From positions 62,001-126,000 of the forward strand of contig NZ_JAGQDF010000001.1 of the NCBI RefSeq assembly GCF_018069875.1: DNA of 64,000 bases. The letters are read 5' to 3'. How positions within the stretch are numbered: position 1 is the stretch's first letter; every line of letters begins with the position of its first letter. The position numbers and the translations under genes were made by a program. This stretch comes from Ideonella alba (lineage in GTDB: Bacteria > Pseudomonadota > Gammaproteobacteria > Burkholderiales > Burkholderiaceae_C). Below the pieces are notes generated by a model. That model had not been told where the DNA came from. It was given only the letters and a program-made list of their open reading frames with translations, and did not search any database. Positions 1 through 64,000 of this stretch are shown piece after piece.

Positions 1-905
1 TGTCCTTCACCGGCCTGCGCGGCAAGGGTTGGCTGCACACGCTGACCGGCGGTGTGCGCCTGCTCAAGGCCTTCTGGGACGCGCTGCGCATCCTGCGCCA
101 GCGCCGCGCCGACGCGGTGCTGGGCATGGGCGGCTATGTCTGCTTCCCGGGCGGGCTGATGGCCTCGCTGCTGGGCAAGCCGCTGATGCTGGTGAACGCC
201 GACGCGGCGCTGCTGATGAGCAACAAGGCGCTGCTGCCGGTGGCCGACGCGGTGGCCTTCGGTTTCGACGGCCCCGACGCCGCACGCGTGCGCCATGGCA
301 AGGTCACCGGCAACCCGGTGCGCCAGGAGATCGAGCAGATGCCGCAGCCCGCCGCGCGCTTCGCCGGCCGCGAGGGTCCGCTGCGCCTGCTGCTGGTGGG
401 CGGCAGCCTGGGTGCCAAGGTGCTCAACGAGACCCTGCCCGCCGCACTGGCACACCTGCCGGCCGATGCCCGCCCGCAGGTCACGCACCAGACCGGCATG
501 GCCCACCTGGACGATGTGCGCGGGCGCTACGCCACGCTGGGCGTCGAGGCCGAGATCCTGCCCTTCATCGATGACATGGACCGTCGCCTGGCCGACTGCG
601 ATGTGGTGCTGTGCCGCGCCGGCGCGATCACGGTGAGTGAGCTGTGTGCCGGCGGTGTGGCCAGCGTGCTGGTGCCGCTGATCGTCTCGACCACCTCGCA
701 CCAGCGCGACAACGCGGCCTGGATGGCCGAGCGTGGCGCCGCGATCCACCTGCCGCAGACCGAGATGACCCCGCAGTCGCTGGCCGACCTGCTGCAGGGC
801 CTGTCGCGCGACAAGCTGCTGGCGATGGCCGAGGCCGCGCGCGGCCTGGCCCGCCCCCATGCCGCCGCGAAGGTGGCTGACGAGATCGAGGGACTGGTGG
901 CATGA
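1..905 (+). CDS. murG: MurG, UDP-GlcNAc:lipid I GlcNAc transferase (5' end missing)
   Basis: Membrane-associated GT28 glycosyltransferase that adds GlcNAc to lipid I to make lipid II. The reading frame is open from base 3 to the stop at 903-905; the N-terminal third, including the first glycine loop, lies before the window. Visible MurG landmarks are SFTGLRGKG, the [11 protein letters not shown] loop, [22 protein letters not shown], the [10 protein letters not shown] donor-binding segment and QRDNA. The position of the usual HEQN motif reads VNAD, followed by AALLMSNK; I recall a similar sequence in related Comamonadaceae-like MurGs, so this is probably a lineage variant and not a loss of function. 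The stop overlaps the murC start (ATGA), as expected for translational coupling in the dcw operon. Confidence 0.97.
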
Positions 906-2314
906 AGCACGCCGTCAAGCACATCCACTTCGTGGGCGTCGGCGGTGCCGGCATGAGCGGCATCGCCGAAATCCTGCACAACCTGGGCTACACCGTGTCC
1001 GGCTCGGACCAGTCCGACAGCGCGGTCACGCGCCGCCTGGCTGAGCTGGGCATCCGCATCCACACCGGCCACGACGCCGCCCACATCGCCGGCGCCGAGG
1101 CGCTGGTCACCTCCACCGCGGTCAAGGGCGACAACCCCGAGGTCATCGCCGCCCGCGCCCGGCGCGTGCCGGTGGTGCCGCGCGCGGTGATGCTGGCCGA
1201 GCTGATGCGCCTGAAGAAGGGCATCGCGATCGCCGGCACCCACGGCAAGACCACCACCACCTCGCTGGTCACCAGCGTGCTGGCCGAGGCCGGGCTGGAC
1301 CCGACCTTCGTGATCGGCGGCAAGCTCAACTCGGCCGGTGCCAACTCGGCGCTGGGCTCGGGCGACTTCATCGTCGTCGAGGCCGATGAATCCGATGCTT
1401 CGTTCCTGAACCTGATGCCCATCCTGTCGGTCGTCACCAACATCGACGCCGACCACATGGACACCTACGGCCACGACTTCGCGCGGCTGAAGGCCGCCTT
1501 CGTCGACTTCCTGCACCGCATGCCCTTCTACGGTGCCGCCATCGTCTGCGGCGACGACCCTGGCGTGAAGAGCATCGTGCCGATGATCTCGCGACCGGTG
1601 GTCACCTACGGCCTGGGCGAGGACGTGCAGGTGCGGGCGATCGACGTGCAGGCCCTGCCCGGCGGCCAGATGCGCTTCACCTGCCAGCGCCGCAACGGCG
1701 TGGTGATGCCCGACCTGCAGATCACGCTGAACCTGCCCGGCGAGCACAACGTGCGCAACGCGCTGGCGGCGATCGCCATCGCCACCGAGCTGGAACTGCC
1801 CGACGCGCCGATCGTCGCGGCGCTGGCCAAGTTCAGCGGCGTCGGCCGGCGCTTCCAGCGCTGGGGCGAGGTGCGGCCCACCCAGGGCGGCGCGGTCACG
1901 CTGATCGACGACTACGGCCACCACCCGGTGGAGATGGCCGCGGTGCTGTCGGCGGCGCGCGGCGCCTTCCCGGGCCAGCGCCTGGTGCTGGCCTTCCAGC
2001 CGCACCGCTACACCCGCACCCGCGACTGCTTCGAGGACTTCGTCAAGGTGATGGGCCAGGCCGATGCGGTGCTGCTGACCGAGGTCTACGCCGCCGGCGA
2101 GGCACCGATCGTGGCGGCCGATGGCCGCTCGCTGGCGCGCGCGCTGCGCGTGGCGGGCAAGGTGGATCCGGTCTTCGTCGACGACGTGGCCGAGTTGCCG
2201 CAGCAGCTGCTCGACTTCACGCGCGACGGCGACGTGGTGATCCTGATGGGCGCCGGATCGATCGGCGGCGTGCCGGCCAAGGTGGTGGAACTCGCAGGGA
2301 GCAGCGCGGCATGA
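902..2314 (+). CDS. murC: MurC, UDP-N-acetylmuramate--L-alanine ligase
   Basis: Cytoplasmic ATP-dependent ligase adding L-Ala to UDP-MurNAc. The 470-residue length is normal. It has the N-terminal Rossmann motif GVGGAGMSG (residues 12-20), the Mur ligase P-loop GTHGKTTTT (112-120), the carbamylated-lysine region and the C-terminal DDYGHHP and PHRYTRT motifs. ATG at 902 overlaps the murG stop by four bases (ATGA), and its own stop overlaps the ddl start in the same way, so the three genes form a tightly coupled operon. Confidence 0.98.
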
Positions 2315-3288
2315 AGGCGATCGACGTCAAGACACTGGGCAAGGTGGCGGTGCTGATGGGCGGCCACTCGGCCGAGCGCGAGGTCTCGGCCACGATGTCC
2401 GGCCCCGGCGTGCTGGCTGCGCTGCGCTCGCAGGGCGTGGACGCGCACCCCTTCGACCCGGCCGAGCGCGAGCTGGGTGAACTCAAGCGCGAGGGCTTCC
2501 AGCGCTGCTTCATCGCGCTGCATGGTCGCGGCGGCGAGGACGGCACGGTGCAGGGCGCGCTCGAGCTGTTGGGCATTCCCTACACCGGCTCGGGCGTGAT
2601 GGCCTCGGCGATCGCCATGGACAAGGTCATGACCAAGCGGGTCTGGATGGCCGAGGGCCTGCCCACACCCGCCTGGCGTCTCCTCGGAAAAGGCCATCAC
2701 ACGCGGGAAGACACGCGCGCCGTGCCCGACGTGCTGGGCCTGCCGATGATCGTCAAGCCGGCGCGCGAGGGTTCGTCCTTTGGTGTCACCAAGGTCGAAG
2801 GCTACTCAAATGTGATGGAAGCGGTCACTCTCGCGGCACAATACGACTCCGACGTGCTTTGCGAAGAATTCATCGATGGCGACGAAGTCACCTGCCCGGT
2901 GCTGGGAGAGGGTGACGCCGCCGTCGCACTGCCGGTGGTGCGCATCGTGGCCCCCGACGGCAACTACGACTTCGAACACAAGTACGTCTCCAACGACACC
3001 ACCTACCTGTGCCCGAGCGGCCTGTCCGAGGCCGAGGAGCGCGCGATCCAGCGCCTGGTGGTGCAGGCCTATCGCCTGCTGGGCTGCCGCGGCTGGGGCC
3101 GTGCCGACCTGATGATCCGCGCCAGCGACCGCCAGCCCTTCCTGCTGGAGATGAACACCTCGCCGGGCATGACCAGCCATTCGCTGGTGCCCAAGTCGGC
3201 GGCGCACGCCGGCATCAGTTATGAGCAGCTGTGCCTGCACCTGCTGGCCGGCGCCACGCTCGACAGCGTGGCCCACAAGGACGCCTGA
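2311..3288 (+). CDS. ddl: D-alanine--D-alanine ligase
   Basis: ATP-grasp enzyme making D-Ala-D-Ala for the peptidoglycan stem peptide. The 325 residues show the DdlB signatures [10 protein letters not shown] near the N-terminus, [22 protein letters not shown] and the C-terminal [18 protein letters not shown] at 2311 overlaps the murC stop (ATGA). Direct placement after murC, without an intervening murB, is typical of betaproteobacteria. The stretch around 2680-2870 has visibly more A/T-ending codons than its surroundings, but the protein stays collinear with the family. Confidence 0.98.
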
Positions 3289-3294
3289 CCCACC

Positions 3295-4071
3295 ATGGCC
3301 GCCACCCTGCCCGCCGACATCCGCCTGATGAACGCCACCGCGGCGCTCGTGGGCCTGCTCGCGCTGGGCACGCTAGCGCTGGGCGCGGCGGCCTGGGTGG
3401 CGCGCCAGCCGGCGTTCGCGCTGCGCCAGATCCGTCTGGAAGGTGAAACCGCGCGTAACAACGCGGCCACCGTGCGCGCCCATGTGATGCCGCGCCTGGC
3501 CGGCAACTTCTTCACCCTGAACCTGCAGGCCGCTCGCGAGGCCTTCGAGGCCGTGCCCTGGGTGCGCCACGCGGTGGTGCGCAAGGTCTGGCCGAACCGG
3601 CTGGTGGTGCAGCTCGAGGAACACCATCCGGTGGCGGTGTGGAAGGGCGAGGAGGGCGATGACCGCCTGGTCAACAGCCACGGCGAGGTCTTCGAGGCCA
3701 ACCTGGGCGACGTCGACGAGGCCCAGCTGCCCGATTTCGCCGGCCCGCTGGCCGAAGCGCCGCAGATCCTGGCCATGTACCGACAACTGCGCCCGGTCTT
3801 CGAGCCGCTGGGCCGCGAGCCGGTGAGCCTGTCGCTGTCGGGTCGCGGGTCCTGGCGGGTCGAGCTGGACGACGGTGTCGCCGTCGAGCTGGGCCGCGGC
3901 AGCGAGACCGAGGTGCTGGAACGCACCGCGCGCTTCGTGCGCACCATCACCCAGGTCGGAGGCGCCAGCCGCCGATCCATCGATTACGCCGACCTGCGGC
4001 ACGCCGACGGTTACGCGGTGCGCTTCAAGGGCGGTCCCGGGGCTGCCGCCACGCCCAACGGAGCCCACTGA
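3295..4071 (+). CDS. ftsQ: FtsQ, divisome membrane protein
   Basis: Bitopic inner-membrane protein that recruits FtsB/FtsL to the septum. The 258 residues comprise a short cytoplasmic tail, one transmembrane helix (about residues 14-36) and a periplasmic POTRA domain starting near FALRQIRLEGETARNN, followed by the FtsQ beta domain with VRKVWPNRLVVQLEEHHPVAVW. It starts six bases after the ddl stop and ends eight bases before ftsA. Gene order and sequence agree. Confidence 0.95.
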   Translation: MAATLPADIRLMNATAALVGLLALGTLALGAAAWVARQPAFALRQIRLEGETARNNAATVRAHVMPRLAGNFFTLNLQAAREAFEAVPWVRHAVVRKVWPNRLVVQLEEHHPVAVWKGEEGDDRLVNSHGEVFEANLGDVDEAQLPDFAGPLAEAPQILAMYRQLRPVFEPLGREPVSLSLSGRGSWRVELDDGVAVELGRGSETEVLERTARFVRTITQVGGASRRSIDYADLRHADGYAVRFKGGPGAAATPNGAH

Positions 4072-4079
4072 GGAAGGCC

Positions 4080-5309
4080 ATGGCCAAGGAATACAAGGAT
4101 CTCGTTGTCGGCCTGGACATCGGCACCGCCAAGGTGATGGCGGTGGTGGCCGAGGTCGTGGGTGGTGAGCTGCGCGTTGCCGGCCTGGGGGTGGCCAGCT
4201 CGCATGGCCTGAAGCGCGGCGTGGTGGTCAACATCGACGCCACGGTGCAGAGCATCCAGCAGGCGCTCAAAGAGGCCGAGATGATGGCCGCCTGCAAGAT
4301 CGAGCGCGTCTACACCGGCATCACCGGCAGCCACATCCGCGGCCAGAACAGCACCGGCATGGTGATCGTGCGCGACAACCGCGAGGTCACGCCCACCGAT
4401 GTGGCGCGCGTCATCGAGACCGCCAAGGCGATCAACATCCCCAACGACCAGCGCCTGCTGCTGGTGGAGTCGCAGGAGTTCGTGATCGACGGCCACGAGG
4501 TCAAGGAGCCGATCGGCATGAGCGGCAGCCGGCTCGAGGTCAAGGTGCACATCGCCACCGGCGCGCAGAGCGCGGCGGAGAACATCGTCAAGTGCGTGCG
4601 CCGCTGCGGCCTGGAGGTCGAGCAGCTGTGCCTGTCGCCCACCGCCGCCGCCGCCGCGGTGCTGACCGACGACGAGAAGGACCTGGGCGTGGCGGTGGTG
4701 GACATCGGCGCCGGCACCACCGATGTGAGCATCTTCACCGGTGGCTCGATCCGCCACACCGCGGTCATCCCCATCGCCGGCGACCTGATCACCAGCGACA
4801 TCGCCATGGCGCTGCGCACGCCCACCAAGGACGCCGAGGAAATCAAGGTCGAGTACGGCGTGGCCAAGCAGATGCTGGCCGACCCGAACGAGCAGGTCGA
4901 GGTGCCGGGCCTGGGCGACCGCGTGCCGCGCATGCTCAGCCGCCAGGCGCTGGCCGGCGTGATCGAGCCGCGGGTGGAAGAGATCTACTCGCTGGTGCAC
5001 CAGGTGATCCGCGATTCGGGCTACGAGGAGCTGCTGTCCTCGGGCATCGTGATCACCGGCGGCACGGCGGTGATGCCGGGCATGGTCGAGCTGGGCGAGG
5101 ACATCTTCCTCAAGCCCGTGCGCAAGGGTCTGCCCACCTATTCGGGGCCGCTGTTCGACATGGTGGCCAACCCGCGCTCGGCCACCGTGATGGGCCTGCT
5201 GGAAGAAGCCCGACTGGCCCATGCACGCGGTCACAAGGCACAACAGCAGGCCGGCTCGGTGAAGACCTTGTTCGGCCGGGCGAAGGACTGGTTCTTGGGT
5301 AATTTCTGA
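4080..5309 (+). CDS. ftsA: FtsA, actin-like divisome protein
   Basis: Actin-fold ATPase that tethers FtsZ to the membrane. The 409 residues include LVVGLDIGTAKVMAVV (phosphate 1), the SHIRGQNSTGMV segment, VVDIGAGTTDVSIF (phosphate 2), GIVITGGTAVMPG (adenosine motif) and a C-terminal amphipathic stretch ending KDWFLGNF that would act as the membrane-targeting sequence. A good ribosome binding site (GAGGAAGG) lies just upstream of ATG 4080. Confidence 0.98.
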   Translation: MAKEYKDLVVGLDIGTAKVMAVVAEVVGGELRVAGLGVASSHGLKRGVVVNIDATVQSIQQALKEAEMMAACKIERVYTGITGSHIRGQNSTGMVIVRDNREVTPTDVARVIETAKAINIPNDQRLLLVESQEFVIDGHEVKEPIGMSGSRLEVKVHIATGAQSAAENIVKCVRRCGLEVEQLCLSPTAAAAAVLTDDEKDLGVAVVDIGAGTTDVSIFTGGSIRHTAVIPIAGDLITSDIAMALRTPTKDAEEIKVEYGVAKQMLADPNEQVEVPGLGDRVPRMLSRQALAGVIEPRVEEIYSLVHQVIRDSGYEELLSSGIVITGGTAVMPGMVELGEDIFLKPVRKGLPTYSGPLFDMVANPRSATVMGLLEEARLAHARGHKAQQQAGSVKTLFGRAKDWFLGNF

Positions 5310-5412
5310 CCGGCGGGGCCGGCATTCACGAAGACGGACGACTCAACGATCCGCACAGGTAGTCAGCGTTTTTTCATTCAGGCAACTGCACACAGCACGA
5401 CGGAGGTTCCAC

Positions 5413-6636
5413 ATGGCCATCGAGATGATCGAAGACTTCGACCAGGGCACGCAGATCAAGGTGATCGGCGTGGGCGGCGGCGGCGGCAACGCGGTCGAGC
5501 ACATGATCGCCCAGGGCGTCCAGGGGGTGGAGTTCATCGTCGCCAACACCGACGCGCAGGCGCTCAACCGCAGCGGCGCCGGCCAGCTGGTGCAACTGGG
5601 CACCACCGGCCTGGGCGCCGGCTCCAAGCCCGAGGTCGGCAGCAGCGCCGCCCAGGAGGCCGAGGGCCGCATCCGCGAGGCCATCGCCGGCGCGCACATG
5701 CTGTTCATCACCGCCGGCATGGGTGGCGGCACCGGCACCGGCGCGGCGCCGGTGATCGCCCGCATCGCCAAGGACATGGGCATCCTGACCGTGGGCGTGG
5801 TCACCAAGCCGTTTGAATTCGAAGGCGGCCGCCGCTCCAAGCAGGCCGATGCCGGCGTGACCGAGCTGGAGGCCAATGTCGACAGCCTGATCGTGGTGCT
5901 CAACGAGAAGCTGCTGGAGGTCATGGGCGACGACGTCACCCAGGAAGAGGCCTTCGCCCACGCCAATGACGTGCTGAAGAACGCCGTGGGCGGCATCTCG
6001 GACATCATCCACATCCCCGGCCTGGTCAACGTCGACTTCGAGGACGTCAAGACCGTGATGAGCGAGCCGGGCAAGGCGATGATGGGCACGGCCATGGCCG
6101 GCGGCCCGGACCGCGCCACCAAGGCCGCTGAAGCGGCGGTGGCCTGCCCGCTGCTCGAAGGCATCGACCTGTCCGGCGCGCGTGGCGTGCTGGTGCTGAT
6201 CGCTGCGGCGCGCAGCACCTTCAAGCTGAGCGAAAGCAAGAACGCGATGAACACCATCCGTCGCTACGCGGCGGAAGATGCGCACGTGATCTACGGCACC
6301 GCCTACGACGACAGCCTGGGCGACCAGCTGCGCGTCACCGTGATCGCCACCGGCCTGTCCTCGGCCCGCCGTGCGGCTGCGCCGCTGACGGTGGTGCAGA
6401 CCCAGAGCCAGCCGCAGACCGTGCTGCGCACCGGCACCGACAACCTGCCGGTGCTGAGCAGCCCGATCGGTGCCACCGCCGCCCCGGTGATGGGCGCCAC
6501 CGACTACGCCGGCATGGCCACGCCCAGCGTCTGGCGTACTGGCCGCACGCAGGCCGCCGCCAAGGTCGAAGCGCTGAGCAGCAACGGCATGGACGAGATC
6601 GAGATCCCGGCCTTCCTGCGCAAGCAGGCCGACTGA
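5413..6636 (+). CDS. ftsZ: FtsZ, tubulin-like GTPase of cell division
   Basis: GTPase that polymerises into the Z ring. The 407 residues have the G-box GGGTGTG (104-110), the catalytic T7 loop around NVDFEDVKT, and a conserved C-terminal peptide EIEIPAFLRKQAD that binds FtsA/ZipA. A ribosome binding site (GGAGG) precedes ATG 5413. The 103-base gap after ftsA may hold a promoter, but I see no convincing -35/-10 pair there. It is the last gene of the cluster and is followed by a strong terminator. lpxC, often next in relatives, is not in the window. Confidence 0.98.
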   Translation: MAIEMIEDFDQGTQIKVIGVGGGGGNAVEHMIAQGVQGVEFIVANTDAQALNRSGAGQLVQLGTTGLGAGSKPEVGSSAAQEAEGRIREAIAGAHMLFITAGMGGGTGTGAAPVIARIAKDMGILTVGVVTKPFEFEGGRRSKQADAGVTELEANVDSLIVVLNEKLLEVMGDDVTQEEAFAHANDVLKNAVGGISDIIHIPGLVNVDFEDVKTVMSEPGKAMMGTAMAGGPDRATKAAEAAVACPLLEGIDLSGARGVLVLIAAARSTFKLSESKNAMNTIRRYAAEDAHVIYGTAYDDSLGDQLRVTVIATGLSSARRAAAPLTVVQTQSQPQTVLRTGTDNLPVLSSPIGATAAPVMGATDYAGMATPSVWRTGRTQAAAKVEALSSNGMDEIEIPAFLRKQAD

Positions 6637-6701
6637 GGTCGCGCCAGCGCCTGTACGTCCTGGCCTGGCCGGCCCGGCGTGCTGCCGTCGTCTGAATTCA
6701 A

Positions 6702-6732
6702 GGGGGTGCCCGCGCCGGGCGCCCCCTTTTTT
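6702..6732 (+). terminator. Rho-independent terminator of the dcw/ftsZ operon
   Basis: An 11-bp stem (arms 6702-6712 and 6716-6726, one G-U pair) with a 3-base loop is followed directly by six T residues. It lies 65 bases past the ftsZ stop and is a textbook intrinsic terminator. Confidence 0.92.
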
Positions 6733-6809
6733 CTTGTCTGATCGCGCCGGACCGCGCGTGACATAAGCCCTTGGCCGGCGACGTGCCGGTGCAGTACGCT
6801 GGGCGCTGT

Positions 6810-7820
6810 ATGTCGCAGTACCCATCGCAGGCTCGGGTCCCGAGCATTTTTCTTCACGTGCCCAAGAGCGCCGGCTCCACCCTGCGCACCGTCTTCCACC
6901 AGGCCCTGGGCGATGAGCTGCTGTGGTTCCGCAACCCTGAGTCGCGCCAGCCCGCCGAGGCGGGCCACCCCCGACTCATCACCGACCTGTCCTTGCTGGA
7001 GCGGCCCGAATCCTGGATGGGTGTGCGCCTGGTGGGCGGGCATTTCCCCGCCTGGAAGCTGCCGCTGGGGCTGCGTGAGCGCCGGCCGCTGCTGATGGCG
7101 GTGCTGCGTGAGCCGGTGGCACGCATCGAGTCGCTCTACACCTACATCCGGCGCGAGCGGTCGCATATCCTGCATGCCGAACTGCAGGCACGCACCCTGC
7201 GCGAGGCGCTGGAACTCCCGGCCTTCCGCCGCGTGGTGCCGCAGGGACAGCTGCGCTTCCTGCGCACCACCCAGCGGCCCTTCCATGCGCGTCTGCTGGC
7301 GCCTTTTCCGGTGCTGATCGGCAAGCACGAGCATCTGCCCGCCTTCGTCGCGGCGGCCAGCCGCCGCACCGGTCTGGACCTGGACCTGGCCGACGTGTCG
7401 GCCAATGTCAGCCCCTCGGGCTACCGGGACGCCCTGCGCGAGCAGCCGGGCTACGAGGAAGCGCGCGCGCTGATCGCCAGCCTGACCGAGGACGAGGCCG
7501 AGTTCATGCGCAGCTTCGACCAGCTCTACGAGCACGAGGCCGGCGACGGGCCGGTGGAGACCCCGCGCACCACCCGGCCGCGCGCCGCCAGCGCGCCGAT
7601 GCCGCTGAGGACCCAGGTGCCGCCTCTGGCGCCGGTGGCCGCGAAGCCCGCCCCGGCGTCGGTCACCGCTGCCGCAACCCCCGCCGCCGCCAAGGCCCCG
7701 AGCGATGCCCAGGCGGACCGGCGGGCCGCTCGCCGCGAGGCGCGGCGCAGCGCCCGGCAGGCGGAGCGCCGGCGCTCACGCCAGCCGGACGCCGATCCCC
7801 AGGACAGCCCGACTCAGTAG
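6810..7820 (+). CDS. Sulfotransferase family 2-like protein
   Basis: Predicted PAPS-dependent sulfotransferase. With ATG 6810 as start (a TTG 39 bases upstream is possible but has no support) it has 336 residues. The 5'-phosphosulfate loop is FLHVPKSAGSTLRT (PKSAGST at 18-24), and the 3'-phosphate region is VLREPVARIESLY (R100). The C-terminal ~80 residues are Ala/Pro/Arg-rich low complexity, probably disordered and basic. The substrate is unknown; relatives act on carbohydrates or cell-surface glycans. It lies alone after the ftsZ terminator, and its stop region overlaps the end of the convergent gene by 7 bp. Confidence 0.8.
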   Translation: MSQYPSQARVPSIFLHVPKSAGSTLRTVFHQALGDELLWFRNPESRQPAEAGHPRLITDLSLLERPESWMGVRLVGGHFPAWKLPLGLRERRPLLMAVLREPVARIESLYTYIRRERSHILHAELQARTLREALELPAFRRVVPQGQLRFLRTTQRPFHARLLAPFPVLIGKHEHLPAFVAAASRRTGLDLDLADVSANVSPSGYRDALREQPGYEEARALIASLTEDEAEFMRSFDQLYEHEAGDGPVETPRTTRPRAASAPMPLRTQVPPLAPVAAKPAPASVTAAATPAAAKAPSDAQADRRAARREARRSARQAERRRSRQPDADPQDSPTQ

Positions 7821-8452
7821 ACGACGACCTTCAGCGCATCCATGCCCCAGCTCTCGTCATTCAGGTCCTGGATGCCCTCGCCTTCGATGCGGAAGGTGAT
7901 CACGGCGCTCGACGCGGTGTGGGCAATGCGCTTGAGGCGCGGCTCGCCGCCCAGCCAGTAGGCGCTGTCCAGGTAGTAGGTGCCCTGGCTGAAGCCCAGG
8001 TCCACGCGGCGCGCCAGCACGAAGCCGGGCTTGCTGGGCTGGTAACTCTGCACCTGCGACTCGGTGGCGTTGGCGAAGGATTCGCGGAAGACCGAGACGC
8101 CGTCGACCTCGACGTTGAGGAAGTCGCCGGACGGGAAGGTGCCGGTGCCATCGAGCGAATCGATCGCGGCGAACAGGAAGTCGATGCCCAGGTGCCTGTG
8201 GGCCGGCAGGTCGGTCAGCGTGAGCGTCACCACATTGCCGGTGGCACTGCGCAGCATCTGGCCGCCGAAGACCCGTTTGCCATAGGCCAGGCCGGCATAG
8301 CCTTGCACGCCCTCGGTGGCGGCCGTGCCGGGCGCGATCTGCGCCGGGACGCCGTTGTCGAAGCTGGTCTTGAAGACGGTGATCTTGGTGGCGGCGGCCT
8401 GGGCGCTGAGGCTGGCAGCGGCCAGGGCGAGGGCAAACAGGGTGCGTGTCAT
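7814..8452 (-). CDS. Secreted protein of unknown function
   Basis: 212 residues when started at ATG 8452, which gives a clear Sec signal peptide (MTRTLFALALAAASLSAQA). The in-frame upstream start at 8491 would bury it. The mature part is rich in beta-type sequence, for example FDFLFAAIDSLDGTGTFPSGD and FRIEGEGIQDLNDESWGMD, resembling lectin-like or carbohydrate-binding secreted domains, but I recognise no named family. The C-terminal SWGMDALKVVVY is like the last strand of a jelly-roll. No partner genes are evident. Confidence 0.75.
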   Translation of the reverse strand: MTRTLFALALAAASLSAQAAATKITVFKTSFDNGVPAQIAPGTAATEGVQGYAGLAYGKRVFGGQMLRSATGNVVTLTLTDLPAHRHLGIDFLFAAIDSLDGTGTFPSGDFLNVEVDGVSVFRESFANATESQVQSYQPSKPGFVLARRVDLGFSQGTYYLDSAYWLGGEPRLKRIAHTASSAVITFRIEGEGIQDLNDESWGMDALKVVVY

Positions 8453-8543
8453 CGGTACGGCTCGAGTGAACGGGAACACACGCTGCAACATAGCCGCTCA
8501 GGGCCCCAGCGGCACTCCCTAAGGCCGGTCACCTTGCCAGGTG

Positions 8544-9023
8544 CTACCCACGCCGCGCCGCCTCGACCGCGGCGATGTCGATCTTCGTCATGGTCATCAT
8601 CGCCTCGAAGGCACGCTTCGCGGCGGCGGGGTCCGGGTCGGCAATCGCCTCGGACAAGGCGCGCGGCGTGATCTGCCAGGACAGGCCCCAGCGGTCCTTG
8701 CACCAGCCGCAGGCGCTGGGCTGGCCGCCGTGGTCGATGATCGCGTGCCAGAGCCGGTCGGTCTCGGCCTGGTCCTCGGTCACCACCTGGAACGAAAAGG
8801 CCTCGGAGTGGCGGAAGGCCGGGCCGCCGTTCAGGCCCAGGCAGGCGATGCCCAGGACGGTGAACTCGACCGTCAGCACGTCGCCCGCGCGGCCCGAGGG
8901 GTAATCGGCCGGCGCCCGGTAGACCGCGCCGACGGCGCTGTCGGCAAAGGTGGCCGCGTAGAACTGCGCGGCGTCCAGCGCCGTACCGTCGTACCAGAGG
9001 CAGATGCGGTGTCGGATGTCCAT
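8544..9023 (-). CDS. VOC-family protein (PhnB / 3-dmu-9_3-mt type)
   Basis: 159-residue protein of the vicinal-oxygen-chelate superfamily, the group annotated as PhnB or 3-demethylubiquinone-9 3-methyltransferase domain. Diagnostic segments are ICLWYDGTALDAAQFYAATF, the FTVLGIACLGLNGGPAFRHSEAFSFQV strand block, and CGWCKDRWGLSWQITP. The CDS starts with MDIRHRICLW. The reaction is unknown; despite the family name, methyltransferase activity is not expected. Confidence 0.88.
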   Translation of the reverse strand: MDIRHRICLWYDGTALDAAQFYAATFADSAVGAVYRAPADYPSGRAGDVLTVEFTVLGIACLGLNGGPAFRHSEAFSFQVVTEDQAETDRLWHAIIDHGGQPSACGWCKDRWGLSWQITPRALSEAIADPDPAAAKRAFEAMMTMTKIDIAAVEAARRG

Positions 9024-9144
9024 GTTGCTCTCCCGCGGTGGTGCTCAGCGTGCGCCCATCCTACGCGGACCGGCGCATCGTCCGGGCCGACGGCCGGCGG
9101 CGACGGCGGCGTTCCACCGCGCTGAACCCCGCCCAACGTGGGGC

Positions 9145-11496
9145 TCAGCCAGGGTGCTGCGGCGTGATGCGGCCCAGCCACTGGCGCAGCGCGGCCAGGT
9201 CCACCGGCTTGCGCAGGCACGGCAGGTCCAGGGCCTGCAGACGCCCGGCGGTATCGGGCCGCGTGTCGCCACTGACGATCAGGGCCGCCAGCGGGTGAGC
9301 GCAGCGCAGGCGCAGGCGCTCGATCTGCGCCACACCGTCGCCGCCGGCGTCGGCAGCCAGTTGCAGATCGGTGATCACGCCATCCAGCGCGGGCAGCGTG
9401 TCCAGCACGGCTTCGATGGACCGGGCGTCTTCGCCCTCGGTCACCCGGCAGCCCTGGCTGCGCAGCCAGCCGGCCAGCGCACGGCGGCTGCCCTCGTCGT
9501 CCTCGATCACCGCCAGGTGCAGGGGGCGCGGCAGCGGCGGCAGCGTTGCCGCCACCAGCGCCGCCGAAGCAGGCAGGCCCGCATGGCCGGGCACGCGCAG
9601 CTCGAAACAGCTGCCCCGGCCGGGCGCCGAGCGCAGGCTCAGCGGGTGATCCAGTGCGCGGGCCAGACGCTGCACGATGGCCAGCCCCAGGCCCTGTCCC
9701 AGCTGGCGCTGGCGGCCCGGGTTGTCCAGCTGCACAAAGGGCTCGAAGATCGCCTGCTGGTGCTCGGCCGCGATGCCGATGCCACTGTCGCGCACCTGCA
9801 GGCGCCAGACCGGCTGGCCGGTGCCGTCGCGGGCGGCTCGGGCGCACAGCAGCACGGTGCCCTCGGGCGTGTACTTCAGGGCGTTGCCCAGCAGGTTGCG
9901 CAGCAGGGACTCCAGCAGCAGCGCGTCGCTCAGTGCGGCCGGCGGCAAGGCGTTGCTGACACGCAGGCTCAGCTGCAGCCCGCGTGACTCGGCCTGGGGC
10001 TGGTGTTCGCTGGCCAGGCGCAGCAGCAGGTCGCGCAGGTCCAGCGGGGCCGGCCGGGCGCGGGCCTCGCCGGCCTCGGCGCGCGAGAGGTCCAGCAGGC
10101 TGTCGAGCATGCCGCGCAAGGCCTGCACGCAGGCGTTCATTTCGGACAGCATCGCGTGTTGCGCCGGGTCGTTCAGCAGGGGCTCGAACATCGCCGCCCG
10201 CAGCGACAGCGCATGCAGCGGCTGGCGCAGGTCGTGGCTGGCGGCGGCCAGGAAGCGGGTCTTGGCGGCGTCGGCCTGCGCCAGCGCGGTGTTCAGCTCG
10301 GCCAGGCGGCGGCCCTCCTGCAGCGCGCGGTCGCGCTGGTCGGCCAGGCGGGCCAGCTCCAGCCGGATCGACAGGGCCAGGCGCTGGGCCTCGGCCGCGC
10401 GCCGGTGGGCCTGCTCGCCCAGCGTGGCCGCGCGGCGCTGGTGGCGCAGCGCGCCGGCCAGGTCGCCCAGGGCTTCGCAGGCGCGGGCGGCCTCGTCGTG
10501 CAGGCGGCAGGCATCGGCCGGAAACGTGGCGCCTTCGAAGCCCTCGGGGTCGTGCTGGCGCAGCCGCTCCAGCAGGTCCCAGGCCTCGCGCGCTCGGCCC
10601 TGGTCGGTCCAGACCGCCGCCTGCCCCCAGACCCACTCGACCGGCGGGTGCGCCGGGTCGGCGCACAGCGGCAGCGACACATCCAGCCAGTGCTGGGCCA
10701 GCTCCAGCCGGCCGGCACGCTGGTAGACCGAGCCATAGAACGCACTGCGGACCCAGCGCTGGTAGGCGTTGAAGTGCGCCTCCCACGCCGACAGCCGGTC
10801 GGCCAGCGCCGCGGCCTGGGCGTGCTGGTCGGTGCCGCTGAGCGCCATCATCAGGTTGATGCCGGCCACATGGATGGCCGGCCACTGGTCGGTGTCGGCG
10901 CACAGCGACCAGGCCTCGCGGCAGTGTTCGATCGCGCCCTGGTGGTCGAGCAGGCTGGCCTGGTAGCCGCCCAGGCTGCCCAGGGCGATGGCCAGCAGCA
11001 CCGGGGCATGCACCGCGCGGGCGGTCTGGATCGCCTCGAAGTGGTGGCGCAGCGCCATCTCGGGCTGCCTGAGCCGCTCGTGTGCCACGGCCAGGCGATG
11101 GAGCAGCGTGAAGGTCTGCAGCGGGTGCGTGGGCGGCGCCAGGTGGGCCAGCCAGGGCGTCAGCAGCGCCACCACCTCGTCGGCGCGGTTGTGCCGGTGC
11201 AGCCACTGCGTGGCCAGGTCGTCGCAGGCCATGGCCAGCGCCTGCCGGCCCGGGTGGGCCGGGGACAGGCCAGCCAGGTGGCGGCGGGCGTCGGCCAGCG
11301 CGTCCTCGTACGCTGCGGTGTCGCCCAGCCAGAGCTGGCGCCGGCCCTCGAACGTGGCGGCCAGGCCCTGGGCCAGCGCATCATCGGGTGCGTGGGCGCG
11401 CAGCGCCGCCACCGCCGGGTTGGGCGCGCAGCGGTCCTGCGCATGCGCCTGCCAGGCCAGGTCGATCAGCGCGGACAGCGGGGCGGCATCAGTCAT
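9145..11496 (-). CDS. Soluble hybrid histidine kinase with TPR-like sensor region
   Basis: 783 residues. Residues 1-370 are helical and repeat-like (TPR/ATPase-associated type) with no transmembrane segment, so the kinase is cytoplasmic. A coiled linker (370-412) leads to the phosphoacceptor box AASHDLRQPLHALSLRA (H421), then a HATPase domain with N box RNLLGNALKYTPEG (533-546) and G boxes DSGIGI and GQGLGLAIV. A C-terminal receiver domain has VIEDD (663-667), phosphoacceptor D710 in VITDLQL, and the LRKP lysine. The HDLRQPL version of the H box is typical of Burkholderiales hybrid kinases paired with LuxR-type regulators, and one lies 1 kb upstream (12574). The signal is unknown. Confidence 0.92.
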   Translation of the reverse strand: MTDAAPLSALIDLAWQAHAQDRCAPNPAVAALRAHAPDDALAQGLAATFEGRRQLWLGDTAAYEDALADARRHLAGLSPAHPGRQALAMACDDLATQWLHRHNRADEVVALLTPWLAHLAPPTHPLQTFTLLHRLAVAHERLRQPEMALRHHFEAIQTARAVHAPVLLAIALGSLGGYQASLLDHQGAIEHCREAWSLCADTDQWPAIHVAGINLMMALSGTDQHAQAAALADRLSAWEAHFNAYQRWVRSAFYGSVYQRAGRLELAQHWLDVSLPLCADPAHPPVEWVWGQAAVWTDQGRAREAWDLLERLRQHDPEGFEGATFPADACRLHDEAARACEALGDLAGALRHQRRAATLGEQAHRRAAEAQRLALSIRLELARLADQRDRALQEGRRLAELNTALAQADAAKTRFLAAASHDLRQPLHALSLRAAMFEPLLNDPAQHAMLSEMNACVQALRGMLDSLLDLSRAEAGEARARPAPLDLRDLLLRLASEHQPQAESRGLQLSLRVSNALPPAALSDALLLESLLRNLLGNALKYTPEGTVLLCARAARDGTGQPVWRLQVRDSGIGIAAEHQQAIFEPFVQLDNPGRQRQLGQGLGLAIVQRLARALDHPLSLRSAPGRGSCFELRVPGHAGLPASAALVAATLPPLPRPLHLAVIEDDEGSRRALAGWLRSQGCRVTEGEDARSIEAVLDTLPALDGVITDLQLAADAGGDGVAQIERLRLRCAHPLAALIVSGDTRPDTAGRLQALDLPCLRKPVDLAALRQWLGRITPQHPG

Positions 11497-11628
11497 GCGG
11501 GGGGCAGGCCGGGGCGGACGCCTGATGATAGGCTGCGACAGTGCCGCCCAGCAGGCCGCGCCGGGCCGCCCAGAGGGTACTGATCCCCGGTGCGGGGTGG
11601 CCTGGGCGCGGCGGGGCCATGGGGTTGC

Positions 11629-12423
11629 TCAGTAGCAGATCCGCGCCTCGTAGGTGGCGCCCAGCCCGGGGTAGCTGGCCGGCCCCTGGTAGCAGCGGCT
11701 GTCATAGGCGCCCAGGTTCCAGGTGGACACCAGCGCGCCGCCCGAGTACAGCTCCACGCGCAGCGCGCCCGGCCCTTGCGGCAGTGCCACCAGTGTGCCG
11801 TCGGGGAAGACCATCTGGCCGCCGGCGTCCAGCGGCAGCGGCTCGGGCGCCACCGGCAGGCCGTAGGTGGTGCCGCATTCCAGCAGGTCGTCGCGCCCCA
11901 TGCACAGGTACAGGCTGGCGGCGGCCGGGAAGCTGATGCTGGGCGTGTAGTTGGCCACCTGGGTCACGGCCGGGTCGTTGTTGTTCTGCGTGCTGGACTC
12001 GGCCACGCCCTGCAGCACCTGCGCGCGCCCGGTCAGGGTCAGCGTCTGGCTGGTGTTGGACACGCGCAGCGGCAGGTGCACAGTCTTGGTCTCGCCCACC
12101 GCAATGCCGGGCCAGACGCAGGCCAGCACGCGGGTGTTGCTGTTCCAGCTGCAGCCCGGCGGCAGGTTCAGCACCCAGCTGCCATTGCTGCCGCGCTGCA
12201 GGTCGGGCGACACGCTGCTGGGCAGGTTGATGTAGCCGCGCGTCTGGCCGGCAGCCGCCACGCCATCGTTGCGCAGACTCAGCGTCCAGAACGCGCCCTT
12301 GCCACGCTGCAGCTGGGCGGGGCCGCTGAAATCGGTGACGATGTCGGGGCGCGGCGTGTTGTTCTGGGCCGCAGCCAGACTGGTGCCCAGGGTCAGGGCG
12401 AGCAGAGCCAGGGTCTTGTGCAT
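11629..12423 (-). CDS. Secreted DUF11-like (isopeptide/CARDB-type) protein
   Basis: 264 residues with a signal peptide (MHKTLALLALTLGTSLAAAQ). The next ~130 residues resemble the DUF11/conserved-repeat Ig-like fold: PDIVTDFSGPAQLQRGKGAFWTLSLRNDGVAAAG, then GYINLPSSVSPDL, a Cys pair in GCSWNSNTRVLACVWPG, and an STQNNNDPAV motif. The C-terminal ~90 residues hold four more Cys (LCMGRDDLLECG, SRCYQG, ARICY), suggesting disulfides and an extracytoplasmic site. A good Shine-Dalgarno (AGAGGA) precedes the ATG. Divergent from the response regulator at 12574. Confidence 0.72.
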   Translation of the reverse strand: MHKTLALLALTLGTSLAAAQNNTPRPDIVTDFSGPAQLQRGKGAFWTLSLRNDGVAAAGQTRGYINLPSSVSPDLQRGSNGSWVLNLPPGCSWNSNTRVLACVWPGIAVGETKTVHLPLRVSNTSQTLTLTGRAQVLQGVAESSTQNNNDPAVTQVANYTPSISFPAAASLYLCMGRDDLLECGTTYGLPVAPEPLPLDAGGQMVFPDGTLVALPQGPGALRVELYSGGALVSTWNLGAYDSRCYQGPASYPGLGATYEARICY

Positions 12424-12573
12424 GGTGGATCCTCTTCAGTGGGGGACAGACAGGTGGCCGTGTGAACCGGCGCCAGGCCAGTGTCTGGCCCGCTCAGCGA
12501 CGCACACCCGTCCAGTTGGACGGGTCGGCGCCCCCCAGTTCATGGATGATCGACACCCAGCCGCCCCACCGCG

Positions 12574-13182
12574 ATGAACCTGCCCGTCCTGATCGTCGAA
12601 GACCACCCGCTGTTTCGCAGCGCGCTGGCATCCACCGTGCAGGCCGCCGGCCTGGCCGCCGACTGCGTGGCCGTGGGCAGCGCCGCGCAGGCCCGCGCGC
12701 TGTGGCGCCCCGGCGTGCGCTACGCGCTGGCGCTGATCGACCAGCGCCTGCCCGACGGCCTGGGCCTGCGCCTGGCCCAGGAGGCCCGCGCCTGGGCCGA
12801 TCGCTGCGTGCTGTTGACCGGTGCCGAAGAGCCCGGCCTGGCGCACCAGGCGCGCCAGCTGGGCCTGGACGGCTTCATCCCCAAGTCACTGCCCCCTGAA
12901 GCGCTGGTGGCCGCGCTGCGCCGCGTGCTGCGCGGCGACCGCTGGTACCCCGAACAACCCACCGCCGCCGCCGCCCCGCTGACCGAACGCCAGCGCCAGG
13001 TGCTGCGCGAAGTGGGCCGCGGCCGCTCCAACCGCGAGATCGCCGCCCACCTGGGCATCAGCGAGCGAACGGTGAAGGAACACCTCAGCGTGGTCTTCAT
13101 CCGCCTGGGCACCAACCGGCGGGCGGAGGCGATTGCGCAGGCGACGTCGCTGGGCTTGATTGATTTTGAGGGGGAGGGGTGA
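12574..13182 (+). CDS. NarL/LuxR-type response regulator
   Basis: 202 residues: receiver domain with IVED acidic pair (8-10), phosphoacceptor D56 in LIDQRLPDG, T82 and K104, followed by a LuxR-type HTH (about 135-198) with LTERQRQVLREVGRGRSNREIAAHLGISERTVKEHL. Likely the output partner of the hybrid kinase at 9145-11496. The 150 bases upstream, shared with the divergent secreted-protein gene, have no clear core promoter and only a weak ribosome binding site. Confidence 0.92.
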   Translation: MNLPVLIVEDHPLFRSALASTVQAAGLAADCVAVGSAAQARALWRPGVRYALALIDQRLPDGLGLRLAQEARAWADRCVLLTGAEEPGLAHQARQLGLDGFIPKSLPPEALVAALRRVLRGDRWYPEQPTAAAAPLTERQRQVLREVGRGRSNREIAAHLGISERTVKEHLSVVFIRLGTNRRAEAIAQATSLGLIDFEGEG

Positions 13183-13294
13183 GGGGGCTGACGCGCCGGT
13201 GGCGATGCCTGGCTGGCGGATGGGGCTGACCGCCTTGCAGCGGCTGCCGTCATCAGGCCCTGGCAGCCGATGGACCGGTGCAGGCGCGACAGGA

Positions 13295-13314
13295 GACGTC
13301 CGGGCGTGGACGTC
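13295..13314. repeat. Short perfect inverted repeat
   Basis: Seven-base arms (GACGTCC / GGACGTC) with a six-base spacer lie in the 174-bp gap between the response regulator and the chromate operon end. No T tract follows on either strand, so it is not a typical terminator. Nothing else is visible in this gap. Confidence 0.4.
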
Positions 13315-13356
13315 CCGGTGCGTGCAACGCGACGCTTCACAGGCCTGGGAGTTCGC

Positions 13357-14385
13357 TCAACGCGCACCCGATCGGCGCAGAACAGCCGCCACGATGGGGT
13401 CGATGCACGACGGCGGAAAAGGCGACACGCTGCTGACGTTGATCTCGCAGAGTACATAGCGCTCCGGCTCGCCTGCCCGGGCGTTGCCGAACATGAAGTC
13501 GCAGTCCCACAGCAGCGGCAGATGCTCCGCAGACAAGCCCACACATTCGCGCAGCTGGGTGATCCAGCCCGACTCCAGTCGCTGCCTCAGGCTTTGGCAA
13601 GACGCCAGGTCCGGCCCGTGATACAGACGGGGTCCTGGCTGGGCGTGGTCGGGATGCAGCGCGTTGATCGCCTGGTGGCCGAACCCGGCCACGCGGTCAC
13701 CCACCAGGTAGGCGCGAACCATGCCGTCAGCCAGGCGAGGTTGCCAGGCCTGGTCGATCATGTGGCCGCCGGCTTCGGGCTCGAAATACGGCGCGAGCAA
13801 GGCGATGAAGTCGGCCAGGGTCATGTTCAGGGGACCGCTACCCCGCTGAGCATGGCGCACCAGCACCTCCTCGCGACCGGTGGCTTCAACACGCCAGATG
13901 CCGATGCCGCTGTGGCCGCGGTGCTGCTTGAGCACCCGTGGCCCGGCCTGCAGTCGCACAGGCAGCTCGACCGCCAGTTGCGCCAGACTGTCCACCCGGT
14001 GGACATCGCTGCCGAAGGGCAGTTGGCGCGTTGCGAAGAGCACGTCCTTGGTGCCCAGACGCTGCACGGCCTCGGGATGGGCGCTGACGATGACACCCTG
14101 CTGTGCGGCCTCTTGCAGCACGGCGTCCAGCCGATGTCGCCGGCGTCCGCCCTCGATGGGGTTGCACCACACCAGCACCAGTGCCACCTGGCGCAGTTGC
14201 AGCGCCACTTCATCGGCGAAGTCCTCATGCCAGATGGCGGGCTCTGCGGCCACGCCTGCGGCCTGGAAGGCGTCGAAGAGCGCCGCGAACCGGCTGGCCG
14301 AGGGGTCGGCCCTGTCTCGGTCCTCACGGCTGCCCGGGTACAGCAGTGCGACGCGTGGCTGCCCTGATGTCGCTGCGGCGCTCAT
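13357..14385 (-). CDS. Cj0069-like ATP-grasp family protein
   Basis: 342 residues from ATG 14385, which has a GGAG ribosome binding site; a GTG six bases upstream is also possible. The N-terminal VALLYPGSREDRDRADPS and the later VLKQHRGHSGIGIWRV, MIDQAWQPRLADGMVRAYLVGDRVAGFGHQ and YVLCEINVSSVSPFPPS segments fit an ATP-grasp-like fold with the final Glu-x-Asn metal site (CEINVSS). I associate this with the Cj0069 family, which often travels with chrA. It is the third gene of the chr operon, nine bases after chrA. The biochemical role is unknown. Confidence 0.7.
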   Translation of the reverse strand: MSAAATSGQPRVALLYPGSREDRDRADPSASRFAALFDAFQAAGVAAEPAIWHEDFADEVALQLRQVALVLVWCNPIEGGRRRHRLDAVLQEAAQQGVIVSAHPEAVQRLGTKDVLFATRQLPFGSDVHRVDSLAQLAVELPVRLQAGPRVLKQHRGHSGIGIWRVEATGREEVLVRHAQRGSGPLNMTLADFIALLAPYFEPEAGGHMIDQAWQPRLADGMVRAYLVGDRVAGFGHQAINALHPDHAQPGPRLYHGPDLASCQSLRQRLESGWITQLRECVGLSAEHLPLLWDCDFMFGNARAGEPERYVLCEINVSSVSPFPPSCIDPIVAAVLRRSGAR

Positions 14386-14400
14386 GATCACCCGCTCCGA

Positions 14401-15771
14401 TCAGAAGCCCAGTGCCGACCGGCCCAGCTGGAACGCCAGGCCGGCGACGCCCGCACCCAGCACCACCGGGATCACGCCCAGCTTGAAGCGGAACAAGGCC
14501 AGCGCCGCTGCGGCGCCAATGATCGCGCTGGCCCATTCGAAGCGCCCACCGAAGCCTTGCGGCCACAAGACGTGGTACGCGAAGAACACGGCCAGGTTCA
14601 CGATCACGCCCACCACGGCGGCGGTGATGCCCGTCAGCGGTGCGGTGAACGTCAGGTTGCCATGCGTGGATTCGATGAACGGCCCGCCCATCAGGATGAA
14701 GAAGAACGAGGGCAGGAAGGTGAAGAAGGTCACCACCACCGCGGCCGCCGTACCGGCCAGGAACAGCGAGTCGCTGCCGAAGATCTGGGTGGTCCAGCCG
14801 CCGACGAAGCCCACAAACGCCACCACCATGATCAGCGGCCCGGGCGTGGTCTCGCCGAGTGCCAGGCCGTCGATCATCTGCGGCGCCGTGAGCCATTGGA
14901 AATGGTCCACCGCCCCCTGGTAGACGTAGGGCAGCACCGCGTAGGCGCCGCCGAAGGTCAGCAGCGCCGCCTTGGTGAAGAACCAACCCATCTGGGTCAG
15001 CACGCCATTCCAGCCGTGCAAGGCCATCAGGCTGCCCAGCGCCACGGCCCAGAGTGTCAGGCCAGCCACCATCACCACCCGGAAGCGCGCCCAGGTGAAC
15101 CGTGCGTGCGCTGGTGTGGGTGTGTCGTCATCGATCAGGGCCGGACCGAAGTCCTTCCTGGAGGCGCCATGGCCACCACCGGCCTTGAACTTGTCGGGTA
15201 CCAGCTTGCCGCCCACATAGCCCGTCAGGCCCGCGATCAGCACGATGAGTGGAAACGGCAGATCCAGCGCGAAGATCGCCAGGAACGACCCGGCTGCGAT
15301 CGACCACAGCCAGGCGTTCTTCAGAGCCCGCGAGCCCACGCGCCACGCTGCATGCACGACCAGCGCCGTCACCGCTGGTTTGATGCCATAGAACAGCCCC
15401 GCGATAGCCGGCACTGTGCCGAAGGCCATGTAGACCCACGACAACGCGATCAGCAGGAACAGCGACGGCAGCACGAACAGCCCGCCGGCGACGACACCGC
15501 CCCAGGTGCGGTGCATCAGCCAGCCAATGTAGGTGGCCAACTGCTGCGCTTCGGGCCCGGGCAGCACCATGCAGTAGTTCAGGGCGTGCAGGAAGCGGTT
15601 CTCCGATATCCAGCGGCGCCGCTCCACGAGCTCCTCATGCATGATGGCAATCTGCCCCGCCGGCCCGCCAAAGCTGATGCAGCCCAGCTTGAGCCAGTAG
15701 CGGAAGGCTTCCGCGCGAGAGATGGATGGCGGCGAGGCTTCGGCGTCTGCGGTGTGTTGGTCAGGGGTCAC
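14401..15771 (-). CDS. chrA: ChrA chromate efflux transporter
   Basis: Inner-membrane CHR-family transporter exporting chromate. From GTG 15771 it has 456 residues, close to the family norm, and overlaps the chrB stop by 11 bases; an ATG at 15846 would add 25 atypical residues and overlap chrB by 86 bases. It is a two-half long-chain member: the first half has the signature [19 protein letters not shown] and [14 protein letters not shown], the second half the echo [14 protein letters not shown] and [11 protein letters not shown]. About ten to eleven hydrophobic segments are visible, split by a charged cytoplasmic loop ([15 protein letters not shown]). Confidence 0.95.
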
Positions 15772-16711
15772 TCGGGGTCTCCAATGCGGCGTAGCAAGCA
15801 TCAAACACGGACAGCGCTGCTGCCAACAGGGCGTGATCGTCGGCATGCCGGGCTTGCAAGCCGCGGATCAGCATCTCCAGCCCCGGCGCCTCTTCAACGG
15901 GCATGCCGCCGATATCAATGCAATGGACCAGCGCAGCCAGCCGCTGCAGCGCCGGGTCGCCCAGCAGACCAAAGGTTTCGGCCACCACCTCGAACGTGAC
16001 CCGCTCGCCCACATGTGTGAAGGTGGCACCGTCGAAGTCATAGCCCAGCGCCGACTTCGGGCACTTGCGCGCGTCGGCCAGCCAGATGAAGGTGGGGCTC
16101 TTGTCGATGAAGCGCTGGATCAACCAGGCCGTGGCCAGGCGGTCTACCCACGGGCGCTGGCGTGTGGCCCAGGTGCGCCCCTGAAAATCAGCCACCTCGC
16201 ACCGCGCGATGGCCGCAGCGGTGGCCGACGGCTCATCTGGCGCGAGATGCAGTTCGATCTCGCGGCGCAACGCGACCATGGCGTCGACAGCCTTGTCGCT
16301 GGCCCTGCCCGGGAAGAAGTCAATGGCCTGGATGGCGTGGAGCTGCGTCTGCAGGCCTCGCAGGGTCTTGCGCAGTGTGGCCTCGGTGGCTGACCTGAGC
16401 CGGGTGCGCGCCTCCTTGGCGGTCTGCAGGAATTCCGCGTAAAGCTCCGCCCGGTCAAAGAGCGACCTGAACGCCTGCTCCTGCGCATCGTCACGCGCCT
16501 GCACCACGAGCAGGTGCGCTACGGCCCCCGCATCGACGATGGTGCGCTCCAACGCCGACAGTGCGCTGGCGCTGGGCGCGTGCTCGGGCAGCACATAGAC
16601 GCCTTCTCGCAACGCGCCGGCACCGGTCGCCCTGAGCGCCCGCCAGACCTTCACCCGAAGCCCGCTGGGCGAGGTCGGCAGGGTCGCGGTCAGGATCAAC
16701 CAGGAGGTCAT
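15761..16711 (-). CDS. chrB: ChrB chromate-responsive regulator
   Basis: 316 residues from ATG 16711 (the longer open frame to 16882 adds 57 unrelated Arg-rich residues). The start TSWLILTATLPTSPSGLRVKVWRAL and the ChrB C-terminal domain with RQRPWVDRLATAWLIQRFIDKSPTFIWL, GYDFDGATFTHVGERVTFEV and LVHCIDIGG match ChrB, which senses chromate and controls chrA. It is the first gene of the operon chrB-chrA-Cj0069-like. There is no Shine-Dalgarno in front of the ATG; see the promoter entry. Confidence 0.93.
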   Translation of the reverse strand: MTSWLILTATLPTSPSGLRVKVWRALRATGAGALREGVYVLPEHAPSASALSALERTIVDAGAVAHLLVVQARDDAQEQAFRSLFDRAELYAEFLQTAKEARTRLRSATEATLRKTLRGLQTQLHAIQAIDFFPGRASDKAVDAMVALRREIELHLAPDEPSATAAAIARCEVADFQGRTWATRQRPWVDRLATAWLIQRFIDKSPTFIWLADARKCPKSALGYDFDGATFTHVGERVTFEVVAETFGLLGDPALQRLAALVHCIDIGGMPVEEAPGLEMLIRGLQARHADDHALLAAALSVFDACYAALETPSDP

Positions 16712-16717
16712 GAAGCA

Positions 16718-16746
16718 ATCATCGCATGATGAAACAAATGTTGCAA
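16718..16746 (-). promoter_or_regulatory. Candidate chr operon promoter, possibly giving a leaderless transcript
   Basis: On the minus strand, TTGCAA (16741-16746) and GATGAT (16718-16723) are 17 bases apart, each matching four of six consensus positions. The -10 ends only six bases before the chrB ATG, so transcription would begin at or next to the A of ATG, which agrees with the absence of a Shine-Dalgarno. The region is unusually A/T-rich for this genome. Confidence 0.4.
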
Positions 16747-17456
16747 AGCCGGTATGCCGGGCGCCATCCGACCAGCGTGGCCATGACCGCCTTCCAGCGC
16801 CGGACCGACTTCGCGTCCTCGTCCTTCGACCCGGCCCATTGGAGCGGCCTGTCCGAGCGCCTGAGCCGCCACCCAGCAGCACCTGACCGAGGCGCAGTCC
16901 AGCGAGGACCCGCCGGCCCGTTCAGGACAACGAACTCAAGCGCGAACACCGGCTGCGCACCGGCTCCGTGGCGCTGCACGGGTTGTACGTCGACAGCCTG
17001 GGGGCAACGGGCCATGGCCTGAGCCTGTGCCTTGACCTGCTGGCCCACCGGGCGTCTGGTGCCGCGGGCACCGGTGCGGGCTTCGCCTTTGCGCCGTTCA
17101 TCGGCGCCGCGGTGGCCGTCGCGTTGGGTGATCGCGACTTCAGCCTGTGGATGCTGCCGGGAAGTGCGCTGATGCGGTCGGGCGTGAGGGTCCGTTTGGC
17201 GGAGTCACGCGGGCACGAGCACACCCACGACGGCGGCCACCATGACCATGGACACGAGATCGTGCCGCAGGGCGCGCACGGCCACGCGCATCGACATGAC
17301 GGGGTGACGCACGATCACGCGCAGGTGCCCGATCTTCACCACGCGCACCGGCATGGAGCGACCGGCCAGGCAGCAGCGCGGCCTGCAACGTTGCCCGCCC
17401 TCGGGCGTGAACAGCCATGGGCGACGAGGACTCCCTGCACGGCGCGGCGCATCTGA
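16726..17456 (+). pseudogene. Degraded region with a His-rich transporter-type tail
   Basis: No intact gene is visible between chrB and the tRNA. Pieces that read like protein occur in shifting plus-strand frames: one frame to about 16880, another to about 16925, and a third from about 16926 to 17456 containing RLRTGSVALHGLYVDSL, a hydrophobic stretch (GFAFAPFIGAAVAVAL) and then a tail with 17 histidines in 49 residues (17211-17357). Such tails (HEHTHD..., LHHAHRHG) are seen at the ends of metal-linked MFS/CDF transporters often found beside chr or other metal genes. I read this as a frameshifted remnant of such a gene. The open frame 16968-17456 could still be translated. Confidence 0.4.
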
Positions 17457-17516
17457 AGCCCGGGCAACTTCGGCGGCCAGTGGGGTGTTCCAAGGCCTGA
17501 CCGTCCCGGCCATCCC

Positions 17517-17591
17517 TGGTCCCTCCGACAGGAATCGAACCTGTATCTGGCGCTTAGGAGGCGCCCGTTCTATCCATTGAACTACGGAGAG
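17517..17591 (-). tRNA. tRNA-Arg (anticodon CCT)
   Basis: Complete cloverleaf on the minus strand: 7-bp acceptor (17585-17591 with 17521-17527, one G-U pair), 4-bp D stem, anticodon stem GGCGC/GCGCC closing the loop CTCCTAA with anticodon CCT, and T arm ACAGG-TTCGATT-CCTGT. The discriminator is A17520 and the 3' CCA is encoded (17517-17519). It would read the AGG codon. Its 3' end faces the chr region. Confidence 0.97.
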
Positions 17592-17686
17592 GCCCGCGCG
17601 GTGCGGGGCACTGCGCGAAAGCGCGAATTCTCGCATGCAGGCTGGGCGGGTTACGCTGCGGCACCTGGAAACACGAAGGATGTGCC

Positions 17687-17854
17687 ATGACGATGGTGGG
17701 CAAGGTGGGCGTGCTGCTGGCCGTGATCGGCATGGCGGCGCAGCTGGGTGAGGCGGGGCCGTGGGCGGGCTGGGTGCTGCTGGCGGGCCTGGTGGCCTTG
17801 GGCGTGGACGTGGTCCGCGGGGTCAAGGCCTTCCTGTCGGCGGACGGGCGCTGA
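17687..17854 (+). CDS. Small two-helix membrane protein
   Basis: A 55-residue open frame too short for routine calling. ATG 17687 has an AAGGA ribosome binding site six bases upstream. The product has two hydrophobic segments (VGVLLAVIGMAAQL and WVLLAGLVALGVDVV) separated by GEAGPWAG and a short polar tail. Its stop is three bases before the ATG of the secreted YciI gene, which suggests a two-gene operon. Function unknown. Confidence 0.6.
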   Translation: MTMVGKVGVLLAVIGMAAQLGEAGPWAGWVLLAGLVALGVDVVRGVKAFLSADGR

Positions 17855-17857
17855 GCC

Positions 17858-18382
17858 ATGGGGACCGCTCGCAGGACGGGTACACGGGTTCTGGGCGCGC
17901 TGACGATGGCGCTGGGGATGGCCTGTGCGATGCAGGGCGCGGCGGCGCAGACATCGCCGACGGCGCCGCCGGCCCCCGCGGCCTCCTCCCCGCCGGCCGC
18001 CTTTGATGAGGCCCTGGCCGCCCGCACCGGCGCCGATGAGTACGGCATGAAGCGCTATGTGTTCGTGCTGCTGCGCACCGGGCCGAACCGCATGCCCGAT
18101 GGGCCGGCGCGCGACGAGATGTTCCGCGGCCACTTTGCGAACATGAAGCGGCTGGCCGATGCGGGCCACCTGGTGCTGGCCGGGCCCTTCGATGGCGTGG
18201 ATGGCTGGCGCGGCCTGTTCATCCTGGCGGTCAAGGACATCGACGAGGCGAAGAAGCTGGCCTCGACCGACCCGGTGCTGGCCTCGGGCGAGATGGTGGC
18301 CGAGTACCACCGCTACTTCGGCTCGGCGGCGCTGGTGATGGTCAACGAACTGCACGCCAGGCTGGCGAAGAAGTCGTTCTGA
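17858..18382 (+). CDS. Secreted YciI-domain protein
   Basis: 174 residues: a basic N-region and hydrophobic stretch (RVLGALTMALGMACAMQGAAAQ) forming a signal peptide, a Pro/Ala-rich linker (about 31-47), then a YCII-related domain with YVFVLLRTGPNR, FRGHFANMKRLADAGHLVLAGPFDG, GLFILAVKDIDEAKKLASTDPVLASGEM and EYHRYFGSAAL. Most YciI proteins are cytoplasmic; export to the periplasm is a less common variant. Enzymatic role unknown. Confidence 0.85.
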   Translation: MGTARRTGTRVLGALTMALGMACAMQGAAAQTSPTAPPAPAASSPPAAFDEALAARTGADEYGMKRYVFVLLRTGPNRMPDGPARDEMFRGHFANMKRLADAGHLVLAGPFDGVDGWRGLFILAVKDIDEAKKLASTDPVLASGEMVAEYHRYFGSAALVMVNELHARLAKKSF

Positions 18383-18421
18383 CACCCGGGCGCCGGGCCT
18401 GAACCCTGGTGGCTCAGGCGT

Positions 18422-21400
18422 TCAGGGCCAGCGCCAGCTCCAGATCAGGTCCACCGCGTTGTCCTCGCCCGACTGCGCGCGCAGCGTGAAGCGCTGGGCG
18501 ATGCGGTAGACCAGCTGCCAGGTGCCGGTGGTGGCGTTGACACCGCGCTCGTAGCCCACATACCAGCGCCGGCTGAGTTGCTTGCCCACGCTCACCACCA
18601 TCTGCCGCACGTCGTTGGCGTCGGTGGATTGGCGCAGCGAGAAATCGGTCAGGCCCAGGGCCTTCATCACCGCGTCGGTGGGCGCCTCGCCTTCGCCGGC
18701 CAGCAGGGCCACGGCGGCGCGCTGCAGCAGCGCGGTGTCGGCTTCGCCCAGGCCGTCGGGCTCGCGGCCCAGCACCAGCCAGCTCAGCTTGTAGGCGTCG
18801 CTCATCTCGGGCTCGCTGGCCAGGCGCACGCGCGGGTTGAGCGCGCTGCCGGTGACCTGCACGCCCACCTTCACGTCCAGGTTGGGGCGCACCGCGAAGA
18901 TGTCCAGCCGCGGGTCTTCCACCGGGCCGTTGAAGCTGAGCACGCCACGTTCGATGTCCAGGTTCTGGCCGTAGGCCACGTAGTGGCCGTCGTCCAGCCG
19001 CACGCTGCCGTTGATCGACAGCTTCTGGTTGGCCACGCTGGCCAGCAGCTCGCCGCGCAGCGTGCCGTCGATGCCGCGGCCCTTGATGCGCAGGCGCTCG
19101 CCCAGGTCGAGCCTGGCCTTGAGCTGCATGGGCCGCAGGCTGCGGCCGTTGCTGGCGGTGTCGGTGCTGGCCGGGCGGGCGCTGGCGAAGACGACGTCGC
19201 TGTCCAGGCCGGGGGCGTCGCCCTGGCTCACATCGACCAGGCCTTCGTCCACCGTCAGGGCGCCGTCCAGCAGCCAGCGCTCGGGGCTCAGGTTCAGCGT
19301 GGCCTGGCCGCTGGTGACCAGGCGGCGGTCGATGCGGCCCAGCACCTGGAAGCGCTCGGCCAGGGCTTGCAGGCGCAGCTCGGGGCGCGCGCCCAGGCGG
19401 GCCTCGCCCTGCAGCGTGACGCGGCCCTCGCCGCCGCGGAAGCTGAACTGCTCGATGTGGGCGCGCTCGCCGTCCAGGCGCATGTCGACCTGGCCGTCGC
19501 TCAGCTGCACGCCCATCAGCGCATGGCGTGCCTCCAGGCGTTCGCCGCTGAGGCGGCCGGTGACCTCGGGAGCGCCGAAGCGGCCACCGAAGCCGGCGGT
19601 CACCGCCAGCGCGCCGCCCAGGCGCCAGCCCGGCGGCACCCAGGCGCCCCAGGCGCCCAGGTTGGCCACGCGCAGCTGCAGCACGCCGTTGAGCGGCGCA
19701 TCGGCGTGGGGCCAGGCCAGCTCGGGGCGGGTCTGCAGCGTGGCCACGCCGGCCATCTCGCCCAGCGCACGCCCAGCCAGGGCCTGGGTGAAGTGCCAGG
19801 TGCCGTCGTGCGCCGACAGCGCCAGGCGCAGGTCACTCAGGGCCAGTGGCTGCACGCGGCTGCGCGGGTCGCGCGCGTCGTCCACCATGGCCAGGTCGCC
19901 GCCCAGGCGCTCGAAGACGAGTTCGGCGTCAAAGCGGTCCTCACGCCGGATCTGCACCGAGCCGCCCAGGCGCAGGTCGCCGCGCCAGCCCAGCTCGGGC
20001 TGGGCGCGGGCCAGCAGCGGGGCCAGCGCGAAGGGCTCGATCTGCGCGTCCAGCGCCAGCGCGGGCGCGGCCACGCCGGGGCGCCAGCGGGCCTCGGCCT
20101 GGCGCCAGCGCAGGCGGGTTTCGGGCAGCACCAGCTCGCCGGGCTGCAGCGTGGCGCGCAGCGGGTGGGCCTGGGCATCCAGCTGCAGTTCGGCCTGCAG
20201 GCCGCTGCCGGACAACCAGTCGCTGCCGGCGGCGTTGCCGGTGCCCCGGGCACGCAAGCGCAGTTCCGCCAGCGTGGCGTGCCAGTGGCCGGCCCAGCCG
20301 TCGCCGTCGGTCTGCCAGCGGCCCTGGCCGGCCAGCCGCAGCTCGGTGCCGTTGCCGCCCGGCGTGCCCAGCGCCTGCGCGAGCAGCTCGCCGGGCCGGG
20401 CCGGGCCGCTGGCTATCAGGCTCAGGCGGTGCTCGGCCAGGCGGCCCTCCACGCGGGCCTGGGCCTGGTCCAGCTGCAGGGCGCCGGCCACCAGACCGCG
20501 CAGTTGGGCGTCCAGCAGCAGCGGGCCGTCGGACCCGCCCGGCCAGACCAGGCGGGCCTGGCCCTGGGTGAGTTGCAGGCCGGGCAGTTGCACGGCGTCG
20601 GCCTGTCCCTCGGCCTGCCAGGCGCGCTGGCCAGGCGCGCGGCTGGCGGTGGCCTGCAGCCGGCCGCCGGTGGGTGCCCACGCAGGATCGATCAGGCGCA
20701 GCAGCGGCGCGGCCGCGGCCAGCGCGGGGGCGTCCAGGCGCAGCTCGCCCCCCAGCGCGTCGGTGTCGCCCTGCCAGCGGGCCTGCAGGCGGTTGCCGGC
20801 CAGCTCCAGCTGGGCGCTGCCCTCGCTGCGGGCCTGACGCTCCCAGGTCAGCTGGCCCTGCAGCGGCACGCCGGCCAGGAGGCTGGGTTGCAGCTCGGCG
20901 CTGAGCCGCCCCAGCCAGGCCTGGGGCCAGGCGCTCACCGCCGACCCGGCCAGGCGGGCGGTGTCCAGCCGGCCTTGCGCCTGCCACTGACCCTGCAGCC
21001 GGTGCGGGCCGCGGCGCCAGGGGCTGTCGGCGGCCAGCGGCCACCACAGCGTGGGGTCCAGTTGCTGCAGGCCGCCTTGCAGCTGCAGCTGCCAGCGGCC
21101 GCTGCCTTCCGGGACGGCCTGGCCGCTCAGCGTGGCGCGGGCCTCGCCGGCCTTCAGCTCGGCGCGCGCCAGCTGCAGCTGGCGGGCATCGGCCCGCAGG
21201 TCCAGCGCCAGTCCCAGGTCCTGCGCCGTTGGCGCGCCGGCGAGCCGGCCCTGCCAATCCGCCGTCAACTGGCCGCGCAGCGCATCGGGCTGCAGCGCCG
21301 CACGGCCGGCCAGCCAATCGTCCAGGGACGGCAGACCGCTGAGCCGCCCCGTCAGCGGACCGCTCCAGGTGCTGGCGCGCAGGCGACGGTCCAGCGCATC

Positions 21401-22534
21401 GGGGCGCAGGGCGCGCAGCCGGGCGTCCAGCGTCAGGGTGTCGGCCTGCCAGTCGAGTGTGGCGTCGGCCTGGCCGCCATCGGGCAGCGTGGCCTGCAGG
21501 CGCTCGAGCGTCAGGCCGCGCGGCAGCATCGCGCCGGCATCGGCCCAGTGCCAGCGGGCCTGCCACTGCAGACGGGCCAGCGGCAGGCGGGCGCTGTCCC
21601 AGGGGCCGGCGGCGGCGTTGTCGATACGACCCTCCCAGGCCGTGGGCTGAGCGGCCTGGCGGGCGGCCAGCGAGACGTTGGCGTCCAGCGCGGTGCGCGG
21701 CCAGCCGCCCTGCAGGGCGGACAGGTCCAGCGCCTGGCTGCGCAGCTGCAGCGCGCCCAGCGGCCAGGCGCTGAAGGGTTGGAGCCGGGCCTCCGCATCC
21801 AGCGACGGTGCGTTCTGGCCCGCCGGGGCCTGACCCCGCAGCGTGGCGCGCGCCCGCAGTTCGGCCAGCGGACCCTCGGCCTGCAGCGTGGCCTGCCAGG
21901 GGGTGGCGGCGCCGTCCAGGCTGCGCGCCTGCACCTGGGCCTGCAGCGGCAGCGGCGCGTGGGCGCCCAGCTGCAGCGTGCCGCTGAAGCCGGCCTGGCG
22001 GGTCTGCGCCTGGGTGAGCGTCAGCCGGTGTTCGGTGGGGCCGGCGCGCCCGCTGCCGGCCAGCGCCTGCAGGGCTTCGGCCTGGTCGATCTGCAGGCGG
22101 CCGATCTGCCAGCGCGCCAGGTCCAGCACCAGCGGCAGCGCCAGGCTGTCCGGCACGGGCGTGGGGCCGGACGAGGGCGCACTGCGCCACTGCACGCTGT
22201 CGGCCTGCAGCGCCTCGGCCTGCAGGCCCAGCCAGGCGCCATCCGCAGGGCGCCACTGCCAGCGCAGGCCCCGCAGCTGCCAGGCGCCCAGGTCGAGCTG
22301 ACCGGCGCTGCCTTGCCAGTGCAGCGCACGGGCGCTCAGGTCCGGTCCGCTCAGCGTGCCTTGCAGCCCGTCAACGCGCAGCCCGGACACCTGGCCCAGC
22401 GCCCAGGCGGCGCCGGCCTCGGTGCGCAGCAGCCAGCCACCGGCGCCGACGGCCGCCGCCGCCACCAGGCCCAGCGCCAGCAACGCGGCGGGCCAGCGCC
22501 GAGCGCGCGGGGCGGGGGCGGCGGGCGTGTCCAT
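18422..22534 (-). CDS. tamB: TamB, translocation and assembly module inner-membrane component
   Basis: AsmA-like protein of 1370 residues bridging the inner and outer membranes; with TamA it helps outer-membrane protein insertion and, in recent work on the family, lipid transport. ATG 22534 overlaps the tamA stop (TGATG). An N-terminal anchor (RRWPAALLALGLVAAAAVGAGGWLL) is followed by about 1000 residues of repetitive Leu/Gln/Trp-rich beta sequence and a C-terminal TamB domain (about 1050-1370) with VNGSVRLDDGHYVAYGQNLDIERGVLSFNGPVEDPRLDIFAVR-type sequence, ending in an aromatic strand. Large open frames on the opposite strand here are shadows. Confidence 0.95.
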   Translation of the reverse strand: MDTPAAPAPRARRWPAALLALGLVAAAAVGAGGWLLRTEAGAAWALGQVSGLRVDGLQGTLSGPDLSARALHWQGSAGQLDLGAWQLRGLRWQWRPADGAWLGLQAEALQADSVQWRSAPSSGPTPVPDSLALPLVLDLARWQIGRLQIDQAEALQALAGSGRAGPTEHRLTLTQAQTRQAGFSGTLQLGAHAPLPLQAQVQARSLDGAATPWQATLQAEGPLAELRARATLRGQAPAGQNAPSLDAEARLQPFSAWPLGALQLRSQALDLSALQGGWPRTALDANVSLAARQAAQPTAWEGRIDNAAAGPWDSARLPLARLQWQARWHWADAGAMLPRGLTLERLQATLPDGGQADATLDWQADTLTLDARLRALRPDALDRRLRASTWSGPLTGRLSGLPSLDDWLAGRAALQPDALRGQLTADWQGRLAGAPTAQDLGLALDLRADARQLQLARAELKAGEARATLSGQAVPEGSGRWQLQLQGGLQQLDPTLWWPLAADSPWRRGPHRLQGQWQAQGRLDTARLAGSAVSAWPQAWLGRLSAELQPSLLAGVPLQGQLTWERQARSEGSAQLELAGNRLQARWQGDTDALGGELRLDAPALAAAAPLLRLIDPAWAPTGGRLQATASRAPGQRAWQAEGQADAVQLPGLQLTQGQARLVWPGGSDGPLLLDAQLRGLVAGALQLDQAQARVEGRLAEHRLSLIASGPARPGELLAQALGTPGGNGTELRLAGQGRWQTDGDGWAGHWHATLAELRLRARGTGNAAGSDWLSGSGLQAELQLDAQAHPLRATLQPGELVLPETRLRWRQAEARWRPGVAAPALALDAQIEPFALAPLLARAQPELGWRGDLRLGGSVQIRREDRFDAELVFERLGGDLAMVDDARDPRSRVQPLALSDLRLALSAHDGTWHFTQALAGRALGEMAGVATLQTRPELAWPHADAPLNGVLQLRVANLGAWGAWVPPGWRLGGALAVTAGFGGRFGAPEVTGRLSGERLEARHALMGVQLSDGQVDMRLDGERAHIEQFSFRGGEGRVTLQGEARLGARPELRLQALAERFQVLGRIDRRLVTSGQATLNLSPERWLLDGALTVDEGLVDVSQGDAPGLDSDVVFASARPASTDTASNGRSLRPMQLKARLDLGERLRIKGRGIDGTLRGELLASVANQKLSINGSVRLDDGHYVAYGQNLDIERGVLSFNGPVEDPRLDIFAVRPNLDVKVGVQVTGSALNPRVRLASEPEMSDAYKLSWLVLGREPDGLGEADTALLQRAAVALLAGEGEAPTDAVMKALGLTDFSLRQSTDANDVRQMVVSVGKQLSRRWYVGYERGVNATTGTWQLVYRIAQRFTLRAQSGEDNAVDLIWSWRWP

Positions 22535-24396
22535 CAGAAGGCGATGCCCACGCTCAGGTGCAGGCGCGCGCTGCGCACTTCCTGGCCATAGGCCAGGTCC
22601 AGCTTCAGCGGCCCCACCGGGCTGCGCCAGCGCACCCCCAGGCCATAGCCCAGCGCGGGCGAGAAACCGCGCCAGCTGTCGCTGGCCCGACCGGCGTCGA
22701 CGAACGCCGCCCACCACACCGAGGGCAGCGCAGCCGACACCGGCCGCGCGATCTCGGCGCTGGCGGTGGCCAGCACGCGGCCGCCGGTCAGGCTGCCGTC
22801 GCCGCGCGTGGGCGCCAGGCTGCGCCAGGCGTAGCCGCGCACGGATTCGTCCCCGCCGGCGCGAAAGCGCAGCGCATCGGGCACCTGCACGTCATCGCGC
22901 ATCAGCACCTGGCCGGCCTCCAGCCGCAGCTGGCTGTACCAGCTCTGGCCGATCGGCCAGTAGCCGGTGGCGCGGGCCTGCACGCGGCCGAAGCTGCCGC
23001 GGGCGCTGTCGCTGCCATCGGCCGCACCCAGGCCCAGGCCCAGCTGCACGGTGTAGCCGCGGGTGGGCAGCAGGGCGTTGTCGACGCGGCGCATCGTCCA
23101 GTCGGCCTGCAGCGACAGCGCCGACAGCGTCTGGCAGGTGCCGGCGGCCAGGCCGCTGGCGCACTCGCGGCTGCGGTCGGCATCGACATGGACGAAACGC
23201 TCGATGCCACCGCGGTCGGTGGAGCGGCCCACGCGCAGGCGCTGCAGCAGCACGGTGTCGGTGTCGCCCACGGTGCGGTCCAGCGTGCCGCCCAGCACCC
23301 AGCGGCGGTAATCACGGTCGGGGTGGGTGGAGAGCTCGCCGTCCCAGCTCTGTTCCGAGGCGCCCCACAGCAGCTTGTTGCGCAGCGACAGGTCGCGATC
23401 GAACAGGCGGCGCTGCACATGCTCCAGCGAGATCCGCGGGCCGGTGTTGGCGCTGTAGCCCACGCCCACAGTGGCGGCCTGGCGCGGTGCTTCATGCAAC
23501 TGCACGTTGACGGTGGCGGCGCCGGCCTGGGTGGGGTCGGGGTCGAAGCCGACGTTGACGCTTTCGTACAGGCCGGTCTTCAGCAACGTGGTCTGGTAGT
23601 CCAGCAGGCGCTGCTCGGTCAGGGCGGCGCCGCTGTCGAAGGGGGCCAGCGCACGGGCGCGCTCGGGCGGCTGGTGCGTCAGGCCGCTCACCGCAATCAC
23701 CCCGGCGCGGAACAGCGGGCCGCTGTCGGCCACCAGGAACAGGCGCACGCCGGTCAGCTCGGCGTCGACCTCGGCGGCGGTGCCGGCCCAGCTGGCCGCG
23801 GCGTAGCCCTGGGCCCGCAGGCTGGCGATCACCGTGTTCTTGGCCTCGCTCCAGGCGGCGTTGGTGAAGGCGCTGCCCGGCGCCAGTGGCCAGCGCTGGC
23901 TCAGGCCCTGCTGCAGCGTGCGGGCGTCGCTGTCGCCGCGCTCGGCGCGTTCGACCAGCTCGCCCGTCCACTCCAGGGTCAGGCGGCTGACCTGCGCCGC
24001 CTCGCCCGGCGTGATGCGCAGCGTCAGCGTGCCGTCGTCGGCGCGCTGCACCTCGGCCTGGGCCCGGAACAGGCCCAGCGGCTGCACCAGCTGGCGGGCC
24101 TGGGCAGGGGCACTGCCGATCAGGCGTGACCATTCCAGGTCGTTGAAGCTGGCGGCGTCAGGCTGGGCGATGGCGCGGGCCAGGTCCAGGTGCTTCTCCA
24201 GCAGCTCGCGCACCGCGCCCGGGGCGTCGATGCGCAGCCGGGGGACCTTGCCAGCGCTGACGGCCGCATCGGCCGCGGGTTGCGTGGCGTCCGGGGCCGA
24301 GGCGGTGGCGCCCGGCGCGGCAGGCTGGGCCAGCGCCACCCAGGGTGCCGCCGCCAGCGCGCACAGCGCTGCGGCCAGCCGCGCGCGCCGGCTCAT
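22534..24396 (-). CDS. tamA: TamA, outer-membrane BamA-family protein
   Basis: 620 residues from ATG 24396, which overlaps the upstream VWA gene stop (ATGA); the longer frame to 24567 lies inside that gene. A signal peptide (ARLAAALCALAAAPWVALAQ) precedes a POTRA region (about 60-270) and a 16-strand beta-barrel with RGYAWRSLAP and SPVGPLKLDLAYGQ, ending SARLHLSVGIAF with the C-terminal Phe needed for BAM recognition. Coupled to tamB downstream. Confidence 0.95.
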   Translation of the reverse strand: MSRRARLAAALCALAAAPWVALAQPAAPGATASAPDATQPAADAAVSAGKVPRLRIDAPGAVRELLEKHLDLARAIAQPDAASFNDLEWSRLIGSAPAQARQLVQPLGLFRAQAEVQRADDGTLTLRITPGEAAQVSRLTLEWTGELVERAERGDSDARTLQQGLSQRWPLAPGSAFTNAAWSEAKNTVIASLRAQGYAAASWAGTAAEVDAELTGVRLFLVADSGPLFRAGVIAVSGLTHQPPERARALAPFDSGAALTEQRLLDYQTTLLKTGLYESVNVGFDPDPTQAGAATVNVQLHEAPRQAATVGVGYSANTGPRISLEHVQRRLFDRDLSLRNKLLWGASEQSWDGELSTHPDRDYRRWVLGGTLDRTVGDTDTVLLQRLRVGRSTDRGGIERFVHVDADRSRECASGLAAGTCQTLSALSLQADWTMRRVDNALLPTRGYTVQLGLGLGAADGSDSARGSFGRVQARATGYWPIGQSWYSQLRLEAGQVLMRDDVQVPDALRFRAGGDESVRGYAWRSLAPTRGDGSLTGGRVLATASAEIARPVSAALPSVWWAAFVDAGRASDSWRGFSPALGYGLGVRWRSPVGPLKLDLAYGQEVRSARLHLSVGIAF

Positions 24397-25562
24397 TTGC
24401 TGAGCAGTCGCATCGCCCCTTCCAGGCCCTGCAGCGTCAGCGGGAACATGCGCTGGCTCACCAGCTGCTGCACGATCGCGATGCTCTGCCGGTACTGCCA
24501 GACGCCTTGCGGCTCGGGGTTGATCCAGGCGAACTTGGGGAAGGCGTGGGTGAGCCGCTGCAGCCATTCGGCGCCGGGCTCCTCGTTGTTGTATTCGACG
24601 CTGCCGCCGGGCTGCAGGATCTCATAGGGGCTCATCGTGGCGTCGCCCACGAAGATCAGGCGCCAGTCCTTGTTGTACTTGCGGATGATGTCCCAGGTGG
24701 CGCTCTTCTCGGTGTAGCGCCGGCGGTTGTTCTTCCACATGAAGTCGTAGACGCAGTTGTGGAAGTAGTAGAACTCCAGGTGCTTGAACTCGCTGCGTGC
24801 GGCCGAGAAGAGCTCCTCCACGCGGTGGATGTGCTCGTCCATCGTGCCGCCCACATCCATCAGCAGCAGCACCTTCACCTTGTTGTGCCGCTCGGGCACC
24901 ATCTTGATGTCCAGCAGCCCGGCATTGGCGGCGGTGCTGTGGATGGTGTCGTCCAGGTCCAGCTCCAGCTCGGAGCCCTCGCGGGCGAAGCGGCGCAGGC
25001 GGCGCAGCGCCACCTTGATGTTGCGCGTGCCCAGCTCCTTGGTGTCGTCATAGTCGGCGTAGGCGCGCTGGTCCCACACCTTGACCGCGCTGCGGTTCTT
25101 GCCCGGGCCGCCGATGCGCACGCCCTGGGGGTTGTAGCCGCCGTGACCGAAGGGGCTGGTGCCGCCGGTGCCGATCCACTTGCTGCCGCCTTCATGCCGG
25201 CCCTGCTGTTCCTCGAGGCGCTTCTTCAGCGTCTCCATCAGCTCGTCCCAGCCCATCTTCTCGATGGCGGCCTTCTGTTCGGGTGTGAGCTCGTTCTCGA
25301 GGACCTTGCGCAGCCACTCCAGCGGGATCTCCTTGCCGAAGTCGGTGAGCAGCTCCACGCCCTTGAAGTAGGCCCCGAAGGCGCGGTCGAACTTGTCGTA
25401 GTGGGCCTCGTCCTTGACCAGGGTGGTGCGCGACAGGTAGTAGAAGTCGTTCACCGACGGGCCGATCACGCCGGCCTTGAGCGCCTCGAGCAGCGTCAGG
25501 TACTCCTTGACCGACACCGGCAGCTTGGCGGAACGCAGCGTGTAGAAGAAATCGATCAGCAT
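24393..25562 (-). CDS. VWA-domain protein, CoxE-like
   Basis: 389 residues from ATG 25562. It has the CoxE-like start LIDFFYTLRSAKLPVSVKEYLTLLEAL, a charged linker with HGGYNPQGVRIGG, and a von Willebrand A domain beginning KVKVLLLMDVGGTMDEHI; the MIDAS-like motif is DVGGT (236-240) instead of DxSxS. Such proteins work with MoxR-type AAA+ ATPases (here at 29874-30728) as a metal-insertion or assembly chaperone pair. In relatives the two are usually adjacent; here four genes and a repeat separate them. Its stop overlaps tamA. Confidence 0.92.
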   Translation of the reverse strand: MLIDFFYTLRSAKLPVSVKEYLTLLEALKAGVIGPSVNDFYYLSRTTLVKDEAHYDKFDRAFGAYFKGVELLTDFGKEIPLEWLRKVLENELTPEQKAAIEKMGWDELMETLKKRLEEQQGRHEGGSKWIGTGGTSPFGHGGYNPQGVRIGGPGKNRSAVKVWDQRAYADYDDTKELGTRNIKVALRRLRRFAREGSELELDLDDTIHSTAANAGLLDIKMVPERHNKVKVLLLMDVGGTMDEHIHRVEELFSAARSEFKHLEFYYFHNCVYDFMWKNNRRRYTEKSATWDIIRKYNKDWRLIFVGDATMSPYEILQPGGSVEYNNEEPGAEWLQRLTHAFPKFAWINPEPQGVWQYRQSIAIVQQLVSQRMFPLTLQGLEGAMRLLSK

Positions 25563-25631
25563 GGTGTCGGTGCGCCACGACGGCGTCAGAGGCCGATTGT
25601 GCCGAATCCGGACCGTCCAGGGGCGACCAGG

Positions 25632-25661
25632 GGGACAGCGTTGCCGGCTTGTGCCCATAAT
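25632..25661 (+). promoter_or_regulatory. Candidate promoter of the GGDEF-type gene
   Basis: GGGACA (25632-25637) and CATAAT (25656-25661) are 18 bases apart, in the 129-bp divergent gap between the VWA gene and the GGDEF-type gene. A GGGGAGG ribosome binding site follows at 25677-25683, eight bases before GTG 25692. Confidence 0.45.
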
Positions 25662-25691
25662 GCGCGCAGAGACACCGGGGAGGTCCGGGCC

Positions 25692-26894
25692 GTGAACAAC
25701 GTCAACAACACCCTGCTGGCTGTCCTGGCCGTCCAGGCTGCGCTGTGCGGCGCGGGCTGGTGGGTGGGTGCGGCCACGCTGAGCCTGTCGCGCTCGGCCG
25801 CGCTGCACTGGATGGGGCTGTGCCTGTGCATCGGCCTGGGCTCGGTGCTGTTCATGCCCGGCCTGGAGGTGCCGCTGGCGCTGAGCCTGCCGGCGCGCAA
25901 CCTGCTGGTGCTGGTGGGCTGCATGCTGCTGCGCCGCGGCAATGCGCTGTTCCTGCGCGGCGACACGGCCGACCTGGAGCAGGCGCTGCTGCTGGCCGTG
26001 GCGGTGCTGGCGATGCTGCTGATCGGCATGGAGCCGGGCGAGCAGTGGGTGCGGGCGCTGACCTTGTCGTCGGCGATCGGCTGGGTGCTGCTGCGCGGCG
26101 GCATCGAGCTGGTGCGCGGCCTCACGCGCGAGCACAGCTGGGCCGCCGCCCTGACGATCAGCCTGCCGATGCTGCTGCTGGGCGCGGCGCTGATGGGCCG
26201 CGCCGCGGCGGCGCTGGTGGTGCCGCCGCAGTCGCCGATGCTCGACCTGTCGCAGCCCAGCTCGGCCGGCACCGGCCTGCTGCTGACCGCCTTGCTGGTG
26301 TTCGGCACCACCCAGCTGATGCTGCTGTACCTGGTGATCATGCGCCTGGTGCGCCGTCTGCGCGAGGTGGCCAGCCAGGACCCGCTGACCCGCCTGCTCA
26401 ACCGCCGCGCCTGGATGCTGGCGCTGCAGGCCGAGCGCGTGCGCATGCAGCGCCATCCCTGCGCCACCGCCATGGCGGTGATCGACATCGACGGCTTTCG
26501 CCACCTCAACCAGCGCTACGGCAATGCCCAGGGCGACGAGTTGCTGCAGCAGTTGGCCCGCTGCCTGGAAGAGACCGCCCGCGCCACCGATGTGGTGGCC
26601 CGCCTGGGTGCCGACCAGTTCGGCGTGCTGCTCTCCGACACCGACGCCGATGGCGCCACCGAGGCCGCCGAGCGCCTGCGCCAGGCCGTGGCCGGTCTGA
26701 ACCTGCGCGTGGGCGAGGAGCGCGTGCCCCTGACCATCAGCGTGGGCGTGGCGGTGCAGCCGGCCGATCTGGCCCTGCAGCTGTCCTTCTCGGCCCTGCA
26801 GCTGCGCGCCGACGAGGCGCTCAGCTCGGCCAAGGCCGGTGGCGGCAACCGGGTGCAGATCGACCGTCGGCCGGTCAGCCTGGTGCTGGCCTGA
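25692..26894 (+). CDS. Membrane protein with degenerate GGDEF domain
   Basis: 400 residues starting at GTG 25692, chosen for its strong ribosome binding site. About six transmembrane helices (5-215) are followed by a GGDEF domain (about 222-400) with DPLTRLLNRRAW and VIDIDGFRHLNQRYG. The signature is RLGADQF (304-310): GADQF replaces GG(D/E)EF, so the catalytic Glu is Gln and diguanylate cyclase activity is doubtful. The allosteric I-site RxxD (RATD, 297-300) is retained at the canonical five-residue spacing. It may therefore bind c-di-GMP as a receptor. It ends just before a palindromic element. Confidence 0.9.
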   Translation: MNNVNNTLLAVLAVQAALCGAGWWVGAATLSLSRSAALHWMGLCLCIGLGSVLFMPGLEVPLALSLPARNLLVLVGCMLLRRGNALFLRGDTADLEQALLLAVAVLAMLLIGMEPGEQWVRALTLSSAIGWVLLRGGIELVRGLTREHSWAAALTISLPMLLLGAALMGRAAAALVVPPQSPMLDLSQPSSAGTGLLLTALLVFGTTQLMLLYLVIMRLVRRLREVASQDPLTRLLNRRAWMLALQAERVRMQRHPCATAMAVIDIDGFRHLNQRYGNAQGDELLQQLARCLEETARATDVVARLGADQFGVLLSDTDADGATEAAERLRQAVAGLNLRVGEERVPLTISVGVAVQPADLALQLSFSALQLRADEALSSAKAGGGNRVQIDRRPVSLVLA

Positions 26895-26897
26895 TTA

Positions 26898-27060
26898 AGG
26901 CAACGCTGAACACGTCCCTCGCGGCGTGCGCATCCCTGCTTCGGGCGGTCTGCGGCGTTGCACATCCTCGCCATAGCCCGGGCTATGGCTGTGGTGTGCG
27001 CCTGGCAGCCCATCCCGAATCAGGGCGCGCCCATCCGCGGCGACGTGTTCAGCGTCGCCT
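26898..27060. repeat. 163-bp imperfect palindrome, MITE-like intergenic element
   Basis: The outer arms are nearly identical inverted copies (26898-26917 reads AGGCAACGCTGAACACGTC..., and the complement of 27042-27060 reads AGGCGACGCTGAACACGTC). The centre is a perfect 18-bp palindrome, CCATAGCCCGGGCTATGG (26971-26988), whose flanks also partly pair. It fills exactly the gap between two convergent stops (26894 and 27060-27062). It could be a small non-autonomous mobile element, and its folded RNA could end transcription from both sides. Confidence 0.7.
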
Positions 27061-29057
27061 CAGGCCTTCACCCGGTCGTAGCGCGCCAGCCAGTCGAAGA
27101 AGGCCTGGTGCCACTGCCGGCTGTTGCGCGGCTTGAGCACCCAGTGGTTCTCGTCCGGGAACCACAGCATGCGGGCCGGCACGCCCCGCGCCTTGAGGGT
27201 GTTGTAGTAGGCAAAGCCCTGGGCATCGGGCACGCGGTAGTCCAGCGCGCCGTGCACCACCAGCGTGGGCGTGCTGAAGCCGCTGGCAAAGGCATGCGGG
27301 CTCTGCGAGGCGATCTTGGCCGGGTCCTCCCAGTACCAGGCGCCCATCTCGTCGCCGGTCCAGGGCCAGCAGTCGTCGGCGAACATCGCCGTCCAGTCGT
27401 AGCAGCCGGCATGGCACACGTAGGCGGCGTAGCGGCCCGGCGCGCAGTGGCCGTTCATCCAGGCCACCATGTAGCCGCCGTAGCTGCCGCCGCTGGCGAA
27501 GACACGGCGCTTGTCCACCCAGCGCTTGGCCAGCAGCCAGTCGGTGGCGGCCTCGATGTCCTGCAGCTCCAGCTCGCCCCAGCGGTGCGAGATCGAGTCC
27601 TTGAAGGCATGGCCGAAGCTGCTGGAGCCGTGGTAGTTGACGCTGGCCACCACATAGCCCTGCGCCGCGAAGACCTTGTTGTTCCAGCGCCAGTGCCAGT
27701 TGTCGCCGGGCGCGGTGTGCGGCCCGCCATGGATGGTGTGCAGCACCGGGTGCTTCTTCTTCGGGTCGAAGCCCGGCGGGTAGTGCAGCCACACCTGCAC
27801 CGCATCGCCCAGTGCGCCGGTGATCCAGACCTCCTCGGTGCGGCCCAGCTCGAAGGCGGCCAGCGCGCGGTCGTTGAGGTGCTCCATGCGGCGTGGCTCG
27901 TCGCCGGGCAGGTGGGCCTGCAGTCGGGCGGGGTGATCGGCGCAGTCGGCCAGCGTGACCAGGGTGCCGGCGGCCTTGTCGAAGGCCAGCACCCAGCCGC
28001 CCTCGACCACCACCTCGGCGCGGCGGTCGGGCAGGTCGAAGCGCCACAGGTGCTGGCGGCCGCGCTGCTCGGCGGTGAACAGCAGGGCCTGGCCGTCGTC
28101 CTCCCAGTGCAGCGGCGCCTGCACCTCGTGGTCCCAGGTGGCGCTGGGCACCTCCCAGGCGCCGTCCTCGCGGCGCCACAGGCCCAGCTGCTGCGGCATC
28201 GTGTGCTTCTGGCCGCGATGGCAGGCCAGGAAGGCCACGGCCTCGCCGTCGGGCGCGTAGGCGGGCTTGGTGAAGCCCCACTCGGCGTCCTGCGCCAGCG
28301 TCTGGAAGCGCCGGCTGCGCAGGCGCAACTCGACGATCGCCGGTCGGCTGTCGGTGCGCTTGGCCGGGTCCGGGTCCCAGGCGAAGACCAGGCTCTGGCC
28401 GTCCGGAGCGATGTCGAAACACAGCTCATCGGGCTCGAAGCGGGTCAGCTCATAGGGCGTGCCTTCGAACAGATCGGTGGTGCGGCCGGTGTCCAGGTCC
28501 AGCACCAGCAGATGCGGCACGCGGTCCATCGGGATAATGTGGTCCCAGAAGCGCACGATCTCGGCGTCGCTGTCGATGCCGGTTTCCTTGCGCTCGGTGA
28601 AGGCCAGGTGCGCCTTGGCCTGGGCCGCCGCGCCCTTCAGGCCCGGCCGCACCCACGAGACGAAGGCGATGCGCCGGCCATCGGGGAACCACTTGAAGCC
28701 GCCGACGCCGGTGGCCACGCTGCCGACGCGGCGGGCCTCGCCGCCGTCGGGCGGGATCACGTAGAACTGCGGCTCGCTGTCCTTGGCGCCCTCCTGCTCG
28801 CGACGGGCGACGAAGCCGACCAGGTCGCCCTGCGGCGAGAAGCGCGGCGCGCCGTCCTTGTCGCCGCAGCGGGTCAGCTCGCGCGGGCGACCGCCCAGCG
28901 TGGAGAACAGCCACAGTGCGGTCGGCGTCCGGTTGGCGGCCATGTCCGGCCGGGTGACCGCGGCCACCGCCTGGGCGCCGTCGGGGGACAGGCTGGGCGC
29001 ACCGATCCTCGCCAGGCGCCAGAGATCATCGATCGTGAAGGGCTTGTGGCGGGGCAT
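27060..29057 (-). CDS. S9-family serine peptidase (acylaminoacyl/dipeptidyl peptidase type)
   Basis: 665 residues, no signal peptide, so probably cytoplasmic. Residues 1-400 form a beta-propeller with repeated [18 protein letters not shown] blades. The alpha/beta-hydrolase domain (about 410-665) has HTIHGGPH (oxyanion region), nucleophile S525 in [11 protein letters not shown]606 in HGALDYRVP and H638 in [10 protein letters not shown]. It would cleave short or N-blocked peptides. It ends the minus-strand run MoxR-small membrane protein-GNAT-peptidase. Confidence 0.95.
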
Positions 29058-29072
29058 GATGGGTGGGTCTCC

Positions 29073-29666
29073 TCAGCGGGGCCGGCTCAGCTGGTGGTCC
29101 AGGTGCTGCCGGATGGTCGGCCATTCGGCCGCGGTGATGCTGTAGACGGCGGTGTCGCGCAGGCTGCCGTCGGCGGTGCGCTGGTGGGCACGCAGGATGC
29201 CGTCGAGCTGGGCGCCCAGGCGCTCGATCGCGCGGCGGCTCTGGGTGTTCAGCCGGTGGGTGCGGAACTCCACCGCGATGCAGTCCAGCGTGTCAAAGGC
29301 ATGTGCCAGCAGCATCCGCTTGCACTCGGTGTTCAGCGCGGTGCGCTGCACGCGCTGCGCATACCAGGTGCTGCCGATCTCGACCCGGCGGTGCACGCGG
29401 TCGATGTTCATGTAGGTGGTCATGCCCGCCGGCACGCCCTGCGCATCCAGCACCGCGAAGGGCAGCATGCTGCCGGCGGCGTGCAGGCCCAGGCGGCGTT
29501 CGATCTCGGCGGCCACGGCCTCGGGGCGCGGCACGGCGGTGTACCAGAGCCGCCACAACTCGCCCTCGCGCACGGCCTCGGCCAGGGCGGGCGCATGGGT
29601 GGCGTCCAGCGGCACCAGGCTGGCGTGCTGGCCGCGCAGGGTCACCGGCTGCAGCAGTTCACTCAT
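29073..29666 (-). CDS. GNAT N-acetyltransferase, RimJ/RimL type
   Basis: 197 residues from ATG 29666. The N-terminal [21 protein letters not shown] and the acceptor/CoA core [63 protein letters not shown] match the RimJ/RimL acetyltransferase group. Substrate unknown (protein N-termini or small amines). It overlaps the preceding small membrane gene by eight bases and lies 15 bases before the S9 peptidase. Confidence 0.9.
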
Positions 29667-29873
29667 CCCGGTCTCCCGACTGGGCGCGACGCCAGGCGCG
29701 CGCGCCCTGCAGGCCCAGGCCGCCACCCAGGCCGACCAGCACGATGGCGCCGATGCTCTCGCCGCCATAGCCCTGGGCGAACAGGTCCCAGCCCAGCCCG
29801 CGGCCCAGCCAGAAACCGGCCAGCGCGCCGCCGACGAAACCCACCGCGTCGGAGACGCCCTCGACCCAGGGGC

Positions 29874-29877
<4 letters not shown>
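29659..29877 (-). CDS. Small membrane protein with Gly-rich helices
   Basis: 72 residues with two hydrophobic Gly-rich segments ([19 protein letters not shown] and [18 protein letters not shown]) and a charged tail. The start is a TTG (29877) that overlaps the MoxR stop, so reinitiation is likely; its end overlaps the GNAT start. No named family recognised. Confidence 0.65.
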
Positions 29878-30728
<851 letters not shown>

Positions 30729-30761
30729 GGGCGGCTGACAGGGGTGAGCGGTTCAGTATAT

Positions 30762-30776
30762 GCGTGGCATCCACGC
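30762..30776. promoter_or_regulatory. Perfect 15-bp palindrome in a divergent promoter region
   Basis: GCGTGG-CAT-CCACGC lies 34 bases upstream of the MoxR start, next to a minus-strand TATACT (30755-30760 complement) that may be its -10. Size and symmetry fit an operator. No regulator can be assigned. Confidence 0.4.
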
Positions 30777-30935
30777 CACGCGCCACCAGGGTTGCCCGGA
30801 CCAATCGGGCGGGCAATTGCGCGGGTAATCGGGCCTGTTTTCCCCCCTTTCCGGCCTCGGCGCGCTGGCACAGTGGTGACCGATCCCAACCGGTGCGCGC
30901 AGCCTCGCGTGCCGAAGGGGCACCCCACCCACGCC

Positions 30936-32210
30936 ATGCTGAAGAAGATCCCCGTTTCCCAAGTCCGCCTGGGCATGCACCTGCATGCGCTGGAGGGGGC
31001 GTGGATCGACCACCCGTTCTGGAAGACCAAGTTCGTCATCCGCGACCGGGAAGACCTGCTGAAGCTGCAGAACAGCGCGATCACCGAGGTCTGGATCGAC
31101 CCCGATAAGGGCCTGGATGTGGCCGAGGCGGGCGATGACCGACCCGTCCCCCGGCGCGCGGCGCCCGTGGCGAGCCCTGCGCCGAGCGGTTCGCCCATGC
31201 CGGCGGCCAGCGCCGCGGCGCGTGCGGCGCCCGCCGAGCCGCCAGCGCCGCCAGCCACGCGCAGCCTGCGCGAAGAGCTCAGCCAGGCCGCCGCGCTCTA
31301 CCGCCAGAGCAGGGCCCAGGTCACCTCGATGTTCAACGAGGCCCGGCTGGGCAAGGCGATCGACGCCGAGCAGTGCCTGCCGCTGGTCGAGGAGATCTCG
31401 AGCTCGGTGTTCCGCAATCCGGGCGCACTGGTGAGCCTGGCGCGCCTGAAGACCGCCGACGACTACACCTACATGCACTCGGTGGCGGTGTGCGCGCTGA
31501 TGGTGGCCCTGGGCCGCGAGCTGGGCCTGAACGAGGCCGAGTGCCGCGAGGCCGGCTTCGCCGGACTGCTCCACGACCTGGGCAAGGCGGCGATGCCGCT
31601 GGAGGTGCTGAACAAGCCCGGCAAGCTGACCGACGAGGAGTTCGGCATCATGAAGTCGCACCCCGAGCGCGGCTGGGAGATGCTGTCCGAATCGGGCAGC
31701 GTGGGCGAGGGAGCGCTGGACGTGTGCCTGCATCACCACGAGCGCATGGACGGCACCGGCTACCCGCACCGCCTGCCGGCCGAGCAGATCAGCCGCCTGG
31801 CCCGCATGGGCGCGGTCTGCGATGTCTATGACGCGATCACCTCCAACCGGCCCTACAAGGCCGGCTGGGACCCGGCCGAATCCATCGCCAAGATGGCCTC
31901 GTGGAAGGGCCATTTCGACCCGGCGATCTTCGCCGCCTTCGTCAAGAGCCTGGGCATCTACCCGGTGGGCTCGCTGGTGCGTCTGAAATCGGGCCGGCTG
32001 GCGGTGGTGATCGAGCAGAACCCCAGCGCGCTGACGGCGCCCTTCGTCAAGGTCTTCTTCTCGACCAAGTCGCAGATGCCGATGGCGCCGCAGGTGCTGG
32101 ACCTGTCGTCATCGACCGACCGCATCGAGGCACGCGAGAACCCCGCCACCTGGGGCTTCAAGCACCTGGACGAGCTGTGGGCGGGCGACGCGCTGCCGGC
32201 GCGCCGCTGA
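30936..32210 (+). CDS. HD-GYP domain protein (c-di-GMP phosphodiesterase)
   Basis: 424 residues from ATG 30936; the very long open frame upstream overlaps genes on the other strand and is not real. An N-terminal DUF3391-type domain ([27 protein letters not shown], 1-60) leads through an Ala/Pro linker (70-108) to the HD-GYP domain with HDLGK (213-217), H242 and the full [11 protein letters not shown] (267-277), so catalytic metal ligands are present. Predicted to hydrolyse c-di-GMP to pGpG/GMP. No transmembrane segment. Confidence 0.95.
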
Positions 32211-32879
32211 TCACTCCAGCGGCGCGACAAAGCGCTCGAAGCGCGGCGACCAGCTGCCCAGGATGTCGGCCGACACCAGCGTGCGCGTGGCGCGGCCGAT
32301 CAGCAGCTCGCGCGGCACGCTGCCGATGAAGCGCGAATCCTCGCTGTTGTCGCGGTTGTCGCCCATCATGAAGTAGTGGTCGGCGGCCAGCGTCACCGGC
32401 CCGAAATCGCGGCCATGACCCGCGCCACCCAGGAACTGCACCGCGTGCTGGTGGCCGGCCAGGTCTTCGCGCGCGCGCAGCGCCGGCCAGATCACGCCCG
32501 GTGCCACCGGCTCCGCCACCTCGTGCGGCGCGCTGTAGGCCTGCTCGGTGCCATTGATCAGCAGGCGCCCGGCGCGCACCTCGACCTGGTCGCCCGGCAG
32601 GGCCACCAGGCGCTTGATCAGGCGCGTGCCGTCGCGCGGTGAATCGAAGGTGACGATGTCGCCGCGCTGCGGCTCGCCCAGGCGGGCCAGCACCACATGG
32701 GTCAGCGGCAGCTTCAGGTCGTAGGCCAGGCGGTCGACCAGCACCACGTCGCCCTCCAGGATGGTGGGCCGCATCGAGCCCGAGGGCACCGGGTTCCAGT
32801 CGGCCACGGCGGTGCGCAGCAGGCCCATGCCCAGCAGCAGGGCGAGAAAGCCACGATTGTTCTTCAGCCAGGTGCGCAT
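32211..32879 (-). CDS. lepB: Signal peptidase I (short, accessory)
   Basis: 222 residues with one N-terminal membrane helix (FLALLLGMGLLRTAVA). Box B is PVPSGSMRPTI with nucleophile S35, box D is GTRLIKRLVALPGD with general base K89, and box E is MGDNRDNSEDSRFIG. The main housekeeping LepB of betaproteobacteria is longer, has two membrane helices and lies near lepA, so this is probably a second, accessory enzyme for exported proteins. The gene symbol is family-level only. Confidence 0.9.
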   Translation of the reverse strand: MRTWLKNNRGFLALLLGMGLLRTAVADWNPVPSGSMRPTILEGDVVLVDRLAYDLKLPLTHVVLARLGEPQRGDIVTFDSPRDGTRLIKRLVALPGDQVEVRAGRLLINGTEQAYSAPHEVAEPVAPGVIWPALRAREDLAGHQHAVQFLGGAGHGRDFGPVTLAADHYFMMGDNRDNSEDSRFIGSVPRELLIGRATRTLVSADILGSWSPRFERFVAPLE

Positions 32880-32964
32880 CCAGCGGCTCCTTGAGGGGTG
32901 ATGAGCAGTGCGACCGCCGGGGCCGGCCGAAGTTCCGGACCTTGCAGACCTGGCTTTGGGGGGC

Positions 32965-34410
32965 TCAGCGCAGCGCCACGCTGTCGCGCCGCCAGACCGG
33001 ATCGGCCCAGCGCTTGAAGGCCAGCAGCAGGTCCGGCGTCGAGGCCTGCCGCTCCACGCTCAGATCGGCGGTCTGCACCACCTCGAAGCGGCGTTGCCAG
33101 CGGCCGTCGGTGCGGGCTTCGCGGGCCAGCAGCAGACGGGGCGTCGGCTCCGCCGTCCAGCCGGCGGCTTCGACATAGCCCAGGTCCTCCCCCAGCGGGT
33201 TGCCGGCCACCGGTGGCAGCACCTCCAGGGTCCAGCCTTGCGCGGTGCGCCGGGCCAGCCACAGCTCGCGCCAGGTGGCCAGCGGTTGCACGGCGATGGT
33301 CGCTGCCTCGCCCCGGGGGTGGCTGGCCGCCGAAGCGGCCCAGGCCACGCCCCAGGTGCAGCGGCGCAGCAGGGGATCGGCCTCGGCATGCGCTGCATCG
33401 ATGAGCAGCACGCAGGTCTCGCCGGGACGGCCAGGGCGGGTGATGAAGCGCGCGTGGCTGCTGGCCGGCGTCGCGATCGGTGCCTGGGCGGCCCAGCGGC
33501 TGGCGCCAACCCGCACGGCGGCTTCGGTGTAGTCGGCCTGGTCCTCGTCGGGCAACTGGGCCTTGTCCACCGCGGCCAGCGCGGCGCCCGCCTGTTCGCC
33601 GGCGGACCGCATGTCCTCGCCCCGGCGTGCCTGCTGGAAGGCCAGCGCCGACCACACGGCGGCGCGGCGCATCTGCAGCCGCTGGCGCAGCTCGGTGGGC
33701 AGGGTGGCGACGGCGCTGTCGGGCAGGCTGCCCAGCAGCGTGGCGTGCTGGCGCAGTTGGGCGTCCTGCTCCACCACCGGCAGGGCGGGATCGATGCATT
33801 CCGGACGGCTCAGGCCCAGTACGGCGCGGCCGCGTGCTTCCGGGCCGGCTTGCGGCATGGCCAGCACCTGACGCCAGGCCGCACCGTCGTAGCACAGGCG
33901 CATGCGGCCGTCGCGCTCCATCCCCTGCAGGCGCACGCCATAGGCGGCGACCGCGTCGAGCTGGGCGGCCAGGCGAGGGTCGCTGGCGCCGGCCGCGCTG
34001 GCGCGTCGGGCCAGGCGCTCGGCCAGGGTGCCGATCAGCTCGAACGGCTCGCTGCCCAGTTCGCGCGCCGGCACCGCCTGCAGATAGGCCGCCGCGTAGC
34101 CGATGGCCAGCGACTCGGCGCCCGGCTGGTCGCGCAGGAAGCGCAGCACGGCCAGCAGGCCGGGTGCGTCCTGCGGACCGCTGCCGATGACGCGCAGCTG
34201 GCTGCGCTTGACGAAGCCGCCGCGCTCGCGCCGGTGGTCCCAGACCTGCCAGTGGTCCAGGCGTTCGCCGCGCAGCTCCAGCGTGTCGCCGGGTGTCAGC
34301 TGGGCATGCAGGGCGGCGTTGTCGTGCGGGCTGGCACGCAGCGCGGCGCCGTCCGGGCCGACCAGGGCCAGCGCGGCCAGCGTGGCGGCCGCCAGGGTGG
34401 TGGCAGGCAT
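32965..34410 (-). CDS. Secreted protein with N-terminal bacterial SH3-like domain
   Basis: 481 residues. A short signal peptide (ATTLAAATLAALALVGPDGAA) is followed by an SH3b-like domain (LRASPHDNAALHAQLTPGDTLELRGERLDHWQVWDHRRERGGFVKRSQLRVI). The remaining ~400 residues are Ala/Arg/Gln-rich and mostly helical, with no recognised domain. It begins one base after the stop of the SPFH gene, so the two are co-transcribed. SH3b domains often bind cell wall. Confidence 0.75.
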   Translation of the reverse strand: MPATTLAAATLAALALVGPDGAALRASPHDNAALHAQLTPGDTLELRGERLDHWQVWDHRRERGGFVKRSQLRVIGSGPQDAPGLLAVLRFLRDQPGAESLAIGYAAAYLQAVPARELGSEPFELIGTLAERLARRASAAGASDPRLAAQLDAVAAYGVRLQGMERDGRMRLCYDGAAWRQVLAMPQAGPEARGRAVLGLSRPECIDPALPVVEQDAQLRQHATLLGSLPDSAVATLPTELRQRLQMRRAAVWSALAFQQARRGEDMRSAGEQAGAALAAVDKAQLPDEDQADYTEAAVRVGASRWAAQAPIATPASSHARFITRPGRPGETCVLLIDAAHAEADPLLRRCTWGVAWAASAASHPRGEAATIAVQPLATWRELWLARRTAQGWTLEVLPPVAGNPLGEDLGYVEAAGWTAEPTPRLLLAREARTDGRWQRRFEVVQTADLSVERQASTPDLLLAFKRWADPVWRRDSVALR

Positions 34411-34411
34411 C

Positions 34412-35695
34412 TCAGTGCACCTCGTCGGCGTTGTCGGCCGCCGTGTCGGCCGCGGCGGTGGCCACGCTCTTCGGGCCGCCCAGCAGCGCGGCGCCGATGA
34501 AGTCGCCGTTGGCGGGCGGCGGCGCGATGATGACCTGCACCTTGTCGCTGAGCTTGTCGGCCATGGTCTTCTGGATCAGCAGCGGGTGGCGGCTGAGCAG
34601 CGCGCCCTCGCGGGCCATCTGTTCGGCATTGATCTGGCCCACCTTCTGCAGGCGGTAGGCCTCGGCGTCGGCCAGCTTCTGGCGCGAGTCGGCCTCGCCC
34701 TGGCTCTCGATGCGGCGCGCCTGGGCGCTGGCCTCGGCGCCCTTGATGCGGGCGGTCTTCTCGGCCTCGGCCTCCAGCGCGCGCTGCTCGATCTGCTTCT
34801 GCTTGAAGGGCAGCACATGCCGCATGGCCTCCTCCTGGGCCTGGGCCGCGATGACCTGCTCGCGCGCCGCCGCTTCGGCGTCCTTCTCGCGGCGCACCTT
34901 GGCGGCCTGGGCTTCCAGCGCGGTCTGCTCGACCTGCCTTTCCTTCAGCGCCAGCGTGTAGCGCATCTGCTCGGTGGCCAGCTCGGCCGACAGCAGCGCG
35001 TCCATGCCGCGCTTGTAGTCGGCTGGCAGGTCCACCTGTCCAAGCTGGACGCTGCGCAGCAGGATGCCTTCAGCGGCCAGACGGGGCTTCAGCTCGGCCT
35101 CGATCTCGGCCTGGATCTGCGCGCGCTTGGTCGAGAAGATCTCGCGCACCGTGTAGCGCGAGAAGCTCTTGTAGACCACGCCCTGCACCGCCGGCTGGAC
35201 CAGGCCGGCGCCGACGTCCTCCGGCCACCGGGTGGATGCGCTGACCAGTTGGGCCGGGTCCGGCGCGTAGCGCACCGCGATGTCGACGCCCAGCGACAGA
35301 CCCTCGATGCTCTGGAAGGGCGCCGGACCGTCCGCGCGGGCACTGCCGCTGGGGTGGTAGATCGCGTCGCGCAGCGGGTACAGACGCAGCTGGTGCAGGC
35401 CGGGCAGCACCACGGCGCTGCCCTCGCGCAGTTCGGTGATGCCACCGGTCAGCGCATTCGTGCGCAGGCCGACCTCGCCGCGCGGGATCGGCTGCAGCGG
35501 CGGGTGCTGCACCAGCAGCCAGGCCGTGCCGGCCAGCACCGCGCCGCCCAGCCACCAGGCTCGCCCGCCCAGCAGGCCTTGGGTGGCGTGCCGGCCCATT
35601 GCGAGGCTGTGCTGCCAGCCTCGGGTCAGGCCCTGGCCGATGGCGCCGGCCAGGCGGTTCAGGCGGGGAAAACGGGCGGTGCGGGGGGTGTCCAT
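34412..35695 (-). CDS. SPFH/prohibitin (band 7) membrane protein
   Basis: 427 residues from ATG 35695. A Pro/Arg N-terminus and one membrane helix (WWLGGAVLAGTAWLLVQ, about 47-63) precede the SPFH domain (GEVGLRTNALTGGITELREGSAVVLPGLHQLRLYPLRD, SLGVDIAVRYAPDP, VREIFSTKRAQIQAEIEAEL). A long charged coiled coil (about 260-385, KERQVEQTALEAQAAKVRREKDAEAAAREQV) would drive oligomerisation. Likely a membrane microdomain scaffold. Divergent from the two-component genes at 35855. Confidence 0.92.
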   Translation of the reverse strand: MDTPRTARFPRLNRLAGAIGQGLTRGWQHSLAMGRHATQGLLGGRAWWLGGAVLAGTAWLLVQHPPLQPIPRGEVGLRTNALTGGITELREGSAVVLPGLHQLRLYPLRDAIYHPSGSARADGPAPFQSIEGLSLGVDIAVRYAPDPAQLVSASTRWPEDVGAGLVQPAVQGVVYKSFSRYTVREIFSTKRAQIQAEIEAELKPRLAAEGILLRSVQLGQVDLPADYKRGMDALLSAELATEQMRYTLALKERQVEQTALEAQAAKVRREKDAEAAAREQVIAAQAQEEAMRHVLPFKQKQIEQRALEAEAEKTARIKGAEASAQARRIESQGEADSRQKLADAEAYRLQKVGQINAEQMAREGALLSRHPLLIQKTMADKLSDKVQVIIAPPPANGDFIGAALLGGPKSVATAAADTAADNADEVH

Positions 35696-35854
35696 GTGCA
35701 GGCTTCCTTGGGTGGGTGGCCGTGTCCTCACGGCCTGGAAGCCATTCTTCGCAGCCCGCCCGGAAGGCAACAGGCACCGCCGGGGCGTCTTTGCTCCGTT
35801 GCCCGGAAGAAAGCTTCACACCGCCGGCCGCAGGGCACCGGGATAATCAGCCGC

Positions 35855-36547
35855 ATGGTCCGCATCGCCGTCATCGAGGACGATCCCCCCACCAGCCGCC
35901 AGCTCTGCGGCTGGATCGCCGGCGCCCGCCCGGATGCGCAGATCGATTGCTGGTTCGACCGCGACAGCGCCGACGCCGCGCTGGCCCGCGAGCGCTACGA
36001 CCTGGTGCTGCTCGACATCGAACTGGGCCGCGAGCGCAATGCCGGCGTCGCGCTGATCAATGCGATCAACAAGCGCCACGCGGGCACGCCGGTGCTGGTG
36101 GTCTCGGCCATGCCGGCGGCCATCTACCGCAGCATCATGAAGGCGCTGGACGCCTGGGACTACCTGCAGAAATCCACCTTCGAGGAGGCTGACTTCGTCG
36201 AGACCTTCCTGGACATCCTGCGCGCCACGCGTGACCGCACGCCCGCCGCTGCAGCGGCGGCGGCCGACCCCGACGCGGTGCTGATCGACCCGCTGCGCCA
36301 GGGCGCCGCGATCTGGCGCGGCCAGAAGGTCAACCTGCCGCTGACGGCGCAGCGCATCCTGGCCGCGCTGCTGGCGCGCAAGGGCGAGGTGGTCAGCTAC
36401 GACGAGCTTTACCAGGTGGTCAAGAGCGGCCGCAACCGCGACAACATCCGCAAGCACGTCAGCACCATCCGTGATGCCCTGCGCGAGATCGATCCCGCCT
36501 TCGACGGCATCGCCAACATCCCGATGCGCGGGTTCCGCTGGGGATGA
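35855..36547 (+). CDS. OmpR-type response regulator
   Basis: 230 residues from ATG 35855. Receiver domain with VIEDD (6-10), phosphoacceptor D54 in LLDIELG and K106; an Ala/Asp linker (about 125-140); and a winged-helix DNA-binding domain with LTAQRILAALLARKGEVVSYDELYQVV, NIRKHVSTIRDALREID and IPMRGFRWG. Its stop overlaps the start of the histidine kinase gene (ATGA). Confidence 0.93.
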   Translation: MVRIAVIEDDPPTSRQLCGWIAGARPDAQIDCWFDRDSADAALARERYDLVLLDIELGRERNAGVALINAINKRHAGTPVLVVSAMPAAIYRSIMKALDAWDYLQKSTFEEADFVETFLDILRATRDRTPAAAAAAADPDAVLIDPLRQGAAIWRGQKVNLPLTAQRILAALLARKGEVVSYDELYQVVKSGRNRDNIRKHVSTIRDALREIDPAFDGIANIPMRGFRWG

Positions 36548-38586
36548 TCCGCCTGCGCCCGCGCATCCCGCTGCGGTTGCGCTTCTTCTTCCGCGCCGCC
36601 TTCGCGCTGCTGGCGCTGGCCGTGCTGGGACTGGCGCTGACGCTGCTGGCCGAGGAAAAGGAGCGGGCCTGGCGCAGCCGGCGCGACGGTGTGGACCAGA
36701 CGCTGGCGCAGATCGGTGCGAGGCTGCGCCACCCCACCGGCCAGCTGGCCCTGATGAACCCCGAGGCACGGCCCGGGCCGCCGCTGCGGCCGCTGGTGCT
36801 GCCCTTCGGCGCGATCGACTTCGACGACCGCGCCAAGGCACAGCAGGCGGTGGAGATGGCCGGCTGCGCGCTGCAGTACGCCGATGCGGTGCAGCTGTGC
36901 GCGGCGGTGGGCTCCAACCCGGCGGCCGGCGGCTTCCTGTACCTGGTGGGGCAGCTGCCGCTGGGCCCGCTGGCGGCGCGCGCCCCCGGCGACACCGACT
37001 TCAGCCACGCCCACCGCGCCCAGGTGCGGGTGGCGATGCGCGGCCGCGAGTGGCGCTGGCTGGCGCCCTACGAGCTGCCGGCCGATGCCGGGGCCGGTGC
37101 CGGGCGCGGCAAGCTGACCGGCTTCGCGGTCGAGGCCGGCACCGTCGCCGACCGCCCGCAGCGCGACTTCCGCGGCTGGCTGTGGCAGGACGCGCGCTGC
37201 ATCGATGGCGGCAGCGCCGACGACTGCCTGCGGCGCAGCTACTACTCGCTGCGCCTGCCGGTGGAGCTGTTCCGCGAGGACCTGCAGGCCGCGCGCGGCC
37301 GACCGGTCTGGCCGCCGGCCGACCTGGACCGCATCGAGGTGCACCTGCGCCTGCTCGGCCCGGGCGATGACGCCGCGGCGCCGCTGTTCGATTCCGACCA
37401 GCCCGGCGCCACACCGCCCTTCACGCTGGCCGAGCTGGCGCGGCTGCTGCAGCCGGGTGAATCACTGCGGGTGCGGCGTCTGGGGCCGGGCCGTGCCACC
37501 GAGGTGGCGCTGCTCAGTGGGCCGGAGGACCTCGCGCAGCCGCTGTTACCGCTGCTGGAGCGGCTGATTCGCGCCCTGCCGGTGCAGGACAACCCGGCGC
37601 CGCTGCAGGCCAGCGACACCGTGACGACACCCACCGGCCGCTATGAATTGCAGCTGACGGGCGATCGCCGCGGGGTGGATCGCGCCCTGGGCCGCGTCGC
37701 CACCCGCACCGCCTGGTTCGTGGGCGCGCTGCTGCTGGCCATCGGCCTGACCTGGGCGGCGATCGAGCTGCGGGTGATCCGCCGCATCACGCTGCTGACC
37801 CGGCGTGCCGCGGCGGTGCGTCGCGACGTCAAGGAGGGCGGCGAGATCCGCCTCGACGTGGCCGAGCTGCGCGGCAGCGACGAGCTGGGGGTGCTGGCAG
37901 GCACGCTGGCCGAGCTGATGCAGCGCGTCAACGAGGATGTGCACCGCGAGCACATTCGCGCCCGGCAGGAAAAGGACCAGTGGCATGCGGTCGGTCACGA
38001 GATCCTGTCGCCGCTGCAGTCGCTGCTGGCGCTGCACGGCGATCCGGCCGATCCCAGCCACCGCTACATCCAGCGCATGCAGCAGGCGGTGCGCGTGCTG
38101 TACGGCCAGGCCTCGCCGACCGAGGCCTTCCAGGCCACCGCGCTGGGCCTCAGCGCCCTGGACCTGGACCAGTTCCTGCGCCAGGTGGCCGAGAACGCGC
38201 CGCATGCCGGCATCGACGCGGTGGCTTACGAAGGACCCGGTGGTCCGCTGGCGGTGCAGGGCGATGACTACGCGCTGGAGGACGTGGTCACCCACGTGCT
38301 GCGCAATGCCGCGCGCCACCGCTGGCCGGGCACACCGATCACGATGCAACTGCAGCGTGCCGGGCAGCGGGCGGAACTGCGCCTGCACAACCAGGGACCG
38401 CAGATCGAGCCGGCCCAGCTCGAGCGCATCTTCGAGTACGGCGTGTCGGATGCGCCGGCCGATTCGGGCAGCCGGGGCCAGGGCCTGTTCGTCGCCCGCA
38501 CCTGGATGGCCAAGATGGGCGGCACCATCGTGGCCCGCAACGAGGCGGACGGCGTCAGCTTCGTGCTGAGCCTGCCGCTGGCCTGA
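36544..38586 (+). CDS. Membrane sensor histidine kinase
   Basis: 680 residues. Membrane helix 1 (about 15-36), a large periplasmic sensor region (about 37-390) with no recognised fold, helix 2 (about 394-415), a HAMP-like segment (VIRRITLLTRRAAAVRRDVKEGG...), then DHp with AVGHEILSPLQSLLALH (H485) and a compact HATPase domain with N box HVLRNAARHRW and the G box SRGQGLFVARTWM. The lack of a clear DxGxG box makes the ATP lid atypical. Partner of the regulator at 35855. Confidence 0.9.
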   Translation: MIRLRPRIPLRLRFFFRAAFALLALAVLGLALTLLAEEKERAWRSRRDGVDQTLAQIGARLRHPTGQLALMNPEARPGPPLRPLVLPFGAIDFDDRAKAQQAVEMAGCALQYADAVQLCAAVGSNPAAGGFLYLVGQLPLGPLAARAPGDTDFSHAHRAQVRVAMRGREWRWLAPYELPADAGAGAGRGKLTGFAVEAGTVADRPQRDFRGWLWQDARCIDGGSADDCLRRSYYSLRLPVELFREDLQAARGRPVWPPADLDRIEVHLRLLGPGDDAAAPLFDSDQPGATPPFTLAELARLLQPGESLRVRRLGPGRATEVALLSGPEDLAQPLLPLLERLIRALPVQDNPAPLQASDTVTTPTGRYELQLTGDRRGVDRALGRVATRTAWFVGALLLAIGLTWAAIELRVIRRITLLTRRAAAVRRDVKEGGEIRLDVAELRGSDELGVLAGTLAELMQRVNEDVHREHIRARQEKDQWHAVGHEILSPLQSLLALHGDPADPSHRYIQRMQQAVRVLYGQASPTEAFQATALGLSALDLDQFLRQVAENAPHAGIDAVAYEGPGGPLAVQGDDYALEDVVTHVLRNAARHRWPGTPITMQLQRAGQRAELRLHNQGPQIEPAQLERIFEYGVSDAPADSGSRGQGLFVARTWMAKMGGTIVARNEADGVSFVLSLPLA

Positions 38587-39045
38587 TCAGCGCCAGCCGA
38601 AATGCTGGCGCAGCAGCGCGGCGCTGGCATTGACCGGCTGGTGCAGCACATTGGGGAAGCGCGCCACGGCGCCGCGGGTCGGGACCTGCGGCTTGATGGG
38701 GTCGGCGCCCAGCACGGCGATCTTCTCGATGCGCCAGCCGGCGCGGCCGAAGGCCTCCAGGTAGGCCTGGGCGTCGGGCAGGCCCTGCGGGTCCAGCGGG
38801 CTGCCCTGCGGTGACAGGATGAACGCGGTGTGGGTGCAGCGCTGGCGCTGCACCTCGGCGATGAAGTCCTGCGGCGGGGTGCGCGTGTCCTGCAGCGCCG
38901 AGACGCGGGCATACAGGCGCACGGTCTGGCCGCTGGTCAGTTCGATGTCGCGCAGATTGCGGCTGTAGCAGCCGGTCAGGCAGCGCAGCAGCGTGGACTT
39001 GCGGGTGCGCGGGCTGCCGATCAGTACATAGGCGGTGAGGGTCAT
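38587..39045 (-). CDS. Small P-loop-like protein of unknown function
   Basis: 152 residues. The N-terminus YVLIGSPRTRKSTLLRCLTG resembles a Walker A loop (GxxxxRKST) in which Arg replaces the usual last Gly. LRDIELTSGQTVRLYARVSAL and FILSPQGSPLDPQGLPDAQAYLEAFGRAGWRIEKIAVLG follow, giving an alternating beta/alpha pattern as in P-loop NTPases or nucleotide kinases. No family recognised. It is divergent from the gene at 39104, 58 bases away, and convergent with the histidine kinase (the stops abut). Confidence 0.7.
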   Translation of the reverse strand: MTLTAYVLIGSPRTRKSTLLRCLTGCYSRNLRDIELTSGQTVRLYARVSALQDTRTPPQDFIAEVQRQRCTHTAFILSPQGSPLDPQGLPDAQAYLEAFGRAGWRIEKIAVLGADPIKPQVPTRGAVARFPNVLHQPVNASAALLRQHFGWR

Positions 39046-39103
39046 GGGTTGAGCTTAGCGAATCGCGTGCCTGCGTGGCCCGGTATTGCGACAATCTTGC
39101 GCC

Positions 39104-39784
39104 ATGAACGCTCCGATGACCCGACGGGATGCCGAGTTCACGCGCCTGTTCTCGGCCGACGCCACCGGCGCACTGATCGACCCCCACGGCCGCACCCGCG
39201 CGCTGGTGCTGGACTGGCCCGCCCCGGCCGACTGGGCGGCCATGGGCACGCTGTGGCGCGGTGTGCAGGACACGCTGGGCTGGCCGGCGCCGGCGATCGC
39301 GGTGTCGGGCGACGCGCTGCAGCTGTGGTTCTCGCTGGCCGAGCCGGTGGACGCCGCCACCGCGCAGGCCCTGCTGGCCGCGCTGCGCGAACGCTTCCTG
39401 CCGGCGTCCCAGGCCGCCCGGGTGGGCGGCTGGCCGCGCGACGGTCAGGCCGCGCCGCGACCCGGGGCTGTGCTGCCTGGCGAGGACCGCTGGTCGGCCT
39501 TCGTGGCGCCCGACCTGGCGCCGCTGTTCGCCCAGACGCCCTGGCTGGACGTGCCGCCCGGCGACGACGGCCAGGCCACGCTGCTGGCCGGCCTGGGCAG
39601 CGTGTCGGCCGATCGGCTGACGCCGCTGCAGCCGACGGCCCAGCCCGCGGCCACAGCGGTCACGGCGGTCACGGCGGTCACCGCCGCGACCGACCCGCGG
39701 GCCTTCCTGCTGCAGGTGATGAATGATCCGGCGGTGCCGCTGGCGCTGCGCATCGACGCCGCCAAGGCCCTGCTGCCGCGCTGA
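39104..39784 (+). CDS. Hypothetical protein; its 3' end is duplicated at 44516-44734
   Basis: 226 residues from ATG 39104. No known domain is recognised; the central part (ALVLDWPAPADWAAMGTLWRGVQDTLGWPAPAIAVSGDALQLWFSLAEPVDAATAQALLAALRERFL) looks like a primase/AEP-type or replication-associated fold in style, but this is weak. A linker with three Ala-Val-Thr repeats precedes the conserved tail DPRAFLLQVMNDPAVPLALR. The last ~75 codons recur as a remnant after the giant gene that follows. Confidence 0.7.
   Translation: MNAPMTRRDAEFTRLFSADATGALIDPHGRTRALVLDWPAPADWAAMGTLWRGVQDTLGWPAPAIAVSGDALQLWFSLAEPVDAATAQALLAALRERFLPASQAARVGGWPRDGQAAPRPGAVLPGEDRWSAFVAPDLAPLFAQTPWLDVPPGDDGQATLLAGLGSVSADRLTPLQPTAQPAATAVTAVTAVTAATDPRAFLLQVMNDPAVPLALRIDAAKALLPR
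39557..39784 (+). repeat. Left copy of a ~220-bp imperfect direct repeat
   Basis: The final 76 codons of the gene at 39104 match 44516-44734 in the same orientation and frame. The last 30 codons differ by one residue (Gln to Pro). The copies differ by nine bases in the Ala/Val/Thr linker, the size of one tandem unit. The pair flanks the 39960-44441 gene. Confidence 0.9.
39656..39682 (+). repeat. Three 9-bp tandem units
   Basis: GCGGTCACG repeated three times (last unit ends in CC) encodes the AVT-AVT-AVT linker. Absent from the right-hand duplicate, so likely a slippage site. Confidence 0.8.
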
Positions 39785-39887
39785 CGCGTTGCCCGGTGGC
39801 CGCAGGCGGCGTCGCATCCGTCGTCGGCCGGGGACCCGGCACAGCCAGCGCTAACGGCGCTAATCGCCAGCGCGGCTCGCGGATTCC

Positions 39888-39893
39888 TATACT
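39888..39893 (+). promoter_or_regulatory. Candidate -10 element and repeat upstream of the giant gene
   Basis: TATACT stands out in very GC-rich DNA 66 bases before ATG 39960. The -35 position (around 39865-39870) matches consensus poorly. Two direct copies of GCGCTAA (about 39849-39864) lie just upstream and could bind an activator. A GAGGAG ribosome binding site sits before the start codon. Confidence 0.45.
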
Positions 39894-39959
39894 GCCGCTG
39901 GACAGCGGGCGCGCCAGTCTCCGGCGGGGCCTGCCCCACTTCGTACGAGGAGCGATGCC

Positions 39960-42900
39960 ATGGCCGATTACCTGTCCGAGAGCGAGTGGAAAAAGGAGCT
40001 CAAGAAGCACGACAAGCTGTCCGCCACGGGCCTCTCCGAATTGCTGCGCGACATCGACAAATGCGCTGCCCGGAAGGACCATGCGGGCCAGCTGAAGGCC
40101 CTCGACGAGCTGCGCGACAAGGTCGGCAAGCTGCGCGCCAAGCAGTCCTCGAACAAGGAGCTGTGCAAATACCTCGACGCGATGCTGGCGGCGATCAAGG
40201 ACGCCGAAAAGCAGGTCGAGAAGCGCCTGGAGGACGACGACAGCGAGGTTGACGAGGGCGCCAAGCTCGGCGAGCTGCTGCTGGCGGTGCTGCCCCGGGT
40301 GCGGCGACTGAAGGTCGAGGCCCCCTGGCACTTTGTCGTCGCCCAGGGCAAGCCGCCCGGACTGTTCATCTCGCGCACCGCGATCTCACCCGCCCATGTG
40401 CAGCGGGCCAAGGACGCGCGCACCGGCAGCGGTGCCATCCTCAAGGGCGACTGCTACGGGGAGGAAGGCATCACTGTCTTCGATCTGCTGGAGCAGGTGC
40501 CGCCGCCGGGTCTGGGCAAGCGGCTCAAGGAGGCGATCAAGGCGCTCACGGGCCTCAATGTCAAGCTGGTGGTGCGCGGGGGCGGGGCCCAGATCGACGA
40601 TGAGCTCGACGAGGACGATCCGGGCGTGTCCAACCCGCAGCCGCTGTACGGTGAACAGGCCAACCAGGAGCAGGCCTACCGACAGCTGCTGCAGGAGGTG
40701 GCGCCGCTGCTCAATGCCGCACTGGTGGCGCCGGACGCGCCCGCCGATGCGCTGCGCCAGGCCTTCACCGAGGCCGGCCGGCTGGCTGGCGAACGCCGTT
40801 TTGGCGATGCGCTCGCGCCGCTGCGCGAGGTCCTGGAATCCGCCCGGGATGCGCTGGCTGCCGCCACACGCCACGTCACCGACTGGGCGCAGCCGCAGGC
40901 ACTGGAGCTGTCGCAGCTCAAGGCTGCAGGGTCACCCCACCTGGCGGAGCTGACCCGGCTGATGCAGGCGGCGCTGGAACATGCCCGCGGTCGTCGCTGG
41001 AGCGAAGCGGTCACCGCGATGGAGGACTTCGACGCGCTGCTGATCCGCGCCCGCACCGAGGCCCGCGCGCCCGAGCTGTCGCGCGCGAGCCAGGGGCATG
41101 CCGACGAGCGCCAACGCCAGCTGTTCAGCGACTGGGCCAATGGCCTGGCGCCGGAGCTGTTGCGCCTGAAGAACGGCAGCCACCCCGATATCGAGACGAT
41201 TGCCGCGGCAGTCAAGCAGGCCCTGGAGCAATCGGCCAAGGGTGATTTCGAGACCGCTGCCCGCCTGATGGACGGCGCCAACGACAAGCTGCTGGCGGCC
41301 CTGACCGATCAGCGCAGCGACGAGGTCCGGCAGTCCACGGCGCAGGCGTTCAGTGAGCAGACGGCCTTCTTCACGGAGTGGGCCAAGGGCACGACGGCGT
41401 CGCTGACCGAGCTCAAGCTGGGCGGCGCCCCGGGCCTGGCCGAGATCGGCGAGCTGATCAAGGCGACGCTCGAGGCCGCCCGGCAGCACCGCTGGGACGA
41501 CGCGGTGCAGGCCATGCAGGACGCCGATGCGCTGATCGCCGAGGCGCTGCGGACCCTCAGTGCAAGCCGCGTGCTGGCCGACCTCGACCAACCCCGCGAT
41601 GAGGCCGAGAGGCTCTACCGCACGCGTCGTCAGGCGCTGGAGGAGCGGCTTCAGCGCGCCCGCACGGATCCCGCGATCCAGGGACCGGCCAAGGCGTTGT
41701 TCGATGGCATCGACGAGGCCGTCGCCCAGGGCCAGTTCGTTGTCGCGCTGAACCAGCTCAACCAGTTGGTGGCGCTTTGCCAGGAGCGCGGCAGCACGCT
41801 GCGCCAGACGCTGGCGGAGCTGTACGACAGCGCTGACCCGAATGTCTGGCCCCTGTCGATGGACAAGGATGCCGACCGCTGGCGCAACGACATCACGCGC
41901 CTGCTCAAGGACTGGGACCTGGGCACCGCCGCCGCCGAGCTGGCGAAGTTCCGCGAGGCGATCCAGGTGGCCAAGCGGGCGTTGCCGGTGGACTTCACCG
42001 AGATGCGCGACCTGCGCGATCTAGAAACCCGGCACCGCAACGCCGGCCTGCAGAACGCGGCCTTCGCGCGCAACACCGAGCAGTCGCGCAGCGCCGCCTT
42101 GCGCATCGTGCGCGAGGACGGCACGCTGTCGATCGACCAACTGCCCGAGTTGATGCGCGACCTGCCGTTCTCGCGCTCCGACGAGAGCCTGGGCGCGGTG
42201 CTCGAGGACATGGGCGAGAGTGGGGTCGACCACCTGCCGCCGTCCAAGCACACCCGGCGCATGCTTGAGCGCCTGCGTGACGAGCCCGAACTGCGCGAAG
42301 CGCTGATGGCGATCCGGGCGCCGGCCCCCGAGAGTCCGGCGAGCGACATGATCCGGGCGACCCTGGGACTGCCCAACGATGCGGTGCTGACCGATGCCCA
42401 TGCGCGCCGTGCCGCCACGGCGGCGCTGCTGAGCCAACTGCGCCAGTCGGACGCCGGCTCGTGCTTTGCGACCTCGGTGGCGATCGGCGCGCAGACGCGC
42501 AACCCCGCGCGCTTTCTGCAGGACCTGCAGTCGCTGTTCAGCAGCGGCAAGATCACCCGCACGCTCAACGGCAAGCCGGTCGAAGCCCGGTTGAACCTGG
42601 ACATGAGCACCACCGACCTGGAGAAGGTTCAGCCGGTGCGCCGGGAGGCGTCGGGTCTGGACAAGACGCCGGCCTTCATGGCCGTGCTCCATGCACTGGG
42701 CCTGCCGCCCAAGGAGCATGCCGGCGCGATCGACCGGGCCCTGGCTGAGCTGCTGGGCGGCGCCGACCAGGGTGATCTGGCGCCGCAGACCATCATCGCC
42801 ACCCTGGTCAAGCAGCAGAAGGCCGCGCGCCAACTGGGCGATGAGGACGCGAAGAAGCTGGACAACGCGGCACGCACCGCCTTCCAGGGCCAGCAGGACA

Positions 42901-44441
42901 ACCGACTGCTGCGGGCCTGGGAGTACACCGTGGCCTCGTTGGTCGAGGATGACTCGCGGTCGCAGTCACGCACCCAGACCTTGCGCGCGACCGCCTCGTC
43001 CGACCTTACCTCGCAACTGTTGACCTCCGCGAACGCGACACTGACCAGCGGCGGCTCGGGCGGAGCCAATGCGCAGCAGGTCTTCAATGCGCTGCGTGGC
43101 GAAATGAGTCGGCTCGTGGGGACGCGGCTGAAGGCCGTCTACGATGCATCGACCAAGACGGCGCCCGCCCCCGACGGATCGTCCAGCCGCGGCGTCTGGG
43201 CGCTGCTGGACAGCGAGACCGGGACCAAGCTGGGCGATCCGGCCAGCTACAAGAAGTCGCTCGATGCGATCGCGCGCCAGGCCCTGGCGGTGTTTCCATC
43301 CGATCCGGAGCGCGCACTGGCGCAGCGCTTCGTCGACCGGCTGGTGGCCGACCTCGCGCCCGCGAAGGCGCCCCAAGGCGGCGGCGGGCATGGCTCGCGT
43401 GACATGATCAGCGTGTTCTACGGGCACGACACGGCGATCGAGGTCGAGGACATCACCAACCCGACGCCCGACCAGCTGATGACCTGGGTGATCGGCCGCA
43501 GCGATGCGATGCACAAGAGCCACGGGAAGGACTTCAGCGAGCAGCCGGAGTCGTCCGGCACGCTGATGCGCAACAGCATCCACGCCTTCAACTTCCGTCC
43601 CGGGACGGCAGGACTGCGGGACATGGCCGGCGAAGGCGATGCCACGCCGCAGGAGAAGGCCGAACAGTTCAAGAAGGACGAGAAGGCGCGCAATCGGGTG
43701 CTGCGCGCGGTCAGCCTGCCGTTGAATGACCCGATCGATGGCCCGGTCCAGCAGATCGTGGACGATGCGATCAGTTGGTACAACTCCACAACGCGGGCCA
43801 GCGTCCGAGCGACGATCCAGAACAAGCTGCGGGCCCTGGGCAAGCGTGAGGTCAGTGCCGGCTGGCTGGCCAAGGTGATCGAGGCTGCGGTGGACGAGAC
43901 TGAGCCCACGCACGCCAATGTCGCGAAGCGCAAGAAGAAGGCCATGGGCAACCTGTCCAGGTCGGTGATGGCCCGCGTGGCCCCCCCGGTGCCTGCGTCG
44001 GAGGTCGACGGACGGCTGGACGAGGTACTGGGAGCACTGAAGGTGCCGCAGGACCAACTGGCCGAGGGCAAGAAGAAGGCCCTGGCACGTCTGCCCAAGG
44101 GCAAGGACGCCGGGATGAGCGTGCTCAAGGACGCGGTCGACGCCGCCCTCAACGAGCAGGGCGTGCCGCGCAGCGACGACAACAGCGGCCACCGCATCTT
44201 CGAGGCCCTCAAGCCCAAGCCGTCGCTCAAGGGACTGGTGTTCGCCGACACCAACTGGGGCGACGGTGACCATGTCACCATGATGACGTGGATCCTCAAT
44301 CCGGTGACGGACGAGGTGGAACTGTGGGCGATGAACGAGGATGGCAGTGGCGCCCATCAACTGGAGCACGACGACTGGATCAAGGGCACCAACTGGTCCG
44401 TGCCGAAGGATCCTTCACAGGTGGGAGGCGTGCGCGGTTGA
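39960..44441 (+). CDS. Giant helical-repeat protein with papain-like cysteine peptidase motif
   Basis: 1493 residues with no signal peptide or membrane helix. Residues 1-100 are charged and helical (KKELKKHDKLSATGLSELLRDIDKCAARKDHAGQLKALDELRDK). Residues ~118-215 form an alpha/beta domain (PWHFVVAQGKPPGLFISRTAISPAHVQRAK, ILKGDCYGEEGITVF, GLNVKLVVRGGG). Three tandem ~82-residue repeats begin with a WA motif at residues 309, 392 and 474 (each about Trp-Ala, then LxxLKxxGxPxLxEI, then ALExAxxxxWxxAVxxM); related units flank them. Q829-SDAG-SC835-FATS is a good papain-type oxyanion-Gln/catalytic-Cys motif. A candidate catalytic His is H1438 (TNWGDGDHVTMMTWILNP), with N1447 or N1459 as third residue, leaving a ~600-residue insertion. 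I infer a cysteine-peptidase effector or toxin. Flanked by direct repeats. Confidence 0.8.
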   Translation: MADYLSESEWKKELKKHDKLSATGLSELLRDIDKCAARKDHAGQLKALDELRDKVGKLRAKQSSNKELCKYLDAMLAAIKDAEKQVEKRLEDDDSEVDEGAKLGELLLAVLPRVRRLKVEAPWHFVVAQGKPPGLFISRTAISPAHVQRAKDARTGSGAILKGDCYGEEGITVFDLLEQVPPPGLGKRLKEAIKALTGLNVKLVVRGGGAQIDDELDEDDPGVSNPQPLYGEQANQEQAYRQLLQEVAPLLNAALVAPDAPADALRQAFTEAGRLAGERRFGDALAPLREVLESARDALAAATRHVTDWAQPQALELSQLKAAGSPHLAELTRLMQAALEHARGRRWSEAVTAMEDFDALLIRARTEARAPELSRASQGHADERQRQLFSDWANGLAPELLRLKNGSHPDIETIAAAVKQALEQSAKGDFETAARLMDGANDKLLAALTDQRSDEVRQSTAQAFSEQTAFFTEWAKGTTASLTELKLGGAPGLAEIGELIKATLEAARQHRWDDAVQAMQDADALIAEALRTLSASRVLADLDQPRDEAERLYRTRRQALEERLQRARTDPAIQGPAKALFDGIDEAVAQGQFVVALNQLNQLVALCQERGSTLRQTLAELYDSADPNVWPLSMDKDADRWRNDITRLLKDWDLGTAAAELAKFREAIQVAKRALPVDFTEMRDLRDLETRHRNAGLQNAAFARNTEQSRSAALRIVREDGTLSIDQLPELMRDLPFSRSDESLGAVLEDMGESGVDHLPPSKHTRRMLERLRDEPELREALMAIRAPAPESPASDMIRATLGLPNDAVLTDAHARRAATAALLSQLRQSDAGSCFATSVAIGAQTRNPARFLQDLQSLFSSGKITRTLNGKPVEARLNLDMSTTDLEKVQPVRREASGLDKTPAFMAVLHALGLPPKEHAGAIDRALAELLGGADQGDLAPQTIIATLVKQQKAARQLGDEDAKKLDNAARTAFQGQQDNRLLRAWEYTVASLVEDDSRSQSRTQTLRATASSDLTSQLLTSANATLTSGGSGGANAQQVFNALRGEMSRLVGTRLKAVYDASTKTAPAPDGSSSRGVWALLDSETGTKLGDPASYKKSLDAIARQALAVFPSDPERALAQRFVDRLVADLAPAKAPQGGGGHGSRDMISVFYGHDTAIEVEDITNPTPDQLMTWVIGRSDAMHKSHGKDFSEQPESSGTLMRNSIHAFNFRPGTAGLRDMAGEGDATPQEKAEQFKKDEKARNRVLRAVSLPLNDPIDGPVQQIVDDAISWYNSTTRASVRATIQNKLRALGKREVSAGWLAKVIEAAVDETEPTHANVAKRKKKAMGNLSRSVMARVAPPVPASEVDGRLDEVLGALKVPQDQLAEGKKKALARLPKGKDAGMSVLKDAVDAALNEQGVPRSDDNSGHRIFEALKPKPSLKGLVFADTNWGDGDHVTMMTWILNPVTDEVELWAMNEDGSGAHQLEHDDWIKGTNWSVPKDPSQVGGVRG

Positions 44442-44515
44442 GGCCGCGCCGCTGACCTGACATCGCCCACCAGGGCGCTGGCGCAGCAGGGGCGGGGTGA
44501 CGGCCTGCCGCGCTG

Positions 44516-44734
44516 CCCGGCGACGCCCGCCAGGCCACGCTGCCGGCCGGCCTGGGCAGCGTGGCGCCCGATCGGCTGACGCCGCCGCGGCCGCCGGCCC
44601 AGCCCGCGGCGGTACCGGTCGCAGCCGCCGCCGACACCGCCGACCCGCGGGCCTTCCTGCTGCCCGTGATGAACGATCCGGCGGTGCCGTTGGCGCTGCG
44701 CATCGACGCGGCCAAGGCCCTGCTGCCGCGCTGA
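44516..44734 (+). pseudogene. 3' fragment of the 39104-39784 gene (right direct repeat)
   Basis: An in-frame copy of the end of the 39104 gene (PGDARQATLPAGLGSV, then a changed linker, then DPRAFLLPVMNDPAVPLALR) preceded in frame by a TGA at 44498-44500 and without its own start. It is a gene remnant. The surrounding 44442-44810 gap (369 bases) contains nothing else I can support. Confidence 0.85.
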
Positions 44735-44810
44735 GGATGCTCGCGCAAGCGCCGGCGCAGGCGCAGAATCGGCGCTGGGCGCTTCGACCCGGACACCGAC
44801 AGGAGACACC

Positions 44811-45176
44811 ATGTTCCAGCGCGATACCTGCTGCACCCTGGTCCCGTATTTCACCGTCCAGGAGGGGCGGCTCAACGACTTCCAGGCCCTGGGGCCGCGC
44901 TTCGTCGAGAAGACGCGCACCGAACCGGGCTGTCTGCACTACGCCTTCTCCTACAGTGGCAACACCGCCCACTGCCGTGAAGGCTATGTGGACGCCGCCG
45001 CGGTGCTGGCCCACCTGGACAACGTGGGTGAGCTGCTGGGCGAGGCGCTGAAGATCGCCAGCATCCAGCGGCTGGAAGTGCATGGTCCGGCGGCTGAACT
45101 GGACAAGCTGCGCGGGCCGATGGCGGCGCTGAACCCGCAGTTCTTCGTGCTGGACGAGGGCATCCGGCGCGCCTGA
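44811..45176 (+). CDS. Antibiotic biosynthesis monooxygenase (ABM)-like protein
   Basis: 121 residues with the dimeric alpha/beta-barrel pattern of ABM proteins: TLVPYFTVQEGRLNDFQALGPRFVEKTRTEPGCLHYAFSYSGNTAHCREGYVDAAAVLAHLDNVGELLGEAL. A good ribosome binding site (AGGAGA) lies before the ATG. Related proteins are heme or quinol monooxygenases or just ligand binders; function here is unknown. Confidence 0.85.
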   Translation: MFQRDTCCTLVPYFTVQEGRLNDFQALGPRFVEKTRTEPGCLHYAFSYSGNTAHCREGYVDAAAVLAHLDNVGELLGEALKIASIQRLEVHGPAAELDKLRGPMAALNPQFFVLDEGIRRA

Positions 45177-45188
45177 GGCGCGGGCGTC

Positions 45189-47009
45189 TCAGCGCGGCCC
45201 GTCCGGGTCCCAGCCCGGCGCGCGCTGGCGCTGCGCCAGCGCCTCGCGCTCCTGGGCGAACAGCTCTTCGAGCTGCTGCCGGCCCTGCTTGGCCATCGAC
45301 ACCAGCGCCTGCTCGTCGCGGTGGTGGGGGTACGTGCGCTCGATCTGCTCCACCAGGTGCTGGCGGTAGCGCATGGCCAGCTGGCGGGCCTGGTGGGGCA
45401 GCCAGCCCAGTTGCTCCAGCACGCGGCGGGCGCTGAACAGCGCCGAGTCCATGGTCTCGCGGTCGATCATGTCCACACCCCGGTCGCGCAGCGCGTAGTA
45501 ATGCTGCACGTTGCGCGCCCGGGCCACCAGCGTCAGCTGGGGGAAGTGCTGGCGGGCGGCCTCGGCCAGCGCGATGCTCTGCTCGACATCGTCGATCGCG
45601 ATCACCAGCACCCGCGCCTGCTCGGCGCCGGCCAGGCGCAGCAGGTCCAGCCGGGTGGCATCGCCATAGTGCACCCGGAAGCCGAACTTGCGCAGGAACT
45701 CGACCTGCTCGGCAGAGTGGTCCAGCACGGTGGGGCGGATGCCGTTGGCGTACAGCAGGCGGCCGATCACCTGTCCGTAGCGGCCGAAGCCGGCGATGAT
45801 CACCGGTGCGTCCTGCGGCTCGGCCAGCGCATGCGGTGAATCGCCGTTGCCGCGGGCGAAGCGGGGCAGCACCAGGCGATCGATCAGCACCAGCAGCAGC
45901 GGTGTCACCAGCATCGACAGCGCCACCGTGCCCACCAGCAGTGCGCCGTGGCGCGTGCCGATCACGCCGGCGCCTTCGGCCTGCTGGAACACCACGAAGG
46001 CGAACTCGCCGCCCTGGGCCAGCAGCAGCGTCAGCACCGGTCGCTCGGCCAGCGGCACCTCCACGGCCGTGGCCAGGGCCCAGATCACGGCGGCCTTCAG
46101 CGCCAGGAAGCCCAGCAGCAGGCCCAGCACCAGCCAGCGGTCGGCCCACAGCGCGGCAAAGTCCATCGACATGCCCACGGCCATGAAGAACAGGCCCAGC
46201 AGCAGGCCCTTGAAGGGCTCGACGTCGGTCTCCAGCTCGCGCTTGTACTCGCTCTCGGCCAGCAGCACGCCGCCCAGGAAGGCGCCCAGCGCCATCGACA
46301 GGCCGGCGGCCTCCATCAGGCTGGCAATGCCCACCACCAGGCCCAGTGCCGCGGCGGTGAAGATCTCGGGCGAACGGCTGCGCGCCACCCAGCGCAGCGC
46401 ATGGCGCAGCAGCAGCCGACCGCCCAGGATGATCGCCGCGATCACGCCCACCGCCTTCAGCGCCTCCCAGGCCGGGTGGCCGGTGCCGGCCGCCCCCTGG
46501 CCCAGCAGCGGGATCAGCGCCAGGATGGGGATGGCCGCCACATCCTGCAGCAGCAGGATCGCGAAGCCCGCCTGGCCGCCCGTGGTGGGCAGCAGGTGGC
46601 GCTCCTGCATGATCTGCAGCGACACCGCGGTAGACGACAGCGCCAGCGCCAGGCCGGCGATCACGGCCATCGTCCACGGCGCGCCCAGCGCCCAGCCGGC
46701 ACCGCCCAGCACCAGCGCGCAGCCCAGCAGCTGGGTCGTGCCCCAGCCGAAGATCGGCCGGCGCAGCGCCCACAGCCGCGGCGGCTCCAGCTCCAGGCCG
46801 ATCAGGAACATCATCAGCACCACGCCGAACTCGGCGGCGTGCAGGATCGATTCGGGGTCCTTCACCACCCCCAGGCCGAACGGCCCGATGGCCACACCGG
46901 CCCCCAGGTAGCCGATGATCGAGCCCAGGCCGAAGCGCTTGGCCAGCGGCACGAAGAGCACCGCGGCGGTCAGGTAGATCAGCGCGGCATGCAGCCACTG
47001 CGAGTTCAT
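45189..47009 (-). CDS. KefB/KefC-type potassium:proton antiporter
   Basis: 606 residues from ATG 47009, which overlaps the kefG-like stop (TGATG). About 12-13 membrane helices (1-385) carry the CPA2 features GLELEPPRLW, LALSSTAV and LLLAQGGEFAFVVF. A cytoplasmic RCK/TrkA-N domain has the nucleotide loop GFGRYG (407-412) and DATRLDLLRLAGAEQARVLVIAIDD. In the family, glutathione adducts open the channel and protect against electrophiles. It ends convergent with the ABM gene. Confidence 0.93.
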   Translation of the reverse strand: MNSQWLHAALIYLTAAVLFVPLAKRFGLGSIIGYLGAGVAIGPFGLGVVKDPESILHAAEFGVVLMMFLIGLELEPPRLWALRRPIFGWGTTQLLGCALVLGGAGWALGAPWTMAVIAGLALALSSTAVSLQIMQERHLLPTTGGQAGFAILLLQDVAAIPILALIPLLGQGAAGTGHPAWEALKAVGVIAAIILGGRLLLRHALRWVARSRSPEIFTAAALGLVVGIASLMEAAGLSMALGAFLGGVLLAESEYKRELETDVEPFKGLLLGLFFMAVGMSMDFAALWADRWLVLGLLLGFLALKAAVIWALATAVEVPLAERPVLTLLLAQGGEFAFVVFQQAEGAGVIGTRHGALLVGTVALSMLVTPLLLVLIDRLVLPRFARGNGDSPHALAEPQDAPVIIAGFGRYGQVIGRLLYANGIRPTVLDHSAEQVEFLRKFGFRVHYGDATRLDLLRLAGAEQARVLVIAIDDVEQSIALAEAARQHFPQLTLVARARNVQHYYALRDRGVDMIDRETMDSALFSARRVLEQLGWLPHQARQLAMRYRQHLVEQIERTYPHHRDEQALVSMAKQGRQQLEELFAQEREALAQRQRAPGWDPDGPR

Positions 47010-47635
47010 CAGCGGTTCTCCTGGGCGGGCCGGTCGCGCAGCGGCACCTGGCACTCGGGGCACTCGCTCATCTCGGCGATCTCGGGCCAGTCGGGGTAGT
47101 CGCGCAGGCGGCTGGCGTAGGTCTGCGCATGGGCCTGCAGCGCCTGGGCCGACAGCTGGTGCGCACCATGCTGCACCATCGGCGGCAGGAAGCGCAGGCC
47201 GCACAGCGCGGCGGTCTGCTCATAGGGCGGCAGGAAGGCATCCAGGAAGTAGCGGTTGTAGCCCTGCGGGTGGTAGGCGGCCTCGGTGCCGCCGGTGCTC
47301 AGCACCAGCCACAGGTCCTTGCCCTGCAGTGCGCGGGTGCTGCGGCCCTCGGCGTGGCCGTAGGCCCAGCCGTAGGCCAGCACCTCGTCCAGCCACAGCT
47401 TCATCAGCGGCGGCATCGAGTACCACTGCAGCGGGTGCTGCCAGACGATCAGGTCGGCGGCCGCCGCCGCGGCCTGTTCGGCCGCCACGTCGATCGCGTA
47501 GTCGGGGTAGAGCGCGTACAGGTCGCGCACCTGCACGCCGGGCACCGCGCGGGCGGCGTCCATCAGCGGCCGGTTGACCTGCGAGTGCTGCAGCGCCGGA
47601 TGGGCCACCAGCACCAGGATCGATGGCGTGCTCAT
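47009..47635 (-). CDS. KefG/KefF-type NAD(P)H oxidoreductase, ancillary to Kef
   Basis: 208-residue flavodoxin-fold quinone reductase of the KefF/KefG/MdaB family: ILVLVAHPALQHSQVNRPLMDAA, DLYALYPDYAIDVAAEQ, DLIVWQHPLQWYSMPPLMKLWLDEVL and LVLSTGGTEAAYHPQGYNRY. It activates Kef channels and reduces quinones. A C-terminal CPECQVP adds a short Cys pair. It is coupled by four-base overlaps to the deaminase upstream and kefBC downstream. Confidence 0.93.
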   Translation of the reverse strand: MSTPSILVLVAHPALQHSQVNRPLMDAARAVPGVQVRDLYALYPDYAIDVAAEQAAAAAADLIVWQHPLQWYSMPPLMKLWLDEVLAYGWAYGHAEGRSTRALQGKDLWLVLSTGGTEAAYHPQGYNRYFLDAFLPPYEQTAALCGLRFLPPMVQHGAHQLSAQALQAHAQTYASRLRDYPDWPEIAEMSECPECQVPLRDRPAQENR

Positions 47636-49029
47636 CGGCGGCCTCCTTCGGCCAGTTGCCTCGCCAGTGCGTTGTGCCGCTCCAGCAGCGGCTCCAGTTC
47701 CAGCGTGGCCAGACGGCCTTCACGCACGACCACCCGGCCGTTGACCACGGTGAACGCGGTGCTGGCCGAGGCGCACAGCAGCAGCGCGCCCACCGGGTCG
47801 TGCACCGCGCCGCCGGCGAAGCCCAGCGTGCGGGTGTCGAACAGCGCCAGATCGGCCGACATGCCCGGCGCCAGGTGGCCGATGTCGTCGCGGCCCAGCA
47901 CGCGCGCGCCGCCGCGGGTGGCGATCTCCAGCGCGTCGCGGGCGGTGAATTCCGCCGGGCCATGGTCGCAGCCGAAGGGTTCCAGTGCGCGCCCCACGCG
48001 GCCCAGCAGCATCGCCTGCCGCGCCTCGTTCAGCAGGTGGGCGGCGTCGTTGCTGGCGCTGCCGTCCACGCCCAGGCCCACCGGCACGCCGGCGCTGCGC
48101 AGGCGCTGCACCGGCGCGATGCCCGAGGCCAGGCGCATGTTGCTGCAGGGGCAGTGGGCCACACCGGTGCCGGTGGCGGCGAAGCGGGCGATGCCGTGGG
48201 CATCGAGCTTGACGCAGTGGGCGTGCCAGACATCGTGGCCCAGCCAGCCCAGGCTCTCGGCGTATTCGGTGGGGGTCTGGCCGAACTTCTCGCGGCTGTA
48301 GGCCAGGTCGTGGTCGTTCTCGGCCAGGTGGGTGTGCAGGCGCGTGCCGGTGGCGCGGGCCAGTGCGGCGGCGTCGCGCATCAGGCCGGGGCTGACGCTG
48401 AAGGGCGAGCAGGGCGCCACGCCCACCCGCAGCATCGAATGACGCGAGGGGTCGTGGAAGGCCTCGATGACGCGGCGGGTGTCGCGCAGGATCGCGTCCT
48501 CGCGCTCGACCAGGTGGTCGGGCGGCAGGCCGCCGGCGCTCTCGCCCACGCTCATGCTGCCGCGCGTGGGATGGAAGCGCAGGCCGATGCTGGCCGCGGC
48601 CTCGATCGTGTCGTCCAGCCGCACGCCGTTGGGGTACAGGTAGAGGTGGTCGCTGCTGGTGGTGCAGCCCGAGAGCAGCAGCTCGGCCATCGCCACCTGG
48701 GCGCTGACGCGCGCCATCTCGGGCGTCAGGCCGGCCCAGATCGGGTAGAGCGTTCGCAGCCAGCCGAACAACTCGGCGTCCTGCGCCGCCGGGATCGCCC
48801 GCGTGAGCGACTGGTACATGTGGTGGTGGGTGTTGACCAGGCCCGGGATCACCACATGGCCGCGGGCGTCGATCACCTCGTCGGCCTCGCGTGGCAGGGT
48901 GTCGGCGGGGCCGATCGCCTCGATCGCGCGGCCGCGGATCAGCACACTGGCGCGCGGCAGCTCGCGGCGCTCGTCGTCCATCGTCGCGACCACGTCGGCG
49001 TCGCGGATCAGCAGGGTGGGGTCGGTCAT
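47632..49029 (-). CDS. 8-oxoguanine deaminase (COG0402 amidohydrolase)
   Basis: 465 residues from ATG 49029. Metal ligands are H68 and H70 in VNTHHHMYQSLTRAIP, the HTHLAEN histidine, a further H in WHAHCVKLD, and D in GLGVDGSASNDAAHL. Sequence and length fit the 8-oxoguanine deaminase subgroup, which turns 8-oxoguanine into urate; hydroxyatrazine-type hydrolases are the nearest alternative. Cytosolic, Zn-dependent. First gene of the overlapping series deaminase-kefG-kefBC. Confidence 0.88.
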   Translation of the reverse strand: MTDPTLLIRDADVVATMDDERRELPRASVLIRGRAIEAIGPADTLPREADEVIDARGHVVIPGLVNTHHHMYQSLTRAIPAAQDAELFGWLRTLYPIWAGLTPEMARVSAQVAMAELLLSGCTTSSDHLYLYPNGVRLDDTIEAAASIGLRFHPTRGSMSVGESAGGLPPDHLVEREDAILRDTRRVIEAFHDPSRHSMLRVGVAPCSPFSVSPGLMRDAAALARATGTRLHTHLAENDHDLAYSREKFGQTPTEYAESLGWLGHDVWHAHCVKLDAHGIARFAATGTGVAHCPCSNMRLASGIAPVQRLRSAGVPVGLGVDGSASNDAAHLLNEARQAMLLGRVGRALEPFGCDHGPAEFTARDALEIATRGGARVLGRDDIGHLAPGMSADLALFDTRTLGFAGGAVHDPVGALLLCASASTAFTVVNGRVVVREGRLATLELEPLLERHNALARQLAEGGRR

Positions 49030-49082
49030 TTGGGCGGGCAGGGCTGCTATCGTCGGCGGGGTCCCCAAGTGTTGCACGCGCC

Positions 49083-49859
49083 ATGCCCCGTTTCGCCGCC
49101 AACTGCTCGATGCTGTTCACCGAGGTGCCGTTCCCGGAGCGCTTCGCGCGCGCCGCGGCGGCGGGCTTCCGGGCGGTCGAGTTCCAGTTCCCCTACGACT
49201 GGCCAGCGCAGGCGCTGCGGCGCAGCCTGGATGCGGCTGGCGTCACCGCCGTGCTGCACAACCTGCCGGCCGGCGACTGGGCGGCGGGCGACCGCGGCCT
49301 GGCCTGCGACGCCACGCGCCAGGCCGAATTCCGCGCCGGCGTGCCGCGCGCCATCGCCTATGCCCAGGCGCTGGGCGCACCGCGCCTGAACCTGCTGGCC
49401 GGCCGCGCCGGCGCCGGCCAGACCGAGGCGCAGACGCACGCGCTGTTCATCGACAACCTGCGCTTCGCCGCCGACGCGCTGGCCGCGCACGGCCTGATGC
49501 TGATGATCGAGCCGATCAACACCCGCGACGTGCCGGGCTTCTGGCTGAACACCAGCGCGCAGGCCGCCGCGCTGCTCGACGAAGCCGGCTGCGCCAACGC
49601 CTTCATCCAGTTCGACCTGTACCACATGCAGCGCATGGAGGGCGACCTGGCGGCCACGCTGCGCCGGCTGCTGCCGCGCATCGGCCACGTGCAGTTCGCC
49701 GACAACCCGGGCCGCCATGAGCCGGGCACCGGCGAGTTGAACTTCGCCTTTCTGTTCGCCGAACTGGACCGGCTGGGCTATGCCGGCTGGGTCGGCGCCG
49801 AGTACCTCCCCTCGGCGTGCACCGAGGACACGCTGGCCTGGCTGGGGGCGCCGCGGTGA
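49083..49859 (+). CDS. hyi: Hydroxypyruvate isomerase
   Basis: 258-residue xylose-isomerase-like TIM barrel with RFAANCSMLFTEVPFPERFARAAAAGFRAVEFQFPYDW, LNLLAGR, MIEPINTRDVPGFWLNT (E143), QFDLYHMQRMEGDL, HVQFADNPGRHEPGTGELN and GAEYLP (E240). It interconverts hydroxypyruvate and tartronate semialdehyde in glyoxylate use. Starts 53 bases from the divergent deaminase and overlaps the next gene by GTGA. Confidence 0.95.
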   Translation: MPRFAANCSMLFTEVPFPERFARAAAAGFRAVEFQFPYDWPAQALRRSLDAAGVTAVLHNLPAGDWAAGDRGLACDATRQAEFRAGVPRAIAYAQALGAPRLNLLAGRAGAGQTEAQTHALFIDNLRFAADALAAHGLMLMIEPINTRDVPGFWLNTSAQAAALLDEAGCANAFIQFDLYHMQRMEGDLAATLRRLLPRIGHVQFADNPGRHEPGTGELNFAFLFAELDRLGYAGWVGAEYLPSACTEDTLAWLGAPR

Positions 49860-51157
49860 GCCCCGATCCACGCACCGCGCTGCGCGCGCTGTTTGACGCC
49901 GCGGTGGCCCGCGCCCAGCCGGCGGTGGTGCTGCCGGGGCGCCTGCCGCCACCACCACGCGGGCGCACCGTGGTGCTGGGCGCCGGCAAGGCGGCCGGGG
50001 CGATGGCGCTGGCGGTCGAGGCGCTGTGGCCTGCCGACGCTCCGATGACCGGCCTGGTCGTCACCCGCTACGGCCACACGCCGCCGGCGTACCAGCCCGG
50101 CGCCGGCCGGATCGAGATCGTCGAAGCCGCGCACCCCGTACCCGACGAGGCCGGCGTGGCTGCCAGCGCACGCATGGCTGCCCTGGCCCAGGGCCTGGGC
50201 GCGGACGATCTGGTGCTGTGCCTGATCTCGGGCGGCGGCTCCGCACTGCTGACGATGCCGCAGGTCGGCCTGACGCTGGCCGACAAGCAGGCGCTGAACC
50301 GCGCGTTGCTGGAGAGCGGCGCGCCGATCGAGGCGATGAACACGGTGCGCAAGCACTGCTCGGCGATCAAGGGCGGCCAGCTGGCTGCGCGCTGCGCGCC
50401 CGCGCAGGTGGTGACGCTGCTGATCTCCGATGTGCCGGGCGACGACCCGGCCATCATCGCCAGCGGCCCCACGGTGCCCGATCCCAGCCGCTGCGCCGAC
50501 GCGCTGGCGGTGTGTGAACGCTGGGGCATCCCGCTGCCGCCCGCGGCGCGCGCCGGCCTGCGCAGCGGTGCCTTCGAGACGCCCAAGCCGGGTGATGCCT
50601 GCTTCGCGCGCCAGCAGGTCCAGGTCATTGCCACGCCACAGGCCAGCCTGGAAGCGGCCGCGGCGGCGGCGCGGGCGATGGGCATGCCGGCGCATATCCT
50701 GTCCGATGCGATCGAGGGCGAATCGCAGGTGGTGGGCGGCGTGCACGCCGCGCTGGCGCGCGCGGTGGCGCAGCGCGGCCAGCCGTTCGCGCGGCCCTGC
50801 GTGATCCTGTCGGGCGGTGAAACCACCGTCACGGTGCGGCCGCGCGCGCCGGGCCAGGCCAGGGGCCGCGGCGGCCGCGCCACCGAGTTCCTGCTCGGCT
50901 GCGCGCTGGGTCTGCAAGGGCAGGCCGGCGTGTGGGCGCTGGCGGCCGATACCGACGGCATCGATGGCGTCGAGACCAACGCCGGCGCCATCGTCACCCC
51001 CGACACGCTGGCCCGCGCCGTGGCGGCTGGCCTGTCTGCGGCCGACCACCTGGCGCGCAACGACGCCTACCGCTTCTTCGAGGCGCTGGACGACCTGGTC
51101 GTGACCGGGCCCACGCACACCAACGTCAACGACTTCCGGGCGATCTGGGTGGCTTAG
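49856..51157 (+). CDS. ttuD: Glycerate 2-kinase (MOFRL family)
   Basis: 433 residues from GTG 49856, which overlaps the hyi stop (GTGA). It has TVVLGAGKAAGAMALAVEAL, DDLVLCLISGGGSALL, the NTVRKHCSAIKGGQLA segment, ISDVPGDDPAIIASGPT, and the MOFRL C-terminal domain with ILSGGETTVTVR and GRGGRATEFLLG, WALAADTDGIDG. Phosphorylates glycerate at O2. The family is often misnamed hydroxypyruvate reductase. With hyi it feeds glyoxylate-derived C3 units into glycolysis. Confidence 0.95.
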   Translation: MSPDPRTALRALFDAAVARAQPAVVLPGRLPPPPRGRTVVLGAGKAAGAMALAVEALWPADAPMTGLVVTRYGHTPPAYQPGAGRIEIVEAAHPVPDEAGVAASARMAALAQGLGADDLVLCLISGGGSALLTMPQVGLTLADKQALNRALLESGAPIEAMNTVRKHCSAIKGGQLAARCAPAQVVTLLISDVPGDDPAIIASGPTVPDPSRCADALAVCERWGIPLPPAARAGLRSGAFETPKPGDACFARQQVQVIATPQASLEAAAAAARAMGMPAHILSDAIEGESQVVGGVHAALARAVAQRGQPFARPCVILSGGETTVTVRPRAPGQARGRGGRATEFLLGCALGLQGQAGVWALAADTDGIDGVETNAGAIVTPDTLARAVAAGLSAADHLARNDAYRFFEALDDLVVTGPTHTNVNDFRAIWVA

Positions 51158-51228
51158 GGCAGGTCGCAGCGCCGTTGGATGAGGACGCCGCGGCGCGCAG
51201 GAAGGGCAGGCGAGCCGCCCAGCCAGAC

Positions 51229-52344
51229 TCAGCGCGGGGCGCTGCCGGCCGCCGCCGGGTCGGTGGGGCGGTCGGCGTTGGGGCCCAGTTCGCGCAGCAC
51301 CTGGGCGCTGATGGTGTCGAGCACCGCGCGCATGCCGGCCGGCAGCTCGATGCGCATCTGCTGGGCGTCGGCACCGGCCCCGGCCGGCCAGGCCAGGCGT
51401 TCGCGCAGCGGGCCCCAGTCCGAGGTCAGCCAGGCCTGCACCTGCCAGCCGGGCGTGGTCAGCACGTCCAGCGTCCAGGGCCGCGCGGGCGCGCCGTCGC
51501 AGGCCGGGAGTCCGTCCACCTGCCAGCCGCTGATCGGGCCGTCGAGCCCGGAGTCCAGGTGGCGCCGCATCACGAAGCCGTTGCTCGGCCAGGCACGGTG
51601 GCTGTTCCACCAGCGGTCACGCACCCGCTCGAGCGCGGCGAAGGTGCTGTCGCGATCGACCGCACCCAGTTCGGTCAGTGTGGTGTCGAGCTCGCGTGTC
51701 ACCGCCACGTCCCACGGCTCGGGCCGGCGCAGTGCGCGCTGGGCCACCTGCAGCCCGACCAGGTGCGAGACACCGTCTTCGTAGCTGAAGGCCGAGGCGC
51801 GCTCGGAGACGGGCGGCAGCGTCTCCTGCCCCAGCCAGGTCAGCACCTCGTGCCAGGTGAGCATCCACCAGACCAGCTGCGAGGCCATGCTTGCCACGCG
51901 CTCGTTGTCCAGCCCTGCCTCGGTGGCCACGGGCCGCCGCCAGCGCAGCGACAGGCGGGTCGAGCCGTCGGAGCCCGCAGCATCCAGGGTGGTGGCGCCG
52001 CGGTCGATCTCGCGGCGCAGCAGGCGATACAGGTGGCCGGTCCAGTCGGCGGCGTCGCGCAGGTGGTCGATGTCGAGGAAGCCGGCCGCGCAGGTATAGA
52101 CCAGGCCGTCGTTCTCGTCGGCGTGGCTGCGCCAGTCGTGGCGGCCCAGATCGGCACGCTCGATGATGCGGTTGCGCAGCAGCGGCATGACATAGGGCGT
52201 GGGCAGCTGGCCGAAGCGACGCGACGGCATGTCGTCGCGCTCGGGGGGAAGCGCCAACCCCGGCCCGGCGGTCAGGGCCACTGTCAGCACGACCAGCCGG
52301 CGCCACCGGGCGCGGTTGGCGGACCGCCGGGTGCCGGCCCTCAT
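51229..52344 (-). CDS. Exported DUF4056-like protein
   Basis: 371 residues from ATG 52344: basic N-region and hydrophobic core (LVVLTVALTAGPGLALP) as a signal peptide. The mature part has LVYTCAAGFLDIDHLRDAADWTGHLYRLLRREID, WWMLTWHEVLTWLGQE, FSYEDGVSHLVGLQVAQRAL and MRRHLDSGLDGPISGW. The YTCxxGFxDxxHLRxxADWT block is what I associate with DUF4056. Function unknown; periplasmic or lipoprotein-like location expected. Confidence 0.7.
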   Translation of the reverse strand: MRAGTRRSANRARWRRLVVLTVALTAGPGLALPPERDDMPSRRFGQLPTPYVMPLLRNRIIERADLGRHDWRSHADENDGLVYTCAAGFLDIDHLRDAADWTGHLYRLLRREIDRGATTLDAAGSDGSTRLSLRWRRPVATEAGLDNERVASMASQLVWWMLTWHEVLTWLGQETLPPVSERASAFSYEDGVSHLVGLQVAQRALRRPEPWDVAVTRELDTTLTELGAVDRDSTFAALERVRDRWWNSHRAWPSNGFVMRRHLDSGLDGPISGWQVDGLPACDGAPARPWTLDVLTTPGWQVQAWLTSDWGPLRERLAWPAGAGADAQQMRIELPAGMRAVLDTISAQVLRELGPNADRPTDPAAAGSAPR

Positions 52345-52411
52345 GGCTGCCGCCTGGTGGGTACGGCGCGCTCCAGTGGCAGGGGCAGGGGCGGTCTCAC
52401 GGCTCGGGGTT

Positions 52412-53317
52412 TCAGCAGGCCAGCGACTCACGCCAGCGTGCCCGCGGCGGTGCGCCCAGTCGCAGCGATCGGGCGTCGATCACCACCGCCTCGCCGCGCG
52501 CCAGCTGCAGCTCCAGCCGCAGCGCACCCTCCAGGGCCTGGGGCAGCGGCAGTTCGCGCCAGGCCCGGCCCTGGGCGTCGATGAGGCGGCCCTCAGCCAG
52601 GCGGCCCAGCAGCGCGGGCGGCGGCGCGGCGGTCTGCAGCACCAGCACGACCGGGGCCAGGTGGCCGGCCTGCCAGACACCGTCGCGCTGCTCGGCCACC
52701 TGCGCGGCCGAGAAGCGCAGCCGCCAGCCGCCGGTGGTCGGCTCGACCGCGGCGACCTCGCTGTCGGCGAAGGCGAAACGGCGTCCTGGCGCGGGCAGCA
52801 TCCACTGCATGTGCCATTTGCCGATCTCGCGGCCGTCGTCCAGCGCCAGCGCACGCGGCTCGCAGCCCCAGGCGATGAAGCCGCAGTCCTCGTATACCCG
52901 CCTGGCGCTGGCGTTGCCATCGCTGACGGTCAGCTCCAGCAGGCGCAAGCCGGGCCAGGTCCGGGCATCGGCCATCAGCGTGCGCACCAGGCGGCGTGCG
53001 ATGCCCTGGCGCCGGTGGTCGGGCTCGACCGCCACGCCGAACACGAAGCCGCGGTGGGCGGTGCGCTCGCGTGCCTCGCGTGACAGGCCGGCGGCGCCGA
53101 CCAGCTGCTCGCCGATGAACGCGCCCCAGACCTGCTCGTCGCTGCCGGCCGGCCCCAGCCGGCGCGCCCACCAGTCCAGCGGCAGGTGTTCGCGCTCGGT
53201 CACGCTGGAGGTGAAGGCCTCGGGCTCGCGCTGGTAGGCGCCCAGCATCAGCGCGCGGTGCGCGGCTGCGTCCTCGGGGCCCAGGCGGCGGATCGTGACG
53301 GAATACGCAGCAGTCAT
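52412..53317 (-). CDS. GNAT acetyltransferase with extra C-terminal domain
   Basis: 301 residues from ATG 53317; the frame continues upstream to 53437 without support. The GNAT domain (about 5-170) has EREHLPLDWW, VWGAFIGEQLVGAAGL, FGVAVEPDHRRQGIARRLVRTLMADA (acetyl-CoA loop RRQGIAR) and LELTVSDGNASARRVYEDCGFIAWG. A second part (about 180-301) is beta-rich and unassigned (WRLRFSAAQVAEQRDGVWQAGHLAPVVLVLQTAAP). Substrate unknown. Confidence 0.85.
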   Translation of the reverse strand: MTAAYSVTIRRLGPEDAAAHRALMLGAYQREPEAFTSSVTEREHLPLDWWARRLGPAGSDEQVWGAFIGEQLVGAAGLSREARERTAHRGFVFGVAVEPDHRRQGIARRLVRTLMADARTWPGLRLLELTVSDGNASARRVYEDCGFIAWGCEPRALALDDGREIGKWHMQWMLPAPGRRFAFADSEVAAVEPTTGGWRLRFSAAQVAEQRDGVWQAGHLAPVVLVLQTAAPPPALLGRLAEGRLIDAQGRAWRELPLPQALEGALRLELQLARGEAVVIDARSLRLGAPPRARWRESLAC

Positions 53318-53446
53318 TGCTCGATTGTGCGGCGCTCCCGAGAGTTGGGGGGCGACCGCAGGCTTAATCGTCACACCACCGTCACGGAGTGGCTGCACAA
53401 TGATCTCCATTGCGACAAACCCAACCGACCGCAGCAATGGGCGGAA

Positions 53447-53500
53447 CGCCGGAACCCGTCACCGGTGTCGCAACACCCAGCCAGGGCTGAAGCCCCGGCG
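53447..53500 (+). ncRNA. Predicted structured leader RNA (three-way junction)
   Basis: A closing stem CGCCGG/CCGGCG (53447-53452 with 53495-53500) encloses GGTGT-CGCA-ACACC (53464-53468/53473-53477) and GGGC-TGAA-GCCC (53484-53487/53492-53495, sharing one base with the outer stem). It sits directly before the terminator at 53506-53527 and 104 bases before the Bug-family gene. This arrangement fits a riboswitch/attenuator or a short independent sRNA. I cannot match it to a named class. Confidence 0.4.
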
Positions 53501-53505
53501 CGAGA

Positions 53506-53527
53506 GGCCACCGCAAGGTGGCCTTTT
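53506..53527 (+). terminator. Intrinsic terminator in the leader of the Bug-family gene
   Basis: GGCCACC-GCAA-GGTGGCC followed by TTTT, a perfect 7-bp stem with a stable GCAA tetraloop. No gene ends before it on this strand, so it either ends a small RNA or works as an attenuator for the gene at 53604. Confidence 0.75.
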
Positions 53528-53603
53528 GTCCTTCCAGGGCCCCGGGCATGTCCCTACGTGGTTTCCACGGCGCTGGGCCGATCGCCTTGGCGATGATCCG
53601 GCC

Positions 53604-54587
53604 ATGGAACACACCACCGCCTTCAACCGCCGCCACGCGCTGGCGCTGGCCGCTGCCGGCCTCCTTCCTGCCCTGTCACGGGCCCAGGCCAGCTGGCCGT
53701 CCAAGGCCGTGCGCTTCGTCGTGCCCTTTGCCCCTGGCGGCAGCTCCGAGATCGTGGCCCGTGCCAGCGCGCAGGAGCTGAGCCGGCTGCTGGGCCAGAG
53801 CGTCTTCGTCGACAACAAACCTGGTGGCGCCGGCAACGTGGCGATGGCCGAAGTGGCGCGCGCCGACGACCAGCACACCGTGATCCTGGGTCACATCGGC
53901 ACGCTGGCGGTGAACCCCTTCATCTTCGACAAGCTGCCCTACGATCCGCTGAAGGACTTCAAGCCGGTCAGCCTGCTGGCCAAGGTGCCCAGCCTGTACC
54001 TGGTGCACCCCGACCTGCCGGTGAAGAACCTCAAGGAATTCATCGCGCTGGCCAGGAAGCAGCCGGGCCGGCTGAACTACGGCTCGGCCGGCAACGGCAG
54101 CGCCGGCCACCTGGCGATGGAATACCTGAAGATGGCCACCGAGACCTTCATCCTGCATGTGCCCTACCGAGGCACCGGCCCGCAGCTGACCGATCTGCTG
54201 GCCGGGCGGCTCGATGCCGCCTCGGTGGGTGCACCGGCGGTGATGCAGTTCATCAAGACCGGCAAGCTGCGCTGCATTGCCACCGGCACCACCCAGCGCC
54301 TGCCTCAGCTGCCCGATGTGCCCACCGTGGCCGAGCAGGGCTGGCCGGGCTTCGAGATGACCCAGTGGTACGGCATGCTGGCGCCCTCGTCGATGCCGCA
54401 GGCCGCGGTGGACAAGCTGGCCGCCGCCTGTGGCAAGGCGATGCGCGAGCCCGCCGCGCTGGAGCACCTGGCCAAGGACGCCGCGATCGCGGTGGGCGGC
54501 ACGCCGGCCGAGTTCGCGGCCTTCATCGCCACCGAGCGCAAGCGCTGGCAGCCGGTGATCGCGCGGGCGAAGATCAAGCCCGACTGA
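53604..54587 (+). CDS. Bug/TctC-family periplasmic binding protein
   Basis: 327 residues from ATG 53604, with a signal peptide containing an RR pair (FNRRHALALAAAGLLPALSRAQA, about 29 residues; Tat or Sec). The mature protein has WPSKAVRFVVPFAPGGSSEIVAR, VFVDNKPGGAGNVAMAEVARA, LNYGSAGNGSAGHLAMEYLK and HVPYRGTGPQLTDLLAGRLDA, hallmark sequences of the tripartite-tricarboxylate binding receptors expanded in Burkholderiales. Ligand unknown; placed beside a FAH enzyme, so a carboxylate is likely. No TctA/TctB genes are nearby. Confidence 0.93.
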   Translation: MEHTTAFNRRHALALAAAGLLPALSRAQASWPSKAVRFVVPFAPGGSSEIVARASAQELSRLLGQSVFVDNKPGGAGNVAMAEVARADDQHTVILGHIGTLAVNPFIFDKLPYDPLKDFKPVSLLAKVPSLYLVHPDLPVKNLKEFIALARKQPGRLNYGSAGNGSAGHLAMEYLKMATETFILHVPYRGTGPQLTDLLAGRLDAASVGAPAVMQFIKTGKLRCIATGTTQRLPQLPDVPTVAEQGWPGFEMTQWYGMLAPSSMPQAAVDKLAAACGKAMREPAALEHLAKDAAIAVGGTPAEFAAFIATERKRWQPVIARAKIKPD

Positions 54588-54596
54588 TCACGGCCT

Positions 54597-55466
54597 TCAC
54601 TGGTCGTCGAACAGCGCCCGGTCCCAGGCCTTCACCGGCAGGCGCTGCTCGCCCAGGCCACTGATGCCCAGGCGCATCTCGTCGCCAGGCTGCAGGAAGC
54701 GCGGCAGCGGCTTCATGCCCATGCCCACGCCCGGCGGCGTGCCGGTGGCGATCAGGTCGCCCGGGTGCAGCGTGCAGTAGCGGCTGATGGTGCTGATCAA
54801 GGCGGCCACACCGAACACCATGGTGCGGGTGTTGCCGGTCTGCATGCGCTGGCCGTTGACGTCCAGCCACAGGTCCAGCGCCTGCGGGTCAGGCACCTCG
54901 TCGGCGGTCACCAGCCAGGGGCCGACCGGGCCGAAGGTGTCGCAGCCCTTGCCCTTGTCCCAGGTGCCGCCGCGCTCCAGCTGGAAGCTGCGCTCGGACA
55001 CATCGTTGACCACGCAGTAGCCGGCCACATGGGCCAGCGCCTCCTCGGGCTCGATGCAGCGGGCAGTGCGGCCGATCACCACGCCCAGCTCCACCTCCCA
55101 GTCGCCCTTGGTGGCGCCCTGGGGCAGCACCACGGTGTCCTGGGCGCCCACCAGGCTGCTGAGCTGCTTGGTGAACAGGATCGGCTCGGTCGGCAGCGCC
55201 ATGCCGGCTTCGGCGGCATGGTCGGCGTAGTTCAGGCCGACGCACAGGAACTTGCGGCAGCCGCGCCAGGGCAGGCCGGGGCGCAGGCCTTCGGGCAGCA
55301 GCGGCAGCGCGGCCGGATCGACGGCCCGCAGCGCGGCCAGGCCTTCGGGCGACAGGGTGCGCGGGGTGATGTCGCGCAGCAGGCCGCTCAGGTCACGGGC
55401 GTGACCCTGGGCGTCCAGCAGGGCCGGGCGTTCCTGGCCGCGGGGGCCGAGGCGAAGCAGTTTCAT
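54597..55466 (-). CDS. FAH-family hydrolase, ureidoglycolate lyase-like
   Basis: 289 residues from ATG 55466. Start MKLLRLGPRGQERPALLDAQGHARDLSG and core CVGLNYADHAAEAG, PILFTKQLSSLVG, GDWEVELGVVIG (metal ligands E124, E126), CVVNDVSERSFQLERGGTWDKGKGCDTFGPVGPW and ATGTPPGVGMGMKP match the fumarylacetoacetate hydrolase family group annotated as ureidoglycolate lyase or 2-keto-acid hydrolase. With purine genes around, ureidoglycolate cleavage to glyoxylate and urea is attractive but unproven. Confidence 0.88.
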   Translation of the reverse strand: MKLLRLGPRGQERPALLDAQGHARDLSGLLRDITPRTLSPEGLAALRAVDPAALPLLPEGLRPGLPWRGCRKFLCVGLNYADHAAEAGMALPTEPILFTKQLSSLVGAQDTVVLPQGATKGDWEVELGVVIGRTARCIEPEEALAHVAGYCVVNDVSERSFQLERGGTWDKGKGCDTFGPVGPWLVTADEVPDPQALDLWLDVNGQRMQTGNTRTMVFGVAALISTISRYCTLHPGDLIATGTPPGVGMGMKPLPRFLQPGDEMRLGISGLGEQRLPVKAWDRALFDDQ

Positions 55467-55517
55467 GGGCGCGGGTCGTTCAATGGCACGAAAGCCGATG
55501 GTACGCGGCCGCAGGAT

Positions 55518-55582
55518 TTGAGCCAGATCGCATACCTCGTGCGGTAGAACCGCTGGCGGGGAGTGGGCTTGATCTGGCGCAA
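55518..55582. promoter_or_regulatory. Pair of inverted FNR-like sites in a divergent promoter
   Basis: TTGAGCCAGATCGC (55518-55531) and TTGATCTGGCGCAA (55569-55582) are inverted near-copies of each other (10 of 14 match). They resemble Crp/Fnr half-site pairs (TTGAT-N4-ATCAA) and lie between the FAH gene and the Crp/Fnr-type regulator gene. They are likely binding sites for that regulator. Confidence 0.5.
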
Positions 55583-55648
55583 CACACGGGGGTGAATGCT
55601 CGCTGACATTCGACCGCAACCCAGTGACTGCAATGCCGCGAGAGCCGC

Positions 55649-56452
55649 ATGGACCAGCCTACCCTCAGCCCCCCCAGCCCCCCGACCGAACGCGCACCGC
55701 TGACGCGGCTGCGCGCCTCGAGCCGCGTGGCTGCCGCCCCCGCGCCGCTTGGCCCGGGCATGTCGATGCTGCCTGATGCCCGCCAGTGGGGGCAGTTGTT
55801 TGGCGGTGCCGCCTTGGGCCACGCCGAGGCCTCCGCGCTGAACGAGGCCACCCGGCCGCGCCGGGTACCGGCCGGTCTGCTGGTCTTTGCCCAGGGCGAG
55901 CGGCCCCGCGGCCTGCTGCTGGTCGTCGATGGCGATGTGGCCCTGGGCCTGCGCGGCAGCGACATGGCCTTCCGCACCGAGCGCCACCTGCACGGCCCCG
56001 CCTGGCTGGACCTGAGCGCCGGCTGGCTGGGCGAGCCCCACGCGATCGACGGCCGGGCGATGACCAGCGCCACGATCGCCGAACTCTCGCGCGAGGCCAT
56101 GGGCAGCGTGCTGGAGCGCTTCCCGGTGCTGGCGCGCCGTCTGGTGACCACACTCGCGCGCGAGGTGCGCGCGCTGGCGGTCAACACCCATGACCTGATG
56201 CACAAGGATGCGCCAGCGCGCCTGGCGGCCTGGCTGAACGAGCGCTGCCAGCCCGATCCGGTGCACCCGGAGCGCGCGCTGATCCAGTTGCCCATGCGCA
56301 AGCGCGACATCGCCTCGCAGCTGGCGATCACCCCTGAGACGCTGTCACGCCTGATGCGCAGCTTCACCAGCCAGGGTGTGCTGCAGGTGGCCGGCTACAC
56401 CGTCCATGTGCTGGATCCGGCCGCGCTGGCGGCCATCGCCCGCTCGCACTGA
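55649..56452 (+). CDS. Crp/Fnr-family transcriptional regulator
   Basis: 267 residues. After a Pro/Ser-rich N-terminus comes a cyclic-nucleotide-binding-like beta-roll (about 50-165: FGGAALGHAEASALNEATRPRRVPAGLLVFAQGERPRGLLLVVDGDVAL) with no FNR-type iron-sulfur cysteines, a dimer helix and a winged HTH (about 195-255: LPMRKRDIASQLAITPETLSRLMRSFTSQGVL). Effector unknown. Divergent from the FAH gene with paired sites between. Confidence 0.92.
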   Translation: MDQPTLSPPSPPTERAPLTRLRASSRVAAAPAPLGPGMSMLPDARQWGQLFGGAALGHAEASALNEATRPRRVPAGLLVFAQGERPRGLLLVVDGDVALGLRGSDMAFRTERHLHGPAWLDLSAGWLGEPHAIDGRAMTSATIAELSREAMGSVLERFPVLARRLVTTLAREVRALAVNTHDLMHKDAPARLAAWLNERCQPDPVHPERALIQLPMRKRDIASQLAITPETLSRLMRSFTSQGVLQVAGYTVHVLDPAALAAIARSH

Positions 56453-56468
56453 AAGACTCTCAGCCTCT

Positions 56469-56490
56469 GAGCGGCGGGCCCGGGCCGCTC
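56469..56490. terminator. Hairpin between convergent genes, possible bidirectional terminator
   Basis: GAGCGGC/GCCGCTC (56469-56475 with 56484-56490) forms a perfect 7-bp stem with a GC-rich 8-base loop that can itself pair. It fills most of the 36-bp gap between the regulator and the TSUP gene. There is no T tract, so efficiency is doubtful. Confidence 0.35.
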
Positions 56491-57277
56491 AGGTCAGCAG
56501 CAGCTTCACCGCCACCGCGCCCAGCACCACTGCGATCGCGTAGCGGATGAAGGCCAGCGGTGCGCGGGTGCTGATCACCGAGCCGATCAGCACGCCAGGC
56601 ACCGAACCGATCAGCAGGTTCAGCAGCAGCGTCCAGTTGACGTTGCCCAGCGCCAGATGGCCCAGGCCGGCGATCAGCGCCAGCGGGATGGCGTGGGCCA
56701 GGTCGGTGCCCACCAGCTTGGCGGCGTTCAGGCGCAGCGGGTACAGGTAGACCAGCATCACCGTGCCCAGCGCGCCGGCGCCGATCGAGGTCAGCGTGAC
56801 CATCACCCCCAGCACCACGCCACCCAGCACGGTCAGCACCGGCTGCAGGTGCTTGAACTGGTCGGCATTGCCCACGCGCAGCTTGCGGCCCAGGCCGTGC
56901 AGCCAATCCTTGGTCAGCATGCCCAGCGCGGTGATGATCAGCATCGTGGCCACCATGCTGATGATGAAGCCGTCCTTGATGCGCGAGGCCTCGGAGAAAT
57001 GCATCCAGGCCAGCGTCAGCGCCGCCGCCGGCAGGCTGCCCAGCGCCAGGCGGCGCACCACCTGCCAGTCCACCGTGCCATGGCCGTGGTGCACGCCCAC
57101 GCCGAACATCTTGGTGATCGACGCGTAGAGCAGGTCGGTGCCTACCGCCGTGGTGGGCGCGATGCCGAACAGCATCACCAGGATCGGTGTCATCAGCGAG
57201 CCGCCGCCCACCCCGGTGACGCCCACCATCGTGCCGACCAGCAGGCCGGCCAGTGCGGGCATGGATTCCAATTGCAT
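56489..57277 (-). CDS. TSUP-family permease (TauE/SafE type)
   Basis: 262 residues from ATG 57277, chosen for the GGAG about eight bases upstream (an in-frame ATG at 57328 is possible). Eight hydrophobic segments in two halves, each opening with the family pattern: GLLVGTMVGVTGVGGGSLMTPILVMLFG and GVVLGVMVTLTSIGAGALGTVMLVYLYP. TSUP proteins move sulfite, sulfonates or other organic anions. Between a regulator and xdhC, so it may serve a purine-derived or sulfur compound. Confidence 0.92.
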   Translation of the reverse strand: MQLESMPALAGLLVGTMVGVTGVGGGSLMTPILVMLFGIAPTTAVGTDLLYASITKMFGVGVHHGHGTVDWQVVRRLALGSLPAAALTLAWMHFSEASRIKDGFIISMVATMLIITALGMLTKDWLHGLGRKLRVGNADQFKHLQPVLTVLGGVVLGVMVTLTSIGAGALGTVMLVYLYPLRLNAAKLVGTDLAHAIPLALIAGLGHLALGNVNWTLLLNLLIGSVPGVLIGSVISTRAPLAFIRYAIAVVLGAVAVKLLLT

Positions 57278-57371
57278 GGGCAGGGGCTCCGATATGAGAA
57301 AAGCGATGAACGGTCTGGATTCTTCCATCGCGTTTTCGGCAGCGAACCCCCTAAAACAATTTCTGACTAAA

Positions 57372-57392
57372 CTTATTCGCGGAACAAATAAG
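57372..57392. promoter_or_regulatory. A/T-rich inverted repeat upstream of the TSUP gene
   Basis: CTTATT (57372-57377) and AATAAG (57387-57392) form a perfect dyad in an unusually A/T-rich 119-bp gap between xdhC and the TSUP gene. A regulatory site or promoter region for the TSUP gene is likely. Confidence 0.45.
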
Positions 57393-57396
57393 CAGT

Positions 57397-58236
57397 TCAG
57401 CCGGGTGCGTGCGGCCAGGCGGCCAGCAACTGCGCCACCACCGCCACCGCGATCACGCCCGGCTCCTTGCCGCTGATGCCGGGCCAGCCGATCGGGCAGT
57501 GCATGGCGGCGATGCGCTCGGCCGGGATGCCGCGCTCGGCCAGGCGGTGCTCGAAGCGGGCGCGCTTGGTGGCCGAGCCGATCAGGCCGAACCAGCCGAC
57601 ATCGTCGCGCCGCAGGATGGCCTGGGTCAGCGCCAGGTCCAGGTCGTGGCTGTGGGTGAGCACCAGGTAGGCGCTGCCGGGTGGGGCCAGCGCCACCTCG
57701 GCCTCGACCGGCTCGACGCAGACCCGCTGGATGTGCGGCGGCAGCGGCGCGGGCGGAAATTCGCTCTCGCGCTCGTCGATCCACTGCACCCGGCAGGGGA
57801 TCTGCGCCAGCAACGTGATGATCGCCCGACCGACGTGACCAGCCCCGTAGAGCTGCAGGTGAAAGCGCGGCGTGTCCCGCGGCCAGTCGGCCAGTGCGGC
57901 CGCGTCCAGCGGCCGGAAATGCAGTGTCAGCGCGCCGCCGCAGCACTGGCCCAGCGACGGGCCCAGCGCCACCGGCCAGTCCCAGGCTGGCGGGGCGCCG
58001 GCGGTCAGCCGCTCGCGCGCCTGGGCGATGGCCTGCCACTCCAGGTGACCGCCGCCGATCGTGCCGGCCACCTCGTCCAGGGCCACCAGCATGCGGGTGC
58101 CGCGCTCGCGTGGCACCGAGCCACGTGTCTCCCCCACCACCACCACCACCGCAGGCCTGCCGCGGCCCAGCCAGTCGGCGGCGAGTGCGGCATCGGCCAC
58201 CGGCAGGGCAGCGGGGGCAGGGTGGGGCGCGGTCAT
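57397..58236 (-). CDS. xdhC: XdhC, molybdenum-cofactor chaperone for xanthine dehydrogenase
   Basis: 279 residues from ATG 58236, 13 bases after xdhB. It has the CoxI/XdhC N-terminal domain (VVVVGETRGSVPRERGTRMLV, IGGGHLEWQAI, QCCGG at 97-101) and a Rossmann C-terminal domain (LYGAGHVGRAI with GAGHVG 131-136, GLIGSATKRARF, CPIGWPGISGKEPGVIAVAVVAQLL). It binds Moco, promotes its sulfuration and loads it into XdhB. Confidence 0.95.
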   Translation of the reverse strand: MTAPHPAPAALPVADAALAADWLGRGRPAVVVVVGETRGSVPRERGTRMLVALDEVAGTIGGGHLEWQAIAQARERLTAGAPPAWDWPVALGPSLGQCCGGALTLHFRPLDAAALADWPRDTPRFHLQLYGAGHVGRAIITLLAQIPCRVQWIDERESEFPPAPLPPHIQRVCVEPVEAEVALAPPGSAYLVLTHSHDLDLALTQAILRRDDVGWFGLIGSATKRARFEHRLAERGIPAERIAAMHCPIGWPGISGKEPGVIAVAVVAQLLAAWPHAPG

Positions 58237-58249
58237 CGCCGCGATTGTC

Positions 58250-60574
58250 TCAGTCGCGCACCGCGTCGATGGCCCGCAGCAGCGCCTCGGGCGTGGCGGG
58301 GGCGAGCAGCGGCGGCTGGCAGCCTGGCGCACCGGCCGCGGCCACCGCATCGCGCAGGGCCAGCCAGACCGAGAAGGCCAGCAGCAGCGGCGGCTCGCCC
58401 ACCGCCTTGCTGCGGTGGATGCTGTCGGCGACGTTGGCGTTCTCGAACAGCCGGGTGTGCAGCGCGTCAGGCACGTCGTTGGCGGTCGGGATCTTGTAGG
58501 TCGACGGCGCATGGGTCAGCAGCGCACCACTCTGCGGGTGCCAGACCAGCTCCTCACTGGTCAGCCAGCCCATGCCCTGGACGAAGGCGCCTTCGACCTG
58601 GCCGATGTCCAGCGCCGGGTTCAGCGAGCGGCCAACGTCGTGCAGCAGGTCGGCGCGCAGCAGTCGCCATTCGCCGGTCAGCGTGTCGAGCAGCACCTCG
58701 GACACCGCGGCGCCGTAGGCGAAGTAGTAGAAGGGCTTGCCGGTCAGCGTGGCGCGGTCCCAGTGCAGGCCGGGCGTGGCGTAGAAGCCCTCGCTCCACA
58801 GCTGCACGCGGGCCACGTAGGCGCGCTGCACCAGGGCGTCGAAGGCCACCGTGCGGCCGTCCGGCGCCTGCACCTGGCCGTCGGCGAAGGCGATGGCCTC
58901 GGCCGCCACGCCCCACTCGGCCGCCTGCAGCGCCGCCAGGCGACCGCGGATGCGCCGCGCCGCGTCCTGTGCCGCCTGGCCGTTCAGGTCGGCGCCGGTG
59001 GACGCCGCGGTGGCCGAGGTGTTGGCCACCTTGCTGGTGTCGGTGGCGCTGCAGCGCACGCGGCCGATGGGCAGGCCCAGCTCATGGGCCACCACCTGGG
59101 CGACCTTGGTGTTCAGGCCCTGGCCCATCTCGGTGCCGCCGTGGTTGACCAGCACCGAGCCGTCCAGGTAGACATGCACCAGCGCACCGGCCTGGTTGTA
59201 GTGGTTGACGTTGAAGGAGATGCCGAACTTCACCGGCGACAGCGCCAGGCCCTTCTTCAGCACCGGGCTGGCGGCGTTGAACAGCGCCACCTCGGCGCGG
59301 CGCTTGGCGTACTCCGCGCTGCCGGTGAGTTCATCCACCAGCGGCGCGATCACGTTGTCCTCGACCAGCTGGCCGTAGGGCGTGACGTTGTGGTCGTCGG
59401 TGCCGTACCAGTTGGCCTGGTGCACCGCCAGCAGGTCGAGTGCGCGGTGGCGCGCGATGTGGTCCAGGATGAGCTCGGTGATCAGCGCGCCCTGCGGGCC
59501 GCCGAAGCCGCGAAAGGCGGTGTTGCTCTGGCGGTTCGTGCGCGGCAGGTAACCGTGCAGCGCCACATTGGGCAGCCAGCAGGCGTTGTCGATGTGGCAC
59601 AGCGCGCGCGTCATCACCGGCGGCGACAGGTCGGCCGAGTGGCCGGCGTCGCCCAGCAGCGTGACCTCCAGCGCCAGCACGCGGCCGGCATCGTCAAAGC
59701 CCACCGTCCAGTCGAACTCGAAGCCATGCCGGCGGCCGGTGATCAGGAAGTCATCGTCACGGTCCACGCGCAGCTTGACCGGTCGCTGCAGCCGCCGCGC
59801 CGCCAGCGCGGCCACGCAGGCGAACAGCGCCGACTGCGACTCCTTGCCACCGAAGCCGCCGCCCATGCGCCGGCAGCTCACCTGCACCGCGTGGCTGGGC
59901 AGCTGCAGTGCATGGCCGATCAGCGCCTGCATCTCGCTGGGGTGCTGGGTGGAGCAGTGCACCAGCAGGCCGCCATCGTCCTGCGGCAGCGCGAAGCTGA
60001 TCTGGCCTTCGAGGTAGAACTGTTCCTGGCCGCCCAGCGTCCAGCGGCCGCTCAGGCGGTGCGGCGCCTCGGCCATCGCGGCGTCGACACCGCCGGGGTG
60101 CGTGGCGCGGCTGAGGTGCATCGGCGGCACCACCCAGTCGGCGGCCGCATGGGCGGCGCGCAGGTCCAGCTGCGCCGGCAGCGGCTCGATCCGCAGCACC
60201 GCCTTGGCCTGTGCGGCGGCGCGGCGCGCCGCATCGCGGCTGGTGGCCACCACGGCGAAGACCGGCTGACCCAGGTAGCGCAACGTGCCGTCAGCCAGGA
60301 TCGGGTCGTCGTGAACGATCGGACCACAGTCGTTCGGGCCCGGGATGTCGGCGGCGGTGAAGACCTCGACCACACCGGGCAGCGCGCGCAAGCGCTCAAG
60401 GTCGATGCCCAGCAGCCGACCGTGTGCCACGGGCGACAGCCCCAGCGCGGCGTGCAGCGTGCCGACGGGTTCGGGGATGTCGTCGCAGTAGGCGGCGCGG
60501 CCGCTGACATGGCCGCGGGCGGATTCGTGGGGCAGCGGCAGGCCGACGACACCGGTATTCAGGCGCGGGTTCAT
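58250..60574 (-). CDS. xdhB: Xanthine dehydrogenase, molybdopterin subunit
   Basis: 774 residues from ATG 60574, which overlaps the xdhA stop (ATGA); the longer frame to 61711 runs through xdhA and is not real. Moco-binding segments GGGFGGKESQ, AFRGFGGPQG, HGGTEMGQGLNTK and ATDTSKVANTSATAAS are intact, as is VGEPPLLLA, whose Glu is the catalytic base in this family. Length matches XdhB. Oxidises hypoxanthine/xanthine to urate with XdhA. Confidence 0.97.
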   Translation of the reverse strand: MNPRLNTGVVGLPLPHESARGHVSGRAAYCDDIPEPVGTLHAALGLSPVAHGRLLGIDLERLRALPGVVEVFTAADIPGPNDCGPIVHDDPILADGTLRYLGQPVFAVVATSRDAARRAAAQAKAVLRIEPLPAQLDLRAAHAAADWVVPPMHLSRATHPGGVDAAMAEAPHRLSGRWTLGGQEQFYLEGQISFALPQDDGGLLVHCSTQHPSEMQALIGHALQLPSHAVQVSCRRMGGGFGGKESQSALFACVAALAARRLQRPVKLRVDRDDDFLITGRRHGFEFDWTVGFDDAGRVLALEVTLLGDAGHSADLSPPVMTRALCHIDNACWLPNVALHGYLPRTNRQSNTAFRGFGGPQGALITELILDHIARHRALDLLAVHQANWYGTDDHNVTPYGQLVEDNVIAPLVDELTGSAEYAKRRAEVALFNAASPVLKKGLALSPVKFGISFNVNHYNQAGALVHVYLDGSVLVNHGGTEMGQGLNTKVAQVVAHELGLPIGRVRCSATDTSKVANTSATAASTGADLNGQAAQDAARRIRGRLAALQAAEWGVAAEAIAFADGQVQAPDGRTVAFDALVQRAYVARVQLWSEGFYATPGLHWDRATLTGKPFYYFAYGAAVSEVLLDTLTGEWRLLRADLLHDVGRSLNPALDIGQVEGAFVQGMGWLTSEELVWHPQSGALLTHAPSTYKIPTANDVPDALHTRLFENANVADSIHRSKAVGEPPLLLAFSVWLALRDAVAAAGAPGCQPPLLAPATPEALLRAIDAVRD

Positions 60575-62118
60575 GCGCAGCCCTCCCAGACGCGCAGCGC
60601 CTGCGCGGGCAGCGGCGCGTCGCCGCGGGTCTCCAGCCACAGACGCCGCAGCAGGGCGCGGGCCACGCGTTGGCGGTAGGCGGCGCTGGCGCGCAGGTCG
60701 GTGAGCGGGGTGAAGTCGGCATCCAGCGCGGCCTGGGCCGCCTGCAGCGTGGCCTCGGTCCAGGCCTGGCCGGTCAGCGCCGCCTCGGCGCCAGCGGCGC
60801 GGCGCACCGTCGCCGCCATGCCGCCAAAGGCCAGCCGGGCCTGCTGCACCACGCCCTGCTCGATGCGCAGCACCAGACCGGCGCTGACGCCGGAGATGTC
60901 GCAGTCGAAGCGCTTGCTCTGCTTCCAGCCCCGCACGGTCCATCCGGGGCCGGCGGTGGCCAGCGGCACCTCCACCGCCTCGACGAACTCGCCGGGCTGC
61001 AGCGCGTTCTTCATGTAGTCGAGGTAGAAGTCCTCCAGGGCCAGGTGGCGCGTGACACCGCCCTGTCGCAGGCGCAGCCGGGCGCCCAGCGCCATCAGCA
61101 CCGGCGGGGCGTCGCCGATCGGCGAGCCGTTGGCCAGGTTTCCCACCAGGGTGCCGGCATGGCGCACCGGCGGTGCAGCGAAGCGGCGGTGCATCTCGGA
61201 CAGCGTGGGCCAGCGCGCCACCAGGGCGCGCCAGCCGTCTTCCAGCGTCACCGCGGCGCCGATCCGCAGCATGCCGTCGGCCTCGTCGATGCGGCGCAGC
61301 TCGGCCACGTCGCCCAGCCAGATCAGCTCGCCCAGGTCGCGCAACTGCTTGGTGACCCACAGGCCCACATCGGTGGCGCCGGCCAGCAGCCGGGCCTGGG
61401 GCCGGGCTGCACGCAAGGTGGCCAACTCGGTCAGGCTGCGCGGCGCGTGCCAGCGGCCGGGCAGGCTCAGTGCCGGGGCGGCCTGCAGCCCGCGCAGCTG
61501 CTCGGCCAGGCCGTCCAGCGGCAGCCCGCGCGACAGGTCCTGGCCCATGCGCTGGCCGGCGTCCAGGATCGGCCGGTAGCCGGTGCAGCGGCACAGGTTG
61601 CCGGCGATCGCATCGGCCAGCTCGCTCCGGCTGGGAGGGGGCCCGCCGGCGCGCTGGCGCTCGTGCTCGGCGGCCAGGCTCATCGCGAAGCCCGGGGTGC
61701 AGAACCCGCACTGGTGGCCGTGGCAGTCGACCAGGGCCTGCTGGGCGGGGTGCAGCGGTGCATCGGGCGATGGGCCGGCCAGGTCCTCCACCGTCAGCAG
61801 CGCCTTGCCGTCCAGGCTGGGCAGAAAGCGGATGCAGGCATTGACCGGGCGGATCGCCAGGCCGGCGCTGCGCACCGCGGCGGTGTCGCCCAGCACCGTT
61901 TCGGCGAGTTCGGCCAGTTCAGCCACCAACACGGTGCAGGCACCGCAGTCGCCCTCGGCGCAGCCTTCCTTGGTGCCGCAGGCGCGAGCGTCCTCGCGCA
62001 GCCACTGCAGCACGCTGCGCGTGGGGGGCGCGTCGTTCACCTCCACGGTGCGGCCACGGAAGACGAAGCGCACCGGGCGGGTGGCGGCCTCGGGAGAAAC
62101 CTGGGGGTGGGCGTCCAT
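60571..62118 (-). CDS. xdhA: Xanthine dehydrogenase, FeS/FAD subunit
   Basis: 515 residues. The plant-type 2Fe-2S domain has C53, C58 and C61 (GCAEGDCGAC) with C94; the second cluster uses C137, C140, C176 and C178 (HQCGFC, GNLCRCTGYRPI). The FAD domain follows with LLAGATDVGLWVTKQLR, GNLANGSPIGDAPPVLMALGA and a CO-dehydrogenase-flavoprotein C-terminal part. Transfers electrons from Moco to NAD+. First gene of xdhA-xdhB-xdhC; the promoter lies in the 59-bp gap to the LysR gene. Confidence 0.97.
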   Translation of the reverse strand: MDAHPQVSPEAATRPVRFVFRGRTVEVNDAPPTRSVLQWLREDARACGTKEGCAEGDCGACTVLVAELAELAETVLGDTAAVRSAGLAIRPVNACIRFLPSLDGKALLTVEDLAGPSPDAPLHPAQQALVDCHGHQCGFCTPGFAMSLAAEHERQRAGGPPPSRSELADAIAGNLCRCTGYRPILDAGQRMGQDLSRGLPLDGLAEQLRGLQAAPALSLPGRWHAPRSLTELATLRAARPQARLLAGATDVGLWVTKQLRDLGELIWLGDVAELRRIDEADGMLRIGAAVTLEDGWRALVARWPTLSEMHRRFAAPPVRHAGTLVGNLANGSPIGDAPPVLMALGARLRLRQGGVTRHLALEDFYLDYMKNALQPGEFVEAVEVPLATAGPGWTVRGWKQSKRFDCDISGVSAGLVLRIEQGVVQQARLAFGGMAATVRRAAGAEAALTGQAWTEATLQAAQAALDADFTPLTDLRASAAYRQRVARALLRRLWLETRGDAPLPAQALRVWEGCA

Positions 62119-62150
62119 GGCGTGAACTTACCTGCGGCAGGCCGATGTTG

Positions 62151-62163
62151 GCATACGATATGC
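62151..62163. promoter_or_regulatory. Palindromic operator between xdhA and the LysR-type gene
   Basis: GCATA-CGA-TATGC is a perfect 13-bp dyad, 33 bases from the xdhA ATG and 15 bases from the LysR ATG. It is placed to control both divergent genes and is the probable LysR regulator site. Confidence 0.6.
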
Positions 62164-62177
62164 GACATGCAGGGAAT

Positions 62178-63143
62178 ATGCCCACGCGTATGACGAAGCC
62201 GTCCGATGCCGCCAACATCGACCTCCATCTCGTGAAGGTCCTGCACACCGTGATCACTGAACGCAGCGTTTCCCGTGCCGCGATGCGCCTGGGCAGCAGC
62301 CAGCCCCAGGTCAGCGCGCAGCTGCGCCGCCTGCGTGCGCTGACCGGTGATGCGCTGCTGGTGCGCGCCGGTGGCGGCATGGTGCCCACCGAGGCCGCGC
62401 AGGCCATGCTGGCGCCCGCCGAGAGCCTGCTGCGCGAGGCCGAAGCGCTGTTCGGCGGCGCCCGCGTGCAGCGCCGCTTCGAGCCGCAGCGCGCCGAGAT
62501 GACGCTGCGCATCGCCGCCAGCGACTACCTCGACCCGCAGTTCCTGCCCGGCGTGGCTGCCGAACTGCGCCGGGCGGCGCCGGGCCTGACGCTGGAGATC
62601 CATCCGCTGTCGGCCGAGTTCGACTACCGCCGCAAGCTGGCCTCGGGCGAGGTGGACCTGGTGATCGGCAACTGGCTGCGCCCGCCCGATGAGTTGCACC
62701 TGGGCCGCCTGCTCAGCGACGAGGTGGTCTGCCTGGTGGCCGCCGACCACCCGGCGGTGAAGAACCCGCGCAGCTGGACCGAGGAGCGTTACCTGGACGC
62801 CGAGCACATCGCCCCGATGCCGCTGCATCCCGGCGCGCTGGGCGTGATCGACGAGCACCTGGCGGCCCGTGGCCTGAAGCGGCGCATCGCGGTGCGCTGC
62901 GCCCACTTCGGTCTGGCACCGCGCATGGTGGCCGACAGCCGCCTGGTGCTGACCACCGGTCGCCAGTTCTGCCAGCGCTACCTGGGCGCCCTGCCGCTGC
63001 GCATCGTGCGCTGCCCGGCCGGCTTTCCGCCGATGGCCTACTACCAGCTGTGGCACGACCGCGCCCATGCGGCGCCGGCCCAGCGCTGGCTGCGTGAGCA
63101 GGTGCGCGACGTGGCGCGTGCGCTGGCGGGGAGTGCCACATGA
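62178..63143 (+). CDS. LysR-family regulator of the xdh/guaD genes
   Basis: 321 residues from ATG 62178 (AGGG lies just upstream; ATG 62190 is an alternative giving a more usual N-terminus MTKPSDAANIDLHLV). The HTH is LVKVLHTVITERSVSRAAMRLGSSQPQVSAQLRRLRALTGDALLVRAGGGMVPTEAA; the inducer domain (about 90-300) starts LRIAASDYLDPQFLPGVAAELR. Divergent from xdhA and overlapping guaD (ATGA), so it probably senses a purine and controls both. Confidence 0.92.
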   Translation: MPTRMTKPSDAANIDLHLVKVLHTVITERSVSRAAMRLGSSQPQVSAQLRRLRALTGDALLVRAGGGMVPTEAAQAMLAPAESLLREAEALFGGARVQRRFEPQRAEMTLRIAASDYLDPQFLPGVAAELRRAAPGLTLEIHPLSAEFDYRRKLASGEVDLVIGNWLRPPDELHLGRLLSDEVVCLVAADHPAVKNPRSWTEERYLDAEHIAPMPLHPGALGVIDEHLAARGLKRRIAVRCAHFGLAPRMVADSRLVLTTGRQFCQRYLGALPLRIVRCPAGFPPMAYYQLWHDRAHAAPAQRWLREQVRDVARALAGSAT

Positions 63144-64000
63144 GCCTGCATGTGGGGCACGACCAGAAGCTGGCGCTGTTCGGCGACCTGCTCGATTTCA
63201 CTGAAGCGCCGCCGCTGGCCGATCCCGGCGCCGAGCCCCGCTGGCGCCCGGCGCACTGGCTGCTGATCGAGGCCGGCCGCATCGTCGGCGTGCAGCGCCA
63301 CGAGCCCGATGCCAGCTGGCCCAAGGAGCGCCACCCCGGCCGGCTGATCCTGCCCGGCTTCATCGACACCCATGTGCACAGCGCGCAGATCGATGTGCTG
63401 GGGGCCTGGGGCACCGAGCTGCTCGACTGGCTGGAGCGCCACACCTTCCCGGCCGAGGCGCGCATGGACGACCCGGAGCATGCGCGCTTCATCTCGGCGC
63501 TGTTCCTGGATGGCCTGCTGGCCACCGGCACCACCTCGGCGATGGTCTTTCCCACGGTGCACCGCGATTCGGTGGATGCACTGTTCGAGGCCGGCAGTGC
63601 GCGCGGCATGCGCCTGATCGCCGGCAAGGTGCTGATGGACCGCCACGCGCCCGAATTCCTGCGCGACGACGTGGCCCAGGCCGAGCAGGACTGCGTGGAG
63701 CTGATCGCCCGCTGGCACGGACATGGCCGCCTGGCCTACGCGGTGACGCCGCGCTTCGCACCCACCTCCACCGATGCCCAGCTGGCCATGGCCGGCGCGC
63801 TGATGGCCGCCCACCCGGGCCTGTATATGCAGACCCATGTGGCCGAGAACCGCGACGAGGTGCGCTGGGTCGGCGAGCTGTTCCCCTGGTCGCGCAGCTA
63901 CCTGGACGTGTACGAGCATTTCCGCCTGCTGGGCCCGCGCAGCATGCTGGCCCACGGCATCTGGCTGGATGCCGACGACCGTGCCTGCCTGGCGGCCACC
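63140..64000 (+). CDS. guaD: Guanine deaminase (3' end beyond the window)
   Basis: The first 287 residues of a Zn-dependent amidohydrolase. PGFIDTHVHSAQIDVLGAWGTELLDWLERHTFPAE (H78, H80) and LYMQTHVAENRDEVRWVGELFPWSRSYLDVYEHFRLLGPRSMLAHGIWL are the guanine deaminase signatures. It converts guanine to xanthine for XdhAB. ATG 63140 overlaps the LysR gene stop (ATGA). Confidence 0.95.
   Translation, partial: MSLHVGHDQKLALFGDLLDFTEAPPLADPGAEPRWRPAHWLLIEAGRIVGVQRHEPDASWPKERHPGRLILPGFIDTHVHSAQIDVLGAWGTELLDWLERHTFPAEARMDDPEHARFISALFLDGLLATGTTSAMVFPTVHRDSVDALFEAGSARGMRLIAGKVLMDRHAPEFLRDDVAQAEQDCVELIARWHGHGRLAYAVTPRFAPTSTDAQLAMAGALMAAHPGLYMQTHVAENRDEVRWVGELFPWSRSYLDVYEHFRLLGPRSMLAHGIWLDADDRACLAAT

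Follow-up and report, generated by a model that had tools for sequence, protein, structure and literature searches.

Recruitment domains of the T6SS occur both as stand-alone proteins and fused to toxins; those covered in the accessible part of PMC10673891 include MIX, FIX-like, DUF2345, LysM and PG_binding_1, among others, and the occurrence of one domain in both arrangements serves as a criterion in that source. Papain-like cysteine proteases are found among the toxins of the T6SS, e.g. Cpe1, EvpQ and TsaP, which are close to the ComA/LahT peptidases; Cpe1 has a cognate immunity protein, and papain-like proteases are defined by a triad of Cys, His and Asp/Asn (PMC12136450, accessible part).

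The locus described here lies in a 64-kb window, i.e. the whole stretch of DNA that was analysed, and encodes a protein of 1493 residues. On balance, comparison of sequences indicates that this protein is probably a single-gene effector of T6SS type, in which a recruitment domain is joined to a papain-like cysteine hydrolase with C835, H1208 and D1430/N1432 as candidate triad. As with the MIX and FIX-like domains treated in the accessible part of PMC10673891, its N-terminal module (N-module) is separate, before a large gene, in a relative (locus L110) and fused N-terminally in the window gene. It differs from these and the other domains listed there in that no common sequence family was found, and in that the window gene lies outside a vgrG locus, with no VgrG among its direct neighbours. 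Because no VgrG adjoins it and the T6SS genes of the same genome are on another contig, the N-module is not filed under the vgrG-locus recruitment type. In common with Cpe1, EvpQ and TsaP, as they appear in the accessible part of PMC12136450, this T6SS-linked protein has a proposed Cys-His-Asp/Asn triad; unlike them, it has a Cys-His spacing of 373 residues, no match to a PDB chain and no evident immunity gene adjoining it.

The gene and its insertion site

39960–44441, + strand: 1493-aa protein, with N-module, repeat region and papain-like C-terminal region; ORF with no family above cut-off
40876–41616, + strand: internal repeats of about 82–83 aa, about residues 306–552 (end approximate); three 47-nt copies
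39104–39784, + strand: upstream 226-aa gene, its 3' end duplicated around the insert; no family above cut-off
39543–39784, + strand: left direct-repeat copy, about 96% identical to G014
39785–44508, unstranded: segment that the same-genus genome G014 lacks here
44502–44734, + strand: right direct-repeat copy, partial and diverged, about 87% identical to G014

The initial annotation had placed here an ORF of 1493 aa with Q829 and C835 in the motif QSDAGSCFATS, and both are real: the gene is a single, uninterrupted ATG ORF with a third-position GC of 0.89 and a GC content of 68.5%, against 71.8% for the window. By eye, the product has no secretion signal. The 47-nt repeat copies start at 40876, 41125 and 41371 (spacing 249 and 246 nt), and the second and third share 70% and 62% identity with the first, which is modest evidence suggesting an 82–83-aa repeat. 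The gene is flanked by the 226-aa gene upstream and an ABM-domain gene downstream, neither of which is a T6SS gene. Further upstream, the window encodes a response regulator and sensor kinase pair (34103–38586); the best NCBIfam match of the regulator, far below cut-off, is a marine proteobacterial sortase-system regulator.

In G014, the counterpart of position 39784 joins that of 44735, and the 3' end of the upstream gene is present in a single copy. The simplest reading of these sequences would be import of the cassette by recombination from a diverged relative; it is preferred to loss from G014 because loss leaves the diverged, partial copy unexplained. G014 carries an insert of its own, of 7.6 kb (L061:1995-9581), beside the same 226-aa gene and facing window positions 39071–39165, in which a TonB-receptor-like and two lipoprotein-like ORFs were recognized by eye. 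The site beside the 226-aa gene may be an insertion hotspot.

The N-module and its link to the T6SS

39960–40643, + strand: N-module, residues 1–228, probable recruitment domain; alignments A1 and A2; this copy scored E 1.2e-70 in the profile search

When residues ~4–300 were compared with 399 genomes of the same family, five other genomes matched at E<=3e-13 and two more weakly (E 0.001 and 0.007). The module so delimited comprises about 228 residues, with W10, L48, G184, K187 and K202 invariant in 14 aligned sequences. Its profile found 10 loci in genome_contigs, by title from Aquabacterium, Roseateles, Aquariibacter, Pseudorhodoferax, Pelomonas and a Burkholderiaceae MAG. Among 329 genomes of the family, 23 matched at E<=1e-3, of which 12, including the own genome with its four copies, did so at E<=1e-9; the other 11 (E 6.9e-5 to 9.7e-4, over ~55 profile positions) were set aside as coiled-coil noise and left out of the T6SS test. 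In Burkholderiales the module resides mostly in separate proteins, and those scanned have no enzyme family; in the window gene it is fused to a large protein. No description of it was found in titles and abstract openings of the literature outside subscription journals. Its structure model (pLDDT 70.1, pTM 0.41) consists of a helical bundle and an alpha/beta part, and gave no informative structural match. The N-module is probably a domain for recruiting cargo.

The own genome encodes a T6SS, with two matches to PF05943 (sheath) on contig C9; the window gene lies elsewhere, on another contig. Within this T6SS cluster, three consecutive genes encode an N-module protein, an HExxH protein of 1044 aa and a CpXC protein. 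PF05943 was found in 11/11 other N-module genomes (12/12 clear N-module genomes with the own genome counted in) vs 3/11 genomes free of the module, the latter being the first listed without a profile match (G023, 65% complete, was skipped); these counts ignore kinship, and some of the 11 N-module genomes belong to the same genus. Two same-genus genomes have a T6SS and no N-module match. A second, weaker PF05943 match was present in all 11 other N-module genomes (E 1e-39 to 5e-31) and in none of the 11 controls; in the own genome it corresponds to a 596-aa protein on contig C9 (L055:16079-17869) with VipA- and VipB-like parts. T6SS structural genes occur within the stretch at 7/32 N-module loci, and a T6SS gene or a kinase resembling the one in the own T6SS cluster at 12/32, the remaining 20 stretches having neither. 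Pfam backs TssM, TagF, VipA/VipB, the kinase, DUF4280 and CpXC in the scanned proteins; the remaining T6SS gene names are those that we gave to genes of the own cluster and then transferred to other loci by BLAST.

Genes adjoining the module elsewhere were counted over 32 loci with 34 N-module genes besides the window's, several loci being from the same genome. A same-strand gene of at least 300 aa follows within 450 nt in 22 cases; the other 12 N-module genes, and the window gene, have no such follower. HExxH motifs, which are pattern matches only, adjoin N-module genes at 10/32 loci, nine of them with a CpXC gene; the pattern is present at 12, and L099 and L103 were excluded since their ORFs are not beside the N-module gene. 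Kinase-like loops adjoin N-module genes at two loci, a further such pattern in L035 being excluded as a chance match. Pfam placed three of 26 large neighbouring proteins above cut-off and most were unmatched. A FAD-binding match was obtained in L105 (5e-9), the LanM-like DUF4135 in L097 (2.5e-21), patatin in L106 (1.6e-23; upstream of its N-module gene) and a PI3/PI4 kinase match in L039 (1e-5, just below cut-off).

A short start similar to 'LT..Q..FL..LLGV' was noticed by eye in L110_1078, L105_1140, L055_1044, L111_1050, L039_693, L106_708, L096 (three genes), L107_902, L098_855 and L013b_1071; such a start on otherwise different proteins could be an adaptor-binding or export signal. At L096:8414-16116, on contig C22 of the own genome, an N-module gene is followed by alternating HExxH and CpXC genes (three and two, respectively). 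The arrangement resembles an effector-immunity array, and CpXC might be the immunity protein in it.

The C-terminal region and a candidate catalytic triad

42267–44438, + strand: C-terminal region, residues 770–1493, putative papain-like cysteine hydrolase; homologous to the second half of the L110 1078-aa protein
42444–42476, + strand: QSDAGSCFATS, residues 829–839, containing Q829 and C835, the latter the candidate nucleophile; the homologue has Q594 and C600
43581–43583, + strand: H1208, candidate catalytic His; pairs with H864 of the homologue
44247–44258, + strand: D1430-T-N1432-W1433, candidate third catalytic residue; D1027, N1029 and W1030 in the homologue
44271–44273, + strand: H1438, catalytic His of the earlier proposal; Asn in the homologue, not conserved

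Members of the papain family (C1) have a Gln six residues before the Cys, a GSC core and an Asn-Trp-Gly motif after the His; their Cys active-site signature has Tyr or Trp after the Cys, and D-x-N-W-G resembles the N-S-W-G of papain. The 1493-aa protein likewise has a Gln six before the Cys, the GSC core and Asn-Trp-Gly after the His, but it differs in the Phe after the Cys, a far longer spacing and the lack of Pfam detection. The strict signature finds no match in it, so the protein is not filed under family C1. With Phe permitted, there is one match, and 3/20,000 shuffles of the protein match too (~1.5e-4 per protein), a rate at which one chance match per whole genome is unsurprising; no other gene matches among 1418 distinct ORFs of at least 100 aa from the window and the other loci read. 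The motif is thus suggestive of a papain-like enzyme, short of proof. C835 is the sole Cys beyond residue 607.

A relative of the C-terminal region was found in genome G154 (L110), where the gene for a 521-aa N-module protein ends 12 nt before that for a protein of 1078 aa. The second half of this larger protein is homologous to residues 770–1493 (BLAST E 1e-7, one-to-one; 27% identity), at 49.7 bits vs at most 35.8 among shuffles, 428/500 of which matched at all. In nine of nine alignment runs, all by one program and so not independent, this homologue keeps Q829, C835, H1208, D1430, N1432 and W1433, and has Asn at H1438, Asp at N1447 and Thr or Val at N1459. It has only two His beyond its Cys, H648 and H864, and the Cys-His spacing is very long in both proteins (264 residues in the homologue). 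C835-H1208-D1430/N1432 is therefore the better candidate triad, being kept in the homologue, whereas the H1438, N1447 and N1459 put forward in the initial annotation as catalytic partners are replaced in the sole homologue found and were not confirmed. In both sequences, a Gln lies shortly before the candidate nucleophilic Cys (Q829/C835 and Q594/C600), and a conserved His and then Asn/Asp come after it, as in clan CA; residue conservation rests on these two sequences, as the searches brought up no second homologue of the C-terminal region. The earlier label 'papain-like' is thus supported at the level of motifs (Q-xxx-GSCF, the conserved His and D-x-N-W-G), the fold itself being putative; the structure model of residues 770–1493 (pLDDT 36.6, pTM 0.27, from a two-row alignment) was not used. 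Nor was it confirmed that the final 70 residues are rich in beta structure, a feature based only on a model with pLDDT mostly <50.

Other searches yielded little. Pfam, NCBIfam and PADLOC gave no family at cut-off or with a convincing E-value for the 1493-aa protein, PADLOC none even at E<=1, and PHROGs none. In the PDB, the whole protein had no sequence match and its parts had chance-level matches only. Of 60 relatives' genomes, the one matched by the whole protein was its own; its patterns recovered no relatives in genome_contigs, and the full sequence had no matches in phages or viral contigs and two weak ones in plasmids (E 0.6), beneath a transposase gene. C-terminal pieces matched 15/399 genomes of the order at E<=0.1, itself included (best non-self 0.003), 8/369 of the class at E<=0.01, itself included (best non-self 1.7e-4, with two internal stops), and 1/378 of the phylum, namely itself. 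The last 99 aa found nothing in viral contigs or plasmids, alignment A3 nothing in viral contigs, and the 1078-aa protein nothing in plasmids; among 16 chosen genomes, A3 matched only the own genome and G154, which alone represents its genus in the genomes searched. Such absences are weak, because in the large genome sets two to three candidates were scored per genome and the G154 relative surfaced only via the N-module profile.

Proposed role and alternative explanations

In the mechanism proposed, the N-module (residues 1–228) would recruit cargo to the secretion machine of the same cell, and the repeat region would act as a spacer or docking scaffold. Residues 770–1493 would be a cysteine hydrolase of papain-like (clan CA) type and, most likely, a peptidase. 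Its nucleophile would be C835, with Q829 forming the oxyanion hole, H1208 acting as base and either D1430 or N1432 completing the triad; long insertions would separate Q829/C835, H1208 and D1430/N1432. The N-module and effector genes that are split in the relative would be fused in the window gene, which was presumably acquired as a cassette, apart from the T6SS cluster on contig C9. Injection, a papain-like fold and proteolysis are thus what we infer from the sequence. No immunity gene is evident nearby, so the target could, as a guess, be non-bacterial. The initial suggestion of an effector or toxin candidate gains from a module common to T6SS-linked genes and from a split homologue that keeps Q829 and C835; the single homologue of the C-terminal region, the unusable model and the lack of a strict papain signature count against the mechanism as a whole, as do the N-module genes without a large follower, the 20/32 stretches free of T6SS genes and T6SS-type kinases, the position of the window gene away from the T6SS contig, the few Pfam matches among large neighbours and the two same-genus genomes with a T6SS but no N-module match.

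The same T6SS link could apply to a protein that is not injected. N-module proteins would then be cytosolic scaffolds or loaders, and the 1493-aa protein would be one such loader, equipped with its own processing or regulatory peptidase and retained in the producer. The absence of an enzyme family from the stand-alone N-module proteins scanned, the position of N-module genes directly upstream of large genes and their occurrence with T6SS genomes all agree with such a role, but the split homologue has its cysteine domain on the follower rather than on the N-module protein, and the neighbours include unrelated kinds of enzyme, as cargo would; a loader is accordingly regarded as rather unlikely. 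A shade more doubtful is the idea that the C-terminal region, instead of being a peptidase, is an inactive relative or a cysteine enzyme of another kind (transglutaminase, acyltransferase, amidase or deamidase). No recognizable peptidase family, Phe instead of Tyr/Trp after the Cys and the very long Cys-His spacings (373 and 264) speak for it, and are set against the retention in the homologue of Q-xxx-GSC and of the order Cys, His, Asp/Asn.

A defence role inside the cell, against phages or otherwise, akin to the self/non-self defence raised in the initial annotation, would fit a large, modular accessory gene that a close relative lacks at this position. It is nevertheless very improbable: PADLOC has no match, T6SS genes lie in 7/32 N-module stretches and the module is associated with genomes that have a T6SS.

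The effector reading may belong to a wider pattern, offered tentatively and with less confidence than the reading itself. The N-module and the second, fused VipA-VipB-like sheath protein could together mark an undescribed cargo-loading system of Burkholderiales T6SSs, whose cargo would be helical-repeat proteins of very large size that bear diverse enzymes; the window gene would be a self-loading, one-gene member with a new papain-like lineage. If so, the tie to the second sheath-like protein would point to a subtype of T6SS with a testable cargo route. If the effector reading is correct, the 1493-aa protein would add a new branch to a known kind of weapon, in which a probable docking domain, also present in other candidate weapons, is fused to what is probably a cysteine-protease-like enzyme, with a specific catalytic triad that can be tested, and the N-module would provide a sequence handle for T6SS-linked candidate effectors, most of them unnamed by Pfam.
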